From NCBI RefSeq assembly GCF_013141425.1, contig NZ_JABFRA010000095.1, positions 1 through 42,896 of the forward strand: DNA of 42,896 nucleotides. Reading direction: 5' to 3'. A program made the position numbers and the translations under genes. Under the pieces are notes generated by a model. The model had not been told where the DNA came from. It did no database searches and saw nothing but the letters and a program-made list of their open reading frames with translations. This document shows positions 1-42,896 of this stretch, piece after piece (positions within the stretch are counted from its first letter, which is position 1; every line of letters begins with the position of its first letter). The DNA is from Methylotenera sp. (GTDB lineage Bacteria > Pseudomonadota > Gammaproteobacteria > Burkholderiales > Methylophilaceae).

Positions 1-98
1 GGCATGAATAGATACATGGCATAACCTAAAATAGCACCTAAGCGATGAATGTTGGCGAGTGAAAGTAAGGCGAGCGGTTTGAATAAAAGACTAAGCAT
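1..98 (-). CDS. LpxL/HtrB-type lipid A acyltransferase, 5' end only
   Basis: This is the first 32 codons of a gene that runs off the left edge of the window. The peptide begins MLSLLFKPLALLSLANIHRL and continues with GAILGYAMYLFM. A short hydrophobic stretch with this L-x-x-L-G-x-x-L-G-Y pattern is typical of the N-terminal membrane anchor of the LpxL/LpxM/HtrB lysophospholipid acyltransferases, which add secondary acyl chains to lipid A at the inner membrane. The catalytic HX4D motif would lie outside the window, so the assignment rests on the anchor and on the LPS-related genes next door. It is divergent from the kinase gene at 275. No clear ribosome binding site precedes the ATG at 98. Confidence 0.55.
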   Translation of the reverse strand, partial: MLSLLFKPLALLSLANIHRLGAILGYAMYLFM

Positions 99-166
99 GC
101 AAAATCATAACATATCAAAAGGCCATTCACTTAGTGCATTCAGTTGACGACGAGCTAGATTTGGAC

Positions 167-175
167 TGCTATAAT
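167..175 (+). promoter_or_regulatory. extended -10 promoter for the LPS-decoration cassette
   Basis: TGCTATAAT is a perfect -10 hexamer (170-175) preceded by the TGn extension. A TTGACG lies at 144-149, but the 20-base spacing is too long for a normal -35, so the extended -10 element would have to carry the site. The predicted start near 182 gives a leader of about 90 bases before the gene at 275. The rest of the 176-base divergent gap shows nothing else I can name. Confidence 0.45.
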
Positions 176-274
176 TAGTGGCCCGCAACACAGAAAAACC
201 CACAAAACAAATGTTGTAAAAGTTGGCTGTGTAATTCGATTTAAGAACAGTCTTATTAAAAAAGCTCGATTAAA

Positions 275-1057
275 ATGACTAAATTTTTTATTGCCCCACA
301 GCACCAGCAGCTATTGGTTTTTAATCAGGTAGCCGATTTTGATTCAATATGGAATCATAAAGTGAACTGGTTTGAAGAGCCAAATGTGCGACGTGGCGGC
401 TGGAGTGGGGTAGGGCGAATCGAACTTAAGCAGCCCGATGGCAGCGTACTGGGGGCATTTTTAAAGAAACAAGAAAATCACCAGCATAAATCTTGGCGAC
501 ATCCGATTCATGGCATACCAACATTTGAACGTGAATTCACCATGATGCAATATTTGCGGGCGCATCAGGTGAATGCACCAGAAGTGATGTTTTTTGGGCG
601 AAATCCTAATGGTGATTTTAAAACAACGCTGCTAACAAAAGAGTTGGTTGGATTCGTTTCATTAGACGAATTGACCGAACAACTGTTTGAACAAGCGCGA
701 CCTGTATTGCATCGGCAAAATATATTGTTAAAGGCAGTGGCGACTTATGCGCGACAATTGCACGCGGCTAGTGTGCAACATCGTTCGTTTTATCCAAAAC
801 ATTTATTTGTGAATATGAGCGATGCTACGACGCCACAAGTGGCGGCCATTGATTTAGAAAAATCACGCATCAATCCATTTTTAATATTACGCATCTTGAT
901 GGATTTATCAGCGTTGAACCGACATGCAGCGCATTGGAGTAAAACACGCCGCATGTATTTTTTACTACATTACTTGAATCTGCGGCGTTTAACGCCGTAT
1001 GCAAAATGGCTATGTCGGCGAATTGTTAAACGTTCGAGTCGAGCAAAGCATAAGTAA
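275..1057 (+). CDS. InaA-family lipopolysaccharide kinase-like protein
   Basis: A 260-residue member of the WaaP/InaA kinase-fold family, whose characterised members phosphorylate heptose in the LPS inner core on the cytoplasmic side. Visible motifs are a glycine-rich segment RGGWSGVG (40-47), a candidate ATP-binding lysine in FLKKQEN, a catalytic-loop region HRSFYPKHLF (169-178) and a metal-binding DLEK (193-196). The family's best-studied member, WaaP, has HRD in the catalytic loop; here the Asp position appears to be Ser171, so activity is uncertain. The C-terminus is strongly basic, consistent with membrane or LPS association. It is the first gene of a plus-strand cassette followed by a methyltransferase, a tandem kinase and a carbamoyltransferase. 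The family call is firm; the substrate is inferred from context. Confidence 0.8.
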   Translation: MTKFFIAPQHQQLLVFNQVADFDSIWNHKVNWFEEPNVRRGGWSGVGRIELKQPDGSVLGAFLKKQENHQHKSWRHPIHGIPTFEREFTMMQYLRAHQVNAPEVMFFGRNPNGDFKTTLLTKELVGFVSLDELTEQLFEQARPVLHRQNILLKAVATYARQLHAASVQHRSFYPKHLFVNMSDATTPQVAAIDLEKSRINPFLILRILMDLSALNRHAAHWSKTRRMYFLLHYLNLRRLTPYAKWLCRRIVKRSSRAKHK

Positions 1058-1104
1058 CAGTTATAATAACGAATTATTAATTACGATTTTCAAGGTGTTC
1101 TGCA

Positions 1105-1785
1105 ATGACAAAGCCTAAAGAAGCCCCAATTAAACTTGAGTTTTCGGATAAATATACCCGAGAGCATTCACAGCAATATTTTGAAAAACATCAAGATGGC
1201 TTGATGCGTAAACTTTCACATTGGCGTGATGTACAGCTAGCACGCAAGGCCCTGAAAATTGCAGGAAATCCACAGCAAGTACTTGATTTACCCTGTGGGG
1301 CAGGCCGTTTTTGGCCGCTGTTGGCAGAGAGCCCAACGCGTAAAATTATAGGAGCAGACAATTCTGCCGATATGGTTTCGATAGCTACAGAACATTGTCC
1401 AAAAGAAATTGCCGCTCAATTCACCGCTATCCAGACCTCGGCCTTTGCCATCGATTTGCCTGACGATGCAGTAGATAATATATTCAGCATGCGATTGATG
1501 CATCACATCGGACAGTCTGAGCATCGTGTCGCCATGTTAAAAGAATTCCACCGTGTGACACGTGATACCGTAATTTTATCGCTTTGGGTGGATGGTAACT
1601 TGAAAGCCTACCAGCGCAAGAAATTAGAAGCTAAACGTAGCAAAAAAGGCGAACAAAACCGCTTTGTGATCCCAGTAGAGCAAATTGAGCGAGACTTTGC
1701 TCAAGCGGGTTTTAAAGTGGTCGATTCGCTGGACTTTATCCCATATTACGCCATGTGGCGTGTCTATGTATTGCGTAAAGTTTAA
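1105..1785 (+). CDS. class I SAM-dependent methyltransferase
   Basis: A 226-residue Rossmann-fold methyltransferase. The SAM-binding motif I is VLDLPCGAGRFW (59-70), followed by an acidic motif II region (IGADNS) and a motif near MRLMHHIG typical of the UbiE/Methyltransf_11 group. There is no transmembrane segment. It lies 47 bases downstream of the InaA-type kinase and 9 bases upstream of the tandem kinase gene, so it is probably co-transcribed. Its place between LPS kinase-like genes suggests a core-sugar or phospho-sugar substrate, but the sequence itself does not identify one; a small-molecule or quinone substrate cannot be excluded. Confidence 0.8.
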   Translation: MTKPKEAPIKLEFSDKYTREHSQQYFEKHQDGLMRKLSHWRDVQLARKALKIAGNPQQVLDLPCGAGRFWPLLAESPTRKIIGADNSADMVSIATEHCPKEIAAQFTAIQTSAFAIDLPDDAVDNIFSMRLMHHIGQSEHRVAMLKEFHRVTRDTVILSLWVDGNLKAYQRKKLEAKRSKKGEQNRFVIPVEQIERDFAQAGFKVVDSLDFIPYYAMWRVYVLRKV

Positions 1786-1794
1786 TTCAAGCAG

Positions 1795-3240
1795 TTGCAA
1801 ATACTTCTAAAAAACGCCGCGCCGATTGAGGTTGAAGCTGTTGTCAGGGTGGTGCCGCAGCAGCGTGAAGTGGTGCGTGGTACTTGGCAAGGGCAATTGG
1901 TCTATGCCAAACAGTTTTCTGGAGCTCGCGCTAAAAAGCACTTAGAACGTGATGTAGCGGGTGTTCAGCAACTTCTGAATGCTAGCATCCCTACACCTGC
2001 TTTGCTTTTCCAAGGCGATGCCGTTGCACCTAACTCTTACGTGGCAATTTATGCCGCCATCACTCCCGCGCAAAATGCTGAAGAAGCTTATGCACAATTG
2101 CCTAAAGACCAGCGGTTGTTGTTGATGCGGCAATTAGTGCAAGCCTTAGCTTTGCATCACAAAGCAGGCTTAATTCAAACGGATTTGTATTTTAAAAACT
2201 TCCTACTCGAAACTGATCAAACAACTGGCGCGTCCAGTTTATACACGCTCGATGGAGATGGCATTCGTCTCTTATCGACATTCTTTAAAAACCGCCAGCA
2301 ACGGCAGAATCTTGCTACTTTGTTTTCAAAAATGGATGTGCTGGATGAGGACGATTGGCTGCAATATTTGTATCAAGATTACTGCGATGCGATGGGAATG
2401 TCCTTTTCAGTTGAGGGCATGACAAACCTCTGGTTGGCAACGCAAAAAATTCGTCAGCAAGTGGCAAGTGGCTATGCGGATAAAAAAGTGTTTAGAACTT
2501 GTACAGATGTAAAAGTCACGCAGAATTTTAGGTATTTTTCTGCTTTAGCCAGTGCCTTTTCAGAGGATGAAACTACTCTGCTAAATTTGGACATTTTTTT
2601 AGCTAATGCTGCGGGCAATATAAAAAATGGTAACACCTGCACCATTGCTACGGCGCTAATTGCTAATCGGCAAGTGGTGGTGAAGCGCTACAATATTAAA
2701 AGCTTTCTACATGGTTTCGGCCGTGCTTTTCGCAAGAGTCGCGCGGCCATTTCCTGGGCTAATGCGCATCGCCTGAATATTTTAAATATCGCGACCCCTG
2801 CGCCACTCGCGTTGGTAGAAGAGCGTTTTGGTTGGTTGCGTCAACGCGCATATTTCGTGAGTGCATTTTTAGATGCGCCTGACGTGGCACAGTATTTTGC
2901 AGAAAAACATTCAATTGAAACAAAACAAGCAGTGGCCTATGAAGTGGCAAGCTTATTTTATCGATTAAGTTTGCTTAAAATTTCACATGGCGATTGTAAG
3001 GCGAGTAACCTTAAAATTAAAGTCGGCAAACCTGTGTTGCTTGATCTGGATGCCATGCAAGCCGATCCATGGTTTTTTCAACAAAAACATATTAAAGATT
3101 TAAAGCGCTTTATGCGAAATTGGCAGCAGGATGCGGAAACCACCTTGCTGTTTAAGCAAGCTTTTAGAGCCGCTTATCATGAGGCAGATGATCCTTGGGT
3201 GATGCCTTTGTTGGTGAGAGCGGGAATTGCGAGTGACTGA
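1795..3240 (+). CDS. tandem two-domain LPS kinase-like protein (WapQ-like)
   Basis: A 481-residue protein that appears to contain two consecutive kinase-fold domains. The first has Lys39 (VYAKQF), a catalytic-loop pattern TDLYFKN with Asp130 and Asn135, and a metal-site LDGDG (Asp153/Asp155). The second has Lys297 (VVVKRYN), HGDCKASN with His398, Asp400 and Asn405, and LLDLDAM (Asp417/Asp419). Both halves keep the D-x4-N spacing. The start is TTG at 1795; no good upstream ATG or GTG is present and the Shine-Dalgarno is weak. Length and position next to a carbamoyltransferase recall, from memory, the accessory kinase WapQ beside WapO in the Pseudomonas aeruginosa core locus. Function is inferred: phosphorylation of core heptoses. 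Confidence 0.75.
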   Translation: MQILLKNAAPIEVEAVVRVVPQQREVVRGTWQGQLVYAKQFSGARAKKHLERDVAGVQQLLNASIPTPALLFQGDAVAPNSYVAIYAAITPAQNAEEAYAQLPKDQRLLLMRQLVQALALHHKAGLIQTDLYFKNFLLETDQTTGASSLYTLDGDGIRLLSTFFKNRQQRQNLATLFSKMDVLDEDDWLQYLYQDYCDAMGMSFSVEGMTNLWLATQKIRQQVASGYADKKVFRTCTDVKVTQNFRYFSALASAFSEDETTLLNLDIFLANAAGNIKNGNTCTIATALIANRQVVVKRYNIKSFLHGFGRAFRKSRAAISWANAHRLNILNIATPAPLALVEERFGWLRQRAYFVSAFLDAPDVAQYFAEKHSIETKQAVAYEVASLFYRLSLLKISHGDCKASNLKIKVGKPVLLDLDAMQADPWFFQQKHIKDLKRFMRNWQQDAETTLLFKQAFRAAYHEADDPWVMPLLVRAGIASD

Positions 3241-3337
3241 TTTGTTAGAAAATAACAACGATTCTTGATAAACCCAGTAAAATAGCAAAAAACTTAAGTA
3301 ACAATACTTACGAAAACAACCTTATGAAAGTACCTAC

Positions 3338-5056
3338 ATGATTGTTTTAGGGTTATCTGGTGCGCTGGGGCATGATGCTTCAGCAGCAATATTGGTCGAT
3401 GGTAAAATTATTGCCGCAGCCGAAGAAGAGCGTTTCATTCGTGATAAACACGCTAAAAATAAATTCCCTTATGAGGCAGCTAAGTTTTGCCTAAAACAAG
3501 CAGGCATCACTGCTGAGCAGGTCGATATTGTTGCGTTTCCGTATGCGGAAATTCCACTCAGCAGCAATGCACGCTGGCACTACGCCAAACGTCATTGGTA
3601 TGCGCCTGATCGTGCGCTGGATGCACTTTTTAACGGCAATCGCCGTTTTAGGCGCAACCGAGACAAGTCACTGAAACTCATGGCCGATTTGGGTTTGAAG
3701 AATGCCAAATTTGTGCCAGTGGAGCATCACTTGGCGCATGCTTCAAGTGCCTATCATTTAAGTGGGTTCAAAGAAAAAACCGCGATTGTTGGCATTGATG
3801 GCAAAGGCGAATACGCCACTACGTTTTTTGGTTACGGTGAAAACGGAAAAATCCATAAAATTAAAGAGTTTTATGACCCCGATTCACTAGGTGGCATGTA
3901 CGGCGCCATTACTGAGTATCTTGGTTTTGAGATGCTTGATGGCGAGTTTAAAGTCATGGGCATGGCGCCTTATGGTGATGCCAGCAAATATAATTTATCA
4001 CGTTTGGTCAGCTTCGAAGATGGTGAATTGAAAGTAAATACCAAGTTGGTTAATGTAGTAGGTTTACGTCGCTACAAAGAAAGTGGCAAGGGCTATTATT
4101 TCACCCCAGAATTAATCGATTGGCTAGGCCCAAAACGCCACGGTGACGAGATTGATGACCCGTATATTCACTATGCCGCATCCGTTCAGCAGTTGCTTGA
4201 AGACCTCGCGCTGAAGATGATTGATTACTACTTGGGCGATATCATCAAAGAAACTGGCCGTATCGCAATGGCGGGTGGTGTGGCGCTGAATGTGAAGTTG
4301 AATCAGCGCATAATAGCCATGCCGCATGTAAAAGAGTTATTCGTGCAGCCTGCTTCAGGTGACAATGGTACCTCGCTTGGCGCTGCGACTTATGCTGCCC
4401 ATTTGGCGGGCGACACCATTGCGAAAATGGAGCATGCTTATTTAGGCCCAGCGTATAGCACAGAAGAATGTATCGCTGCCTGTGAGGCGCATCCAGAAAA
4501 ACCGATTTTCAAGCGCGTAGAAAATGCCGCACAAACGGGTGCGGAACTCTTAGCAAGCGGCAATCCGCTCGCCTGGTTGCAAGGCCGCATGGAGTTTGGC
4601 CCTCGTTCACTCGGCTGTCGCAGCATTTTAGGTGACCCGAGTTATCCTGGCGTGGCTGATCGCATTAATGCACAAATCAAATATCGCGAACGCTGGCGGC
4701 CCTTTTGCCCGAGCCTATTAGACTGGGTTGCACCGGAAATTTTGCAAACCAACCATCCTGCGCCCTACATGACCTTTACTTTTAACGTAGCAGAACAATG
4801 GAAGTCACGTATTCCAGAAGTGGTGCATGAAGATGGCACGGCGCGCGCGCAAGTCGTAACGCGGGAAACCAACCCCCGCTATTATGCATTGATCGAGCAT
4901 TTGGAAACATTGCGTGGCAATCCGGTGGTGTTGAATACGTCACTGAATCGTCGTGGTGAACCTATGATTTGCTCACCAACGGATGCGCTAAACATGTTTT
5001 ACGGTTGTGATTTAGAGTATTTAATGCTGGAAGATATTTTAGTTACAAAAAAATGA
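3338..5056 (+). CDS. carbamoyltransferase, NodU/CmcH family
   Basis: A full-length 572-residue O-carbamoyltransferase. The N-terminal domain opens with VLGLSGALGHDASAAI and EEERF, typical of the NodU/TobZ/CmcH fold; VEHHLAHASSAYH (from His130, His131 and His134) is the conserved metal-binding histidine cluster; GIDGKGEYATT follows. The C-terminal domain has GRMEFGPRSLGCRSILGDP and the YRERWRPFCPS block, the conserved C-terminal module of the family. These enzymes move the carbamoyl group from carbamoyl phosphate to a hydroxyl of a sugar or natural product. In this setting, 97 bases after the tandem kinase, LPS core heptose is the likely acceptor (compare WapO of P. aeruginosa). carAB, which makes carbamoyl phosphate, lies 28 kb away in the same window. 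The terminator at 5097 closes the cassette. Confidence 0.88.
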   Translation: MIVLGLSGALGHDASAAILVDGKIIAAAEEERFIRDKHAKNKFPYEAAKFCLKQAGITAEQVDIVAFPYAEIPLSSNARWHYAKRHWYAPDRALDALFNGNRRFRRNRDKSLKLMADLGLKNAKFVPVEHHLAHASSAYHLSGFKEKTAIVGIDGKGEYATTFFGYGENGKIHKIKEFYDPDSLGGMYGAITEYLGFEMLDGEFKVMGMAPYGDASKYNLSRLVSFEDGELKVNTKLVNVVGLRRYKESGKGYYFTPELIDWLGPKRHGDEIDDPYIHYAASVQQLLEDLALKMIDYYLGDIIKETGRIAMAGGVALNVKLNQRIIAMPHVKELFVQPASGDNGTSLGAATYAAHLAGDTIAKMEHAYLGPAYSTEECIAACEAHPEKPIFKRVENAAQTGAELLASGNPLAWLQGRMEFGPRSLGCRSILGDPSYPGVADRINAQIKYRERWRPFCPSLLDWVAPEILQTNHPAPYMTFTFNVAEQWKSRIPEVVHEDGTARAQVVTRETNPRYYALIEHLETLRGNPVVLNTSLNRRGEPMICSPTDALNMFYGCDLEYLMLEDILVTKK

Positions 5057-5096
5057 ATTGATTGAGATTAAATAGCGCTTAATTTATTACGAAGAG

Positions 5097-5116
5097 GCCG
5101 CTTTTAAAGCGGCTTT
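5097..5116 (+). terminator. rho-independent terminator after the carbamoyltransferase gene
   Basis: GCCGCTTTTAAAGCGGC (5097-5113) folds into a compact GC-rich hairpin followed by TTTCGTTT. It lies 40 bases after the stop codon and directly before the edd promoter, so it separates the LPS cassette from the sugar-catabolic genes. Confidence 0.7.
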
Positions 5117-5119
5117 CGT

Positions 5120-5148
5120 TTGACGATAAGCCTCAGTTTAGCGATAAT
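5120..5148 (+). promoter_or_regulatory. sigma-70 promoter of edd
   Basis: TTGACG (5120-5125), a 17-base spacer and GATAAT (5143-5148) form a near-consensus promoter with transcription expected near 5155. The leader to the ATG at 5262 is about 105 bases and contains the palindrome listed separately at 5181-5197. Confidence 0.6.
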
Positions 5149-5180
5149 CAAGGCTAGCGTTTTTCTTAACTTATACAGAT

Positions 5181-5197
5181 GTTATTCGCTGAATAAC
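5181..5197. promoter_or_regulatory. perfect inverted repeat in the edd leader
   Basis: GTTATTC-gct-GAATAAC is a perfect 7-base inverted repeat with a 3-base centre, about 26 bases downstream of the predicted transcription start. It could be a repressor operator or a small 5' hairpin. No T-run follows, so it is not a terminator. It does not match the HexR consensus I know for edd/eda control in gammaproteobacteria. Confidence 0.4.
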
Positions 5198-5261
5198 GGC
5201 TAGGTAAGTTCCGCAAGACAAGGTCCCGCAAATTGGTTATCAAAAAGTAGAGTGCCTGATT

Positions 5262-7076
5262 ATGAAACAATCCCATTTAGAAGTTACAGAACGTATCATC
5301 GAGAAAAGCCGCCCAACGCGCACGGCATATTTACATCGTTTAGATGAAATTGTGAACCGTCAGCGTGGCGCAGATCGTTTAGGCTGTGCTAACGTCGCGC
5401 ATGCATTTGCAGCCATGCCTGCAAATGATAAATTGCGTGTGGTCGTTGAAAAGGCACCGAATATCGGCATTGTTACGGCTTACAATGAAATGCTTTCGGC
5501 ACATCAGCCATACGTAAATTACCCTGATATTATTCGTGACGAAGCCCATAAATACGGTGCTACAGTGCAAGTAGCTGGTGGTGTTCCAGCAATGTGTGAT
5601 GGCATTACGCAAGGCGAACCCGGCATGGAACTGTCGCTATTCAGTCGCGATACCATCGCCATGAGTACGGCGATTGCGCTTTCGCATGATGTGTTTGACG
5701 CCGCCTTATTACTTGGTGTGTGCGATAAAATTGTACCAGGTTTGCTAATCGGAGCCTTGCAATTTGGTCACCTGCCATGTGTGTTTGTTCCAGCAGGGCC
5801 AATGAGTACGGGTATCGATAACACCACAAAATCCAAAGTACGCGAGCAATATGCGCAAGGTAAAGTGGATCGTAAAGCCTTATTGGCGTCTGAATCAGCG
5901 GCTTACCATGGTGCGGGGACCTGTACTTTTTACGGTACCGCCAACAGCAACCAAATGCTGATGGAAGCGATGGGCTTGCACGTTCCAGGCGCGGCATTCA
6001 TCCATCCACATGATGGCATGCGTGAATTGTTGACGCGCGAAGCCGTTAAACTGGTACTGGCAAATGCAAAAAAAGAGCAATTTACACCAATTGGTAGGCT
6101 GGTGGATGAACATGTGATTGTGAATGCGATGGTGGCATTATTGGCTACCGGCGGCTCAACTAATCATCTTATCCATTGGGTTGCTGTGGCGCGTGCAGCG
6201 GGCATTATGATTGACTGGACTGACTTTTATCATCTTGCCAAAACTACACCACTATTGGCAAGTGTCTACCCAAATGGCAAGGCGGATGTGAACGAATTTC
6301 AAGAGGCAGGTGGTCCAGCCTTTGTTATTCGTGAATTGATTGATGCAGGCTATATGTTCCCTGATGTCTTCACCGTGGCATATGGCGGTCTGCGCGATTA
6401 CGGCAAGGTGCCAGCCAAAGAAAATGATAAATTAGTCTGGAAAGATCTGCCGAAAGAAAGCAGTGATGAAACCATTGTTCGTACTGCGGCCTTCCCGTTT
6501 GACGAGTCGGGTGGATTGCGTTTGTTAAAAGGTAATTTAGGCCGTAGCGTAATTAAAATTTCTGCTGTCCCTGCCGACCGCCACATTATTGAGGCGCCAG
6601 CCATAGTGTTTGATGCACAAGAAGAATTGTTAGCTGCATTTGACCGTGGCGAGTTAGAGAAAGACTTCATTGCCGTTGTCCGTTTTCAAGGTCCTAAAGC
6701 CAACGGTATGCCAGAGTTACATAAACTCACTCCGCCACTAGCCGTGTTGCAAAATAAAGGCTTTAGAGTAGCCATTGTAACCGATGGTCGTATGAGCGGT
6801 GCTTCGGGCAAGATTCCTGCAGCAATTCACTTAACTCCTGAAGCTTCAGCAGGTGGTCCCTTAGCTAAGGTGCGTGACGGTGATATTATTCGATTGAATG
6901 CAACGGTTGGCATGGTCAACGTGCTGGTCGATGAGGATGAATGGGCCGAGCGAGATTTAGCCGAACTCTCAGACACCAAGCGTCACCAAAATGCGCATGG
7001 TTTTGGCCGTGAGTTGTTTGGCGGAATGCGGAAGAATGTGTTGTCTGCCGAAGAAGGTGCCATCACTTGGCTATAA
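5262..7076 (+). CDS. edd: phosphogluconate dehydratase (Edd)
   Basis: A 604-residue member of the IlvD/Edd dehydratase family, of usual length. It converts 6-phosphogluconate to 2-keto-3-deoxy-6-phosphogluconate, the first committed Entner-Doudoroff step, in the cytoplasm, using an oxygen-sensitive iron-sulfur cluster. Supporting stretches are [39 protein letters not shown] with a cluster cysteine, [12 protein letters not shown] with a second, and [16 protein letters not shown] with a third; the C-terminal [23 protein letters not shown] is the family signature. The variant [15 protein letters not shown] distinguishes it from IlvD. It has its own promoter and is followed 202 bases later by eda. 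In methylotrophs of the ribulose monophosphate type, this step cleaves hexose phosphate made from formaldehyde. Confidence 0.96.
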
Positions 7077-7278
7077 ACTTCGTAAATTAAGCGATAACCG
7101 CGTTGTGCTAACTGCCGTAATTGTTTAACTGATTGAGTTTGCGCGCCTTGTTCTCACTTGATTATCAAAGTTTACGTGATTCGTTACTAGAACCGATAAT
7201 CCCGCGTACGATGGAAGCTATTTTGAATTTAAATTTTGAATTTTAATAAATAATTTTTAATTAACTAGGTAAAAAAAC

Positions 7279-7920
7279 ATGAGTACATCAAGCATTAAAA
7301 CAATCGACTTGGCCAAAGAAGGCCCAGTAATTCCAGTGATTGTGATTAACAACGTAGAAGATGCTGTGCCGATTGCAGAGGCCTTGCTAGAAGGCGGTAT
7401 TCGCGTACTCGAGGTAACGCTACGTTCTTCCTGTGCGTTGCAGGCGATGGAGCAGATTGCCAAGCACGTGCCAGATGCAATATTAGGTTCAGGGACTGTA
7501 CGTAATTTAAAGGACGCACAAGCCTCGCTTGATGTTGGCTGTAAATTTGCGGTGAGCCCTGGCTACACCACAGAACTAGGCCAATTTGCACGTAAAATTG
7601 GCCTTTCATTATTGCCAGGCGTTTCTACAGGCTCTGAAATTATGACCGCGAACGCGGATGACTACTATTTTTTAAAGCTGTTTCCAGCTGTGGCTGTAGG
7701 TGGCATTAATTTGCTAAAAGGTTTTGCCGGTCCATTCGGCGATGTTAAGTTTTGCCCTACAGGGGGTGTAACGGTTGAATCAGCTCCGCAGTTTTTGGCT
7801 TTACCTAACGTTGTGGTTTGTGGTGGCACTTGGCTAACTCCAGCCGACGCTGTTGCAAGAAGAGATTGGGCACACATAACTAAATTAGCAAAAGAAGCTA
7901 GTGCGATTAAAGCAGCTTAA
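7279..7920 (+). CDS. eda: KHG/KDPG aldolase (Eda)
   Basis: A 213-residue class I aldolase that splits KDPG into pyruvate and glyceraldehyde 3-phosphate, the second Entner-Doudoroff step. The Schiff-base lysine is Lys133 in YYFLKLFPA, and Glu45 and Arg49 in RVLEVTLRSS complete the active site; all three fall at the same numbers as in the Escherichia coli enzyme. GSGTVRN and FCPTGGV are further family blocks. The gene is separated from edd by 202 AT-rich bases, longer than usual for this pair, so it may have its own promoter, although I see no convincing one. A strong terminator follows 24 bases after the stop. Confidence 0.96.
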   Translation: MSTSSIKTIDLAKEGPVIPVIVINNVEDAVPIAEALLEGGIRVLEVTLRSSCALQAMEQIAKHVPDAILGSGTVRNLKDAQASLDVGCKFAVSPGYTTELGQFARKIGLSLLPGVSTGSEIMTANADDYYFLKLFPAVAVGGINLLKGFAGPFGDVKFCPTGGVTVESAPQFLALPNVVVCGGTWLTPADAVARRDWAHITKLAKEASAIKAA

Positions 7921-7944
7921 TTGCATTTAGGGCGCTTTATAATT

Positions 7945-7979
7945 AGGCTTTGTACTAAATTAGTACAAAGCCTTTTTTA
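7945..7979 (+). terminator. strong rho-independent terminator after eda
   Basis: A perfect 13-base stem (AGGCTTTGTACTA at 7945-7957 and TAGTACAAAGCCT at 7961-7973) with an AAT loop is followed by TTTTTAT. It ends the edd-eda region before the HAD gene. Confidence 0.85.
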
Positions 7980-8004
7980 TTAAATTAATGATTTAGGAAC
8001 TGGC

Positions 8005-8673
8005 TTGAAAATAGAATTAGAAAAATATAAAACTATTGTGTTTGATTGCGATGGTGTGGTACTTGATTCTAATATCGTCAAGACAGAAGCCTATTTTCGT
8101 ACCGCTAAAAATTTAGGTGCAACGGATGAGCAAGCCCAATCTTTAGTAGATTATCACGTAAGACTGGGCGGCATTTCGCGCTATCATAAATTTGAATATT
8201 ACCTAAGTGAGATTTTGCATCAAGCGGTTACAAAGGAAGCCGTTCAAGCCTTATTAAATGAATTTTCACGTGAGTTAGAAGTCGGTTTGATGGCGTGCGA
8301 AGTTGCTGAAGGTTTGGATGTTTTACGTCAGGCGACCCCACAAGCGAATTGGATGATATTGTCGGGTGGTGACCAGCAAGAGATTCGTGAATTATTCGCT
8401 AAACGTAAATTAGCCCATTTTTTTGATGGGGGCTTATTTGGAAGCCCCGATAATAAAGACACTGTGCTAGCACGAGAAAAAGCGAAAGGAAATTTGCGGT
8501 TTCCCGCTTTGTTTATAGGAGATAGCAAATATGACCATGAAGCAGCAATACGCGCGGGCTTAGATTTTGTATTTTTGAGCGATTGGACTGAAGTAGGAGA
8601 TTGGGAAAGTTATTGCCAATTAAACAAAATCCAGTTAGTGCGCAGTCTGCATTCACTAGTTAAAAATAGGTAA
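8005..8673 (+). CDS. HAD-superfamily hydrolase (probable sugar phosphatase)
   Basis: A 222-residue haloacid dehalogenase-fold phosphatase. Motif I is FDCDGVVLDS with nucleophile Asp14 and acid/base Asp16; motif II is the SGG of ILSGGDQQE; motif III lysine lies in SPDNKDTV; motif IV is FIGDSKYDHEAA. The helical cap between residues 25 and 95 marks it as the phosphoglycolate-phosphatase-like subclass. The start is TTG at 8005, supported by AGGA five bases upstream. Similar HAD proteins are common in polysaccharide loci, where they dephosphorylate sugar intermediates; this one lies between eda and the LPS run and its substrate cannot be read from sequence. Its stop is only 3 bases from the stop of the convergent gene at 8677. 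Confidence 0.82.
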   Translation: MKIELEKYKTIVFDCDGVVLDSNIVKTEAYFRTAKNLGATDEQAQSLVDYHVRLGGISRYHKFEYYLSEILHQAVTKEAVQALLNEFSRELEVGLMACEVAEGLDVLRQATPQANWMILSGGDQQEIRELFAKRKLAHFFDGGLFGSPDNKDTVLAREKAKGNLRFPALFIGDSKYDHEAAIRAGLDFVFLSDWTEVGDWESYCQLNKIQLVRSLHSLVKNR

Positions 8674-8676
8674 TTT

Positions 8677-10200
8677 TTAGTTTATTTTTGCAAAGACCAT
8701 CACTTTTTTCTTAGAACGAAATCCCATAAACTCTTTTACTAGCTTGTAATTATCAAGGCTATTGAAAAGTTGTTGTTCTTTATCAGGTTGGTGATTTTTA
8801 AGTTCGATAACTAAGTAACTGTAATTTTGTACCGAACCATCGGCTATTGCGTTCGTAATGTAAGCCCAATCATCATAGCCTCTTCCCGCATAGGGAGCAC
8901 CTGCATAATAGCGAGTACTAGGGGTTGTGTAAAACACAGGTGAATTTGATTTATTATGTGTTTTAATCCAATTGACGGCGTATTGTTCGTAATTATATTC
9001 ATTATCTTTTGGCCGCAAATTATTAATCAAAACGACGCTCGATAAAATAATGGCTAGTATTAATAAATATTTTTTCCAGCCAGTATTATCTGAATGGAAA
9101 AGTTGAGTAAAGCTGAATGAGGCTAATATCAACAGAATAAAAGATAGACTTGCTATGTAGCGACCAGATAAAATGAAGTTGCTAGTTAAAATGACTGCGG
9201 CATTTAAAATTGCAATAGCAATGACCCAGTACAATATTTTAAGTACATCGGGAATAACATCATTAAGGCTATTTTTCCAATTGCTCATAAGGATAATGCT
9301 GGCAACCCATCCAGGAGAGAGCATACATTTGGATACCAGTATTGCTCCCATAGTAAGTAGGATGCCCAACATTCCATAGTCATCCAGAAAATCACCAAGA
9401 ATTTGTTCATTCATGATTTGTGCTTTAGCAACAAATGTTTCAGAAATATTGTTATAGCTGAGTATCAGTAGCGAAAATAAATCATTGAGTCGCCCGAAAC
9501 TTTTTAATGATAAGCTAGGAATTAAGAGGAGTAAGGATAAAATTATAGTAAATGCAAGTAAGCTCAGCGAATTTGCATATACCCACTCCCTAACTCGGTG
9601 CTGTGCATTTTCTTTGGTGAATAGTACAAAAGGCAATAAAACAAGAAATGTAGTTGCTTCTATTCTGAATAACACTGCAATAATTGCTGTGAGTTGCCAC
9701 AATAGAGCATGACTGAATTTTTCAGTCCGATAAAACAGTATAAAAAACTGAATGCTAAGCAGAAAGAATGCCCAAAAACCTTGATCTCTTAACAACATGG
9801 GCAGTACATCACCCACTAAGTAGGGAGTACTAAATAACAGCAAGGAGCCGAAAAGCATAGTGATTTTGTTGCCGCCAGCTAGTCGAATGATGGCCATAAA
9901 ACTATAGGTACTGACAGTAAAGAAAATAACATTCAGGATTTCTGCAACTTGTTGAATGTTTATATCTAAAAGCTTATGTAGAAAAGCAAGTAAGGCCGAA
10001 TATAAAGACCAGTTATATAAGGCTAGGCCTTGCTTCCATTCCCCTAAAGCAAATAATCGAGCAACTTCAAAATATAGAATGGAATCGTCATTTATCCAGC
10101 CGTTTTGTATATAAATGATTCGCCAAGCGACTAAGCTGGCAAGCAGTGTGAGAAAAGCCTGAGTTTGATTGTCTGTCAGAGAGCGTAATTTTTTAATCAT
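8677..10200 (-). CDS. polytopic membrane protein, GT-C glycosyltransferase-like
   Basis: A 507-residue protein with roughly ten or more hydrophobic segments and a soluble C-terminal tail from about residue 400. The first predicted external loop after one membrane segment contains GWINDDSILYFE, with adjacent Asp38-Asp39. An acidic pair in this loop is the hallmark of GT-C lipid-linked sugar transferases such as the ArnT/PMT group, so the protein is probably a periplasm-facing glycosyltransferase. It is the last gene of the hldD-gmhA-hldE-waaF run and starts 5 bases after the acetyltransferase gene, implying translational coupling. It looks AT-richer than the heptose genes upstream. I recognise no named homologue, and a Wzy- or flippase-type role is less likely but possible. 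Confidence 0.6.
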   Translation of the reverse strand: MIKKLRSLTDNQTQAFLTLLASLVAWRIIYIQNGWINDDSILYFEVARLFALGEWKQGLALYNWSLYSALLAFLHKLLDINIQQVAEILNVIFFTVSTYSFMAIIRLAGGNKITMLFGSLLLFSTPYLVGDVLPMLLRDQGFWAFFLLSIQFFILFYRTEKFSHALLWQLTAIIAVLFRIEATTFLVLLPFVLFTKENAQHRVREWVYANSLSLLAFTIILSLLLLIPSLSLKSFGRLNDLFSLLILSYNNISETFVAKAQIMNEQILGDFLDDYGMLGILLTMGAILVSKCMLSPGWVASIILMSNWKNSLNDVIPDVLKILYWVIAIAILNAAVILTSNFILSGRYIASLSFILLILASFSFTQLFHSDNTGWKKYLLILAIILSSVVLINNLRPKDNEYNYEQYAVNWIKTHNKSNSPVFYTTPSTRYYAGAPYAGRGYDDWAYITNAIADGSVQNYSYLVIELKNHQPDKEQQLFNSLDNYKLVKEFMGFRSKKKVMVFAKIN

Positions 10201-10205
10201 TATTA

Positions 10206-10865
10206 TTAAGCCGTTGTTGTGTTATCTGACAAATGAGATTTGGATCGTGCGTATTCAAAAAAAGCCGTTAGATTATCTGAACAGAGTAGTGGAGCAATCC
10301 TGAGAACTTCATCTTCTGGCCAGTCCCACCATTTGGATTCCAGTAATGCTTCGCGTGTTGCCTCGTCAAAGCGCCAGCGGATGTGCTTTGCAGGATTGCC
10401 TCCCACGATTTCATAAGGAGCAACATCCTTGGTGACAACTGCGCTATTTGCGACTACAGCACCGTGACCAATGGTGACGCCAGACAAAATAACACTGTTT
10501 GCGCAAAGCCAAACATCATTGCCTATATTGACATCACCTTTTGTTGGCGCCCAATTTTGGATATGAGCTACATGTGTAAAAAAAGCCGGGAATGGATAAG
10601 TCGTGATCCAGTCAGAACGGTGCATTCCCCCCATGTAGATTTTAACATTAGGAGCAATCGAGCAAAAAGAGCCAATGGATAATGTGGCTTCCGTATGTGG
10701 ATTTTTGATATTGGGTACGCCGTAGTTATTGTTCCCAATTTTATAGTTTGGATATTCTTTTTTAAAACGTTCTAGTGATCTTGCGGGTTTCCTACGCAAT
10801 TTTTCAGCTTTTCTTTGCACACGTCTGGCGCTTAGGTAATTAGTTAATCCAAAAAGTTTTATCAT
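10206..10865 (-). CDS. CatB-type hexapeptide-repeat acetyltransferase
   Basis: A 219-residue left-handed beta-helix acyltransferase. After a basic N-terminus the hexapeptide repeats run from about residue 60 (IGSFCSIAPNVKIYMGG) to 175. The conserved HRSDWITTYPF contains the catalytic histidine region of the xenobiotic/CatB subfamily, and GNDVWLCANSVILSGVTIGHGAVV plus GGNPAKHIRWRF close the domain. These enzymes acetylate a hydroxyl or amino group from acetyl-CoA. Antibiotic resistance is unlikely here; the position between a WbsX-family gene and a GT-C-like gene points to O-acetylation of a surface sugar. It starts 28 bases after the stop of the WbsX-family gene. Confidence 0.85.
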   Translation of the reverse strand: MIKLFGLTNYLSARRVQRKAEKLRRKPARSLERFKKEYPNYKIGNNNYGVPNIKNPHTEATLSIGSFCSIAPNVKIYMGGMHRSDWITTYPFPAFFTHVAHIQNWAPTKGDVNIGNDVWLCANSVILSGVTIGHGAVVANSAVVTKDVAPYEIVGGNPAKHIRWRFDEATREALLESKWWDWPEDEVLRIAPLLCSDNLTAFFEYARSKSHLSDNTTTA

Positions 10866-10893
10866 ATGAATTATTAGCGTGTGTAGGGAAGGC

Positions 10894-11976
10894 TTATTTT
10901 AAATCACTTACGAATGCGTGATAGGCTTTTAAAAGATCCATTCCAAACACGCTATCAGGCTCGAGTAAGTTGCCCTCTGCCCACTCATTCCAAGATTTAA
11001 TAACTACCAATTGCTGTTGATTATTTTGTGTTGCCTTTCGCCTTATGCTGTGAGCAATCTTTTGTAGATGCTGGTTAAAGCTGTCTAAATTAAAGTCTTT
11101 TAGTACTGTCCCGCGCCGTAAATGTCGCGGAGTTGTGTCCCAGCCAGTGAAAACTGCTGGAATATGTTTGGCATCGTTATTATGAACGTATTGATCAACA
11201 ACCAAATGTGGGTAGCTATAATAAAATGGACCAATTTGGTTAAAGCCTAATTTGCGCGTCAGTTTTTCTTTAAGGTATGAAAATACATTGTCTTTATTGC
11301 GTTTTTTGAAAAAACCGTTCGATCGCGTATAGCCGTTAAACAAGCTGGCGTGCGGTGAATTACTGTCAGTATTGTCCGCTATCCAATAAATACCGCTAAA
11401 TCCAGAAGCCTTTGCTAATTTCTGAAAGGTATCGATAAACACAGGCAAATCTGGAATTTCGTTGGGGTTGAAAATTGAGAATATGGGCTTATTGTCAATT
11501 TTAAGGTAATGCGGTGATTTGAAGTGTGGTAATAGTCGGTTGAAGTATACTGTGTAATCTTGCTCACCAAGGTATTGTTGCGCTTGTAAAGTGGTATTGT
11601 TACGCTTGTTGTACCAAGTATGATTTGCCCAACATAAGCAATAATCAAAATTTAACTGTTTATCCAGCACCATTTGCATGGGTTTTTCAAGTAGGGTTTT
11701 ACCCTTGCCAAACCAGTAGTCAAAGACTAAAAATCCATCTATACCAAAGTTTTTAGCTGTTTTTGCTTGCCACTCTAATACTTCCGAATTTAATAAATTG
11801 TATTCGCCAATAGGTGGTATTGGTCTGCGAATCGTTTGCCAATTGAAATACTGCTTTGCTTGACGCAATTGCACCCATTCGGTAAAACCTTGTCCCCACC
11901 AACGGTTGTTTTCCTCAATTTCATGGAACTGAGGGAGATAATAGGCTAGGCTAAGTATTTTGTTTGCTGTCGACAT
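10894..11976 (-). CDS. WbsX-family (GH99-like) glycan protein
   Basis: A 360-residue protein of the WbsX family (GH99-like fold). Diagnostic stretches are LAYYLPQFHEIEENNRWWG (residues 10-28), GFTEWVQLRQAK, FDYWFGKGKTLLEKP, WANHTWYNKRNN and, near the C-terminus, KSWNEWAEGNLLEPD. Family members occur in O-antigen and rhamnan loci and are annotated either as glycosyltransferases or as endo-acting GH99-like hydrolases; which applies cannot be decided here. The ATG at 11976 lies inside the end of waaF, giving a 26-base overlap in another reading frame. The conserved YYLPQFH only ten residues in makes a later start impossible, so the overlap is real. Confidence 0.8.
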   Translation of the reverse strand: MSTANKILSLAYYLPQFHEIEENNRWWGQGFTEWVQLRQAKQYFNWQTIRRPIPPIGEYNLLNSEVLEWQAKTAKNFGIDGFLVFDYWFGKGKTLLEKPMQMVLDKQLNFDYCLCWANHTWYNKRNNTTLQAQQYLGEQDYTVYFNRLLPHFKSPHYLKIDNKPIFSIFNPNEIPDLPVFIDTFQKLAKASGFSGIYWIADNTDSNSPHASLFNGYTRSNGFFKKRNKDNVFSYLKEKLTRKLGFNQIGPFYYSYPHLVVDQYVHNNDAKHIPAVFTGWDTTPRHLRRGTVLKDFNLDSFNQHLQKIAHSIRRKATQNNQQQLVVIKSWNEWAEGNLLEPDSVFGMDLLKAYHAFVSDLK

Positions 11977-12994
11977 GTTGTAAATGTAATTGATTATTTA
12001 TGTGGTTAGGAGTGATTTTTTTAAGGCAGTTTAAATGCCCTAATGGACACTCTCGCTTAAAGCAAGGGCTACATTCAAGACCTAGGTATTCCACTAGAGC
12101 TTTGCTGCTCATTGGTGGCGTATGCTGCGGGTTGGATGAGCCGTAAATTGCAACCAAGTTTTTGTCTAACGCCGCGGCTACGTGCATTAGTCCAGAGTCG
12201 TTGCTTATTACGCTTTCGCATAGTGACATTAAGTCGATGGCTTCGCTTAGATTGGTTTTGCCACCTAAATCTAAACATTGATTTTTAGCGAGTGCATTGA
12301 TGCTTGTTGTGACAGGAATATCTTTCTCTGAGCCAAATAACCAGACCTGCCAACCCTTGCTAAGCCCTTCACGAGCGACTTCGGCATAGTATTCAGCTGG
12401 CCAACGTTTAGCTTCACCATATTCGGCACCAGGACACAAACCAAGAATTTTATTATTGGGTTTTGCTATGCCTAATTTAGTTAATGCGTTCAGGGCATTT
12501 TGTGTATTGGCAATTAAAGTTGGATTCGGAATGTTGATAGGCAACTGCGCGTTTGTTTCTAATCCTAATGCAATAAATCGATCCACCGTGCGGGGGAGCT
12601 TGGTTTTATCGAGCAGACGAATATCATTAATTAAGCCGTAGCGACTTTCACCCAAAAAACTAGTGCGTTGTTTGATGTTCGCGGCAAAAGGCAAAATGGC
12701 TGATTTAAATGAATTGGTCAGAATAATAGATTGCGTGTAAGTTGCATTTCTAAGACTTCTGCCGAATTTAATACGCTCAAATAATGCAAATTGCCCATGT
12801 TTAAATGGCAAGGCTATGCCTTTGTTTACTTCAGGCATACGTTCAATCAGCGGTAATGTCCAAGCGGGCGCAGCAACGTCAATGATGCAGTTTGGCTTGT
12901 TCAATTTAAGTGTTTTAAACAGACTTTGCGCCAGCACCATGTCACCAACCCATGAGGGGCCAATGATTAGAATTTTTTCTACAGCCTTTTTCAT
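11951..12994 (-). CDS. waaF: LPS heptosyltransferase II (WaaF)
   Basis: A 347-residue family 9 glycosyltransferase using ADP-heptose to add the second L-glycero-D-manno-heptose to the LPS inner core at the inner face of the membrane. The N-terminus KILIIGPSWVGDMVLAQSLF is the WaaF signature, and RTVDRFIAL, LGLCPGAEYGEAKRWPAEYYA and SNDSGLMHVAAALD (nucleotide-sugar binding) are conserved blocks. The ATG at 12994 gives the normal family length; an in-frame TTG at 13012 would add six residues not needed by the fold. It lies 89 bases after hldE and overlaps the WbsX-family gene by 26 bases. WaaC could be confused with it, but the PSWVGDMV start favours WaaF. Confidence 0.92.
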   Translation of the reverse strand: MKKAVEKILIIGPSWVGDMVLAQSLFKTLKLNKPNCIIDVAAPAWTLPLIERMPEVNKGIALPFKHGQFALFERIKFGRSLRNATYTQSIILTNSFKSAILPFAANIKQRTSFLGESRYGLINDIRLLDKTKLPRTVDRFIALGLETNAQLPINIPNPTLIANTQNALNALTKLGIAKPNNKILGLCPGAEYGEAKRWPAEYYAEVAREGLSKGWQVWLFGSEKDIPVTTSINALAKNQCLDLGGKTNLSEAIDLMSLCESVISNDSGLMHVAAALDKNLVAIYGSSNPQHTPPMSSKALVEYLGLECSPCFKRECPLGHLNCLKKITPNHINNQLHLQHVDSKQNT

Positions 12995-13083
12995 TGCGGG
13001 TTTGATCCGCAATCTGAAATATTCTTGAGATGCTGAAACGAGTTCAGCGTGACAGTGAATTTATCCGCACGCATATAATTAAA

Positions 13084-14547
13084 TTAGCTGTTCATTTTTC
13101 TTATGATATTGCTGGTGCTACGGCCCTGCACTAGTGGGATCAATTTTACACTTCCTCCCCACGATTTTACTTCGGTGCCACCTACGACTTGCTCTTCTGT
13201 GTAGTCATCGCCTTTAACAATCACATCTGGTCTTATAGCATCAATCAATTGTAATGGAGTGTCCTCATCGAACAATATTACCGCATCTACTGAGGCAAGG
13301 GCGGCAAGTACGCGAGCACGGTCACCCTCATGTACTACAGGGCGTGTTGGACCTTTTAGCACGCTCACAGAGCGATCGGTGTTAAGTCCTAAAATAAGCT
13401 TGTCACCAGTCTTTTTTGCTGCTTCTAAATAGGTGACGTGACCAGCGTGTAGTAAATCAAAACAGCCATTGGTGAAAACGATTTTTTGATGATTGGCTTT
13501 CCACTGGCTGACCAGATCAGCCAATTGAGTGCGGTCACAGATTTTATCCGCTTGCGATTGTCCATCTTCGCTCACCAGCGCTCTTAAAAGTTCTGCTTGG
13601 GTAACAGGTACGGTGCCTACTTTTGCAACAACAATGCCTGCCGCAATGTTGGCCAGTTGCAGGGCATCGTGTGGATTTAAGCCATGTATTAGGCCGGCGG
13701 CGAGAGTGGCAATCACGGTGTCGCCTGCGCCGGAAACATCAAATACTTTTTTCGCGGTAGCGGGTATGTGCTGAATCTGTTTATCGTCAATGAGCGAGAT
13801 ACCTTCTTCGCCACGAGTAACCGCGAGAAAATTTAATTCCAATTTAGCTTTGAGTTGCGCAGCGGCTTGCAGCAAAGCTTCGGTGTCATGAATATCAACA
13901 GCGCACGCTTCCGCGGTTTCTTTTTTGTTTGGCGTCAGCGTGTTGGCACCTTTGTATTTGCTGTAATCGCGGCCTTTGGGGTCGGCAATGATAGGAATGC
14001 CAAGTTGCTTACACTTTTCAATAATTGTTTTACAACTATTGTCGCTTAACACGCCTTTGGCATAATCGGACAGAATTACGATTGCGGGTTTTTTAGTGAG
14101 TGCTTTCGTTACATTATTTAGTATTTGATTGTTTTCATCTATACTAAATGGAGTTGCACTTTCATCATCAATGCGCACAATTTGTTGATTGCCACTCATG
14201 ACCCGGGTTTTTGACACGGTAGGCCTGAATTTTGAAACGAAGATATTTTCGGTATTAATGCAAGAATCAGCAATAATTTTTTTAAGAATGCTGCCTGTGT
14301 CATCTTCACCAATGCAACCGATAATTTCGGTATACAATCCCAAACCGCTTAGGTTCGCTGCAACGTTAGCAGCTCCACCAGCTCGGTCTTCACAATGTTT
14401 TAGCAACACGACGGGTACCGGAGCTTCAGGCGAAATGCGGTTCACATTACCCATTAAATAACGGTCTAGCATAATGTCGCCAATGACTAATATCGTTTTT
14501 TGGCTAAGGTTGAATTGGCGAACAGTATCGATTAAATGGGAATTCAT
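13084..14547 (-). CDS. hldE: bifunctional heptose-7-P kinase / heptose-1-P adenylyltransferase
   Basis: A 487-residue two-domain enzyme of the ADP-heptose pathway. Residues 1 to about 330 form a PfkB/ribokinase-type kinase with GDIMLDRYLMG near the N-terminus and the DVSGAGDTVIATLA catalytic block. Residues 345 to 487 form a cytidylyltransferase-like domain with FTNGCFDLLHAGH, where HAGH is 367-370, and GLNTDRSVSVLKGPTRP. It phosphorylates D-glycero-D-manno-heptose 7-phosphate at C1 and later adenylylates heptose 1-phosphate. I chose the ATG at 14547 because it gives the family length and a 19-base gap to gmhA; a longer frame to 14604 would overlap gmhA. It is co-transcribed with gmhA and waaF. 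Confidence 0.95.
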   Translation of the reverse strand: MNSHLIDTVRQFNLSQKTILVIGDIMLDRYLMGNVNRISPEAPVPVVLLKHCEDRAGGAANVAANLSGLGLYTEIIGCIGEDDTGSILKKIIADSCINTENIFVSKFRPTVSKTRVMSGNQQIVRIDDESATPFSIDENNQILNNVTKALTKKPAIVILSDYAKGVLSDNSCKTIIEKCKQLGIPIIADPKGRDYSKYKGANTLTPNKKETAEACAVDIHDTEALLQAAAQLKAKLELNFLAVTRGEEGISLIDDKQIQHIPATAKKVFDVSGAGDTVIATLAAGLIHGLNPHDALQLANIAAGIVVAKVGTVPVTQAELLRALVSEDGQSQADKICDRTQLADLVSQWKANHQKIVFTNGCFDLLHAGHVTYLEAAKKTGDKLILGLNTDRSVSVLKGPTRPVVHEGDRARVLAALASVDAVILFDEDTPLQLIDAIRPDVIVKGDDYTEEQVVGGTEVKSWGGSVKLIPLVQGRSTSNIIRKMNS

Positions 14548-14566
14548 GGTTGGTTTAACTTTAGAC

Positions 14567-15133
14567 TTAGTCTGCTTCCAGCAGGCCACATAAACTGTGG
14601 CCAATAAAAATATGCGCTTCTTGTATGCGTGGTGTATCGTTACTCGGCATCACTAGGTTGAATTTGCATAATTCCAGTAATTTCCCACCAGTGCCGCCAG
14701 TCAGGCCAACTGTGGTGGCTCCAATCTCGTTTGCTTCAATGATGGCATTGACTACGTTTTTGCTATTGCCGGAAGTGGTAATGCCAATCACCAAATCTTC
14801 GGGCCGGCATAGGCCTTCAATTTGGCGGGCAAAAATGTAGTCATAGCCATAGTCGTTGCCGACTGAGGTTAAAATAGAGGAGTCGGTGGTCAGTGCAATG
14901 GCTGCTAAGCCGCGACGCTCTTTTTTATAACGGCCAACAATTTCGGCAGCAATATGTTGGCTATCTGCTGCGCTACCACCATTGCCCATGATTAAAATTT
15001 TACCGCCACGTTGCAAGGTGGCACGCATTTCTTCGGCAACAGCTTTTACCTGTGGAAATAAAATTTGCAATTGCGCAAACATGTCGGTGTGCGCTTGCAG
15101 TTCACTGAGTAAATATTCAATTTGATGAGTCAT
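14567..15133 (-). CDS. gmhA: sedoheptulose 7-phosphate isomerase (GmhA)
   Basis: A 188-residue SIS-domain isomerase that converts sedoheptulose 7-phosphate to D-glycero-D-manno-heptose 7-phosphate, the entry step of ADP-heptose synthesis. GNGGSAADSQHIAAEIVGRY is the phosphosugar-binding loop, TTDSSILTSVGNDYGYDYIFARQ and GITTSGNSKNVV are further SIS blocks, and the C-terminal EAHIFIGHSLCGLLE carries the metal-binding His of the GmhA branch, which sets it apart from DiaA. It lies between hldD (58 bases upstream in transcription) and hldE (19 bases downstream), making a complete GmhA-HldE-HldD set apart from GmhB, which is not in this window. Confidence 0.94.
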   Translation of the reverse strand: MTHQIEYLLSELQAHTDMFAQLQILFPQVKAVAEEMRATLQRGGKILIMGNGGSAADSQHIAAEIVGRYKKERRGLAAIALTTDSSILTSVGNDYGYDYIFARQIEGLCRPEDLVIGITTSGNSKNVVNAIIEANEIGATTVGLTGGTGGKLLELCKFNLVMPSNDTPRIQEAHIFIGHSLCGLLEAD

Positions 15134-15191
15134 GGTTACTTTCTAGGATGTGCTGTATGTTTGCTTAAACAAATAGTTACTTATTTGCTTG

Positions 15192-16181
15192 TTAGCAATA
15201 AGCATCGTCATGCATCAAGTAATTTTGTACATAATCTTGCACGCCTTCTTCTAAACTGCAAAAGGCTTGTGTGTAGCCTGCGGCACGTAGTTTAGCTACG
15301 GTTGCTTCGGTAAAGTACTGGTATTTACCTTGCAGGTCTTCTGGCATATCAATGTAAGTAATATTCGGTGTTTTACCTAAGCTAGTCATCACGTTCGTGG
15401 CAAGATCTTTGAATGCCCGCGCCTTACCTGTGCCTATATTATAAATACCATTGGTGCATCGCTTGCTATTTAATGCCGCACTTAAAAAATGAACTACAGC
15501 TGATGCTGCATCTTTTACATAAACGAAATCACGCAATTGCATCCCATCCTCAAAGCCCGTTTTATGGCTCTTAAAGAGCTTCACTGCACCAGTTTCTTTA
15601 AATTGGTTAAAGCTATGAAAAGCAACGCTTGCCATGCGTTCTTTGTGGTATTCATTTGGCCCATAGACATTAAAGAACTTGAAACCAGCCCAGGCGCTAG
15701 GTACTGGTTTATTTTCAGCAACTTGGCGTAACACCCATTCATCGAAAAAGTGTTTTGAGTAACCGTAACCATTCAGTGGACGAAGGTCCTTTATTGAGGC
15801 GTCATCGTAACCATGCTCTCCAGCGCCATAAGTGGCGGCAGAGCTGGCATAAAAGAAACTGACATTGTTTTTAGCACACCAAGTCCAAAGGTTTAGCGAG
15901 TAATGAATATTGGCTTCAACCAGTTTATTGAAATCGCGCTCGGTGGTGGCGCTAATAGCCCCCATGTGGATGATGGCTTCAATATCTTTACGACCTTCTA
16001 ACCACGGCATGAGTTGGTCTTTATCTAAATATTGCACGTATTGACGTTTGACCAAATTCTGCCATTGGTTCTCATGCGTGATTCGATCCACTATCACCAC
16101 GTCATCACGTTGTAGTTTGGTATTGAGATGCCAAGCGATGATAGAGCCTATCATGCCTGCACCGCCAGTAATTACAATCAT
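15192..16181 (-). CDS. hldD: ADP-L-glycero-D-manno-heptose 6-epimerase (HldD)
   Basis: A 329-residue short-chain dehydrogenase-type epimerase that performs the last step of ADP-L-heptose synthesis. The NAD(P)-binding glycine motif is TGGAGMIGS (5-13), the catalytic pair is Tyr139 and Lys143 in GYGYSKHFFD, and FKFFNVYGPNEYHKERMASV is diagnostic for this epimerase. It is the first gene of the minus-strand heptose/LPS run. The 155 bases upstream, before hemH, must hold its promoter and also contain a possible 22-codon small ORF. Confidence 0.95.
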   Translation of the reverse strand: MIVITGGAGMIGSIIAWHLNTKLQRDDVVIVDRITHENQWQNLVKRQYVQYLDKDQLMPWLEGRKDIEAIIHMGAISATTERDFNKLVEANIHYSLNLWTWCAKNNVSFFYASSAATYGAGEHGYDDASIKDLRPLNGYGYSKHFFDEWVLRQVAENKPVPSAWAGFKFFNVYGPNEYHKERMASVAFHSFNQFKETGAVKLFKSHKTGFEDGMQLRDFVYVKDAASAVVHFLSAALNSKRCTNGIYNIGTGKARAFKDLATNVMTSLGKTPNITYIDMPEDLQGKYQYFTEATVAKLRAAGYTQAFCSLEEGVQDYVQNYLMHDDAYC

Positions 16182-16219
16182 AAGAATACGCCTGAATTTA
16201 TTGCCTGAAGGTCTGTCAT

Positions 16220-16288
16220 TTATTTACTTTTGAGCCATTTAACTACTCCGTTGAATAGCCCAAAAAATTTAAAGATAAAGTTTTTCAT
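16220..16288 (-). CDS. possible small ORF, 22-residue amphipathic peptide
   Basis: An ATG at 16288 opens a 22-codon frame ending in TAA at 16222-16220, between hemH and hldD on the same strand. The peptide begins MKNFIFKFFGLFNG and ends in VVKWLKSK: one hydrophobic, basic, aromatic-rich segment with lysines at both ends, as in small membrane-associated proteins. There is only a weak GAG upstream as ribosome binding site. It does not overlap another gene. Chance cannot be excluded at this length. Confidence 0.25.
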   Translation of the reverse strand: MKNFIFKFFGLFNGVVKWLKSK

Positions 16289-16336
16289 CGTAACTCATTA
16301 AAATCACTGTGGTAAGTATAGCAAACAAGCGCTAGC

Positions 16337-17443
16337 TTAGTTTAGTGATGTTAAAGCTTGTGCGCGTAATTTAGTCATTTCCGACTCTTTTTTTGCTTGC
16401 GCTACATCCCATTCCGTCGTAACCCAGCCTTGTAAATTTTCCAAAGCAATTGCCGTCATGGCATGTATCCAAGCTTCACTTTCATTTAAGGCTGGAATGT
16501 AGTGGTATTCACCGCCGCCGCTTCTTTGGAAGATGTGTTTGCCGTCCATGGCAATTTCTTCCAGTGTTTCTAAGCAATCGCTACTGAAACCAGGACAGAT
16601 AACATCGATACGTTTGGTGTTTGCTTTACCTAAAGCTTCCAATGTGGATGCGAGATAGGGTTTCAGCCATTCTTGCTTACCAAAACGTGATTGAAAGGCA
16701 ATTAAATATTCGTCTTTACCTAAAGCTAAAGCCTCAGCCAATAATCGGCCAGTTTTATGACACTGGCAATGGTAAGGGTCGCCACTGGTTAAATGTACTT
16801 TAGGTACACCATGAAAGCTCATCACTAATTTACTTGGTTTGCCATTAATCTTCCAATGTTCAAGCACACTAGCTGCCAGCGCCGAGATGTAAGCGGGGTG
16901 GTCGTTATAATCGCGTATACTGCGAATGGCTGGTTGATTGCGTGTTTTTAGCAATACGCGGAACACCGCGTCCATGGCCGATGCTGTGCTGCTTGCTGCA
17001 TATTGTGGATACAGTGGAAATACTAGAATACGGTCGCAATGCTGTGCTTTTAGTTTATCTATCGCGGATTGCATGCTCGGGTTGCCATAGCTCATGCCTA
17101 ATTCAACAGCAAAAGGCGATTTGATTTTTTGGCTTAAGAAACCGCGCAGTAAAGTCGCTTGTTTTTGTGCGTGGACTAAGAGAGGTGAGCCTTCTTTTGT
17201 CCAGACTTGTGCGTATTTTTCGGCCGATTTCTTAGGGCGAATCACTAAGATGATGCAATTTAAGATAAACCACCAAATAGCACGCGGAATTTCGACCACG
17301 CGTGTATCGCTTAAAAATTGTCGTAAATAAGGCCGCAAAGCCGCTACGGTTGGTGCGTCTGGCGTTCCTAAGTTAGCTAATAAAATGCCGACCTTAAGTT
17401 GGTCGCCGTGTTCATATTTTGGTTCAGAATTATAATAAGCCAT
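16337..17443 (-). CDS. hemH: ferrochelatase (HemH)
   Basis: A 368-residue ferrochelatase that inserts ferrous iron into protoporphyrin IX, the last step of protoheme synthesis. Evidence is the N-terminal VGILLANLGTPDAPT, LRQFLSDTRVVEIPR, the SFHGVPK block with metal-channel His211, YHCQCHKTGRLLAEAL, and FQSRFGKQEWLKPY followed by VICPGFSSDCLETLEEI, which contains the conserved acidic residues. It lies 53 bases downstream of hrcA on the same strand. The hrcA-hemH-nadK neighbourhood is common in betaproteobacteria. No strong ribosome binding site precedes the ATG. Confidence 0.95.
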   Translation of the reverse strand: MAYYNSEPKYEHGDQLKVGILLANLGTPDAPTVAALRPYLRQFLSDTRVVEIPRAIWWFILNCIILVIRPKKSAEKYAQVWTKEGSPLLVHAQKQATLLRGFLSQKIKSPFAVELGMSYGNPSMQSAIDKLKAQHCDRILVFPLYPQYAASSTASAMDAVFRVLLKTRNQPAIRSIRDYNDHPAYISALAASVLEHWKINGKPSKLVMSFHGVPKVHLTSGDPYHCQCHKTGRLLAEALALGKDEYLIAFQSRFGKQEWLKPYLASTLEALGKANTKRIDVICPGFSSDCLETLEEIAMDGKHIFQRSGGGEYHYIPALNESEAWIHAMTAIALENLQGWVTTEWDVAQAKKESEMTKLRAQALTSLN

Positions 17444-17496
17444 ATTTTTTTATATTGGATTTAAGTAAGCTGTTAGCAAAATTAGCGATAGTATCG

Positions 17497-18513
17497 CTAA
17501 TTGTTAGAGAGTGCATTTGATAAAAGTTTCGCGGTGACGTCTACAATTGGTATTACGCGTTCATAAGCCATGCGGGTGGGGCCAATGACACCGAGCGTGC
17601 CAACTACTTGCCCATCGGCTTCATAAGGTGCGGTAATCATACTGCACTCGTCTAAAGGTAAGTAGCCACTTTCGCCACCGATGAATATCTGCACGCCTTC
17701 CGCACGCTGACTATTGTCCAGTAATTGCATTAATGAGGTACGACGTTCAAAAATCTCAAACAGTTTACGCAGGCTGCTAACGTTGGTGGAAAGCTCATCA
17801 ACCTGCAGTAAATTGCGCTCACCAGCAATCACAACACCCTCTTTGTTGTTATCCACTGCCTTGCTGCTGGCTTCCAGTGCGGCCGACATTAAGCGATTCA
17901 TGTCATTTTGCATCTGCTGCAGTTCAATGTGCAGTTTTTGCTGTACTTCTTCAAAAGTCTGCCCCGAAAAATTTGCATTAAAATAATTACCCGCTTGTGT
18001 GAGTTCGCTTTGGGAGTATTTCTTTTCCGTCATGAGAATGCGGTTTTGCACGTTGCCATCGCTGGTGACAATAATCACCAAGATTCGCGTGGCAGATAAA
18101 GGCAAAAATTCTAAATGCTTAAACGCCACGCGTTTTCGTTTTGGAATCATGACCAAGCCAGCAAATTGCGTGAGTTGTGACAACATATCAGCTGCGCTAG
18201 AAATGAGTTCTGCAGGGTTCGGTGAGGATAGGCCACTTTTAATTTGCTGTAGTGCCTGTGTTTCAAGCGGCTGTACGGTCAGCAACGAATCTACAAATAA
18301 ACGATAGCCTTTTTGCGTTGGAATACGCCCAGCAGACGTGTGCGGGCTGGTAATAAAGCCTAGCTGTTCTAAATCGCTCATGACATTGCGAATAGTCGCT
18401 GGGCTGACCTCCAAACCAGAGTGTTGCAACAGCGTGCGTGAACCAATTGGTTGACCATCACTGATGTAATGCTCAACCAAGGTTTTTAATAAGATTTGCG
18501 CGCGTTTATCCAC
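17497..18513 (-). CDS. hrcA: heat-inducible transcription repressor HrcA
   Basis: A 338-residue HrcA, the repressor that binds CIRCE operators of groE and dnaK operons. The N-terminal winged-helix region has QILLKTLVEHYISDGQPIGS, SPATIRNVMSDLEQLGF and TSAGRIPTQKGYRLFVD; the middle carries the inserted dimerisation domain; the C-terminus has GVIGPTRMAYERVIPIVD, the family signature. The start is GTG at 18513 with AAGG just upstream. No CIRCE inverted repeat is visible near this gene, so its targets lie elsewhere. It is 38 bases downstream of the YejM-like gene and probably shares its transcript. Confidence 0.95.
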   Translation of the reverse strand: MDKRAQILLKTLVEHYISDGQPIGSRTLLQHSGLEVSPATIRNVMSDLEQLGFITSPHTSAGRIPTQKGYRLFVDSLLTVQPLETQALQQIKSGLSSPNPAELISSAADMLSQLTQFAGLVMIPKRKRVAFKHLEFLPLSATRILVIIVTSDGNVQNRILMTEKKYSQSELTQAGNYFNANFSGQTFEEVQQKLHIELQQMQNDMNRLMSAALEASSKAVDNNKEGVVIAGERNLLQVDELSTNVSSLRKLFEIFERRTSLMQLLDNSQRAEGVQIFIGGESGYLPLDECSMITAPYEADGQVVGTLGVIGPTRMAYERVIPIVDVTAKLLSNALSNN

Positions 18514-18551
18514 GCCTTAAATTATCAAGCAGTTGCTGGATTTAGGCAATG

Positions 18552-20450
18552 TTATTGCGTAACTGATTTGTTTTCTTTTTTCTTGAAGAATTTACTTAAG
18601 TCTTGAACAAGCTGCATAAGCGCGGGCTGCTTTGTTTGCAATACTAATTTGCGTGCCTCATTGCTTAGCGCTTCGTCATTGCCTTTGCTGGCTTTCATTA
18701 ACACAAAACTTTTGCCATTCACTGGCTGGGTGATTTTAACGTCATTGTCCACATAGGTTACTTTGTCCCAATCGGAGATGTAGGTATGGCTACGTTTTTC
18801 ACCTGCAAGTAAATTATATCCTGTGGCATAGTCGCTACTTGGGTTAGTAACGCCGAGTAGCGGCATAATGGTAGGTATCACGTCCATGTGACTGGTCATT
18901 TCGTCACTAACGAGAGGCTGGAAGCCAGGTGCATAGATTACCAAGGGCGTGCGAACTTGCGGATCCACAAACGTCGAATTATGTCCCCAAAAGCCATGCT
19001 CCATAAACTCTTCACCATGGTCTCCGATTAAAATAACGATGGTATTGTCGAGCAATTGATGTGTTTTCAGATAATCAAAAATACGTCCATATTGCATGTC
19101 TAAGTGATGCACGGAATTAATGTAGCGATTTTTAATCGGGCTTATTTCGTTGCGTAAGGCAGTTTTACTGAGCGTAGCGTAATTTAAATCGTCTCGGTAA
19201 GGTGTTGCAATCACGCTTTCTGGCGGAAAGTAATAGCGTGCGTGAGGCGACTCAAAAAACATAAAGGTAAAAAATGGTTTCTTTGGATCACGCTTATCAA
19301 TAAAAGAAAGTAAGTTTGTGACGTTATCGCGGTCACTTTCCCAGCCTGATGTTGGTTTCGCGATTTCATGTAAATGATCGCTGGGGACTTTTGAAAAAAT
19401 GGTTTTATCAAATTCTGGATAAGAGAATTTTGCGCTGGTGTACAGACTCATTTGATAGTCCTGCTGTTGCAGCACTTCGATTAAAGCCGCGCCGCGGCGC
19501 TCTTCTAAGAATGGAAACCAGTAGTTGCCGGGTAGGCCCGTGAACATACCGAAAACCCCCATGCGTGTGCCATTTCCCGTGCTGTAATTGCGCGTATAGC
19601 GCGCTGCATTTTTGGCAAATTCCCAAGAATGAGGCATAACTTTTTCATCTAAGGTATCCGCACGCCATGATTCAGAAGTTAACCAGATAATATTGTAAGG
19701 TTTAGCCGGTTTATTAAATTGCAGTGGATTTAGCGGGTAATTTAATTTACCTTTTACTTTTAATTTGGTTTCACGTTGTGTGGTAAACCCTAGTTTTTTG
19801 AAAAATCCCCGCGCGGAAACAGTTTGATAAAAGGGCACGGATTGGGCAACTTCGTTTAGTTGATTGGTGGAATAGCTATCTAGCGCGAAGCCCATGTGGA
19901 CCGAGAGTGTAGCAATTATCGCCGAGGCAGGAAGCCATTTAAACGATAAATTCGGTGTCAATTTTTTAAGATAATAGCGATGCAGTAGCCATAAAATTAA
20001 AGCCTGACTGCTGATAAAGCCGAACACAATGAGTGCAAAGCCAATATCAGAGGCGCTACTGCCCCCTAATGATTCGATACCGCCAGGCGTAATGACTAAA
20101 TTAAGGATGAAGCCATTAAAAAACATGCCATATAGCGAAAATAATTTCGCATTGGCATACATTAAAAGCGTGGTAATGCCACCCGTTAGCACGGCGGCAA
20201 TGTAGGTTGGGCGAACAGAGTTGGGGCGAATGCGCTGACTAATGAATCGAACTAAAGCAGTAATGCCGAGTGCAGGTAATAAGTAATATAGCCCGTAGAG
20301 CAAGGTGGCAATGAGCATAAAACTGATAGGCAACCAGCCACTTTCAATCGTACTGGCAATAGGCAGCGACTCAGACACTAGCCATAAAACAATCAGATAG
20401 GTGATGAAAAAATAAGCTTTAAGAGTGGTTTGCATCAAGTTGGCGTTCAT
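18552..20450 (-). CDS. YejM/PbgA-like inner-membrane sulfatase-fold protein
   Basis: A 632-residue protein with about five N-terminal membrane segments (residues 10-205) and a periplasmic alkaline-phosphatase/sulfatase-fold domain from about 250 to 570. The membrane part contains MFFNGFILNLVITPGGIESLGG, closely resembling the DUF3413 region of YejM (PbgA/LapC). The globular part has WLTSESWRADTLD, a threonine at the catalytic position (Thr295 in STGNGTRMG), FESPHARYYFP and ILIGDHGEEFMEHGFWGHN. In enterobacteria YejM controls LPS synthesis by restraining LapB/FtsH degradation of LpxC. Here it lies between nadK and hrcA. A phosphoethanolamine-transferase role is a less likely alternative. It ends in a basic tail. 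Confidence 0.8.
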   Translation of the reverse strand: MNANLMQTTLKAYFFITYLIVLWLVSESLPIASTIESGWLPISFMLIATLLYGLYYLLPALGITALVRFISQRIRPNSVRPTYIAAVLTGGITTLLMYANAKLFSLYGMFFNGFILNLVITPGGIESLGGSSASDIGFALIVFGFISSQALILWLLHRYYLKKLTPNLSFKWLPASAIIATLSVHMGFALDSYSTNQLNEVAQSVPFYQTVSARGFFKKLGFTTQRETKLKVKGKLNYPLNPLQFNKPAKPYNIIWLTSESWRADTLDEKVMPHSWEFAKNAARYTRNYSTGNGTRMGVFGMFTGLPGNYWFPFLEERRGAALIEVLQQQDYQMSLYTSAKFSYPEFDKTIFSKVPSDHLHEIAKPTSGWESDRDNVTNLLSFIDKRDPKKPFFTFMFFESPHARYYFPPESVIATPYRDDLNYATLSKTALRNEISPIKNRYINSVHHLDMQYGRIFDYLKTHQLLDNTIVILIGDHGEEFMEHGFWGHNSTFVDPQVRTPLVIYAPGFQPLVSDEMTSHMDVIPTIMPLLGVTNPSSDYATGYNLLAGEKRSHTYISDWDKVTYVDNDVKITQPVNGKSFVLMKASKGNDEALSNEARKLVLQTKQPALMQLVQDLSKFFKKKENKSVTQ

Positions 20451-20521
20451 GATTTATTCAATTTTGATAAGATTAACTGGCTAGCGTATGCATAAATAAT
20501 GCCAAATAAACTATATTAAAT

Positions 20522-20546
20522 TTAACCTATTAATTAATATGGTTAA
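20522..20546. repeat. AT-rich inverted repeat in a divergent promoter region
   Basis: TTAACC (20522-20527) and GGTTAA (20541-20546) flank the perfect 12-base palindrome TATTAATTAATA (20528-20539), with a single unpaired T. It lies about 70 bases upstream of the YejM-like start and about 145 bases upstream of nadK. It could be an operator for either gene. The rest of this 241-base gap is AT-rich with no ORF; I could not fix a convincing promoter in it. Confidence 0.4.
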
Positions 20547-20691
20547 AAAGATATTTAAATGACGCGGAGCTTATTAACATGCTACTTCAATGCAGCATTA
20601 TCGCGCAAAAATAGTATTCTCAACACAATTTTTGCGGGTTGTATTTAGCCGTGCCTTTGCTAAGCCAGTGTGACTATGTTTTAATTCTAGG

Positions 20692-21561
20692 ATGCAAACA
20701 AAATTTAAAAAAATCGCACTCATTGGTAAATACATGAATCAGTCTGCTTTGCAATTGATGCAAAACGATTTAACTGATTTGGCGCTTCATTTATCAGCTA
20801 AAAATATTGAGGTGTGGGTGGAGGAGAACACCGCACGCCACGCTAATTTGCACGCCTATAGCACATCCAGCTTAGAGGGTATCGGCACTCAAGTTGATTT
20901 AGTGATTGTGATGGGCGGCGATGGAACGATGTTGAGCGTTGCACGAAGCCTGATTGACGCGGATATACCATTGGTGGGTGTTAATCGCGGGCGATTTGGC
21001 TTTTTAACTGACCTGCGTGCTGAAGACATGTTGGTGCAACTTGACCGCATTTTGGTGGGTGATTATATCGAAGAGCCCCGTGTGATGCTTACTGCAGAGG
21101 TTTTGCGGCAAGGGCAAGTGTTGCATGCCAACATTGCCTTAAATGATGTGGTCATTAAAAGTGGCTTACGCCTCATTGAGCTAGAAGTGACAATTAATGA
21201 TAAATTTGTGCATAAGCAACGCGCAGATGGTTTAATCATCAGTACGCCAACGGGCACAACTGCCTATGCGCTTTCCGCGGGTGGTCAAATTTTACACCCC
21301 AATTTACATGCCATTTCTTTGGTGCCTATTTGCCCGCATACCTTAAGTAATCGACCGATTGCGGTGCATAGCGATAGTAAAATTGAAGTCACCGTGATGC
21401 AGTTTGATGAGGCACAATTAAGCTTTGACGGTCAATTTCAGGTGGCGCTACAAATCGGTGACAAGGTCAAAGTGCAACGCGCTAGTCAAACCATACGTCT
21501 GTTACACCCCAGTGATTATTGTTATTTTGATATGTTGCGTAACAAGCTTAACTGGGGTTGA
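20692..21561 (+). CDS. nadK: NAD kinase (NadK/PpnK)
   Basis: A 289-residue NAD kinase that makes NADP from NAD and ATP. The nucleotide motif GGDGT is at 75-79 (VIVMGGDGTMLSVAR), followed by GVNRGRFGFLTDL, the ADLLISTPTGTTAYALSAGG-type block (here GLIISTPTGTTAYALS) and a C-terminal SFDGQ. Length and order match proteobacterial NadK. The ATG at 20692 is preceded by CTAGG. recN begins 7 bases after its stop, so the two are probably co-transcribed, a common betaproteobacterial arrangement. Confidence 0.96.
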   Translation: MQTKFKKIALIGKYMNQSALQLMQNDLTDLALHLSAKNIEVWVEENTARHANLHAYSTSSLEGIGTQVDLVIVMGGDGTMLSVARSLIDADIPLVGVNRGRFGFLTDLRAEDMLVQLDRILVGDYIEEPRVMLTAEVLRQGQVLHANIALNDVVIKSGLRLIELEVTINDKFVHKQRADGLIISTPTGTTAYALSAGGQILHPNLHAISLVPICPHTLSNRPIAVHSDSKIEVTVMQFDEAQLSFDGQFQVALQIGDKVKVQRASQTIRLLHPSDYCYFDMLRNKLNWG

Positions 21562-21568
21562 TTATATA

Positions 21569-23245
21569 ATGCTACAAAGCCTTTCCATTCGTGATTTTGT
21601 CATCGTCAATCAACTCGATTTAGACTTTGAAGTAGGTTTCACCGTACTGACGGGTGAAACAGGCGCTGGTAAATCAATTTTAATCGACGCGCTATCCTTA
21701 GCGCTCGGTGCCCGTGGTGAGGGCGGTGTTACGCGCGCAGGCTGCGATAAAGCGGAAATCAGCGCTATTTTTGCTATTGCAAGTAATGTTGAAGCCAAAC
21801 AATGGCTAGCAGAAGCGGAGATGGAATGCGATGCGAATGAGCTGATTTTACGCCGTGTGATGTTTGCCGATGGTCGTTCGCGTGCTTTTATCAATGGTGC
21901 GACGGTGACCGTTGCTCAACTCAAAGAGCTAGGCGAATTGCTGGTAGATATTTACAGCCAAAATGCGCATCACTCCCTGTTAAAACAAGCTACTCAACGC
22001 CATGTGCTGGATAACTTTGGCGGCTTATCAAGTCTCGCATTGCAAGTTGCGAGTCAATATAAAGTTTGGTACACACTCAATCAGCAACGTTTGGAAGTTG
22101 AAAAAAATGCCAGCGCTTATGCCGATGAACTGGCTGATTTACGTGACAACACGCGGGAATTGGCGCAAATTGCAGTAAGCCCAACTGAATGGGACGAACT
22201 GCAGCAAGAGCATTTGCGTTTATCCAATGGTGCTGGCTTGATTACAGGTGGCGAAGAGTGTCGAGAGTTGTTAAGCGAAGGTGAATTATCGGCCATGCGC
22301 TTGTTGATTCAAGTGCAGCACAAATTGCAAAATCTCTGTGAATTTGATGCCGCAATTACCGAAGCCACTGAAACGCTGGATTCTGCCATTATTCAATTAG
22401 AAGAAACCTCACGCTTTTTAAATCGCTATCTTCAGCGCGCAGAGCTTGACCCAGAAAGGCTTGCGAAGCTCGATTCGAGAATTCAGAGTATTCATAACGC
22501 CGCACGTAAAAATCGTGTAAAACCTGAGGATTTAACAGACTTACTGCTAAAGTCGCAGGCGCGCATGGCGGAGCTTGAACTATTTGCAAATGATGGCGAA
22601 CTGGCGAAACAAGAAGCTCAGGCATTGGCGACTTACATGCAGTTTGCGACACAACTCAGCGAGGGCCGAAAATCTGCCGCAGCCAAATTAGGCACACAAA
22701 TTAGTGCAGAAATGCAGCGCTTGTCTTTAAGTGGCGGTAAGTTTGAAGTGGCGCTTACTGAGCAAGCACCCACGGCTAACGGACTTGAGCAGATTGAGTT
22801 CATGGTGGCAGGGCATGCAGGCGTAGTCGCAAGGCCGCTCAGTAAAGCGGCATCAGGCGGTGAGCTTTCACGTATTAGCCTAGCAATTCGGGTTGTGACT
22901 GCACAAAAAGAGAGTATCCCCACCATGATATTCGATGAGGTCGATGTTGGGATTGGTGGTGGAGTAGCGGAAGTGGTTGGTCAGCTTTTGAAACAATTAG
23001 GCGCGCCACAAGGCGATGAACACCTCAGTCAACGTCAAGTACTAGTGATTACTCACTTGCCGCAAGTCGCTGCATTGGGCTCACATCATTTACGCGTCAG
23101 CAAGTCGCTGGTCAATGAGCAAACGCTTAGTACGATAGCTACACTAAATGCAGACCAACGAGTGCAAGAGGTGGCGCGGATGTTAGGTGGAATTGAGATT
23201 ACCGACACCACACGTCAACATGCCAAAGAGATGCTGGCAAAGTGA
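21569..23245 (+). CDS. recN: DNA repair protein RecN
   Basis: A 558-residue SMC-like ATPase for double-strand break repair. Walker A is GETGAGKS (29-36), the ABC signature is SGGELSRISLAIRVV, and Walker B is TMIFDEVDVGIGG, with a coiled-coil-rich central region (about 150-370). I chose ATG 21569 because the protein then begins MLQSLSIRDFVIVNQLDL, the expected first strand; the open frame continues upstream into nadK but without homology. No LexA-type operator was recognised upstream, which fits co-transcription with nadK. A bidirectional terminator follows. Confidence 0.95.
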   Translation: MLQSLSIRDFVIVNQLDLDFEVGFTVLTGETGAGKSILIDALSLALGARGEGGVTRAGCDKAEISAIFAIASNVEAKQWLAEAEMECDANELILRRVMFADGRSRAFINGATVTVAQLKELGELLVDIYSQNAHHSLLKQATQRHVLDNFGGLSSLALQVASQYKVWYTLNQQRLEVEKNASAYADELADLRDNTRELAQIAVSPTEWDELQQEHLRLSNGAGLITGGEECRELLSEGELSAMRLLIQVQHKLQNLCEFDAAITEATETLDSAIIQLEETSRFLNRYLQRAELDPERLAKLDSRIQSIHNAARKNRVKPEDLTDLLLKSQARMAELELFANDGELAKQEAQALATYMQFATQLSEGRKSAAAKLGTQISAEMQRLSLSGGKFEVALTEQAPTANGLEQIEFMVAGHAGVVARPLSKAASGGELSRISLAIRVVTAQKESIPTMIFDEVDVGIGGGVAEVVGQLLKQLGAPQGDEHLSQRQVLVITHLPQVAALGSHHLRVSKSLVNEQTLSTIATLNADQRVQEVARMLGGIEITDTTRQHAKEMLAK

Positions 23246-23300
23246 TTGTCACCGAAGTAATTGCACCAAGTAATAGTACGCTCAATCACTAAAAACAACT

Positions 23301-23345
23301 GCCCCGCAAGCCAATATCCATGCGGCTCGCAGGGCGTTTGTTTTT
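23301..23345. terminator. bidirectional terminator between recN and the fusion kinase gene
   Basis: A 12-base stem with two mismatches (GCCCCGCAAGCC at 23301-23312 and GGCTCGCAGGGC at 23324-23335) and an 11-base loop is followed on plus by GTTTGTTTTT. On the minus strand it is followed by AGTTGTTTTT. It can therefore serve both convergent genes. Confidence 0.65.
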
Positions 23346-23350
23346 AAAGC

Positions 23351-25609
23351 TTACGTCTTAAAGCTCCGCACTAATTTTCGGATACCTTTTCGGCCAAACT
23401 TTCTTTTAAAGGCTACTTTAAAGTCATATAAATAAAACGGTAGTTTTATTTTAAAAGTGAATTTAACGCCCAAGTGTGCCAAATATAAACCCATCAGGCG
23501 CTCGCGTCCTGCCCAATGTAATTTGTTGCAGATGCGGGCTAAGTCTGAATAGCGGTAGTTAAGGGCCGTTGGATAGGTATAAAAACGGGCGCGCGCAGTA
23601 TCAATCAACGAGAAACTTAATTGTTTGCTCTCTAGTAGTTGCACCAGTACATTTCCGCCAGACAAGTCGCGGAAGAAAACTCCGGTTTTGTGCATGTGAT
23701 GCAGGAATTGTGCTAACTGCGTATAAACTTCCTCAGCACTTAAGGTGGTGTTTTTGTCGCTAAAATAAAACTCTTTATGGCCTAGCGCAAAATGCACAAA
23801 CATCTCACCGACCGAGCAATCCGCTTTTACATAATCGCAAATGTAAAAATTTTGTTTGAGAGTGACGTCATTTTCTTGTTCAAAGAAGGCGACGGGCGCT
23901 GCCGTAGCAACACCGCGCCTGAGCAGCTCTACCGCACCGTTCCAACTGCGCTTGGCCTTGCTGGGTTTAAAGCGATCCAACAACTGTTTGTGTAAATACA
24001 TTTTTACAGGTTGTTTTACCGTAACTTGCTTGTCAGCGTCTCTTGGGTCGGGGAGCGTCCAAATGGCGTTACGAGCATGGCGTAAGGCATTGTTTTTTTG
24101 CGGGCTAATTAATTGGCTAGGGTGCAATTGTTGCGCCAGTTGCTGGGCTTCATCGGCATCCTTTGCCAAAATCAGTCCAAACCAGCTATCCTGTTTGAAC
24201 GGAAAATATTGCTGATTTTTGATGTGCGCATGTATCGCCAAATCTTTCGCTAATGTCAGGTTAGGTTTTGTATTGATAGGTTGATTTTTAGGCCAGCGCA
24301 AGTAAATCGGCGATTCGCTGATAATGTCAGTGGTGGTAGTAATGGCATGGCCATCGCGATGACTGATTTCAGCCTGCTGAATAGCGGCAAGTTCATAAAT
24401 GTCGCTTAAAAAGGCAACTTTGCCGTTAATCGTCCATAAAGCGTGAATTTCAAATTGCTCGGTTTGAAAGTGGTGAACTTCCAAGCCATTGGCTGTAGAA
24501 ATAGCCTTTAAATATTGCGCCCCTTGGATGAGTTTAGCGGTTGTTTTTACCGCGTTAAAACTGGCATGATGCCAAAAATTTTTCAAGGCGCCATCTACAC
24601 ATGCGTAGTGTGTGACGCGTTCTAGACTTGGATATTCAGCATCAGTTAAACCATCATCAATCAGGCCTTCACGGTGGCAAATCAGCGCGCCCCAAAATAC
24701 TTGGTCTAGCGCACCAGAGGCGGCATTCAGCAATAAATAACGTGCGGCATAATCAGCCTGCTTTTGCTCACCATCGGACAGTAGGCGCTCAATGCGGTAT
24801 ATCGCCCAAAATGCAACTGGGGAAATGAAACTTTTGATGCCAAAGTCTGAGGTGATTTTACCTAGCAAACGCGCTTTTTTAATCAGGTTGAATTTTAATC
24901 GGGTGGCCCAACGGTATTTAAATACGCGGTGGTCAAAGCGCTCTGGTTCTGAAACGCGCTCTGAGAATAAATTATTACTGTGAACATCGGGCAATTGGTT
25001 TTTTGCTTTGAGCAGACTCAATAGGCCGATATTATAGATAGGCTCAAAATCTGTTACATTGGGGCCAGCAAGCTCAATGTAACGTTGCTTGACAGTCGCA
25101 TAGGCAATAGCCCAAGCTCGCAAGAAGCAATTCAATGAATAACCCGCCCAGCGTTTACGATTAACAGTAGCGCCAATTTCAATGCGCCTGATATGTGCAC
25201 CAAAACGTTCTAACACTTGCGCTAAGAACGTTTGCCAATTTTCTTGTTCAGCCGCATTCTCCATGTTTTTGGCGCTGTTAAAAGGCTGAATTAAATGTAG
25301 CGTAACGTTTAATTTTTCATCAATTAAGCGCTGTAAAAAACGTGCATTAAAACTCTCTAAATCGCCGTAGGTAAAATCTAAGCGCACCTGCTTGATGCCT
25401 AATTGCTGCAGTTGTGCAATGACATAATTATCCATAAGTGCATCGGCGGCAGAAGCAACACACACGCCAACATAATCATGCGGAATGTGGTGGTTTGCAG
25501 GCGGTAAGTGCCCTTGCTTGATGTAAAGTTTGCCAGTGAAAATATAAGCCAAACCCTTGCAGATAATTGGCCAAGTAAGCAAGCTAGGCTGTTTTGTGCG
25601 ATGCGGCAT
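23351..25609 (-). CDS. fusion: glycoside-hydrolase-like barrel + LPS-kinase-like domain
   Basis: A 752-residue protein I do not recognise as a named family. Residues 45 to about 300 resemble a (beta/alpha)8 glycoside hydrolase of clan A: LGIKQVRLDFTYGDLE, then RRIEIGATVNRKRWAGYS, then ELAGPNVTDFEP. At the usual Asn-Glu acid/base position the residues are Ala147-Thr148, so hydrolysis seems unlikely. Residues 540-752 look like an LPS kinase: VKMYLHK (candidate ATP lysine), FFRDLSGGNVLVQ with Asp648 and Asn653, and LIDTARARFY with Asp670. The C-terminus is very basic. There is no signal peptide, which fits a cytoplasmic kinase. It starts 8 bases after the LtaS-like gene ends and is surely co-transcribed with it. 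Function unknown; phosphorylation of an LPS or glycan substrate is inference. Confidence 0.65.
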   Translation of the reverse strand: MPHRTKQPSLLTWPIICKGLAYIFTGKLYIKQGHLPPANHHIPHDYVGVCVASAADALMDNYVIAQLQQLGIKQVRLDFTYGDLESFNARFLQRLIDEKLNVTLHLIQPFNSAKNMENAAEQENWQTFLAQVLERFGAHIRRIEIGATVNRKRWAGYSLNCFLRAWAIAYATVKQRYIELAGPNVTDFEPIYNIGLLSLLKAKNQLPDVHSNNLFSERVSEPERFDHRVFKYRWATRLKFNLIKKARLLGKITSDFGIKSFISPVAFWAIYRIERLLSDGEQKQADYAARYLLLNAASGALDQVFWGALICHREGLIDDGLTDAEYPSLERVTHYACVDGALKNFWHHASFNAVKTTAKLIQGAQYLKAISTANGLEVHHFQTEQFEIHALWTINGKVAFLSDIYELAAIQQAEISHRDGHAITTTTDIISESPIYLRWPKNQPINTKPNLTLAKDLAIHAHIKNQQYFPFKQDSWFGLILAKDADEAQQLAQQLHPSQLISPQKNNALRHARNAIWTLPDPRDADKQVTVKQPVKMYLHKQLLDRFKPSKAKRSWNGAVELLRRGVATAAPVAFFEQENDVTLKQNFYICDYVKADCSVGEMFVHFALGHKEFYFSDKNTTLSAEEVYTQLAQFLHHMHKTGVFFRDLSGGNVLVQLLESKQLSFSLIDTARARFYTYPTALNYRYSDLARICNKLHWAGRERLMGLYLAHLGVKFTFKIKLPFYLYDFKVAFKRKFGRKGIRKLVRSFKT

Positions 25610-25617
25610 TATAGATT

Positions 25618-27615
25618 TTATGGTAAACGGTAACGCTGTTCGTTATACAACAAATCTGGCAGCAGCACATTTGCGAGCGCGCGTTTCTCTAATTCTTTAG
25701 CGTTGGCGGGTGGTGCTACCTCGTTCAAATGTTTGGTGTTAGCATCATACAACGCGTGCGCAGCAGCCTTGCCAGAGCGCAATACCACAACTTGCTTACC
25801 TGATGCGCTTTCCTCCATCCAACCATAGTTGTCGTTGTATTGCATCATGGCGCGGCCATGAGTATCTGGCGCTAGGTTCGATAAATCACGCCCTGTCATG
25901 GGGGTTTGCCCCTGTATGCCCATCAGCGATAGTAGGGTTACTGGCAAGTCAATTTGGCTGGCAACACCAGTAAAGCGTTGCGGCTGAATGTCGGCACCTA
26001 AAATAAGCCCTGGAATGTGAAAGCGCTCAATCGGAACCAATGTGTCGCCACGTACTCGAATATCGTGGTCGGCTACAATTAAAAATACCGTATCTTTCCA
26101 GTAAGGGCTTTGCTGCGCCTTTTTAAAGAATTCGCCAATCGCATAATCGGCGTACTTTACTGCGTTGTTGTCCGTTGCCTTGGGCTGTTCGTATAGCTCA
26201 ATTCTGCCATCAGGAAACTCAAATGGTGCATGATTAGAGGATGAGAACGCCAAGGTGAAAAATGGCTTGCCCGCTTGATGGTGGGTGAGTAATTGTTCAT
26301 GCGTTTTGTTGAGTAAATCTTCGTCCGAAGCACCCCAGCTGCCGACAAACACTGGATTTTTATAATCTTTCTGATCGACTATATTTTGAAAGCCGTTGCC
26401 GGTAAAAAAGCCACGCATATTGTCAAAATGCGATTCGCCGCCGTAGATAAATTCAGTGGTGTAGCCTTGTTTTTCCAGTAGCGCAGCTAAAGTGAAAAAG
26501 TTCTTTTGTGACTTTGATAGTTTGACTGTGCTATCCGCCGGTGTCGGCTGAAAGCCCGTTGTGACCGCTTCAATGCCACGTACCGAGCGCGTGCCAGTTG
26601 CATAAAGTTGCTCAAACCAAATGCCTTGTTCTTTCAGCTTTTCAATATTGGGTGTAACAGGCGTACCGCCTAGCGATTGTACAAAGGTCGCCCCCAGACT
26701 TTCTTGCAGAATAATCACTAGATTTAGCGGCTTTTCACGTACGCGGCTTGATTTTAGAGTGGAGAGGGTCGGAATGTCGGACTCTGTAGCCCCCGTTATT
26801 TTTAAAATTTCTTCACGGGGCATTTTGCCGTAAATCTCACTTGATTTAGTTTCTTTGAGTAGATTGTAAGTGGCGTAAAGAACTGAATAGCCGGAGTTTA
26901 GTACAAGACTGTTGACCATGCTATCGGCGGTAATGGCGAACAAGGCAGGGTTTGCCGGCCGATGGCCGATGGTAGAACGTATGCCAAAAGCGATTAAAAT
27001 AAAAATCAGCGGCCAAGTAATGAGTGTTTTTTTGACTGACCAAGCTGATTTAGCCTCAAGCCAAGGCTTCATCAAGCGGTGCATGGCAACATGCGTTAAT
27101 ACTATAAAAATCAGCGCCGCAAAAATATGGATGCGAAAACCAACCCACAGCATGCTGGCAACTTCATGCGGATATTTAAGATATTCCACAAAAATACGAT
27201 TTGGGCGAACATCGTATTCTGCAATAAATCCGGGTGTAGCAACTTCTAAAAAAACCAGTAATACGATGGCCACTGTCACCCAAGCATAAGTAAACCATTG
27301 CCAGCCGCGCCAGCACTTGGCTAGGCTAAAAATGGGGGCTAGTAAAACGGGAATCAGGCCTAATAAACAGAGCTGAATAATATCAACACGTACACCTTGC
27401 AAAAACAGCGCGGTCAGTTGGCCTGTTGCCAGTACGCGGTCATATTTCCACAAAACTAAGCCAAAACGCGAGGCCGATAACACCACTAAAGCAATGATAA
27501 ACATCACCACCAATGGCGCGTAAGCGTCAAATTTTCCTGCGAATTTCCAGAGTTTAGCGAGTGGATTTTTGCTGGCAGAATGATTAATTGCTGATTGCGT
27601 GTGTAAGTTAGCCAT
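25618..27615 (-). CDS. LtaS-like sulfatase-fold phosphotransferase
   Basis: A 665-residue protein with about five N-terminal membrane segments (30-240) and a periplasmic sulfatase-fold domain (about 295-620). The domain shows LVIILQESLGATFVQSLGG, a likely catalytic threonine in ATGTRSVRGIEAV (Thr340 or Thr342), FIYGGESHFDNMRGFF, FSSSNHAPFEFP and VADHDIR (Asp516, His517). This pattern matches the lipoteichoic acid synthase/OpgB group, which transfers phosphoglycerol from phosphatidylglycerol. Gram-negative bacteria lack lipoteichoic acid, so the acceptor is more likely a periplasmic glucan or LPS. A TATAAT box lies 26-31 bases upstream of the ATG. It is followed directly by the barrel-kinase fusion gene. 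Confidence 0.8.
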   Translation of the reverse strand: MANLHTQSAINHSASKNPLAKLWKFAGKFDAYAPLVVMFIIALVVLSASRFGLVLWKYDRVLATGQLTALFLQGVRVDIIQLCLLGLIPVLLAPIFSLAKCWRGWQWFTYAWVTVAIVLLVFLEVATPGFIAEYDVRPNRIFVEYLKYPHEVASMLWVGFRIHIFAALIFIVLTHVAMHRLMKPWLEAKSAWSVKKTLITWPLIFILIAFGIRSTIGHRPANPALFAITADSMVNSLVLNSGYSVLYATYNLLKETKSSEIYGKMPREEILKITGATESDIPTLSTLKSSRVREKPLNLVIILQESLGATFVQSLGGTPVTPNIEKLKEQGIWFEQLYATGTRSVRGIEAVTTGFQPTPADSTVKLSKSQKNFFTLAALLEKQGYTTEFIYGGESHFDNMRGFFTGNGFQNIVDQKDYKNPVFVGSWGASDEDLLNKTHEQLLTHHQAGKPFFTLAFSSSNHAPFEFPDGRIELYEQPKATDNNAVKYADYAIGEFFKKAQQSPYWKDTVFLIVADHDIRVRGDTLVPIERFHIPGLILGADIQPQRFTGVASQIDLPVTLLSLMGIQGQTPMTGRDLSNLAPDTHGRAMMQYNDNYGWMEESASGKQVVVLRSGKAAAHALYDANTKHLNEVAPPANAKELEKRALANVLLPDLLYNEQRYRLP

Positions 27616-27640
27616 GCGAAGATTTTAAACGGTAAACGCG

Positions 27641-27646
27641 TATTAT
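27641..27646 (-). promoter_or_regulatory. candidate -10 box of the LtaS-like/fusion-kinase unit
   Basis: The minus strand carries a perfect TATAAT (27646-27641), 26 bases before the ATG at 27615, giving a leader of about 20 bases. The -35 region is weak; a TTGAAA is present but only 10 bases from the -10 box. The gap to fur (27616-27713) shows no clear terminator. Confidence 0.4.
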
Positions 27647-27713
27647 AGCGTTTTTAGTTTCAACTTATTGATACGAAATATGACAGAGTATAGTCAGTTA
27701 CTAGATGCGTAGC

Positions 27714-28139
27714 TTAGTCTTTATGTAGGCAAGGGGATTTGTCGCAGATGCCATAAATGGTTAGTGAATGATCCTGCATTTTAAATCCCAGTTTTGCTGC
27801 GGCTGCTTCTTGCCTTTTTTCAATCTCAGCATCGTAGAACTCTTCAACACGACCACATTTTACACATACGATATGGTCATGATGACCACCTGTGTTTAGT
27901 TCAAACACCGCTTTGCCACCTTCAAAATGGTGGCGTATCAACAAGCCAGCTTGTTCAAATTGTGTAAGTACACGATAAACCGTTGCCAAGCCGACATCTT
28001 CTCCCGTGTTCAGCATCACTTTATAGATGTCTTCCGCTGAAAGATGGCGCTCTTTGCTATTTTCAAACAAGCTCAATACCTTTAGTCTGGGTAGTGTCGC
28101 TTTAAGGCCGGCATTTTTTAAGTCATTTTGATCTTGCAT
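27714..28139 (-). CDS. fur: ferric uptake regulator Fur
   Basis: A 141-residue Fur with the DNA-binding wing-helix region (GLKATLPRLKVLSLFE, HLSAEDIYKVM, GLATVYRVLTQFEQAGL) and the metal-binding part (HHFEGGKAVFEL, HHDHIVCVKCGRVEEF) followed by a C-terminal ICDKSPC. It represses iron-uptake genes when loaded with Fe(II). It is divergent from the bamE-like gene, the arrangement known in many beta- and gammaproteobacteria. The 87-base gap between them has no convincing Fur box. Confidence 0.95.
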   Translation of the reverse strand: MQDQNDLKNAGLKATLPRLKVLSLFENSKERHLSAEDIYKVMLNTGEDVGLATVYRVLTQFEQAGLLIRHHFEGGKAVFELNTGGHHDHIVCVKCGRVEEFYDAEIEKRQEAAAAKLGFKMQDHSLTIYGICDKSPCLHKD

Positions 28140-28226
28140 GGTCGTTTACTCATAATTAACAATGACAGTGTTTTGGGTTCGCTATCAACGTGTTATATTA
28201 ACGCTAATTCTAACTAAAGTCATAAT

Positions 28227-29504
28227 ATGCGTATTTTTTCTACACTTCGTTACTCTTTCATTTTGCTGGCAATGCTGTGTGCTTCATGCGGCACGGCAAT
28301 TCCCACCATTAAACCTTATAAAATGGATGTGCAACAAGGTAATGTTGTTACATCAAAAATGCTGTTGCAATTACGGCCCGGCATGACCAAGTCGCAAGTG
28401 CGCTTTATTATGGGTACGCCGCTTATACAAGATAGTTTTCATGGTAATCGTTGGGATTATGTATACCAGTTGCGTGAAAAAGGCAAAATTACCGAGCAAC
28501 GCCGTGTGATTTTAGATTTTGAAAAAGACCTATTAAAAACTGTGCGCGGTGATGTGATTCCTAAAGCGGGCGAGCAAGACGAAGTAAAGCCGAATACTGG
28601 AACACGTGTGATTGAGCCAGCAGGCGAGGCTCAAAAAAAAAGTCTGATTGAACGCCTCAAGTTCTGGAAAAACGACGACCCAGAATCAACAGCCAAGGCG
28701 GCAACTTCTGCGGCCTCAGCAACAGCCGCTGTAGCTGAAAAGTCGGGTGAGATCGCTGTAGCTGCACCAGCTGCTTTGGTTGAAACAACTTCCTCTTCTA
28801 TCGCTGAAAAACCTGCCGTAATAACTGAGCAGGCTCCAACCGAAGTACAGGTTTCTGCAATTGCAGCAGATACCCCTAAATCTGTTTTAGTTCAAGATAT
28901 ACAATTACCCTTGGCTACCCCCGCATCCTCACTAGAGCAGCCTGCAACGCAAATTGAGGCAGCCGCAAAAGCGCCTGTGCAAAAAGCAGAAATTGTTGAT
29001 GGGGCTGCGCTTACAAATGACGCCGTTGTTAAAGCGGTGAATGATTGGGCGCAAGCATGGCGGACTAAAAATGTGAATCAATATCTTGGCTTTTATGCAG
29101 ATAAATTTAAACCAGATGCGGCATTAAGTAAAAAAGCTTGGGTGGCGCAGCGTAAGCAACGCCTCTCTGACAAGCAAGGTGAAATCGGTTTGGTGCTAGA
29201 AAATACGCAGGCGCAAGTGCAAGGGCAGCAAGCAACGGTGCAGTTTTTACAAAAATATCAATCAAAACAACTTAGCGACCAAGTTACTAAGCAGTTAACC
29301 CTTGAGTTTGACGCAAAATTGAATCGTTGGTTGATTGTTAAAGAAACCGTTTTGCAGAATGTGCAAACACTAGGTGCAGAAAAGGTATCCGTACACACTC
29401 AATCTACCCTCAGTCAAACTAAAGGTGAAATTAAAGAAAATATAGCGAGCGTCAACGCAAGCAGCGAAACGATTGAAATTGTGGGCGAGAAAGTCGGCTT
29501 TTAA
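28227..29504 (+). CDS. bamE: BamE-type lipoprotein with extra C-terminal SnoaL/Cds6-like domain
   Basis: A 425-residue protein, about three times the usual BamE length. Residues 1-21 are a lipoprotein signal ending in the lipobox-like LCASC, with Cys21 the lipidation site and an unusual Cys at -3. Residues 33-115 are BamE: YKMDVQQGNVVTSKMLLQLR, PGMTKSQVRFIMGTPLIQD and WDYVYQLR. Residues 120-262 are an Ala/Pro/Glu-rich linker. Residues 266-380 (NDWAQAWRTKNVNQYLGFYA, then LSKKAWVAQRKQRL) resemble the SnoaL-like C-terminal domain of Cds6-type L,D-transpeptidases. BamE assists beta-barrel insertion in the outer membrane. It precedes dapB by 52 bases. The BamE call is firm; the role of the extra domain is unknown. 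Confidence 0.85.
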   Translation: MRIFSTLRYSFILLAMLCASCGTAIPTIKPYKMDVQQGNVVTSKMLLQLRPGMTKSQVRFIMGTPLIQDSFHGNRWDYVYQLREKGKITEQRRVILDFEKDLLKTVRGDVIPKAGEQDEVKPNTGTRVIEPAGEAQKKSLIERLKFWKNDDPESTAKAATSAASATAAVAEKSGEIAVAAPAALVETTSSSIAEKPAVITEQAPTEVQVSAIAADTPKSVLVQDIQLPLATPASSLEQPATQIEAAAKAPVQKAEIVDGAALTNDAVVKAVNDWAQAWRTKNVNQYLGFYADKFKPDAALSKKAWVAQRKQRLSDKQGEIGLVLENTQAQVQGQQATVQFLQKYQSKQLSDQVTKQLTLEFDAKLNRWLIVKETVLQNVQTLGAEKVSVHTQSTLSQTKGEIKENIASVNASSETIEIVGEKVGF

Positions 29505-29556
29505 GTCGATATTTAAATATCAGTTTTTTGAAGCGATGTAATTTAGAAAGCAATGA

Positions 29557-30357
29557 ATGACTAAAGTAGTGATAGCAGGGGTAACGGGACGCATGGGGCA
29601 TGCATTGCTTGAAGGCGTTTTTGCGGATAGTGAATTAGAATTGCATGGCGCATTAGACCGTGCAGGAAACCCGCAAGTAGGGCGCGATGCTGGTGAGCAA
29701 TTTGGCAAAATAACTTCTGTGAAAGTTGTCGATAATATTGATGAAGCCTTGAAAAATGCCGATGTGCTGGTAGATTTCACTCGACCTGAAGCCACCATCC
29801 AGTATCTCGAAGCTTGCCAAAAACATCAGGTAAAAATGGTAATTGGCACTACTGGTTTTTCGTCAGAGCAGAAATTGGCTATTGAAACAGCCGCTAAAAA
29901 CATTGCGATTGTTTTTGCGCCCAATATGAGCGTGGGCGTGACTTTATTGATTAACTTGGTGGAGCAGGCAGCTAAAGTGTTAATGGACGGCTATGACATT
30001 GAGGTGGTTGAAATGCATCATCGCCATAAGGTGGATGCACCATCCGGTACCGCCCTACGTTTGGGCGAGGCGGCGGCCAAAGGCTTGGGCCAAGATTTAA
30101 AAGACTGCGCCATCTATGCACGCGAAGGCGTTACTGGCGAGCGCGAAGCTGGCAAAATTGGCTTTGCCACACTGCGTGGCGGTGATGTTGTAGGCGACCA
30201 TACCGTTGTGCTTGCTGGTATTGGTGAGCGCGTCGAGTTAACGCATAAAGCAAGTAGCCGTGCCACGTTTGCACTCGGCGCTCTACGTGCTGCTAAGTTT
30301 TTAAAAGATAAAAACTTTGGTTTGTTTGATATGCGCGACGTATTAAGTTTGCGTTAA
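29557..30357 (+). CDS. dapB: 4-hydroxy-tetrahydrodipicolinate reductase (DapB)
   Basis: A 266-residue DapB of the diaminopimelate/lysine pathway, supplying peptidoglycan precursor. The NAD(P)H-binding VVIAGVTGRMGHALLEG opens the protein, DVLVDFTRPEA and GTTGFSSEQ follow, and EMHHRHKVDAPSGTALRLGE contains the catalytic His and Lys. FATLRGGDVVGDHTV and the C-terminal LFDMRDVL complete the family pattern. Two ATG codons lie 4 bases apart; only the second (29557) stays open. The fur / bamE-dapB order supports the assignment. Confidence 0.96.
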   Translation: MTKVVIAGVTGRMGHALLEGVFADSELELHGALDRAGNPQVGRDAGEQFGKITSVKVVDNIDEALKNADVLVDFTRPEATIQYLEACQKHQVKMVIGTTGFSSEQKLAIETAAKNIAIVFAPNMSVGVTLLINLVEQAAKVLMDGYDIEVVEMHHRHKVDAPSGTALRLGEAAAKGLGQDLKDCAIYAREGVTGEREAGKIGFATLRGGDVVGDHTVVLAGIGERVELTHKASSRATFALGALRAAKFLKDKNFGLFDMRDVLSLR

Positions 30358-30375
30358 TTCAAACTCCTTCTATAC

Positions 30376-30990
30376 GTGCTCACCAAACCTCGTTTCTATG
30401 TATCTTTACTGACTATTTTAAGTCTAGTCTTTATCTGGTCAGCCATTGCCCCGCTTGACCGTCTTACTTGGTGGTTGGAAGTGTTGCCTGTGCTAATTGC
30501 CCTGCCGATTCTATTCAAAACTTATCCAAAGTTTCAATTCACACAATTAGCTTATTTGCTCATGCTGGTGCATGCCATTATTTTGTTAATCGGTGGACAT
30601 TACACCTACGCCGAGGTGCCATTATTGAATTGGTTGCGTGACACGTTTGACTTATCACGCAATTATTACGATCGCATCGGCCACCTTGCGCAGGGCTTTA
30701 TTCCCGCTATCATCGCACGCGAGATTTTGCTTAAAAAATTGCCTTTAGTTGCCGGCAGCTGGTTGTTTTTTATTGTTTGCTGTATTTGTTTAAGTATCAG
30801 CGTGCTATATGAATTTATAGAGTGGTGGGTCGCCATTTACCAAGGCGGGGCGGCGGATGCTTTTCTAGGCACGCAGGGTGATATTTGGGACACGCAATGG
30901 GATATGTTCTGTGCGTTAATCGGCTCAATAGCAGCCCAGTTGTTGCTGGCTAAAACGCACGATAAACAGATGATTGTGATGCAACTGTAG
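30376..30990 (+). CDS. DUF2238 (YjdF-type) inner-membrane protein
   Basis: A 204-residue integral membrane protein with about six hydrophobic segments. RNYYDRIGHLAQGFIPAI, YEFIEWWVAIYQGG and FLGTQGDIWDTQWDMFCALIG are the conserved polar blocks of the DUF2238/YjdF family, whose members have no settled function. The start is GTG at 30376, 18 bases after dapB, and no better start is seen. It may be co-transcribed with dapB. The 62-base gap to the convergent dedA-type gene shows no clear hairpin. Confidence 0.85.
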   Translation: MLTKPRFYVSLLTILSLVFIWSAIAPLDRLTWWLEVLPVLIALPILFKTYPKFQFTQLAYLLMLVHAIILLIGGHYTYAEVPLLNWLRDTFDLSRNYYDRIGHLAQGFIPAIIAREILLKKLPLVAGSWLFFIVCCICLSISVLYEFIEWWVAIYQGGAADAFLGTQGDIWDTQWDMFCALIGSIAAQLLLAKTHDKQMIVMQL

Positions 30991-31052
30991 AAATAACCGA
31001 ATGCTAAAAAAATCGTCCCCTATTATTCGCCCATGAACTAATCACGTGGTTT

Positions 31053-31691
31053 TTAACGCTTCTTAATCTTATGTTGTAAAAACACCCATACCACAGGCAA
31101 GGTGGGCACAATAATCAGTGCTAAAGCTACCCATGAAAAATGTGCTTTCACCCATGGATGGTTGCCAATTAAGTAGCCGATTGACGTTAACCCGCATACC
31201 CAGATTAGACCGCCAATGACGTTATAAAAAGCAAACTTTGCATAGCTCATCTGCCCTACGCCGGCAACAAAAGGGGTAAAGGTGCGAATGAAGGGTAGAA
31301 AACGGCCGACTACAATGGTAATTGGGCCGTGCTTTTCGAAGAACTCATGCGTTTTGTTGAAGGCGTCTTTATTAAACCATCTGGAATTTTTCCAGCTAAA
31401 TACTTTTACCCCGACCCATTTTCCGATCGAGTAATTAACGGCATCTCCGCTAATTGCGGCGATTGATAATAAAACCATCAATACAGGTAAACTCATGCCG
31501 CCGATGGCTGCAATGGCCCCAGCAACAAACAGTAATGAGTCGCCGGGAAGGAATGGCATTGCAACTAAGCCCGTTTCAACAAAGATAATTAAAAAAAGTA
31601 ATGCATATATCCATAATCCGTAGGATTGAGTGATTACTTCTAAATGCTTGTCCAAATGTAAAAACACGTCAATGAAAACTGAGAAATCCAT
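31053..31691 (-). CDS. DedA-family membrane protein
   Basis: A 212-residue DedA/SNARE-associated (VTT-domain) protein. MPFLPGDSLLFVAGAIAA is the conserved re-entrant loop with the PGDS motif, SGDAVNYSIGKWVG and GRFLPFIRTFTPFVAGVGQM (the R-x3-P helix) are also present, and the C-terminus is basic. DedA proteins are thought to move undecaprenyl phosphate or phospholipid across the inner membrane and affect proton-motive force. I chose ATG 31691, since residues added by a further upstream start at 31781 lack family similarity. It lies 96 bases downstream of the glutamine-synthetase-like gene, so co-transcription is possible. Confidence 0.9.
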   Translation of the reverse strand: MDFSVFIDVFLHLDKHLEVITQSYGLWIYALLFLIIFVETGLVAMPFLPGDSLLFVAGAIAAIGGMSLPVLMVLLSIAAISGDAVNYSIGKWVGVKVFSWKNSRWFNKDAFNKTHEFFEKHGPITIVVGRFLPFIRTFTPFVAGVGQMSYAKFAFYNVIGGLIWVCGLTSIGYLIGNHPWVKAHFSWVALALIIVPTLPVVWVFLQHKIKKR

Positions 31692-31787
31692 AATAATAAA
31701 GTTTTGTTCCAAGACCAAAGATAGCGGAATTATAGTGTATAAGTGGTGCATAGGCGGGCAGGCTTCCGTAATCCGCCGCAAGTAACA

Positions 31788-33122
31788 CTAGACTAGTAGC
31801 AATAAATGCTCACGCTCCCATGAGCTAATCACGCGGTTGTAAGTGCCGTATTCCAACTTTTTCACGGCGCAGAACGCATCCACGAAGTTCTCGCCAAAGA
31901 GTGCGTGCATGGGTTTGCAAGCACGAAGTCGATCGATGGCATCTTCAAGATGGTGGGGCAGTTCGTCGGCCATATTCCATGCGCTACTACTGAGCGCATC
32001 GGTCGGCTGCAGTGCTTCAATCATGCCTTGGTAACCACAGGCCAAAGTTGCCGCAATTGCCAGATAGGGGTTTACGTCAACGCCAGGCACGCGGTTTTCA
32101 ACACGTCTTGAGCTGGCATCAGAGTTTGGCACGCGTATGCCACAAGTGCGGTTGTCGTAGCCCCAGCGCACATTGGTGGGAGCCGACATAAATGGCGCTA
32201 GTCTGCGGTATGAGTTTACGTAAGGCGCGAACATCGGCATGACTTGCGGAATATATTTTTGTAAACCAGCAATATAGTGGAAAAATTCAGGGCTAGCGCT
32301 GCCATCGGCTTTGCTAAATATATTATTGCCGTCAGCATCGATAATGCTTTGGTGAATATGCATCGCGCTGCCTGGTTCAGCTTCCATCGGTTTTGCCATG
32401 AAGGTAGCGAAAATGCCGTGTCTTAAAGCAGTCTCGCGCACCGTGCGTTTGAACAAAAATACGCGGTCGGCAAGTTCCAATGGATCGCCATGGGTAAAGT
32501 TAATCTCCATTTGGCCTGCCCCAGCCTCGTGAATCAGTGTTTCTACACCCAAACGGTGAACGTCACAAAACTTAGAAAGCTCCATAAAAAAGGGGTCAAA
32601 ATCATTTACCGCATCAATTGAATAGCTTTGTCTGCCCGCTTCTGGCTTGCCAGTGCGGCCAATGGGTGGTTGTAGAGGCTCATGCGGGTTTTGCTGACGC
32701 GCGACTAAGTAAAATTCCATTTCTGGCGCGACCGCGGGTCGCCAACCTCGTTCGGTATATAGCTTAATAATATTGCGTAATACTGAGCGTGGCGAGAGTG
32801 CTACAGGTGAGCCATCCCACTCCAAGCAGTCGTGAATAATCACGGCGACCGGTTCGGCGGCCCAAGGCACTACTCTAAAGGTGGAAATGTCGGGTTTGCA
32901 GATCATGTCGGGGTCAGTGTCGCCTACATAGGGCGCATTATCTGGTTGCTGGCCGTTAACGGTGTTGAGCAACACGCTTTTTGGCAAGCGCATCTCACCT
33001 GCACTTAAAAACAAATCTTTAGGTAATATTTTGCCGCGTGCAATGCCTGTCATGTCGGGAATCACACACTCAACTTCGTGTATATGATGCTCGGCAATGA
33101 GTTGCGAAATTGATTTTGTCAT
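31788..33122 (-). CDS. glutamine-synthetase family ligase (PuuA/GMAS-like)
   Basis: A 444-residue glutamine-synthetase-fold ligase. VAPEMEFYLVAR and GAGQMEINFTHGDPLELADRVFLFK give the metal-binding glutamates, AKPMEAEPGSAMHIHQSI the ammonia/ATP region, and NRTCGIRVPNSDASSRRVENRVPG the glutamate/phosphate site. Its motifs (HGDPLELADR, PGSAMHIHQS) belong to the gamma-glutamylpolyamine synthetase branch rather than to GlnA, and the tyrosine-adenylylation loop of GlnA-I is absent. In a methylotroph the alternative is gamma-glutamylmethylamide synthetase. No polyamine or methylamine genes flank it, so context does not settle this. A good GGTGAG ribosome binding site precedes the ATG. Confidence 0.82.
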   Translation of the reverse strand: MTKSISQLIAEHHIHEVECVIPDMTGIARGKILPKDLFLSAGEMRLPKSVLLNTVNGQQPDNAPYVGDTDPDMICKPDISTFRVVPWAAEPVAVIIHDCLEWDGSPVALSPRSVLRNIIKLYTERGWRPAVAPEMEFYLVARQQNPHEPLQPPIGRTGKPEAGRQSYSIDAVNDFDPFFMELSKFCDVHRLGVETLIHEAGAGQMEINFTHGDPLELADRVFLFKRTVRETALRHGIFATFMAKPMEAEPGSAMHIHQSIIDADGNNIFSKADGSASPEFFHYIAGLQKYIPQVMPMFAPYVNSYRRLAPFMSAPTNVRWGYDNRTCGIRVPNSDASSRRVENRVPGVDVNPYLAIAATLACGYQGMIEALQPTDALSSSAWNMADELPHHLEDAIDRLRACKPMHALFGENFVDAFCAVKKLEYGTYNRVISSWEREHLLLLV

Positions 33123-33190
33123 GGCTCACCTTCAGTGGCTGTTTCGATAGTTACACTTTAGAATTGAAGCGTTCTATTTACAATCTAAAG

Positions 33191-33219
33191 TTGAAAAGTA
33201 AGTAGTTTTTCGCTATAAT
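33191..33219 (+). promoter_or_regulatory. sigma-70 promoter of carAB
   Basis: TTGAAA (33191-33196), a 17-base spacer and a perfect TATAAT (33214-33219) form one of the clearest promoters in the window. Transcription should begin near 33226, leaving a leader of about 138 bases before carA. Confidence 0.75.
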
Positions 33220-33231
33220 TCGTTAATTCTG

Positions 33232-33347
33232 AAACGGGAAGAGTATACAAAGCTCCTCCCGTTTTGCACATCCGCCATCCGTTCATGATGGACAAAGTTT
33301 AAATTTATAAATGCTGCAATAACTTGCTTGAAAAACGGGTTATTGCA
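33232..33347 (+). promoter_or_regulatory. structured carA leader with competing hairpins (candidate attenuator)
   Basis: Hairpin 1 pairs AAACGGGAAGAG (33232-33243) with CTCCTCCCGTTT (33253-33264), 11 of 12 positions paired, and is followed by TTTTGC-like sequence. Hairpin 2 pairs TGCAATAAC (33315-33323) with GTTATTGCA (33339-33347), a perfect 9-base stem just before the ribosome binding site. CCCGTTTT (33258-33265) of hairpin 1 is also complementary to AAAACGGG (33332-33339) in the loop and 3' arm of hairpin 2, so the two can interact. Attenuation of carA by pyrimidines is known in other bacteria; its use here is inference. Confidence 0.45.
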
Positions 33348-33363
33348 AAACCAAGGAGTTGCC

Positions 33364-34506
33364 GTGTCACAAAACCTGCCCGCCATACTAGTACTTGCAG
33401 ATGGAACTGTGTTTCGTGGTACTTCAATTGGGTCTTCTGGCCAAACCGTTGGTGAAGTGGTGTTTAACACTTCCATGACTGGTTACCAAGAAATTCTGAC
33501 AGACCCATCTTACACCAAACAAATCGTTACGCTAACGTATCCGCATATCGGTAATTATGGCATTAATCCAGAAGATGTCGAATCGGGGCAAGTCTATGCC
33601 AGTGGTTTGATCATTCGTGACTTGCCGCTCACGCATAGCAATTTTAGAAATTCTCAATCGCTCTCTGAATATTTAACTGGCAATAATGTGGTGGCAATCG
33701 CAGATATTGATACACGTAAACTCACTCGAATTTTGCGTGAAAAAGGCGCGCAAGCGGGTGCGATCATCGCAGGTGAGGCGGATGAAGCCAAGGCTATTTC
33801 ATTGGCGCAGTCGGCAATTGCTGACTTCCCCGGTTTGTCTGGCTTGGATTTAGCAAAAGTAGTGAGTTGTAAGAAAGCTTACGAATTTGCCGAAGGCGAA
33901 TGGGCCTTAGGTAAGGGCTTTACGGCGGCGCCTGTCAAGCAGTTTCACGTGGTGGCTTACGATTACGGTGTGAAGCGCAATATTCTTCGCATGTTGGTTT
34001 CACGTGGCTGCAAGGTTACCGTATTGCCAGCCCAAACAACGGCCGCTGAAGCATTGGCTTATAAGCCCGATGGCGTGTTTCTTTCAAATGGCCCTGGCGA
34101 TCCTGCGCCATGTGATTACGCAATTTCTGCAATTAAAACGCTTGTAGAAACTGGCGTGCCAACCTTTGGTATTTGTTTAGGCCATCAATTACTCGCACTT
34201 GCGAGTGGGGCAAAAACGCTAAAAATGAAATTTGGTCACCATGGTGCGAATCATCCCGTGCAAGATGTTGTAACCAAGCGCGTTTACATTACCAGCCAAA
34301 ATCACGGTTTTGCGGCAGATGCGGCAACTTTGCCAGCCAATATTAAAACTACGCACGTTTCATTGTTTGATGGTAGCTTGCAAGGCATTGCACGTACCGA
34401 CAAGCCTGCATTTGGCTTTCAAGGTCACCCTGAAGCAAGCCCGGGCCCTACTGAAATGAGTTATTTGTTCGACCACTTTATTGAATTAATGGAAAGAAGT
34501 CGCTAG
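33364..34506 (+). CDS. carA: carbamoyl-phosphate synthase small subunit (CarA)
   Basis: A 380-residue glutaminase subunit that feeds ammonia to CarB for carbamoyl phosphate, used in arginine and pyrimidine synthesis. The N-terminal half has [13 protein letters not shown] and [20 protein letters not shown]; the C-terminal class I amidotransferase has [14 protein letters not shown] with Cys271 and [11 protein letters not shown] with His355 and Glu357. The start is GTG at 33364, preceded by AAGGAG at a 7-base distance, which is far better than the in-frame TTG at 33328. carB follows after 79 bases. The carbamoyltransferase of the LPS cassette would draw on the same product. Confidence 0.96.
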
Positions 34507-34522
34507 ACGTAGACTTTGACCT

Positions 34523-34553
34523 TGAGTTAAAGGCTGATTTCAGTTTTAACTCA
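34523..34553 (+). repeat. inverted repeat between carA and carB
   Basis: TGAGTTAAA (34523-34531) and TTTAACTCA (34545-34553) form a perfect 9-base stem with a 13-base loop. There is no T-run, so it is not a classical terminator; it may modulate carB expression or mRNA stability. carB has no strong ribosome binding site nearby. Confidence 0.4.
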
Positions 34554-34585
34554 CGACTAACGACTATCAACTGCAGACTAAAATT

Positions 34586-37500
34586 ATGGCAAAACGTACA
34601 GACATTAAATCCATCCTAATTATCGGGGCAGGCCCCATTGTGATCGGTCAGGCGTGCGAGTTTGATTATTCAGGCGCACAAGCTTGTAAAGCCTTGCGTG
34701 AAGAGGGTTACCGTGTAATTTTGGTGAACTCAAACCCCGCGACCATTATGACCGACCCAGAAATGGCCGATGCAACTTACATTGAACCCGTTACTTGGCA
34801 GGTGGTTGAAAAAATTATAGCAAAAGAGCGTCCTGATGCCTTACTGCCTACTATGGGCGGCCAAACAGCATTGAATTGTGCGCTAGATTTAGATAAACAT
34901 GGCGTATTGGCAAAGTATAAAGTTGAGCTAATTGGTGCTTCAAAAGAGGCTATTGATAAAGCGGAAGACCGCCAAAAGTTTAAAGAAGCGATGACTAAAA
35001 TCGGTTTAGGTTCAGCGCGTTCAGCTGTGGCACATAGCATGGAAGAAGCCTTGCAAGTGCAGGCGAGCATTGGATACCCAACGATTATTCGTCCATCCTT
35101 CACCATGGGAGGTAGCGGTGGCGGAATTGCCTACAACCGAGAAGAATTCATTTCGATTTGCGAGCGCGGTTTAGATGCTTCACCCACCAATGAACTGCTG
35201 ATTGAAGAATCGCTATTGGGCTGGAAAGAGTATGAAATGGAAGTGGTGCGCGACTCTGCCGACAACTGCATCATCATCTGTTCGATTGAAAACTTAGACC
35301 CAATGGGCGTACATACGGGCGACTCAATCACTGTGGCGCCAGCACAAACGTTGACAGACAAAGAGTACCAAATCATGCGTAATGCCAGCTTGGCTGTGTT
35401 GCGTGAAATTGGCGTTGATACTGGCGGTTCAAACGTACAATTTGCCATTAATCCTGATGATGGCCGCATGATTGTGATTGAGATGAATCCACGTGTTTCA
35501 CGTTCATCTGCATTGGCTTCAAAAGCGACAGGCTTCCCCATTGCAAAAGTGGCTGCAAAATTGGCAGTTGGTTTTACTTTAGATGAATTGCGCAATGAAA
35601 TTACGGGCGGTGCTACACCGGCTTCATTCGAGCCTTCTATTGATTATGTAGTCACAAAAATCCCAAGATTTGCCTTTGAAAAATTTCCACAAGCAGATTC
35701 ACGCTTAACAACACAAATGAAGTCAGTCGGCGAAGTGATGGCGATTGGTCGTACTTTCCAAGAATCCTTCCAAAAAGCCTTGCGTGGCTTAGAGGTTGGC
35801 GTAGATGGCTTGGATGAAAAAACCACCGATTTAGATACCATCACTAAAGAAATGGGTGTGCCTGGTCCTGAGCGTATTTGGTACGTGGGCGATGCGTTCC
35901 GAGCAGGGCTGAGTGTGGACGAGGTGTTTAATATATCCAAAATCGACCCTTGGTTTTTAGTGCAAATTAAAGACCTGGTTGACCGCGAACAAGCGCTTAA
36001 AGGTAAGCAGATTGCGGATTTAGATAAACAGGCGATGTTAAAACTAAAACGTAGCGGTTTTTCTGATCGTCGCTTAGCCGCCTTACTCAATACAGACCAA
36101 CACGCTGTGCGTGCTTACAGACAAGCTTTACAAGTACGCCCTGTTTACAAGCGCGTAGATACTTGTGCAGCTGAATTTGCAACTGACACGGCTTACTTGT
36201 ATTCAACCTATGAAGAAGAGTGCGAAGCCGCACCTACCAATAAAAAGAAAATCATGATTTTGGGCGGTGGTCCAAATCGTATTGGTCAAGGTATCGAGTT
36301 CGATTATTGCTGTGTGCATGCCGCCTTTGCGATGCGTGAAGATGGTTACGAAACCATTATGGTGAACTGTAACCCTGAAACGGTTTCTACGGATTACGAC
36401 ACCTCGGACCGCTTGTATTTTGAGCCAGTCACGCTGGAAGATGTGCTTGAAATCGTAGCGCTAGAAAAACCTGTTGGCGTGATTGTGCAATACGGCGGAC
36501 AAACACCATTAAAATTAGCGCGTGACTTAGAAAAAGCTGGGGTGCCGATTATTGGCACAACGCCAGATGCGATTGATAAAGCAGAAGACCGCGAACGCTT
36601 CCAAAAAATGTTGCAAGAACTTGGCTTAAAACAACCACCAAACCGCACCGCCAGAACGCCCGATGAAGCAATTCGTTTAGCCTTGGAAATCGGCTATCCA
36701 CTTGTGGTGCGTCCTTCTTATGTGTTGGGCGGTCGCGCAATGGAGATTGTGCAAGAGCAATCGCAACTCGAGCGTTATATGCGTGAAGCGGTAAAAGTGT
36801 CGAATGAATCTCCAGTGCTGTTGGATCGTTTCTTGAACGATGCCTTAGAAGTGGATGTTGACGCCCTTTGCGATAATACTGGCGACGTGATTATTGGCGG
36901 CATCATGGAACACGTTGAACAAGCCGGCGTGCATTCAGGTGACTCCGCCTGTTCGTTGCCACCGTATAGTTTATCAGCAAAATTGCAAGATGAATTACGA
37001 GAACAAACCAAACAAATGGCGCGCGCTTTGGGCGTAGTCGGCTTAATGAACGTGCAGTTCGCGATACAAGGCGAGACGGTTTTTGTGCTTGAAGTTAACC
37101 CCCGTGCATCACGTACCGTGCCCTTCGTTTCTAAGGCCTGTGGATTGCAACTGGCTAAAGTAGCCGCACGCTGCATGATTGGCACGTCATTGATGTCACA
37201 AGGTGTTACACGTGAGATTATCCCGCCATTCTACTCAGTGAAAGAGGCGGTATTCCCGTTCATTAAGTTTCCTGGCGTTGATACAATTTTAGGCCCTGAA
37301 ATGAAATCTACCGGTGAGGTCATGGGTGTAGCTGCAACCTTTGCTGAAGCGTTTCTTAAGTCACAACTTGGTGCTTCTACCAAGTTACCTGAAGGCGGCA
37401 GAGCCTTTATCAGCGTGCGTAAAGAAGATTACAATAAAGTGGTTGAAATCGCGCATGCCTTGCATGACTTAGGCTTTGAATTGGTGGCGACTAAAGGTAC

Positions 37501-37792
37501 GGCAACGGCACTGACCGCAAATGGCTTAAAAGTAACTTCAGTCAATAAAGTAGCTGAAGGTCGTCCACACATTGTCGATATGATTAAAAACGGTGATATT
37601 AGCTTTATTGTAAATGTGACGGAAGATAAGCGTGCCGTGGCCGATTCTTACGAAATTCGACGTAGCGCTTTGCAAAATAAAGTGACTTACTACACGACAA
37701 TAGCTGGCGCTAAAGCGGCATGTATTGGTATGGCGCATATGCAAGAGTTGACGGTAGAGTCGCTTCAAGACTTGCATAAAAAGCTCGCTTAA
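34586..37792 (+). CDS. carB: carbamoyl-phosphate synthase large subunit (CarB)
   Basis: A 1068-residue synthetase of standard length with two homologous ATP-grasp halves. The first (about 1-400) has [20 protein letters not shown] and [16 protein letters not shown]; the oligomerisation region follows (about 400-550); the second half (about 555-935) has [20 protein letters not shown] and [14 protein letters not shown]; the C-terminal MGS-like allosteric domain (about 936-1068) contains [20 protein letters not shown]. The first half phosphorylates bicarbonate and the second carbamate. It is co-transcribed with carA, and a terminator follows at 37829. Confidence 0.97.
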
Positions 37793-37828
37793 AATACACT
37801 TTAATTCGATTATTAAATTTTTAACTTT

Positions 37829-37865
37829 AAGCCACACTCCTATTGGGTGTGGTTTGTTTTTTTAT
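37829..37865 (+). terminator. rho-independent terminator between carB and greA
   Basis: A 9-base stem ending in CCACAC/GTGTGG (37829-37837 and 37847-37855, one G-U pair) with a 9-base loop is followed by GTTTTTTTAT. It ends 13 bases before the greA start, so it either ends carAB alone or lies inside the greA leader. Confidence 0.75.
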
Positions 37866-37878
37866 ATAAGGTTCTAAC

Positions 37879-38361
37879 ATGGCAGTTATTCAAGTCCCAG
37901 TCACGGTAAAAGGTGCTGAACTACTTAAAGCAGAGTTGCTTCGCTTGCGCAGTGTTGATCGTCCAGAGGTGATTCAAGCGATTGCTGAGGCGCGTGCGCA
38001 AGGTGATTTATCTGAAAATGCAGAATACGAAGCGGCAAAAGATCGTCAGAGTTTTATTGAGGGCCGCATTAACGAGGTGGAAGCAAAGCTTTCTAATGCT
38101 ACCATTATTGATCCCACTACCTTACATGCTGATGGCCGCTGTGTATTTGGTGCCACGGTAAGAATTGAAGATTTAGATAGCGGTACAATTATCACTTATC
38201 AAATCGTAGGTGATGATGAAGCGGATATTAAAAACGGCAAGATTTCAATTAGCTCACCAATATCACGCGGTTTGATTGGTAAGTCAGAAGGTGACATTGC
38301 TGAAGTGGCAGCGCCAGGCGGCATTAAAGAGTATGAAATATTAGAGGTGCAATATATTTAA
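37879..38361 (+). CDS. greA: transcription elongation factor GreA
   Basis: A 160-residue GreA that stimulates transcript cleavage by backtracked RNA polymerase. The N-terminal coiled-coil contains RPEVIQAIAEARAQGDLSEN and AEYEAAKDRQSFIEGRI, with the acidic tip residues in GDLSENAEYE; the C-terminal FKBP-like domain contains ISISSPISRGLIGKSEGD and the final YEILEVQYI. An AAGG precedes the ATG. The DUF4149 gene starts on the last base of its stop codon (TAATG), so the two are coupled. Confidence 0.96.
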   Translation: MAVIQVPVTVKGAELLKAELLRLRSVDRPEVIQAIAEARAQGDLSENAEYEAAKDRQSFIEGRINEVEAKLSNATIIDPTTLHADGRCVFGATVRIEDLDSGTIITYQIVGDDEADIKNGKISISSPISRGLIGKSEGDIAEVAAPGGIKEYEILEVQYI

Positions 38362-38807
38362 TGGCAAATCGTTGGTTAGATAAATTCAGTTTAATTCTCA
38401 TCACTTTCTGGGTGGGCGCCTTGTGGACAACAGGTGCTGTGGCCTATGTGCTGTTTCAGACCCTACCCGATAGTCAATTGGCTGGACAGTTGGCTGGGAA
38501 GTTTTTCACCTACGTTTCTTACTTGGGATTGTTTTCAGGGTTTTATCTGCTGATACATCGTTTGCTAGGTTATGGCACGCAGGCGCTCAAGCAATCTTAC
38601 TTTTGGGCGGTATTTTTTATGTTGCTGCTGGTGCTGGCTGGGCATTTTGGTATTCAGCCCATTCTGGCACAATTAAAAGCGGATGCCTTACCATCAGATG
38701 TGATGCAGAGCGTATTTGCAAACAGGTTTAAAACTTGGCATGGTGTAGCAAGCATTGCCTACGTGCTACAGAGTTTGTTGGGGTTTGTGGTTGTGTTGAA
38801 AAAATAA
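38361..38807 (+). CDS. DUF4149 membrane protein
   Basis: A 148-residue protein with four hydrophobic segments (roughly 7-30, 45-68, 82-100 and 125-146). The opening WLDKFSLILITFWVGALWTTG and GKFFTYVSYLGLFSGFYLL match the DUF4149/TMEM205-like family, which has no established function. The ATG overlaps the greA stop by one base, a translational coupling often seen after greA in betaproteobacteria. No terminator is evident in the 107-base gap before the convergent yhbY. Confidence 0.8.
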   Translation: MANRWLDKFSLILITFWVGALWTTGAVAYVLFQTLPDSQLAGQLAGKFFTYVSYLGLFSGFYLLIHRLLGYGTQALKQSYFWAVFFMLLLVLAGHFGIQPILAQLKADALPSDVMQSVFANRFKTWHGVASIAYVLQSLLGFVVVLKK

Positions 38808-38914
38808 TAGTAGTCGTGATTTTTAAATAGCGACAACATTGCCTAACTAAACTTTCTGACTAAATTCGGCTAGATATTTCTAGATATTTATTGGGTAAAT
38901 AATTTCTTTGGCTG

Positions 38915-39208
38915 TTATTTAGTTGGGATTACGATTTTGGGTTTAGTAGCGGATGCTCGGTAAATTACCAATTGTTTGCCGATATGATGAACAGCAATTG
39001 CGTTAGTTTGTTCACAAATGTCTGATAATAGTTGAGAGCGTAATTCTCTATCGTCACCCATCACTTTAATTTTAATCAACTCATGTGCGTCTAGGCTGAC
39101 GTTGATTTCTTTCAGTACGCTCTCGGATAAGCCTTTATTGCTTATCATGACAACTGGATTTAAATTGTGTGCAAGACCACGTAAGTAGCTGATTTGTTTT
39201 GAGTTCAC
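38915..39208 (-). CDS. yhbY: YhbY-family RNA-binding protein
   Basis: A 97-residue CRS1/YhbY (CRM) domain protein. LRGLAHNLNPVVMISNKGLS contains the GxxG-like RNA-binding loop in its usual place, and LDAHELIKIKVMGDDR and NAIAVHHIGKQLVIYR complete the domain. YhbY associates with pre-50S ribosomal particles. It is divergent from rlmE with a 55-base gap, the usual order in proteobacteria, linking two ribosome-maturation genes. Confidence 0.93.
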   Translation of the reverse strand: MNSKQISYLRGLAHNLNPVVMISNKGLSESVLKEINVSLDAHELIKIKVMGDDRELRSQLLSDICEQTNAIAVHHIGKQLVIYRASATKPKIVIPTK

Positions 39209-39263
39209 GGTGGATGTCTTCTTGAGTTATCTTATTGATTTATATAGGCGAGCAGTTTAACAG

Positions 39264-39887
39264 ATGAAACTAAAACCTTCCAGCAAAGCTTGGATGCATG
39301 AACATATCAATGACGAGTTTGTGAAGCGCGCCCAAAAAGAAGGTTATCGTGCGCGGGCTGCGTATAAACTAACCGAAATAGATGACAAAGATAAACTAAT
39401 TAAGCCTGGAATGACAATTGTGGACTTAGGCTCAACGCCTGGCAGTTGGTCTCAAGTGGCCGCACAACGCTTAAAAGGCCAAGGCCGCATCATTGCCTTG
39501 GATATTTTGGAAATGCAGCCAATAGGTGGTGTGGAGTTCATACAAGGCGATTTTCGTGAAGAAGCGGTGTTATCTTTATTGGAAAAAAGTTTAAATGGTA
39601 AGCAGGTGGACCTTGTAATTGCAGACATGGCACCCAATATCTCAGGTATCGCTGCAGTCGATCAAGCAGGTGCCGCGCATTTAACTGAGCTGGCTTTAGA
39701 GTTTAGTAAAGATTGGTTGAAACCAAGCGGCAATTTTCTGGTCAAGGTATTCATTGGCGAAGGTTTTGAAGAAATTTTACAGAGTATGCGTAAAATGTTT
39801 GATAAAGTCGTGACGCGCAAACCTAAAGCTTCCCGGGGCAGAAGCAGTGAGGTGTATTTGTTAGGGTTAGGTCGTAAATCGGCATAA
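39264..39887 (+). CDS. rlmE: 23S rRNA 2'-O-ribose methyltransferase RlmE (FtsJ/RrmJ)
   Basis: A 207-residue SAM methyltransferase that modifies U2552 of 23S rRNA in the A loop. The SAM loop is [13 protein letters not shown] (52-64) and the catalytic K-D-K-E tetrad is Lys35 (RAAYKLTEI), Asp121 (IADMAPN), Lys161 ([10 protein letters not shown]) and Glu196 (SSEVYLLG). In E. coli the gene is heat-induced and lies just before ftsH; here ftsH follows after 174 bases. That gap shows no ORF or clear hairpin and probably holds an ftsH promoter. Confidence 0.96.
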
Positions 39888-40061
39888 AGTATTTGAGCAA
39901 CGTTAAAGGTCGCAATCAAATGATTAGGCATGTTATTTGACGGTTAATTCAGAAGATTATTTTTGTAAAAAGCGTAAGATGTCAGTGGTAGAATAAGTAA
40001 ATAGTGAATTGAGACTTGAATTAACATCGAGAACATTCACTTTTGATTAAGGAAAGATATT

Positions 40062-41954
40062 TTGAACAATATATTTAAGAATATAGCGATTTGGTTAGCC
40101 ATTGCGATGGTGTTGTTAGCCATTTTTAATGTGACAGGCGTTAAGAATTCTGCAGAAAACCAAGTGGTTTATTCGCAATTTATACAGCAAGTAAAAGACG
40201 GCCAAATCGCCAAAGTGCAGATTGATGGACGTATTTTGCACGGAATTACACACGACGGTAAAAAGTTCAACACTTATGCACCATCTGACCCATGGTTAGT
40301 TTCAGACTTGCTCAAGAATAATGTGGCCGTTGAAGCGAAACCAGATGAAGAGCAATCCTTTTTAATGAGTCTTTTTGTCTCATGGTTTCCAATGATATTG
40401 TTAATTGGCGTTTGGATATTCTTTATGCGCCAAATGCAGGGCGGTGGTAAAGGCGGTGGTCCATTTTCCTTTGGTAAAAGCAAAGCACGTCAGTTAGACG
40501 AAAGTAACAATCAAACCACCTTTGCCGACGTTGCTGGTTGTGATGAAGCTAAAGAAGAAGTAACGGAAATCGTTGAGTTTTTACGTGACCCCACTAAGTT
40601 TCAAAAATTAGGCGGCCGAATTCCACGTGGCGTATTGATGGTTGGCCCGCCAGGTACTGGTAAAACCTTGCTTGCACGTGCCATCGCAGGCGAAGCTAAA
40701 GTGCCGTTCTTCACCATTTCAGGTTCGGATTTTGTCGAAATGTTTGTGGGTGTAGGGGCTTCACGCGTGCGTGACATGTTTGAGAACGCCAAGAAAAATT
40801 CACCTTGCATTATCTTTATAGATGAAATTGATGCGGTAGGTCGTAGCCGCGGATCAGGCACGGGTGGCGGTAATGACGAGCGTGAACAAACCTTGAACCA
40901 ATTGCTGGTTGAAATGGATGGTTTTGAAGGAAATTCTGGCGTGATTGTGATTGCCGCAACTAACCGCGCAGACGTGTTGGATAAAGCCTTACTTCGCCCA
41001 GGTCGTTTTGATCGTCAAGTCATGGTGTCTTTACCTGACATTCGAGGTCGTGAGCAAATTCTAATGGTGCACATGCGTAAAGTGCCTATTGATGTCGATG
41101 TGCAGGCCGACATATTGGCACGCGGTACACCGGGTTTTTCAGGTGCGGATTTAGCTAATTTGGTTAACGAAGCGGCTTTGTTTGCGGCGCGCCGCAATAA
41201 ACGCACTGTGGATATGCAAGATTTTGAAGACGCAAAAGATAAAATATTTATGGGGCCTGAGCGTAAATCCATGGTAATGCGTGAAGAAGAACGCCGTAAC
41301 ACGGCGTATCATGAATCCGGTCATGCTGTGGTGGCTAAGTTGTTGCCTAAGGCTGACCCTGTGCATAAAGTTACAATAATGCCGCGTGGCTGGGCACTCG
41401 GTTTAACGTGGCAGTTGCCAGAGTTTGACCGTATCAGCAATTACAAAGACAAAATGTTGGAAGAAATCTCGATATTGTTTGGTGGACGTATTGCCGAGGA
41501 GATTTTTATGAATCAAATGTCCACAGGTGCTTCTAACGATTTTGAGCGTGCAACCAAGCTTGCTCGCGCTATGGTGACTAAGTACGGGATGAGCGATGCA
41601 CTAGGCACAATGGTGTACGCGGGAGATGAGCAAGATTCATTCTTTGGTAGCATGAGTTCAAAAACTGTATCCGAAGCAACGCAGCAAAAAGTGGATGCAG
41701 AAATTCGTCGAATTCTAGATGAGCAGTACGGCATAGCACGTAAGCTATTAGAAGATAATCGCGATAAAGTGGAAGCGATGACTTCCGCATTGATGGAGTA
41801 TGAAACTATCGACGCAGACCAAATTAACGATATTATGGCGGGCATTGCCGTGCGCCCGCCGAAGCCAACGCAAAGTAAAGCTAACCCGCCAAAAGATACA
41901 GGCTCAACAGGTTTGGGTGCAAATCCAGCACCACAACCAACGGCTAAATCTTAA
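40062..41954 (+). CDS. ftsH: ATP-dependent zinc metalloprotease FtsH
   Basis: A 630-residue membrane AAA+ protease. Two membrane segments (about 7-25 and 101-120) flank a small periplasmic domain. Walker A is GPPGTGKT (195-202), Walker B is [11 protein letters not shown], the second region of homology is [20 protein letters not shown], and the zinc site is HESGH (417-421), with the third ligand expected in NDFERAT. It degrades LpxC, sigma-32 and damaged membrane proteins in other bacteria. The start is TTG at 40062 with AAGGAA 7-8 bases upstream; the peptide [12 protein letters not shown] fits the family. A terminator follows at 41984. Confidence 0.97.
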
Positions 41955-41983
41955 TTATTTCTAGGGTTTAATATGATTTAAAG

Positions 41984-42009
41984 AGGGCTGGTTTTCTAGC
42001 CCTTTTTTT
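41984..42009 (+). terminator. rho-independent terminator after ftsH
   Basis: AGGGCT (41984-41989) and AGCCCT (41998-42003) form a stem with an 8-base loop followed by TTTTTT. It separates ftsH from folP, so folP probably has its own promoter or depends on read-through. Confidence 0.75.
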
Positions 42010-42037
42010 ATGAGCTGAATTTTAAGTATAATGCCTG

Positions 42038-42871
42038 ATGTCTTCAAATTTTGAATTTTCATGCGGTAAGTATCAACTCAAGCTCAATCGCCCTCATGTT
42101 ATGGGTATCGTAAACGTTACGCCAGATTCGTTTTCTGACGGCGGAAAATTTTCATCGACAGATATGGCCGTGGAACATGCACTTAAATTGATAGCGGAAG
42201 GTGCTGATATCCTAGATGTTGGTGGCGAATCGACGCGACCAGGCGCGCACCCCGTTAGTTTGGATGAAGAGTTAAGTCGGGTAATTCCAGTTATTGAAAC
42301 ATTGAGTAAACTTACAACAGTTCCTATTTCTATCGATACTTATAAACCAGAAGTAATGCGCCAAGCGATTGTTGCCGGCGCTGATATTGTTAACGATGTG
42401 CGTGCATTGCAAGAGCCGGGTGCTTTTGATGTGGTGGCGAAAAGTCAGGCGGGCGTATGTTTAATGCACATGCAAGGCACCCCGCAAACCATGCAACTAG
42501 AACCACATTATGAAGATGTTGTGGCTGAAGTTAAACAATTCTTAATCGATAGAATGAACATAGCCATTCGTCATGGCATTGTCAAAAATCGTATCTTGAT
42601 TGACCCTGGCTTTGGTTTTGGTAAAACACGTGCGCATAATATTTCGCTCATTCAGCATTTAGATGCGCTAAATGTAATCGACCAGCCATTGCTGGTCGGC
42701 TTGTCACGCAAGTCCGTATTAGGTGCAATTACAGGTGGCGATGAAGGTCAGCGACTATATGCAAGTATAGCTGCATCCGTTATCTCCGCCATGAAAGGCG
42801 CAAAAATACTACGTGTACATGACGTTAAAGCCACGGTAGATGCGTTAAAAGTTGTGGCTGCGATACAATAG
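42038..42871 (+). CDS. folP: dihydropteroate synthase (FolP)
   Basis: A 277-residue dihydropteroate synthase that joins p-aminobenzoate to the pterin pyrophosphate in folate synthesis and is the target of sulfonamides. Family blocks are HVMGIVNVTPDSFSDGG, ILDVGGESTRPGAHPV, ISIDTYKPEVMRQA, CLMHMQGTPQTMQ, LIDPGFGFGKTRAHN and LLVGLSRKSVLG. The ATG at 42038 has no strong ribosome binding site. The ftsH-folP order is standard and glmM would be expected next; the last 25 bases of the window show no gene. Confidence 0.96.
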   Translation: MSSNFEFSCGKYQLKLNRPHVMGIVNVTPDSFSDGGKFSSTDMAVEHALKLIAEGADILDVGGESTRPGAHPVSLDEELSRVIPVIETLSKLTTVPISIDTYKPEVMRQAIVAGADIVNDVRALQEPGAFDVVAKSQAGVCLMHMQGTPQTMQLEPHYEDVVAEVKQFLIDRMNIAIRHGIVKNRILIDPGFGFGKTRAHNISLIQHLDALNVIDQPLLVGLSRKSVLGAITGGDEGQRLYASIAASVISAMKGAKILRVHDVKATVDALKVVAAIQ

Positions 42872-42896
42872 CTAGCGAATAAATTCAGTAATTAAA

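Follow-up and report, generated by a model that had tools for sequence, protein, structure and literature searches.

The window, which is the whole 42,896-nucleotide stretch of DNA analyzed here, comes from a 2.48 Mb genome close to Methylotenera. On its minus strand, an open reading frame with an ATG start runs from 25609 to 23351 and encodes a barrel-kinase fusion protein of 752 residues (coding sequence 23351..25609, delimited by the reading frame and by full-length orthologues). The gene for a 665-residue LtaS-like (PF00884) phosphotransferase-type protein (25618..27615, minus strand) lies 8 nt upstream on the same strand and is its partner by synteny and co-occurrence. In a search of genome contigs, the best named relatives of the fusion were Methylotenera MAGs, with at most 78% identity across nearly the whole protein.

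All parts of the fusion are read from the minus strand. Residues 37–348 (24566..25501) form a predicted GH39-like (β/α)8 barrel that probably lacks both catalytic glutamates, as judged from the AlphaFold2 model, VIA-align and invariant residues, and residues 349–440 (24290..24565) add the last barrel helix and a β-sandwich, aligned jointly with 5jvk and PslG. In the structure models, a linker and small strands (residues 441–495; 24125..24289) precede the Kdo/WaaP-type kinase domain (residues 496–715; 23465..24124), which was assigned by Pfam, structural match and alignment and in which K532, D648, N653 and D670 are invariant. The C-terminal tail (residues 716–752; 23354..23464) is basic and helical, with a net charge of +11 according to the model and a charge count, and may contact the membrane; by hydropathy, no 19-residue stretch of the protein resembles a membrane span (maximum Kyte-Doolittle 1.34).

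Elsewhere in the window, a Kdo-type kinase, a methyltransferase, a two-kinase protein and a carbamoyltransferase stand in a row at 275–5056, which resembles PA5005–PA5008, the inner-core phosphorylation and carbamoylation genes of Pseudomonas aeruginosa (excerpt of PMC8005017). A single protein of 481 residues at 1795–3240 has two tandem Kdo/WaaP kinase matches. Between a HAD gene and waaF, the segment 8677–11976 encodes a membrane protein of unclear family, a hexapeptide-type transferase and a WbsX-type protein; a relative (L092) has one lone 227-residue ORF without a Pfam match at this place, so the segment looks like a variable insert. A second PF00884 protein is encoded at 18552–20450, and its best NCBIfam match is the LPS regulator YejM/LapC, at 158.5 against 825 bits and thus far under the cut-off.

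Fold and kinship of the two halves

The first-pass annotation had proposed that a clan-A glycoside-hydrolase-like barrel and an LPS-kinase-like domain share one chain, and AlphaFold2, Foldseek and structural comparison all support this. The AlphaFold2 model, built on a 19-sequence alignment, has a mean pLDDT of 82.7 and a pTM of 0.84. It predicts the barrel on which the proposal had been staked, with eight strands in order at 47–51, 74–79, 101–106, 142–145, 179–185, 209–212, 260–266 and 303–308, and the predicted model has the GH39-type fold of a (β/α)8 barrel with a β-sandwich.

The top structural match of the barrel was 5jvk, a Bacteroides GH39 entry titled family 39 glycoside hydrolase in the PDB (Z 31.1, rmsd 2.8 Å, 349 residues), and the second was PslG of Pseudomonas aeruginosa (Z 28.3), a GH39 member; the following row reached only 23.3. 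Both share barrel and β-sandwich with the fusion over model residues 34–440, at 16–17% identity. Classic GH39 β-xylosidases, at Z 20.8–22.0, ranked alongside GH30 and GH51 rows; what the barrel resembles is therefore the 5jvk/PslG branch, not GH39 at large. Foldseek concurs, with PslG at E 6.2e-14 for the barrel and WaaP 6dfl at E 6.0e-7 for the other half.

At the sequence level, a scan of 25 barrel halves brought up no Pfam GH family at E ≤ 1; six weak families passed this threshold, among them Amidohydro_2 with 0.0072 in a single member. The GH39 Pfam model PF01229 had no match in these halves and none in the genome at E ≤ 1. A PDB sequence search with the single fusion protein returned, among the matches listed, kinases only (best E 0.41). 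In profile searches PslG reached just E 0.027–0.047, the lower value with a profile of the barrel, which leaves the predicted fold as the main support for assigning the barrel to GH39.

The kinase half matches PF06293 (Kdo/WaaP) over residues 513–692 at 28.9 bits against a cut-off of 21.3, and was modelled alone with a pLDDT of 84.2. Structurally, WaaP 6dfl (Z 15.6, rmsd 4.5 Å, 229 residues) is tied with PRPK (15.2), and the profile match to 6dfl has E 3.6e-6. Asp648, Asn653 and Asp670, said to be intact when the gene was first annotated, are indeed present in the window protein; together with K532 they are invariant in all 68 distinct full-length proteins, and the three were also invariant in an earlier alignment of 19 (19/19). 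The fusion thus resembles WaaP/RfaP and KdkA in kinase fold, catalytic residues and a Pfam score above the cut-off, but differs from them in its ∼440-residue barrel module and in lying far under the NCBIfam equivalog cut-offs for RfaP/WaaP (21.6 vs 170 bits) and KdkA (19.1 vs 142 bits). The genome encodes a separate canonical heptose(I) kinase RfaP elsewhere (289.8 vs 170 bits), along with further Kdo-type kinases.

Catalytic positions and conserved face of the barrel

We aligned 88 related ORFs, 78 full-length and 10 barrel-only. Eleven of the 78 were exact duplicates, which left 67 and, with the window protein, 68 distinct full-length proteins. The alignment represents 51 of the 52 other fusion-bearing Methylophilaceae genomes; L029 (cut by a contig end) and the protein of G073 (contig end) were left out. 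The fusion is a conserved family with orthologues in other genomes.

Residues 144–151 (25157..25180) read EIGATVNR (E144-I-G-A-T148-V-N-R) in place of EIWNEPN, with Thr148 at the predicted acid/base position according to hhalign and the alignment. The claim that this threonine replaces the catalytic Glu of an expected EIGNEP held well beyond the window: position 148 is Thr in 68/68 proteins, down to 32% identity, and the substitution is thus a family trait. The acid/base Glu of the GH39 NE motif after strand 4 is absent from every one of them, so that the intact NE in orthologues that would have spoken for simple decay occurs in 0/68. Residue 147 varies among S, N, T and A, and 25/68 proteins still have the Asn of the former NE motif there. 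Genomes yielded three GH39-type proteins whose WNEPN motif is intact, and hhalign against these references placed Thr148 opposite the NEP Glu without gaps (probability 68%, E 4.7e-5).

The nucleophile is mapped less firmly. The key residues of PslG are E165 and E276 (excerpt of PMC9075953), and the Val265 codon (24815..24817) was mapped to the GH39 nucleophile position, PslG E276, from the HMMER and family alignments. In the HMMER alignment, which is weak (overall E 0.027; stretch i-Evalue 17), Val265 stands opposite the Glu of PslG STEWGW, which we infer to be E276 by counting along the chain. Position 265 is non-acidic in 68/68 proteins (V 35, A 11, S 10, C 6, Y 2, and I, T, N and H 1 each), so the Glu that would act as nucleophile where strand 7 ends is missing at this weakly mapped position. 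The hhalign alignment with the GH39-type proteins slips at strand 7 and leaves the stretch around 265 unaligned; the Val265 mapping hence rests on the weak HMMER alignment and on the lack of an invariant acid there. Across the 68 proteins, residues 240–312 contain no invariant acidic residue, the nearest being D286 (61/68, in a helix), and beyond D226, as far as strand 8 extends, there is no invariant Asp or Glu. Both catalytic acids of the barrel have probably been lost, with the acid/base mapping the firmer of the two; PslG has E165 and E276, whereas the fusion has Thr148 and Val265 at the aligned positions, plus a fused kinase.

Conservation is as strong in the barrel as in the kinase, and the invariant barrel residues cluster on the side with which such barrels bind sugar. 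In the 68-row alignment, 36/312 barrel residues are invariant versus 20/220 in the kinase, and within the barrel 23/124 fall in β-to-α loops versus 13/191 elsewhere (p 0.0014, with sites non-independent). Both halves have low dN/dS, 0.03–0.10 in those pairs that yielded an estimate (7 of 10 for either half); most dS values approach saturation. Invariant arginines in the β-to-α loops (Arg151, Arg218, Arg272, Arg275 and Arg313) suggest an anionic pocket ligand, and the invariant acids of the barrel include D187, E189, E217, E223 and D226, which could support a chemistry of another kind. Decay of the window copy alone was rejected on the basis of Thr148 in 68/68 and the low dN/dS.

Partner gene, spread and a kinase-less clade

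Forty loci were listed, 38 of which have a barrel ORF (L029 and L068 do not); these include three barrel-only loci and three from outside the family (L027, L028 and L061). With start codons taken as the first possible ones, the LtaS-like gene lies directly upstream of the fusion on the same strand in 27/38 loci, with either an overlap or a gap of no more than 32 nt, and in 27/32 once barrel-only and extra-family loci are set aside. The pair occurs in several different genomic settings.

Among 100 Methylophilaceae genomes, 49 carry both genes, four the fusion only, none the LtaS orthologue only and 47 neither (Fisher p 3e-24, shared ancestry ignored). Here, an LtaS orthologue has at least 50% identity (49 genomes), and rows at 31–45% were set aside as paralogues or remnants. 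Matches of any kind, including kinase-only and barrel-only ones, occur in 72/100 genomes and the fusion itself in 53 (G073 is cut at a contig end). Three of the four fusion-only genomes are 48–78% complete and one is 99% complete. Where both genes are present but apart, they lie on one contig at ∼270 kb (G029) or on different contigs (G002 and G033). The partner matches LtaS-like VP1736 (PDB 3lxq) at E 3.5e-143, as well as lipoteichoic acid synthases/primase; it is kin to LtaS-like/phosphoglycerol transferases, but scores under the equivalog cut-offs of named transferases.

Some other neighbours hint at LPS: the fusion gene of G002 shares 4 nt with a heptosyltransferase I gene, and that of the gammaproteobacterial locus L028 sits next to a carbamoyltransferase fragment with 74% identity to the one encoded in the window. 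Outside Methylophilaceae, the neighbours of the fusion are mixed. Co-occurrence with the heptose pathway was rejected as a clue, since HldE, found in 97 of the 100 Methylophilaceae genomes, is distributed without regard to the fusion. In G077, an LtaS-like remnant lies beside a fusion-tail remnant, between an MFS-type ORF and an MltA-type ORF (L147, G077:C5:143500-147500, about 2379–2609).

The fusion family spans two phyla and is rare and scattered outside Methylophilaceae among the genomes searched. Order-wide, the barrel profile matched 8/300 genomes, none of the eight outside Methylophilaceae, and among 398 genomes drawn from the phylum one fusion-bearing genome fell outside the family (G381), which is also the only one with the fusion in its order (1/54). 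A planctomycete MAG (L027) carries the fusion at 38% identity, and a gammaproteobacterial MAG holds two copies (L028 and L089; 33 and 35%). Horizontal transfer is likely behind the scattered copies, and some of the extra-family copies may be mis-binned contigs. A plasmid collection gave no match to the fusion; a viral fold library gave GH-like and kinase proteins and, among the 50 matches listed, no joined barrel and kinase by name. The 1.9-Mb gammaproteobacterial MAG G762 (L089, L090) has two diverged copies, one of them next to genes for a carbamoyltransferase and for a 2OG-Fe(II) oxygenase.

In genus g13, whose genomes are 1.1–1.4 Mb, the protein stops after the β-sandwich and the kinase is absent in 10/10 (loci L058–L060 and L140–L146; 399–412 residues in the three measured). 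All ten proteins have G146, N150, R151, N184, D187, E189 and R218 replaced; they retain E144, N213, E217, E221, E223 and R290, with T148 kept in nine, and W154, W268, R272, R275, W306 and R313 fall in alignment gaps. The barrel-only locus is the fusion locus of relatives, with an ammonium transporter upstream (L058 and L059) and MltA downstream in L059, as in L062 of genus g15. Their dN/dS of 0.03–0.27 (35 pairs with usable dS) indicates that the barrel-only proteins are still maintained. In a tree rooted on the gammaproteobacterial copies, the clade falls beside the g15 fusions (support 0.853, on a long branch); in the midpoint-rooted tree it is a lone long branch. None of the ten genomes has an LtaS-like match at E 1e-30, which, with the state of all ten proteins, indicates that loss of the kinase went along with loss of the partner gene and of some pocket residues. 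This joint loss is one event in one clade.

Possible function and precedents

The description of the fusion as a new architecture stands in part. We found no account of a GH39/WaaP-type fusion in the literature searched, which lay largely outside the subscription journals, and the joining of a glycosidase-type barrel to a sugar kinase, whether fused or linked, is already known from TreS-maltokinase (excerpt of PMC2885305). By description, the present protein is set apart from that precedent by a GH39-like barrel that probably lacks its catalytic pair and by a WaaP-type kinase. TreS-maltokinase combines an active GH13 barrel with an APH-like kinase of another family and acts on a soluble disaccharide. 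Dead glycosidase folds that serve as sugar-binding devices are also known, but in the literature searched none turned up that shares a chain with an LPS-type kinase.

Because the fusion keeps company with an envelope phosphate-transfer gene, we suggest a dead fold that holds a glycan for its kinase. The fusion would be a cytoplasmic and probably membrane-associated glycan kinase, whose GH39-derived barrel, both catalytic glutamates presumably lost, keeps a conserved Arg- and Glu-rich pocket for an anionic membrane-linked saccharide. The WaaP-like kinase in the same chain would phosphorylate one sugar of the bound glycan, after which the LtaS-like enzyme might modify the same glycan on the periplasmic side with a phosphoglycerol- or phosphoethanolamine-type group. 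The computed basis for this proposal comprises the fold, the fusion, the family-wide change at the catalytic positions, the conserved pocket face, the joint loss and the coupling to the ltaS-like gene. Taken whole, the idea that a non-hydrolytic barrel keeps an anionic, membrane-linked glycan in place for the kinase of its own chain, and that the LtaS-like enzyme acts on this glycan outside, has in our view an even chance of being right; the separate canonical RfaP of the genome lowered this estimate slightly.

Both the kinase family and the neighbours seen in G002 and L028 make the LPS core the leading candidate for the glycan, at a part different from the one normally phosphorylated by WaaP. 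The WaaP target in the core is HepI, and CptA, a phosphoethanolamine transferase, decorates the core as well (excerpt of PMC3526765), and the Pseudomonas core cluster contains kinases and a carbamoyltransferase (excerpt of PMC8005017). PslG, the structural relative of the barrel, likewise belongs to a polysaccharide pathway and acts at the inner membrane (excerpt of PMC9075953). An LPS role is not forced, however, since the genome has other Kdo-type kinases and the separate canonical RfaP, so that at least the site normally used by WaaP already has its kinase, and the presence of the heptose pathway with or without the fusion counts against the LPS-core candidate.

The coupling to the LtaS-like protein points to envelope glycans, and the sugar-binding face is richer in invariants than the kinase overall; both observations argue against a barrel that is a scaffold or regulatory domain, for example a soluble-sugar sensor, with a free sugar, a lipid or a protein as the kinase substrate. 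That explanation draws on a kinase half equally near PRPK and WaaP and far under the RfaP and KdkA equivalog cut-offs, in a genome that already has a canonical RfaP, and we consider it rather unlikely, if a serious competitor. The barrel might also still be an enzyme, one that uses other catalytic residues of the same face (e.g. among D187, E189, E217, E223 and D226) and cuts, transfers or isomerizes a sugar, the product of which the kinase phosphorylates, as maltokinase follows trehalose synthase. Several invariant acidic residues do lie in the β-to-α loops, and TreS-maltokinase fusions join a barrel enzyme and a kinase for consecutive steps, but both mapped canonical positions are non-acidic in 68/68 proteins, invariant Asp or Glu is lacking from D226 to the end of strand 8, and the 25 barrel halves matched no Pfam GH family at E ≤ 1, so we regard a new enzyme as improbable. 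A decaying relic of a fused hydrolase would explain the lost catalytic residues and is nevertheless barely credible given the low dN/dS, the 36 invariant barrel residues in 68 proteins down to 32% identity and the retention of the fusion in two phyla.

Returning to the glycan-holding barrel, we tentatively propose, with doubt slightly outweighing confidence, that a pseudo-glycosidase cleft, rid of both catalytic acids and refitted with arginines, presents a charged, lipid-linked glycan to a WaaP-type kinase and that, together with the LtaS-like transferase, it constitutes an undescribed two-step pathway of envelope phospho-modification in Methylophilaceae and a few unrelated bacteria. Because kinase, pocket residues and partner gene disappeared jointly in a single clade of small genomes, the idea can be tested directly. 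If true, it would reveal a new way for a kinase to choose its glycan, and the barrel-kinase and its LtaS-like partner would represent an unnoticed envelope-modification pathway in this methylotroph family.
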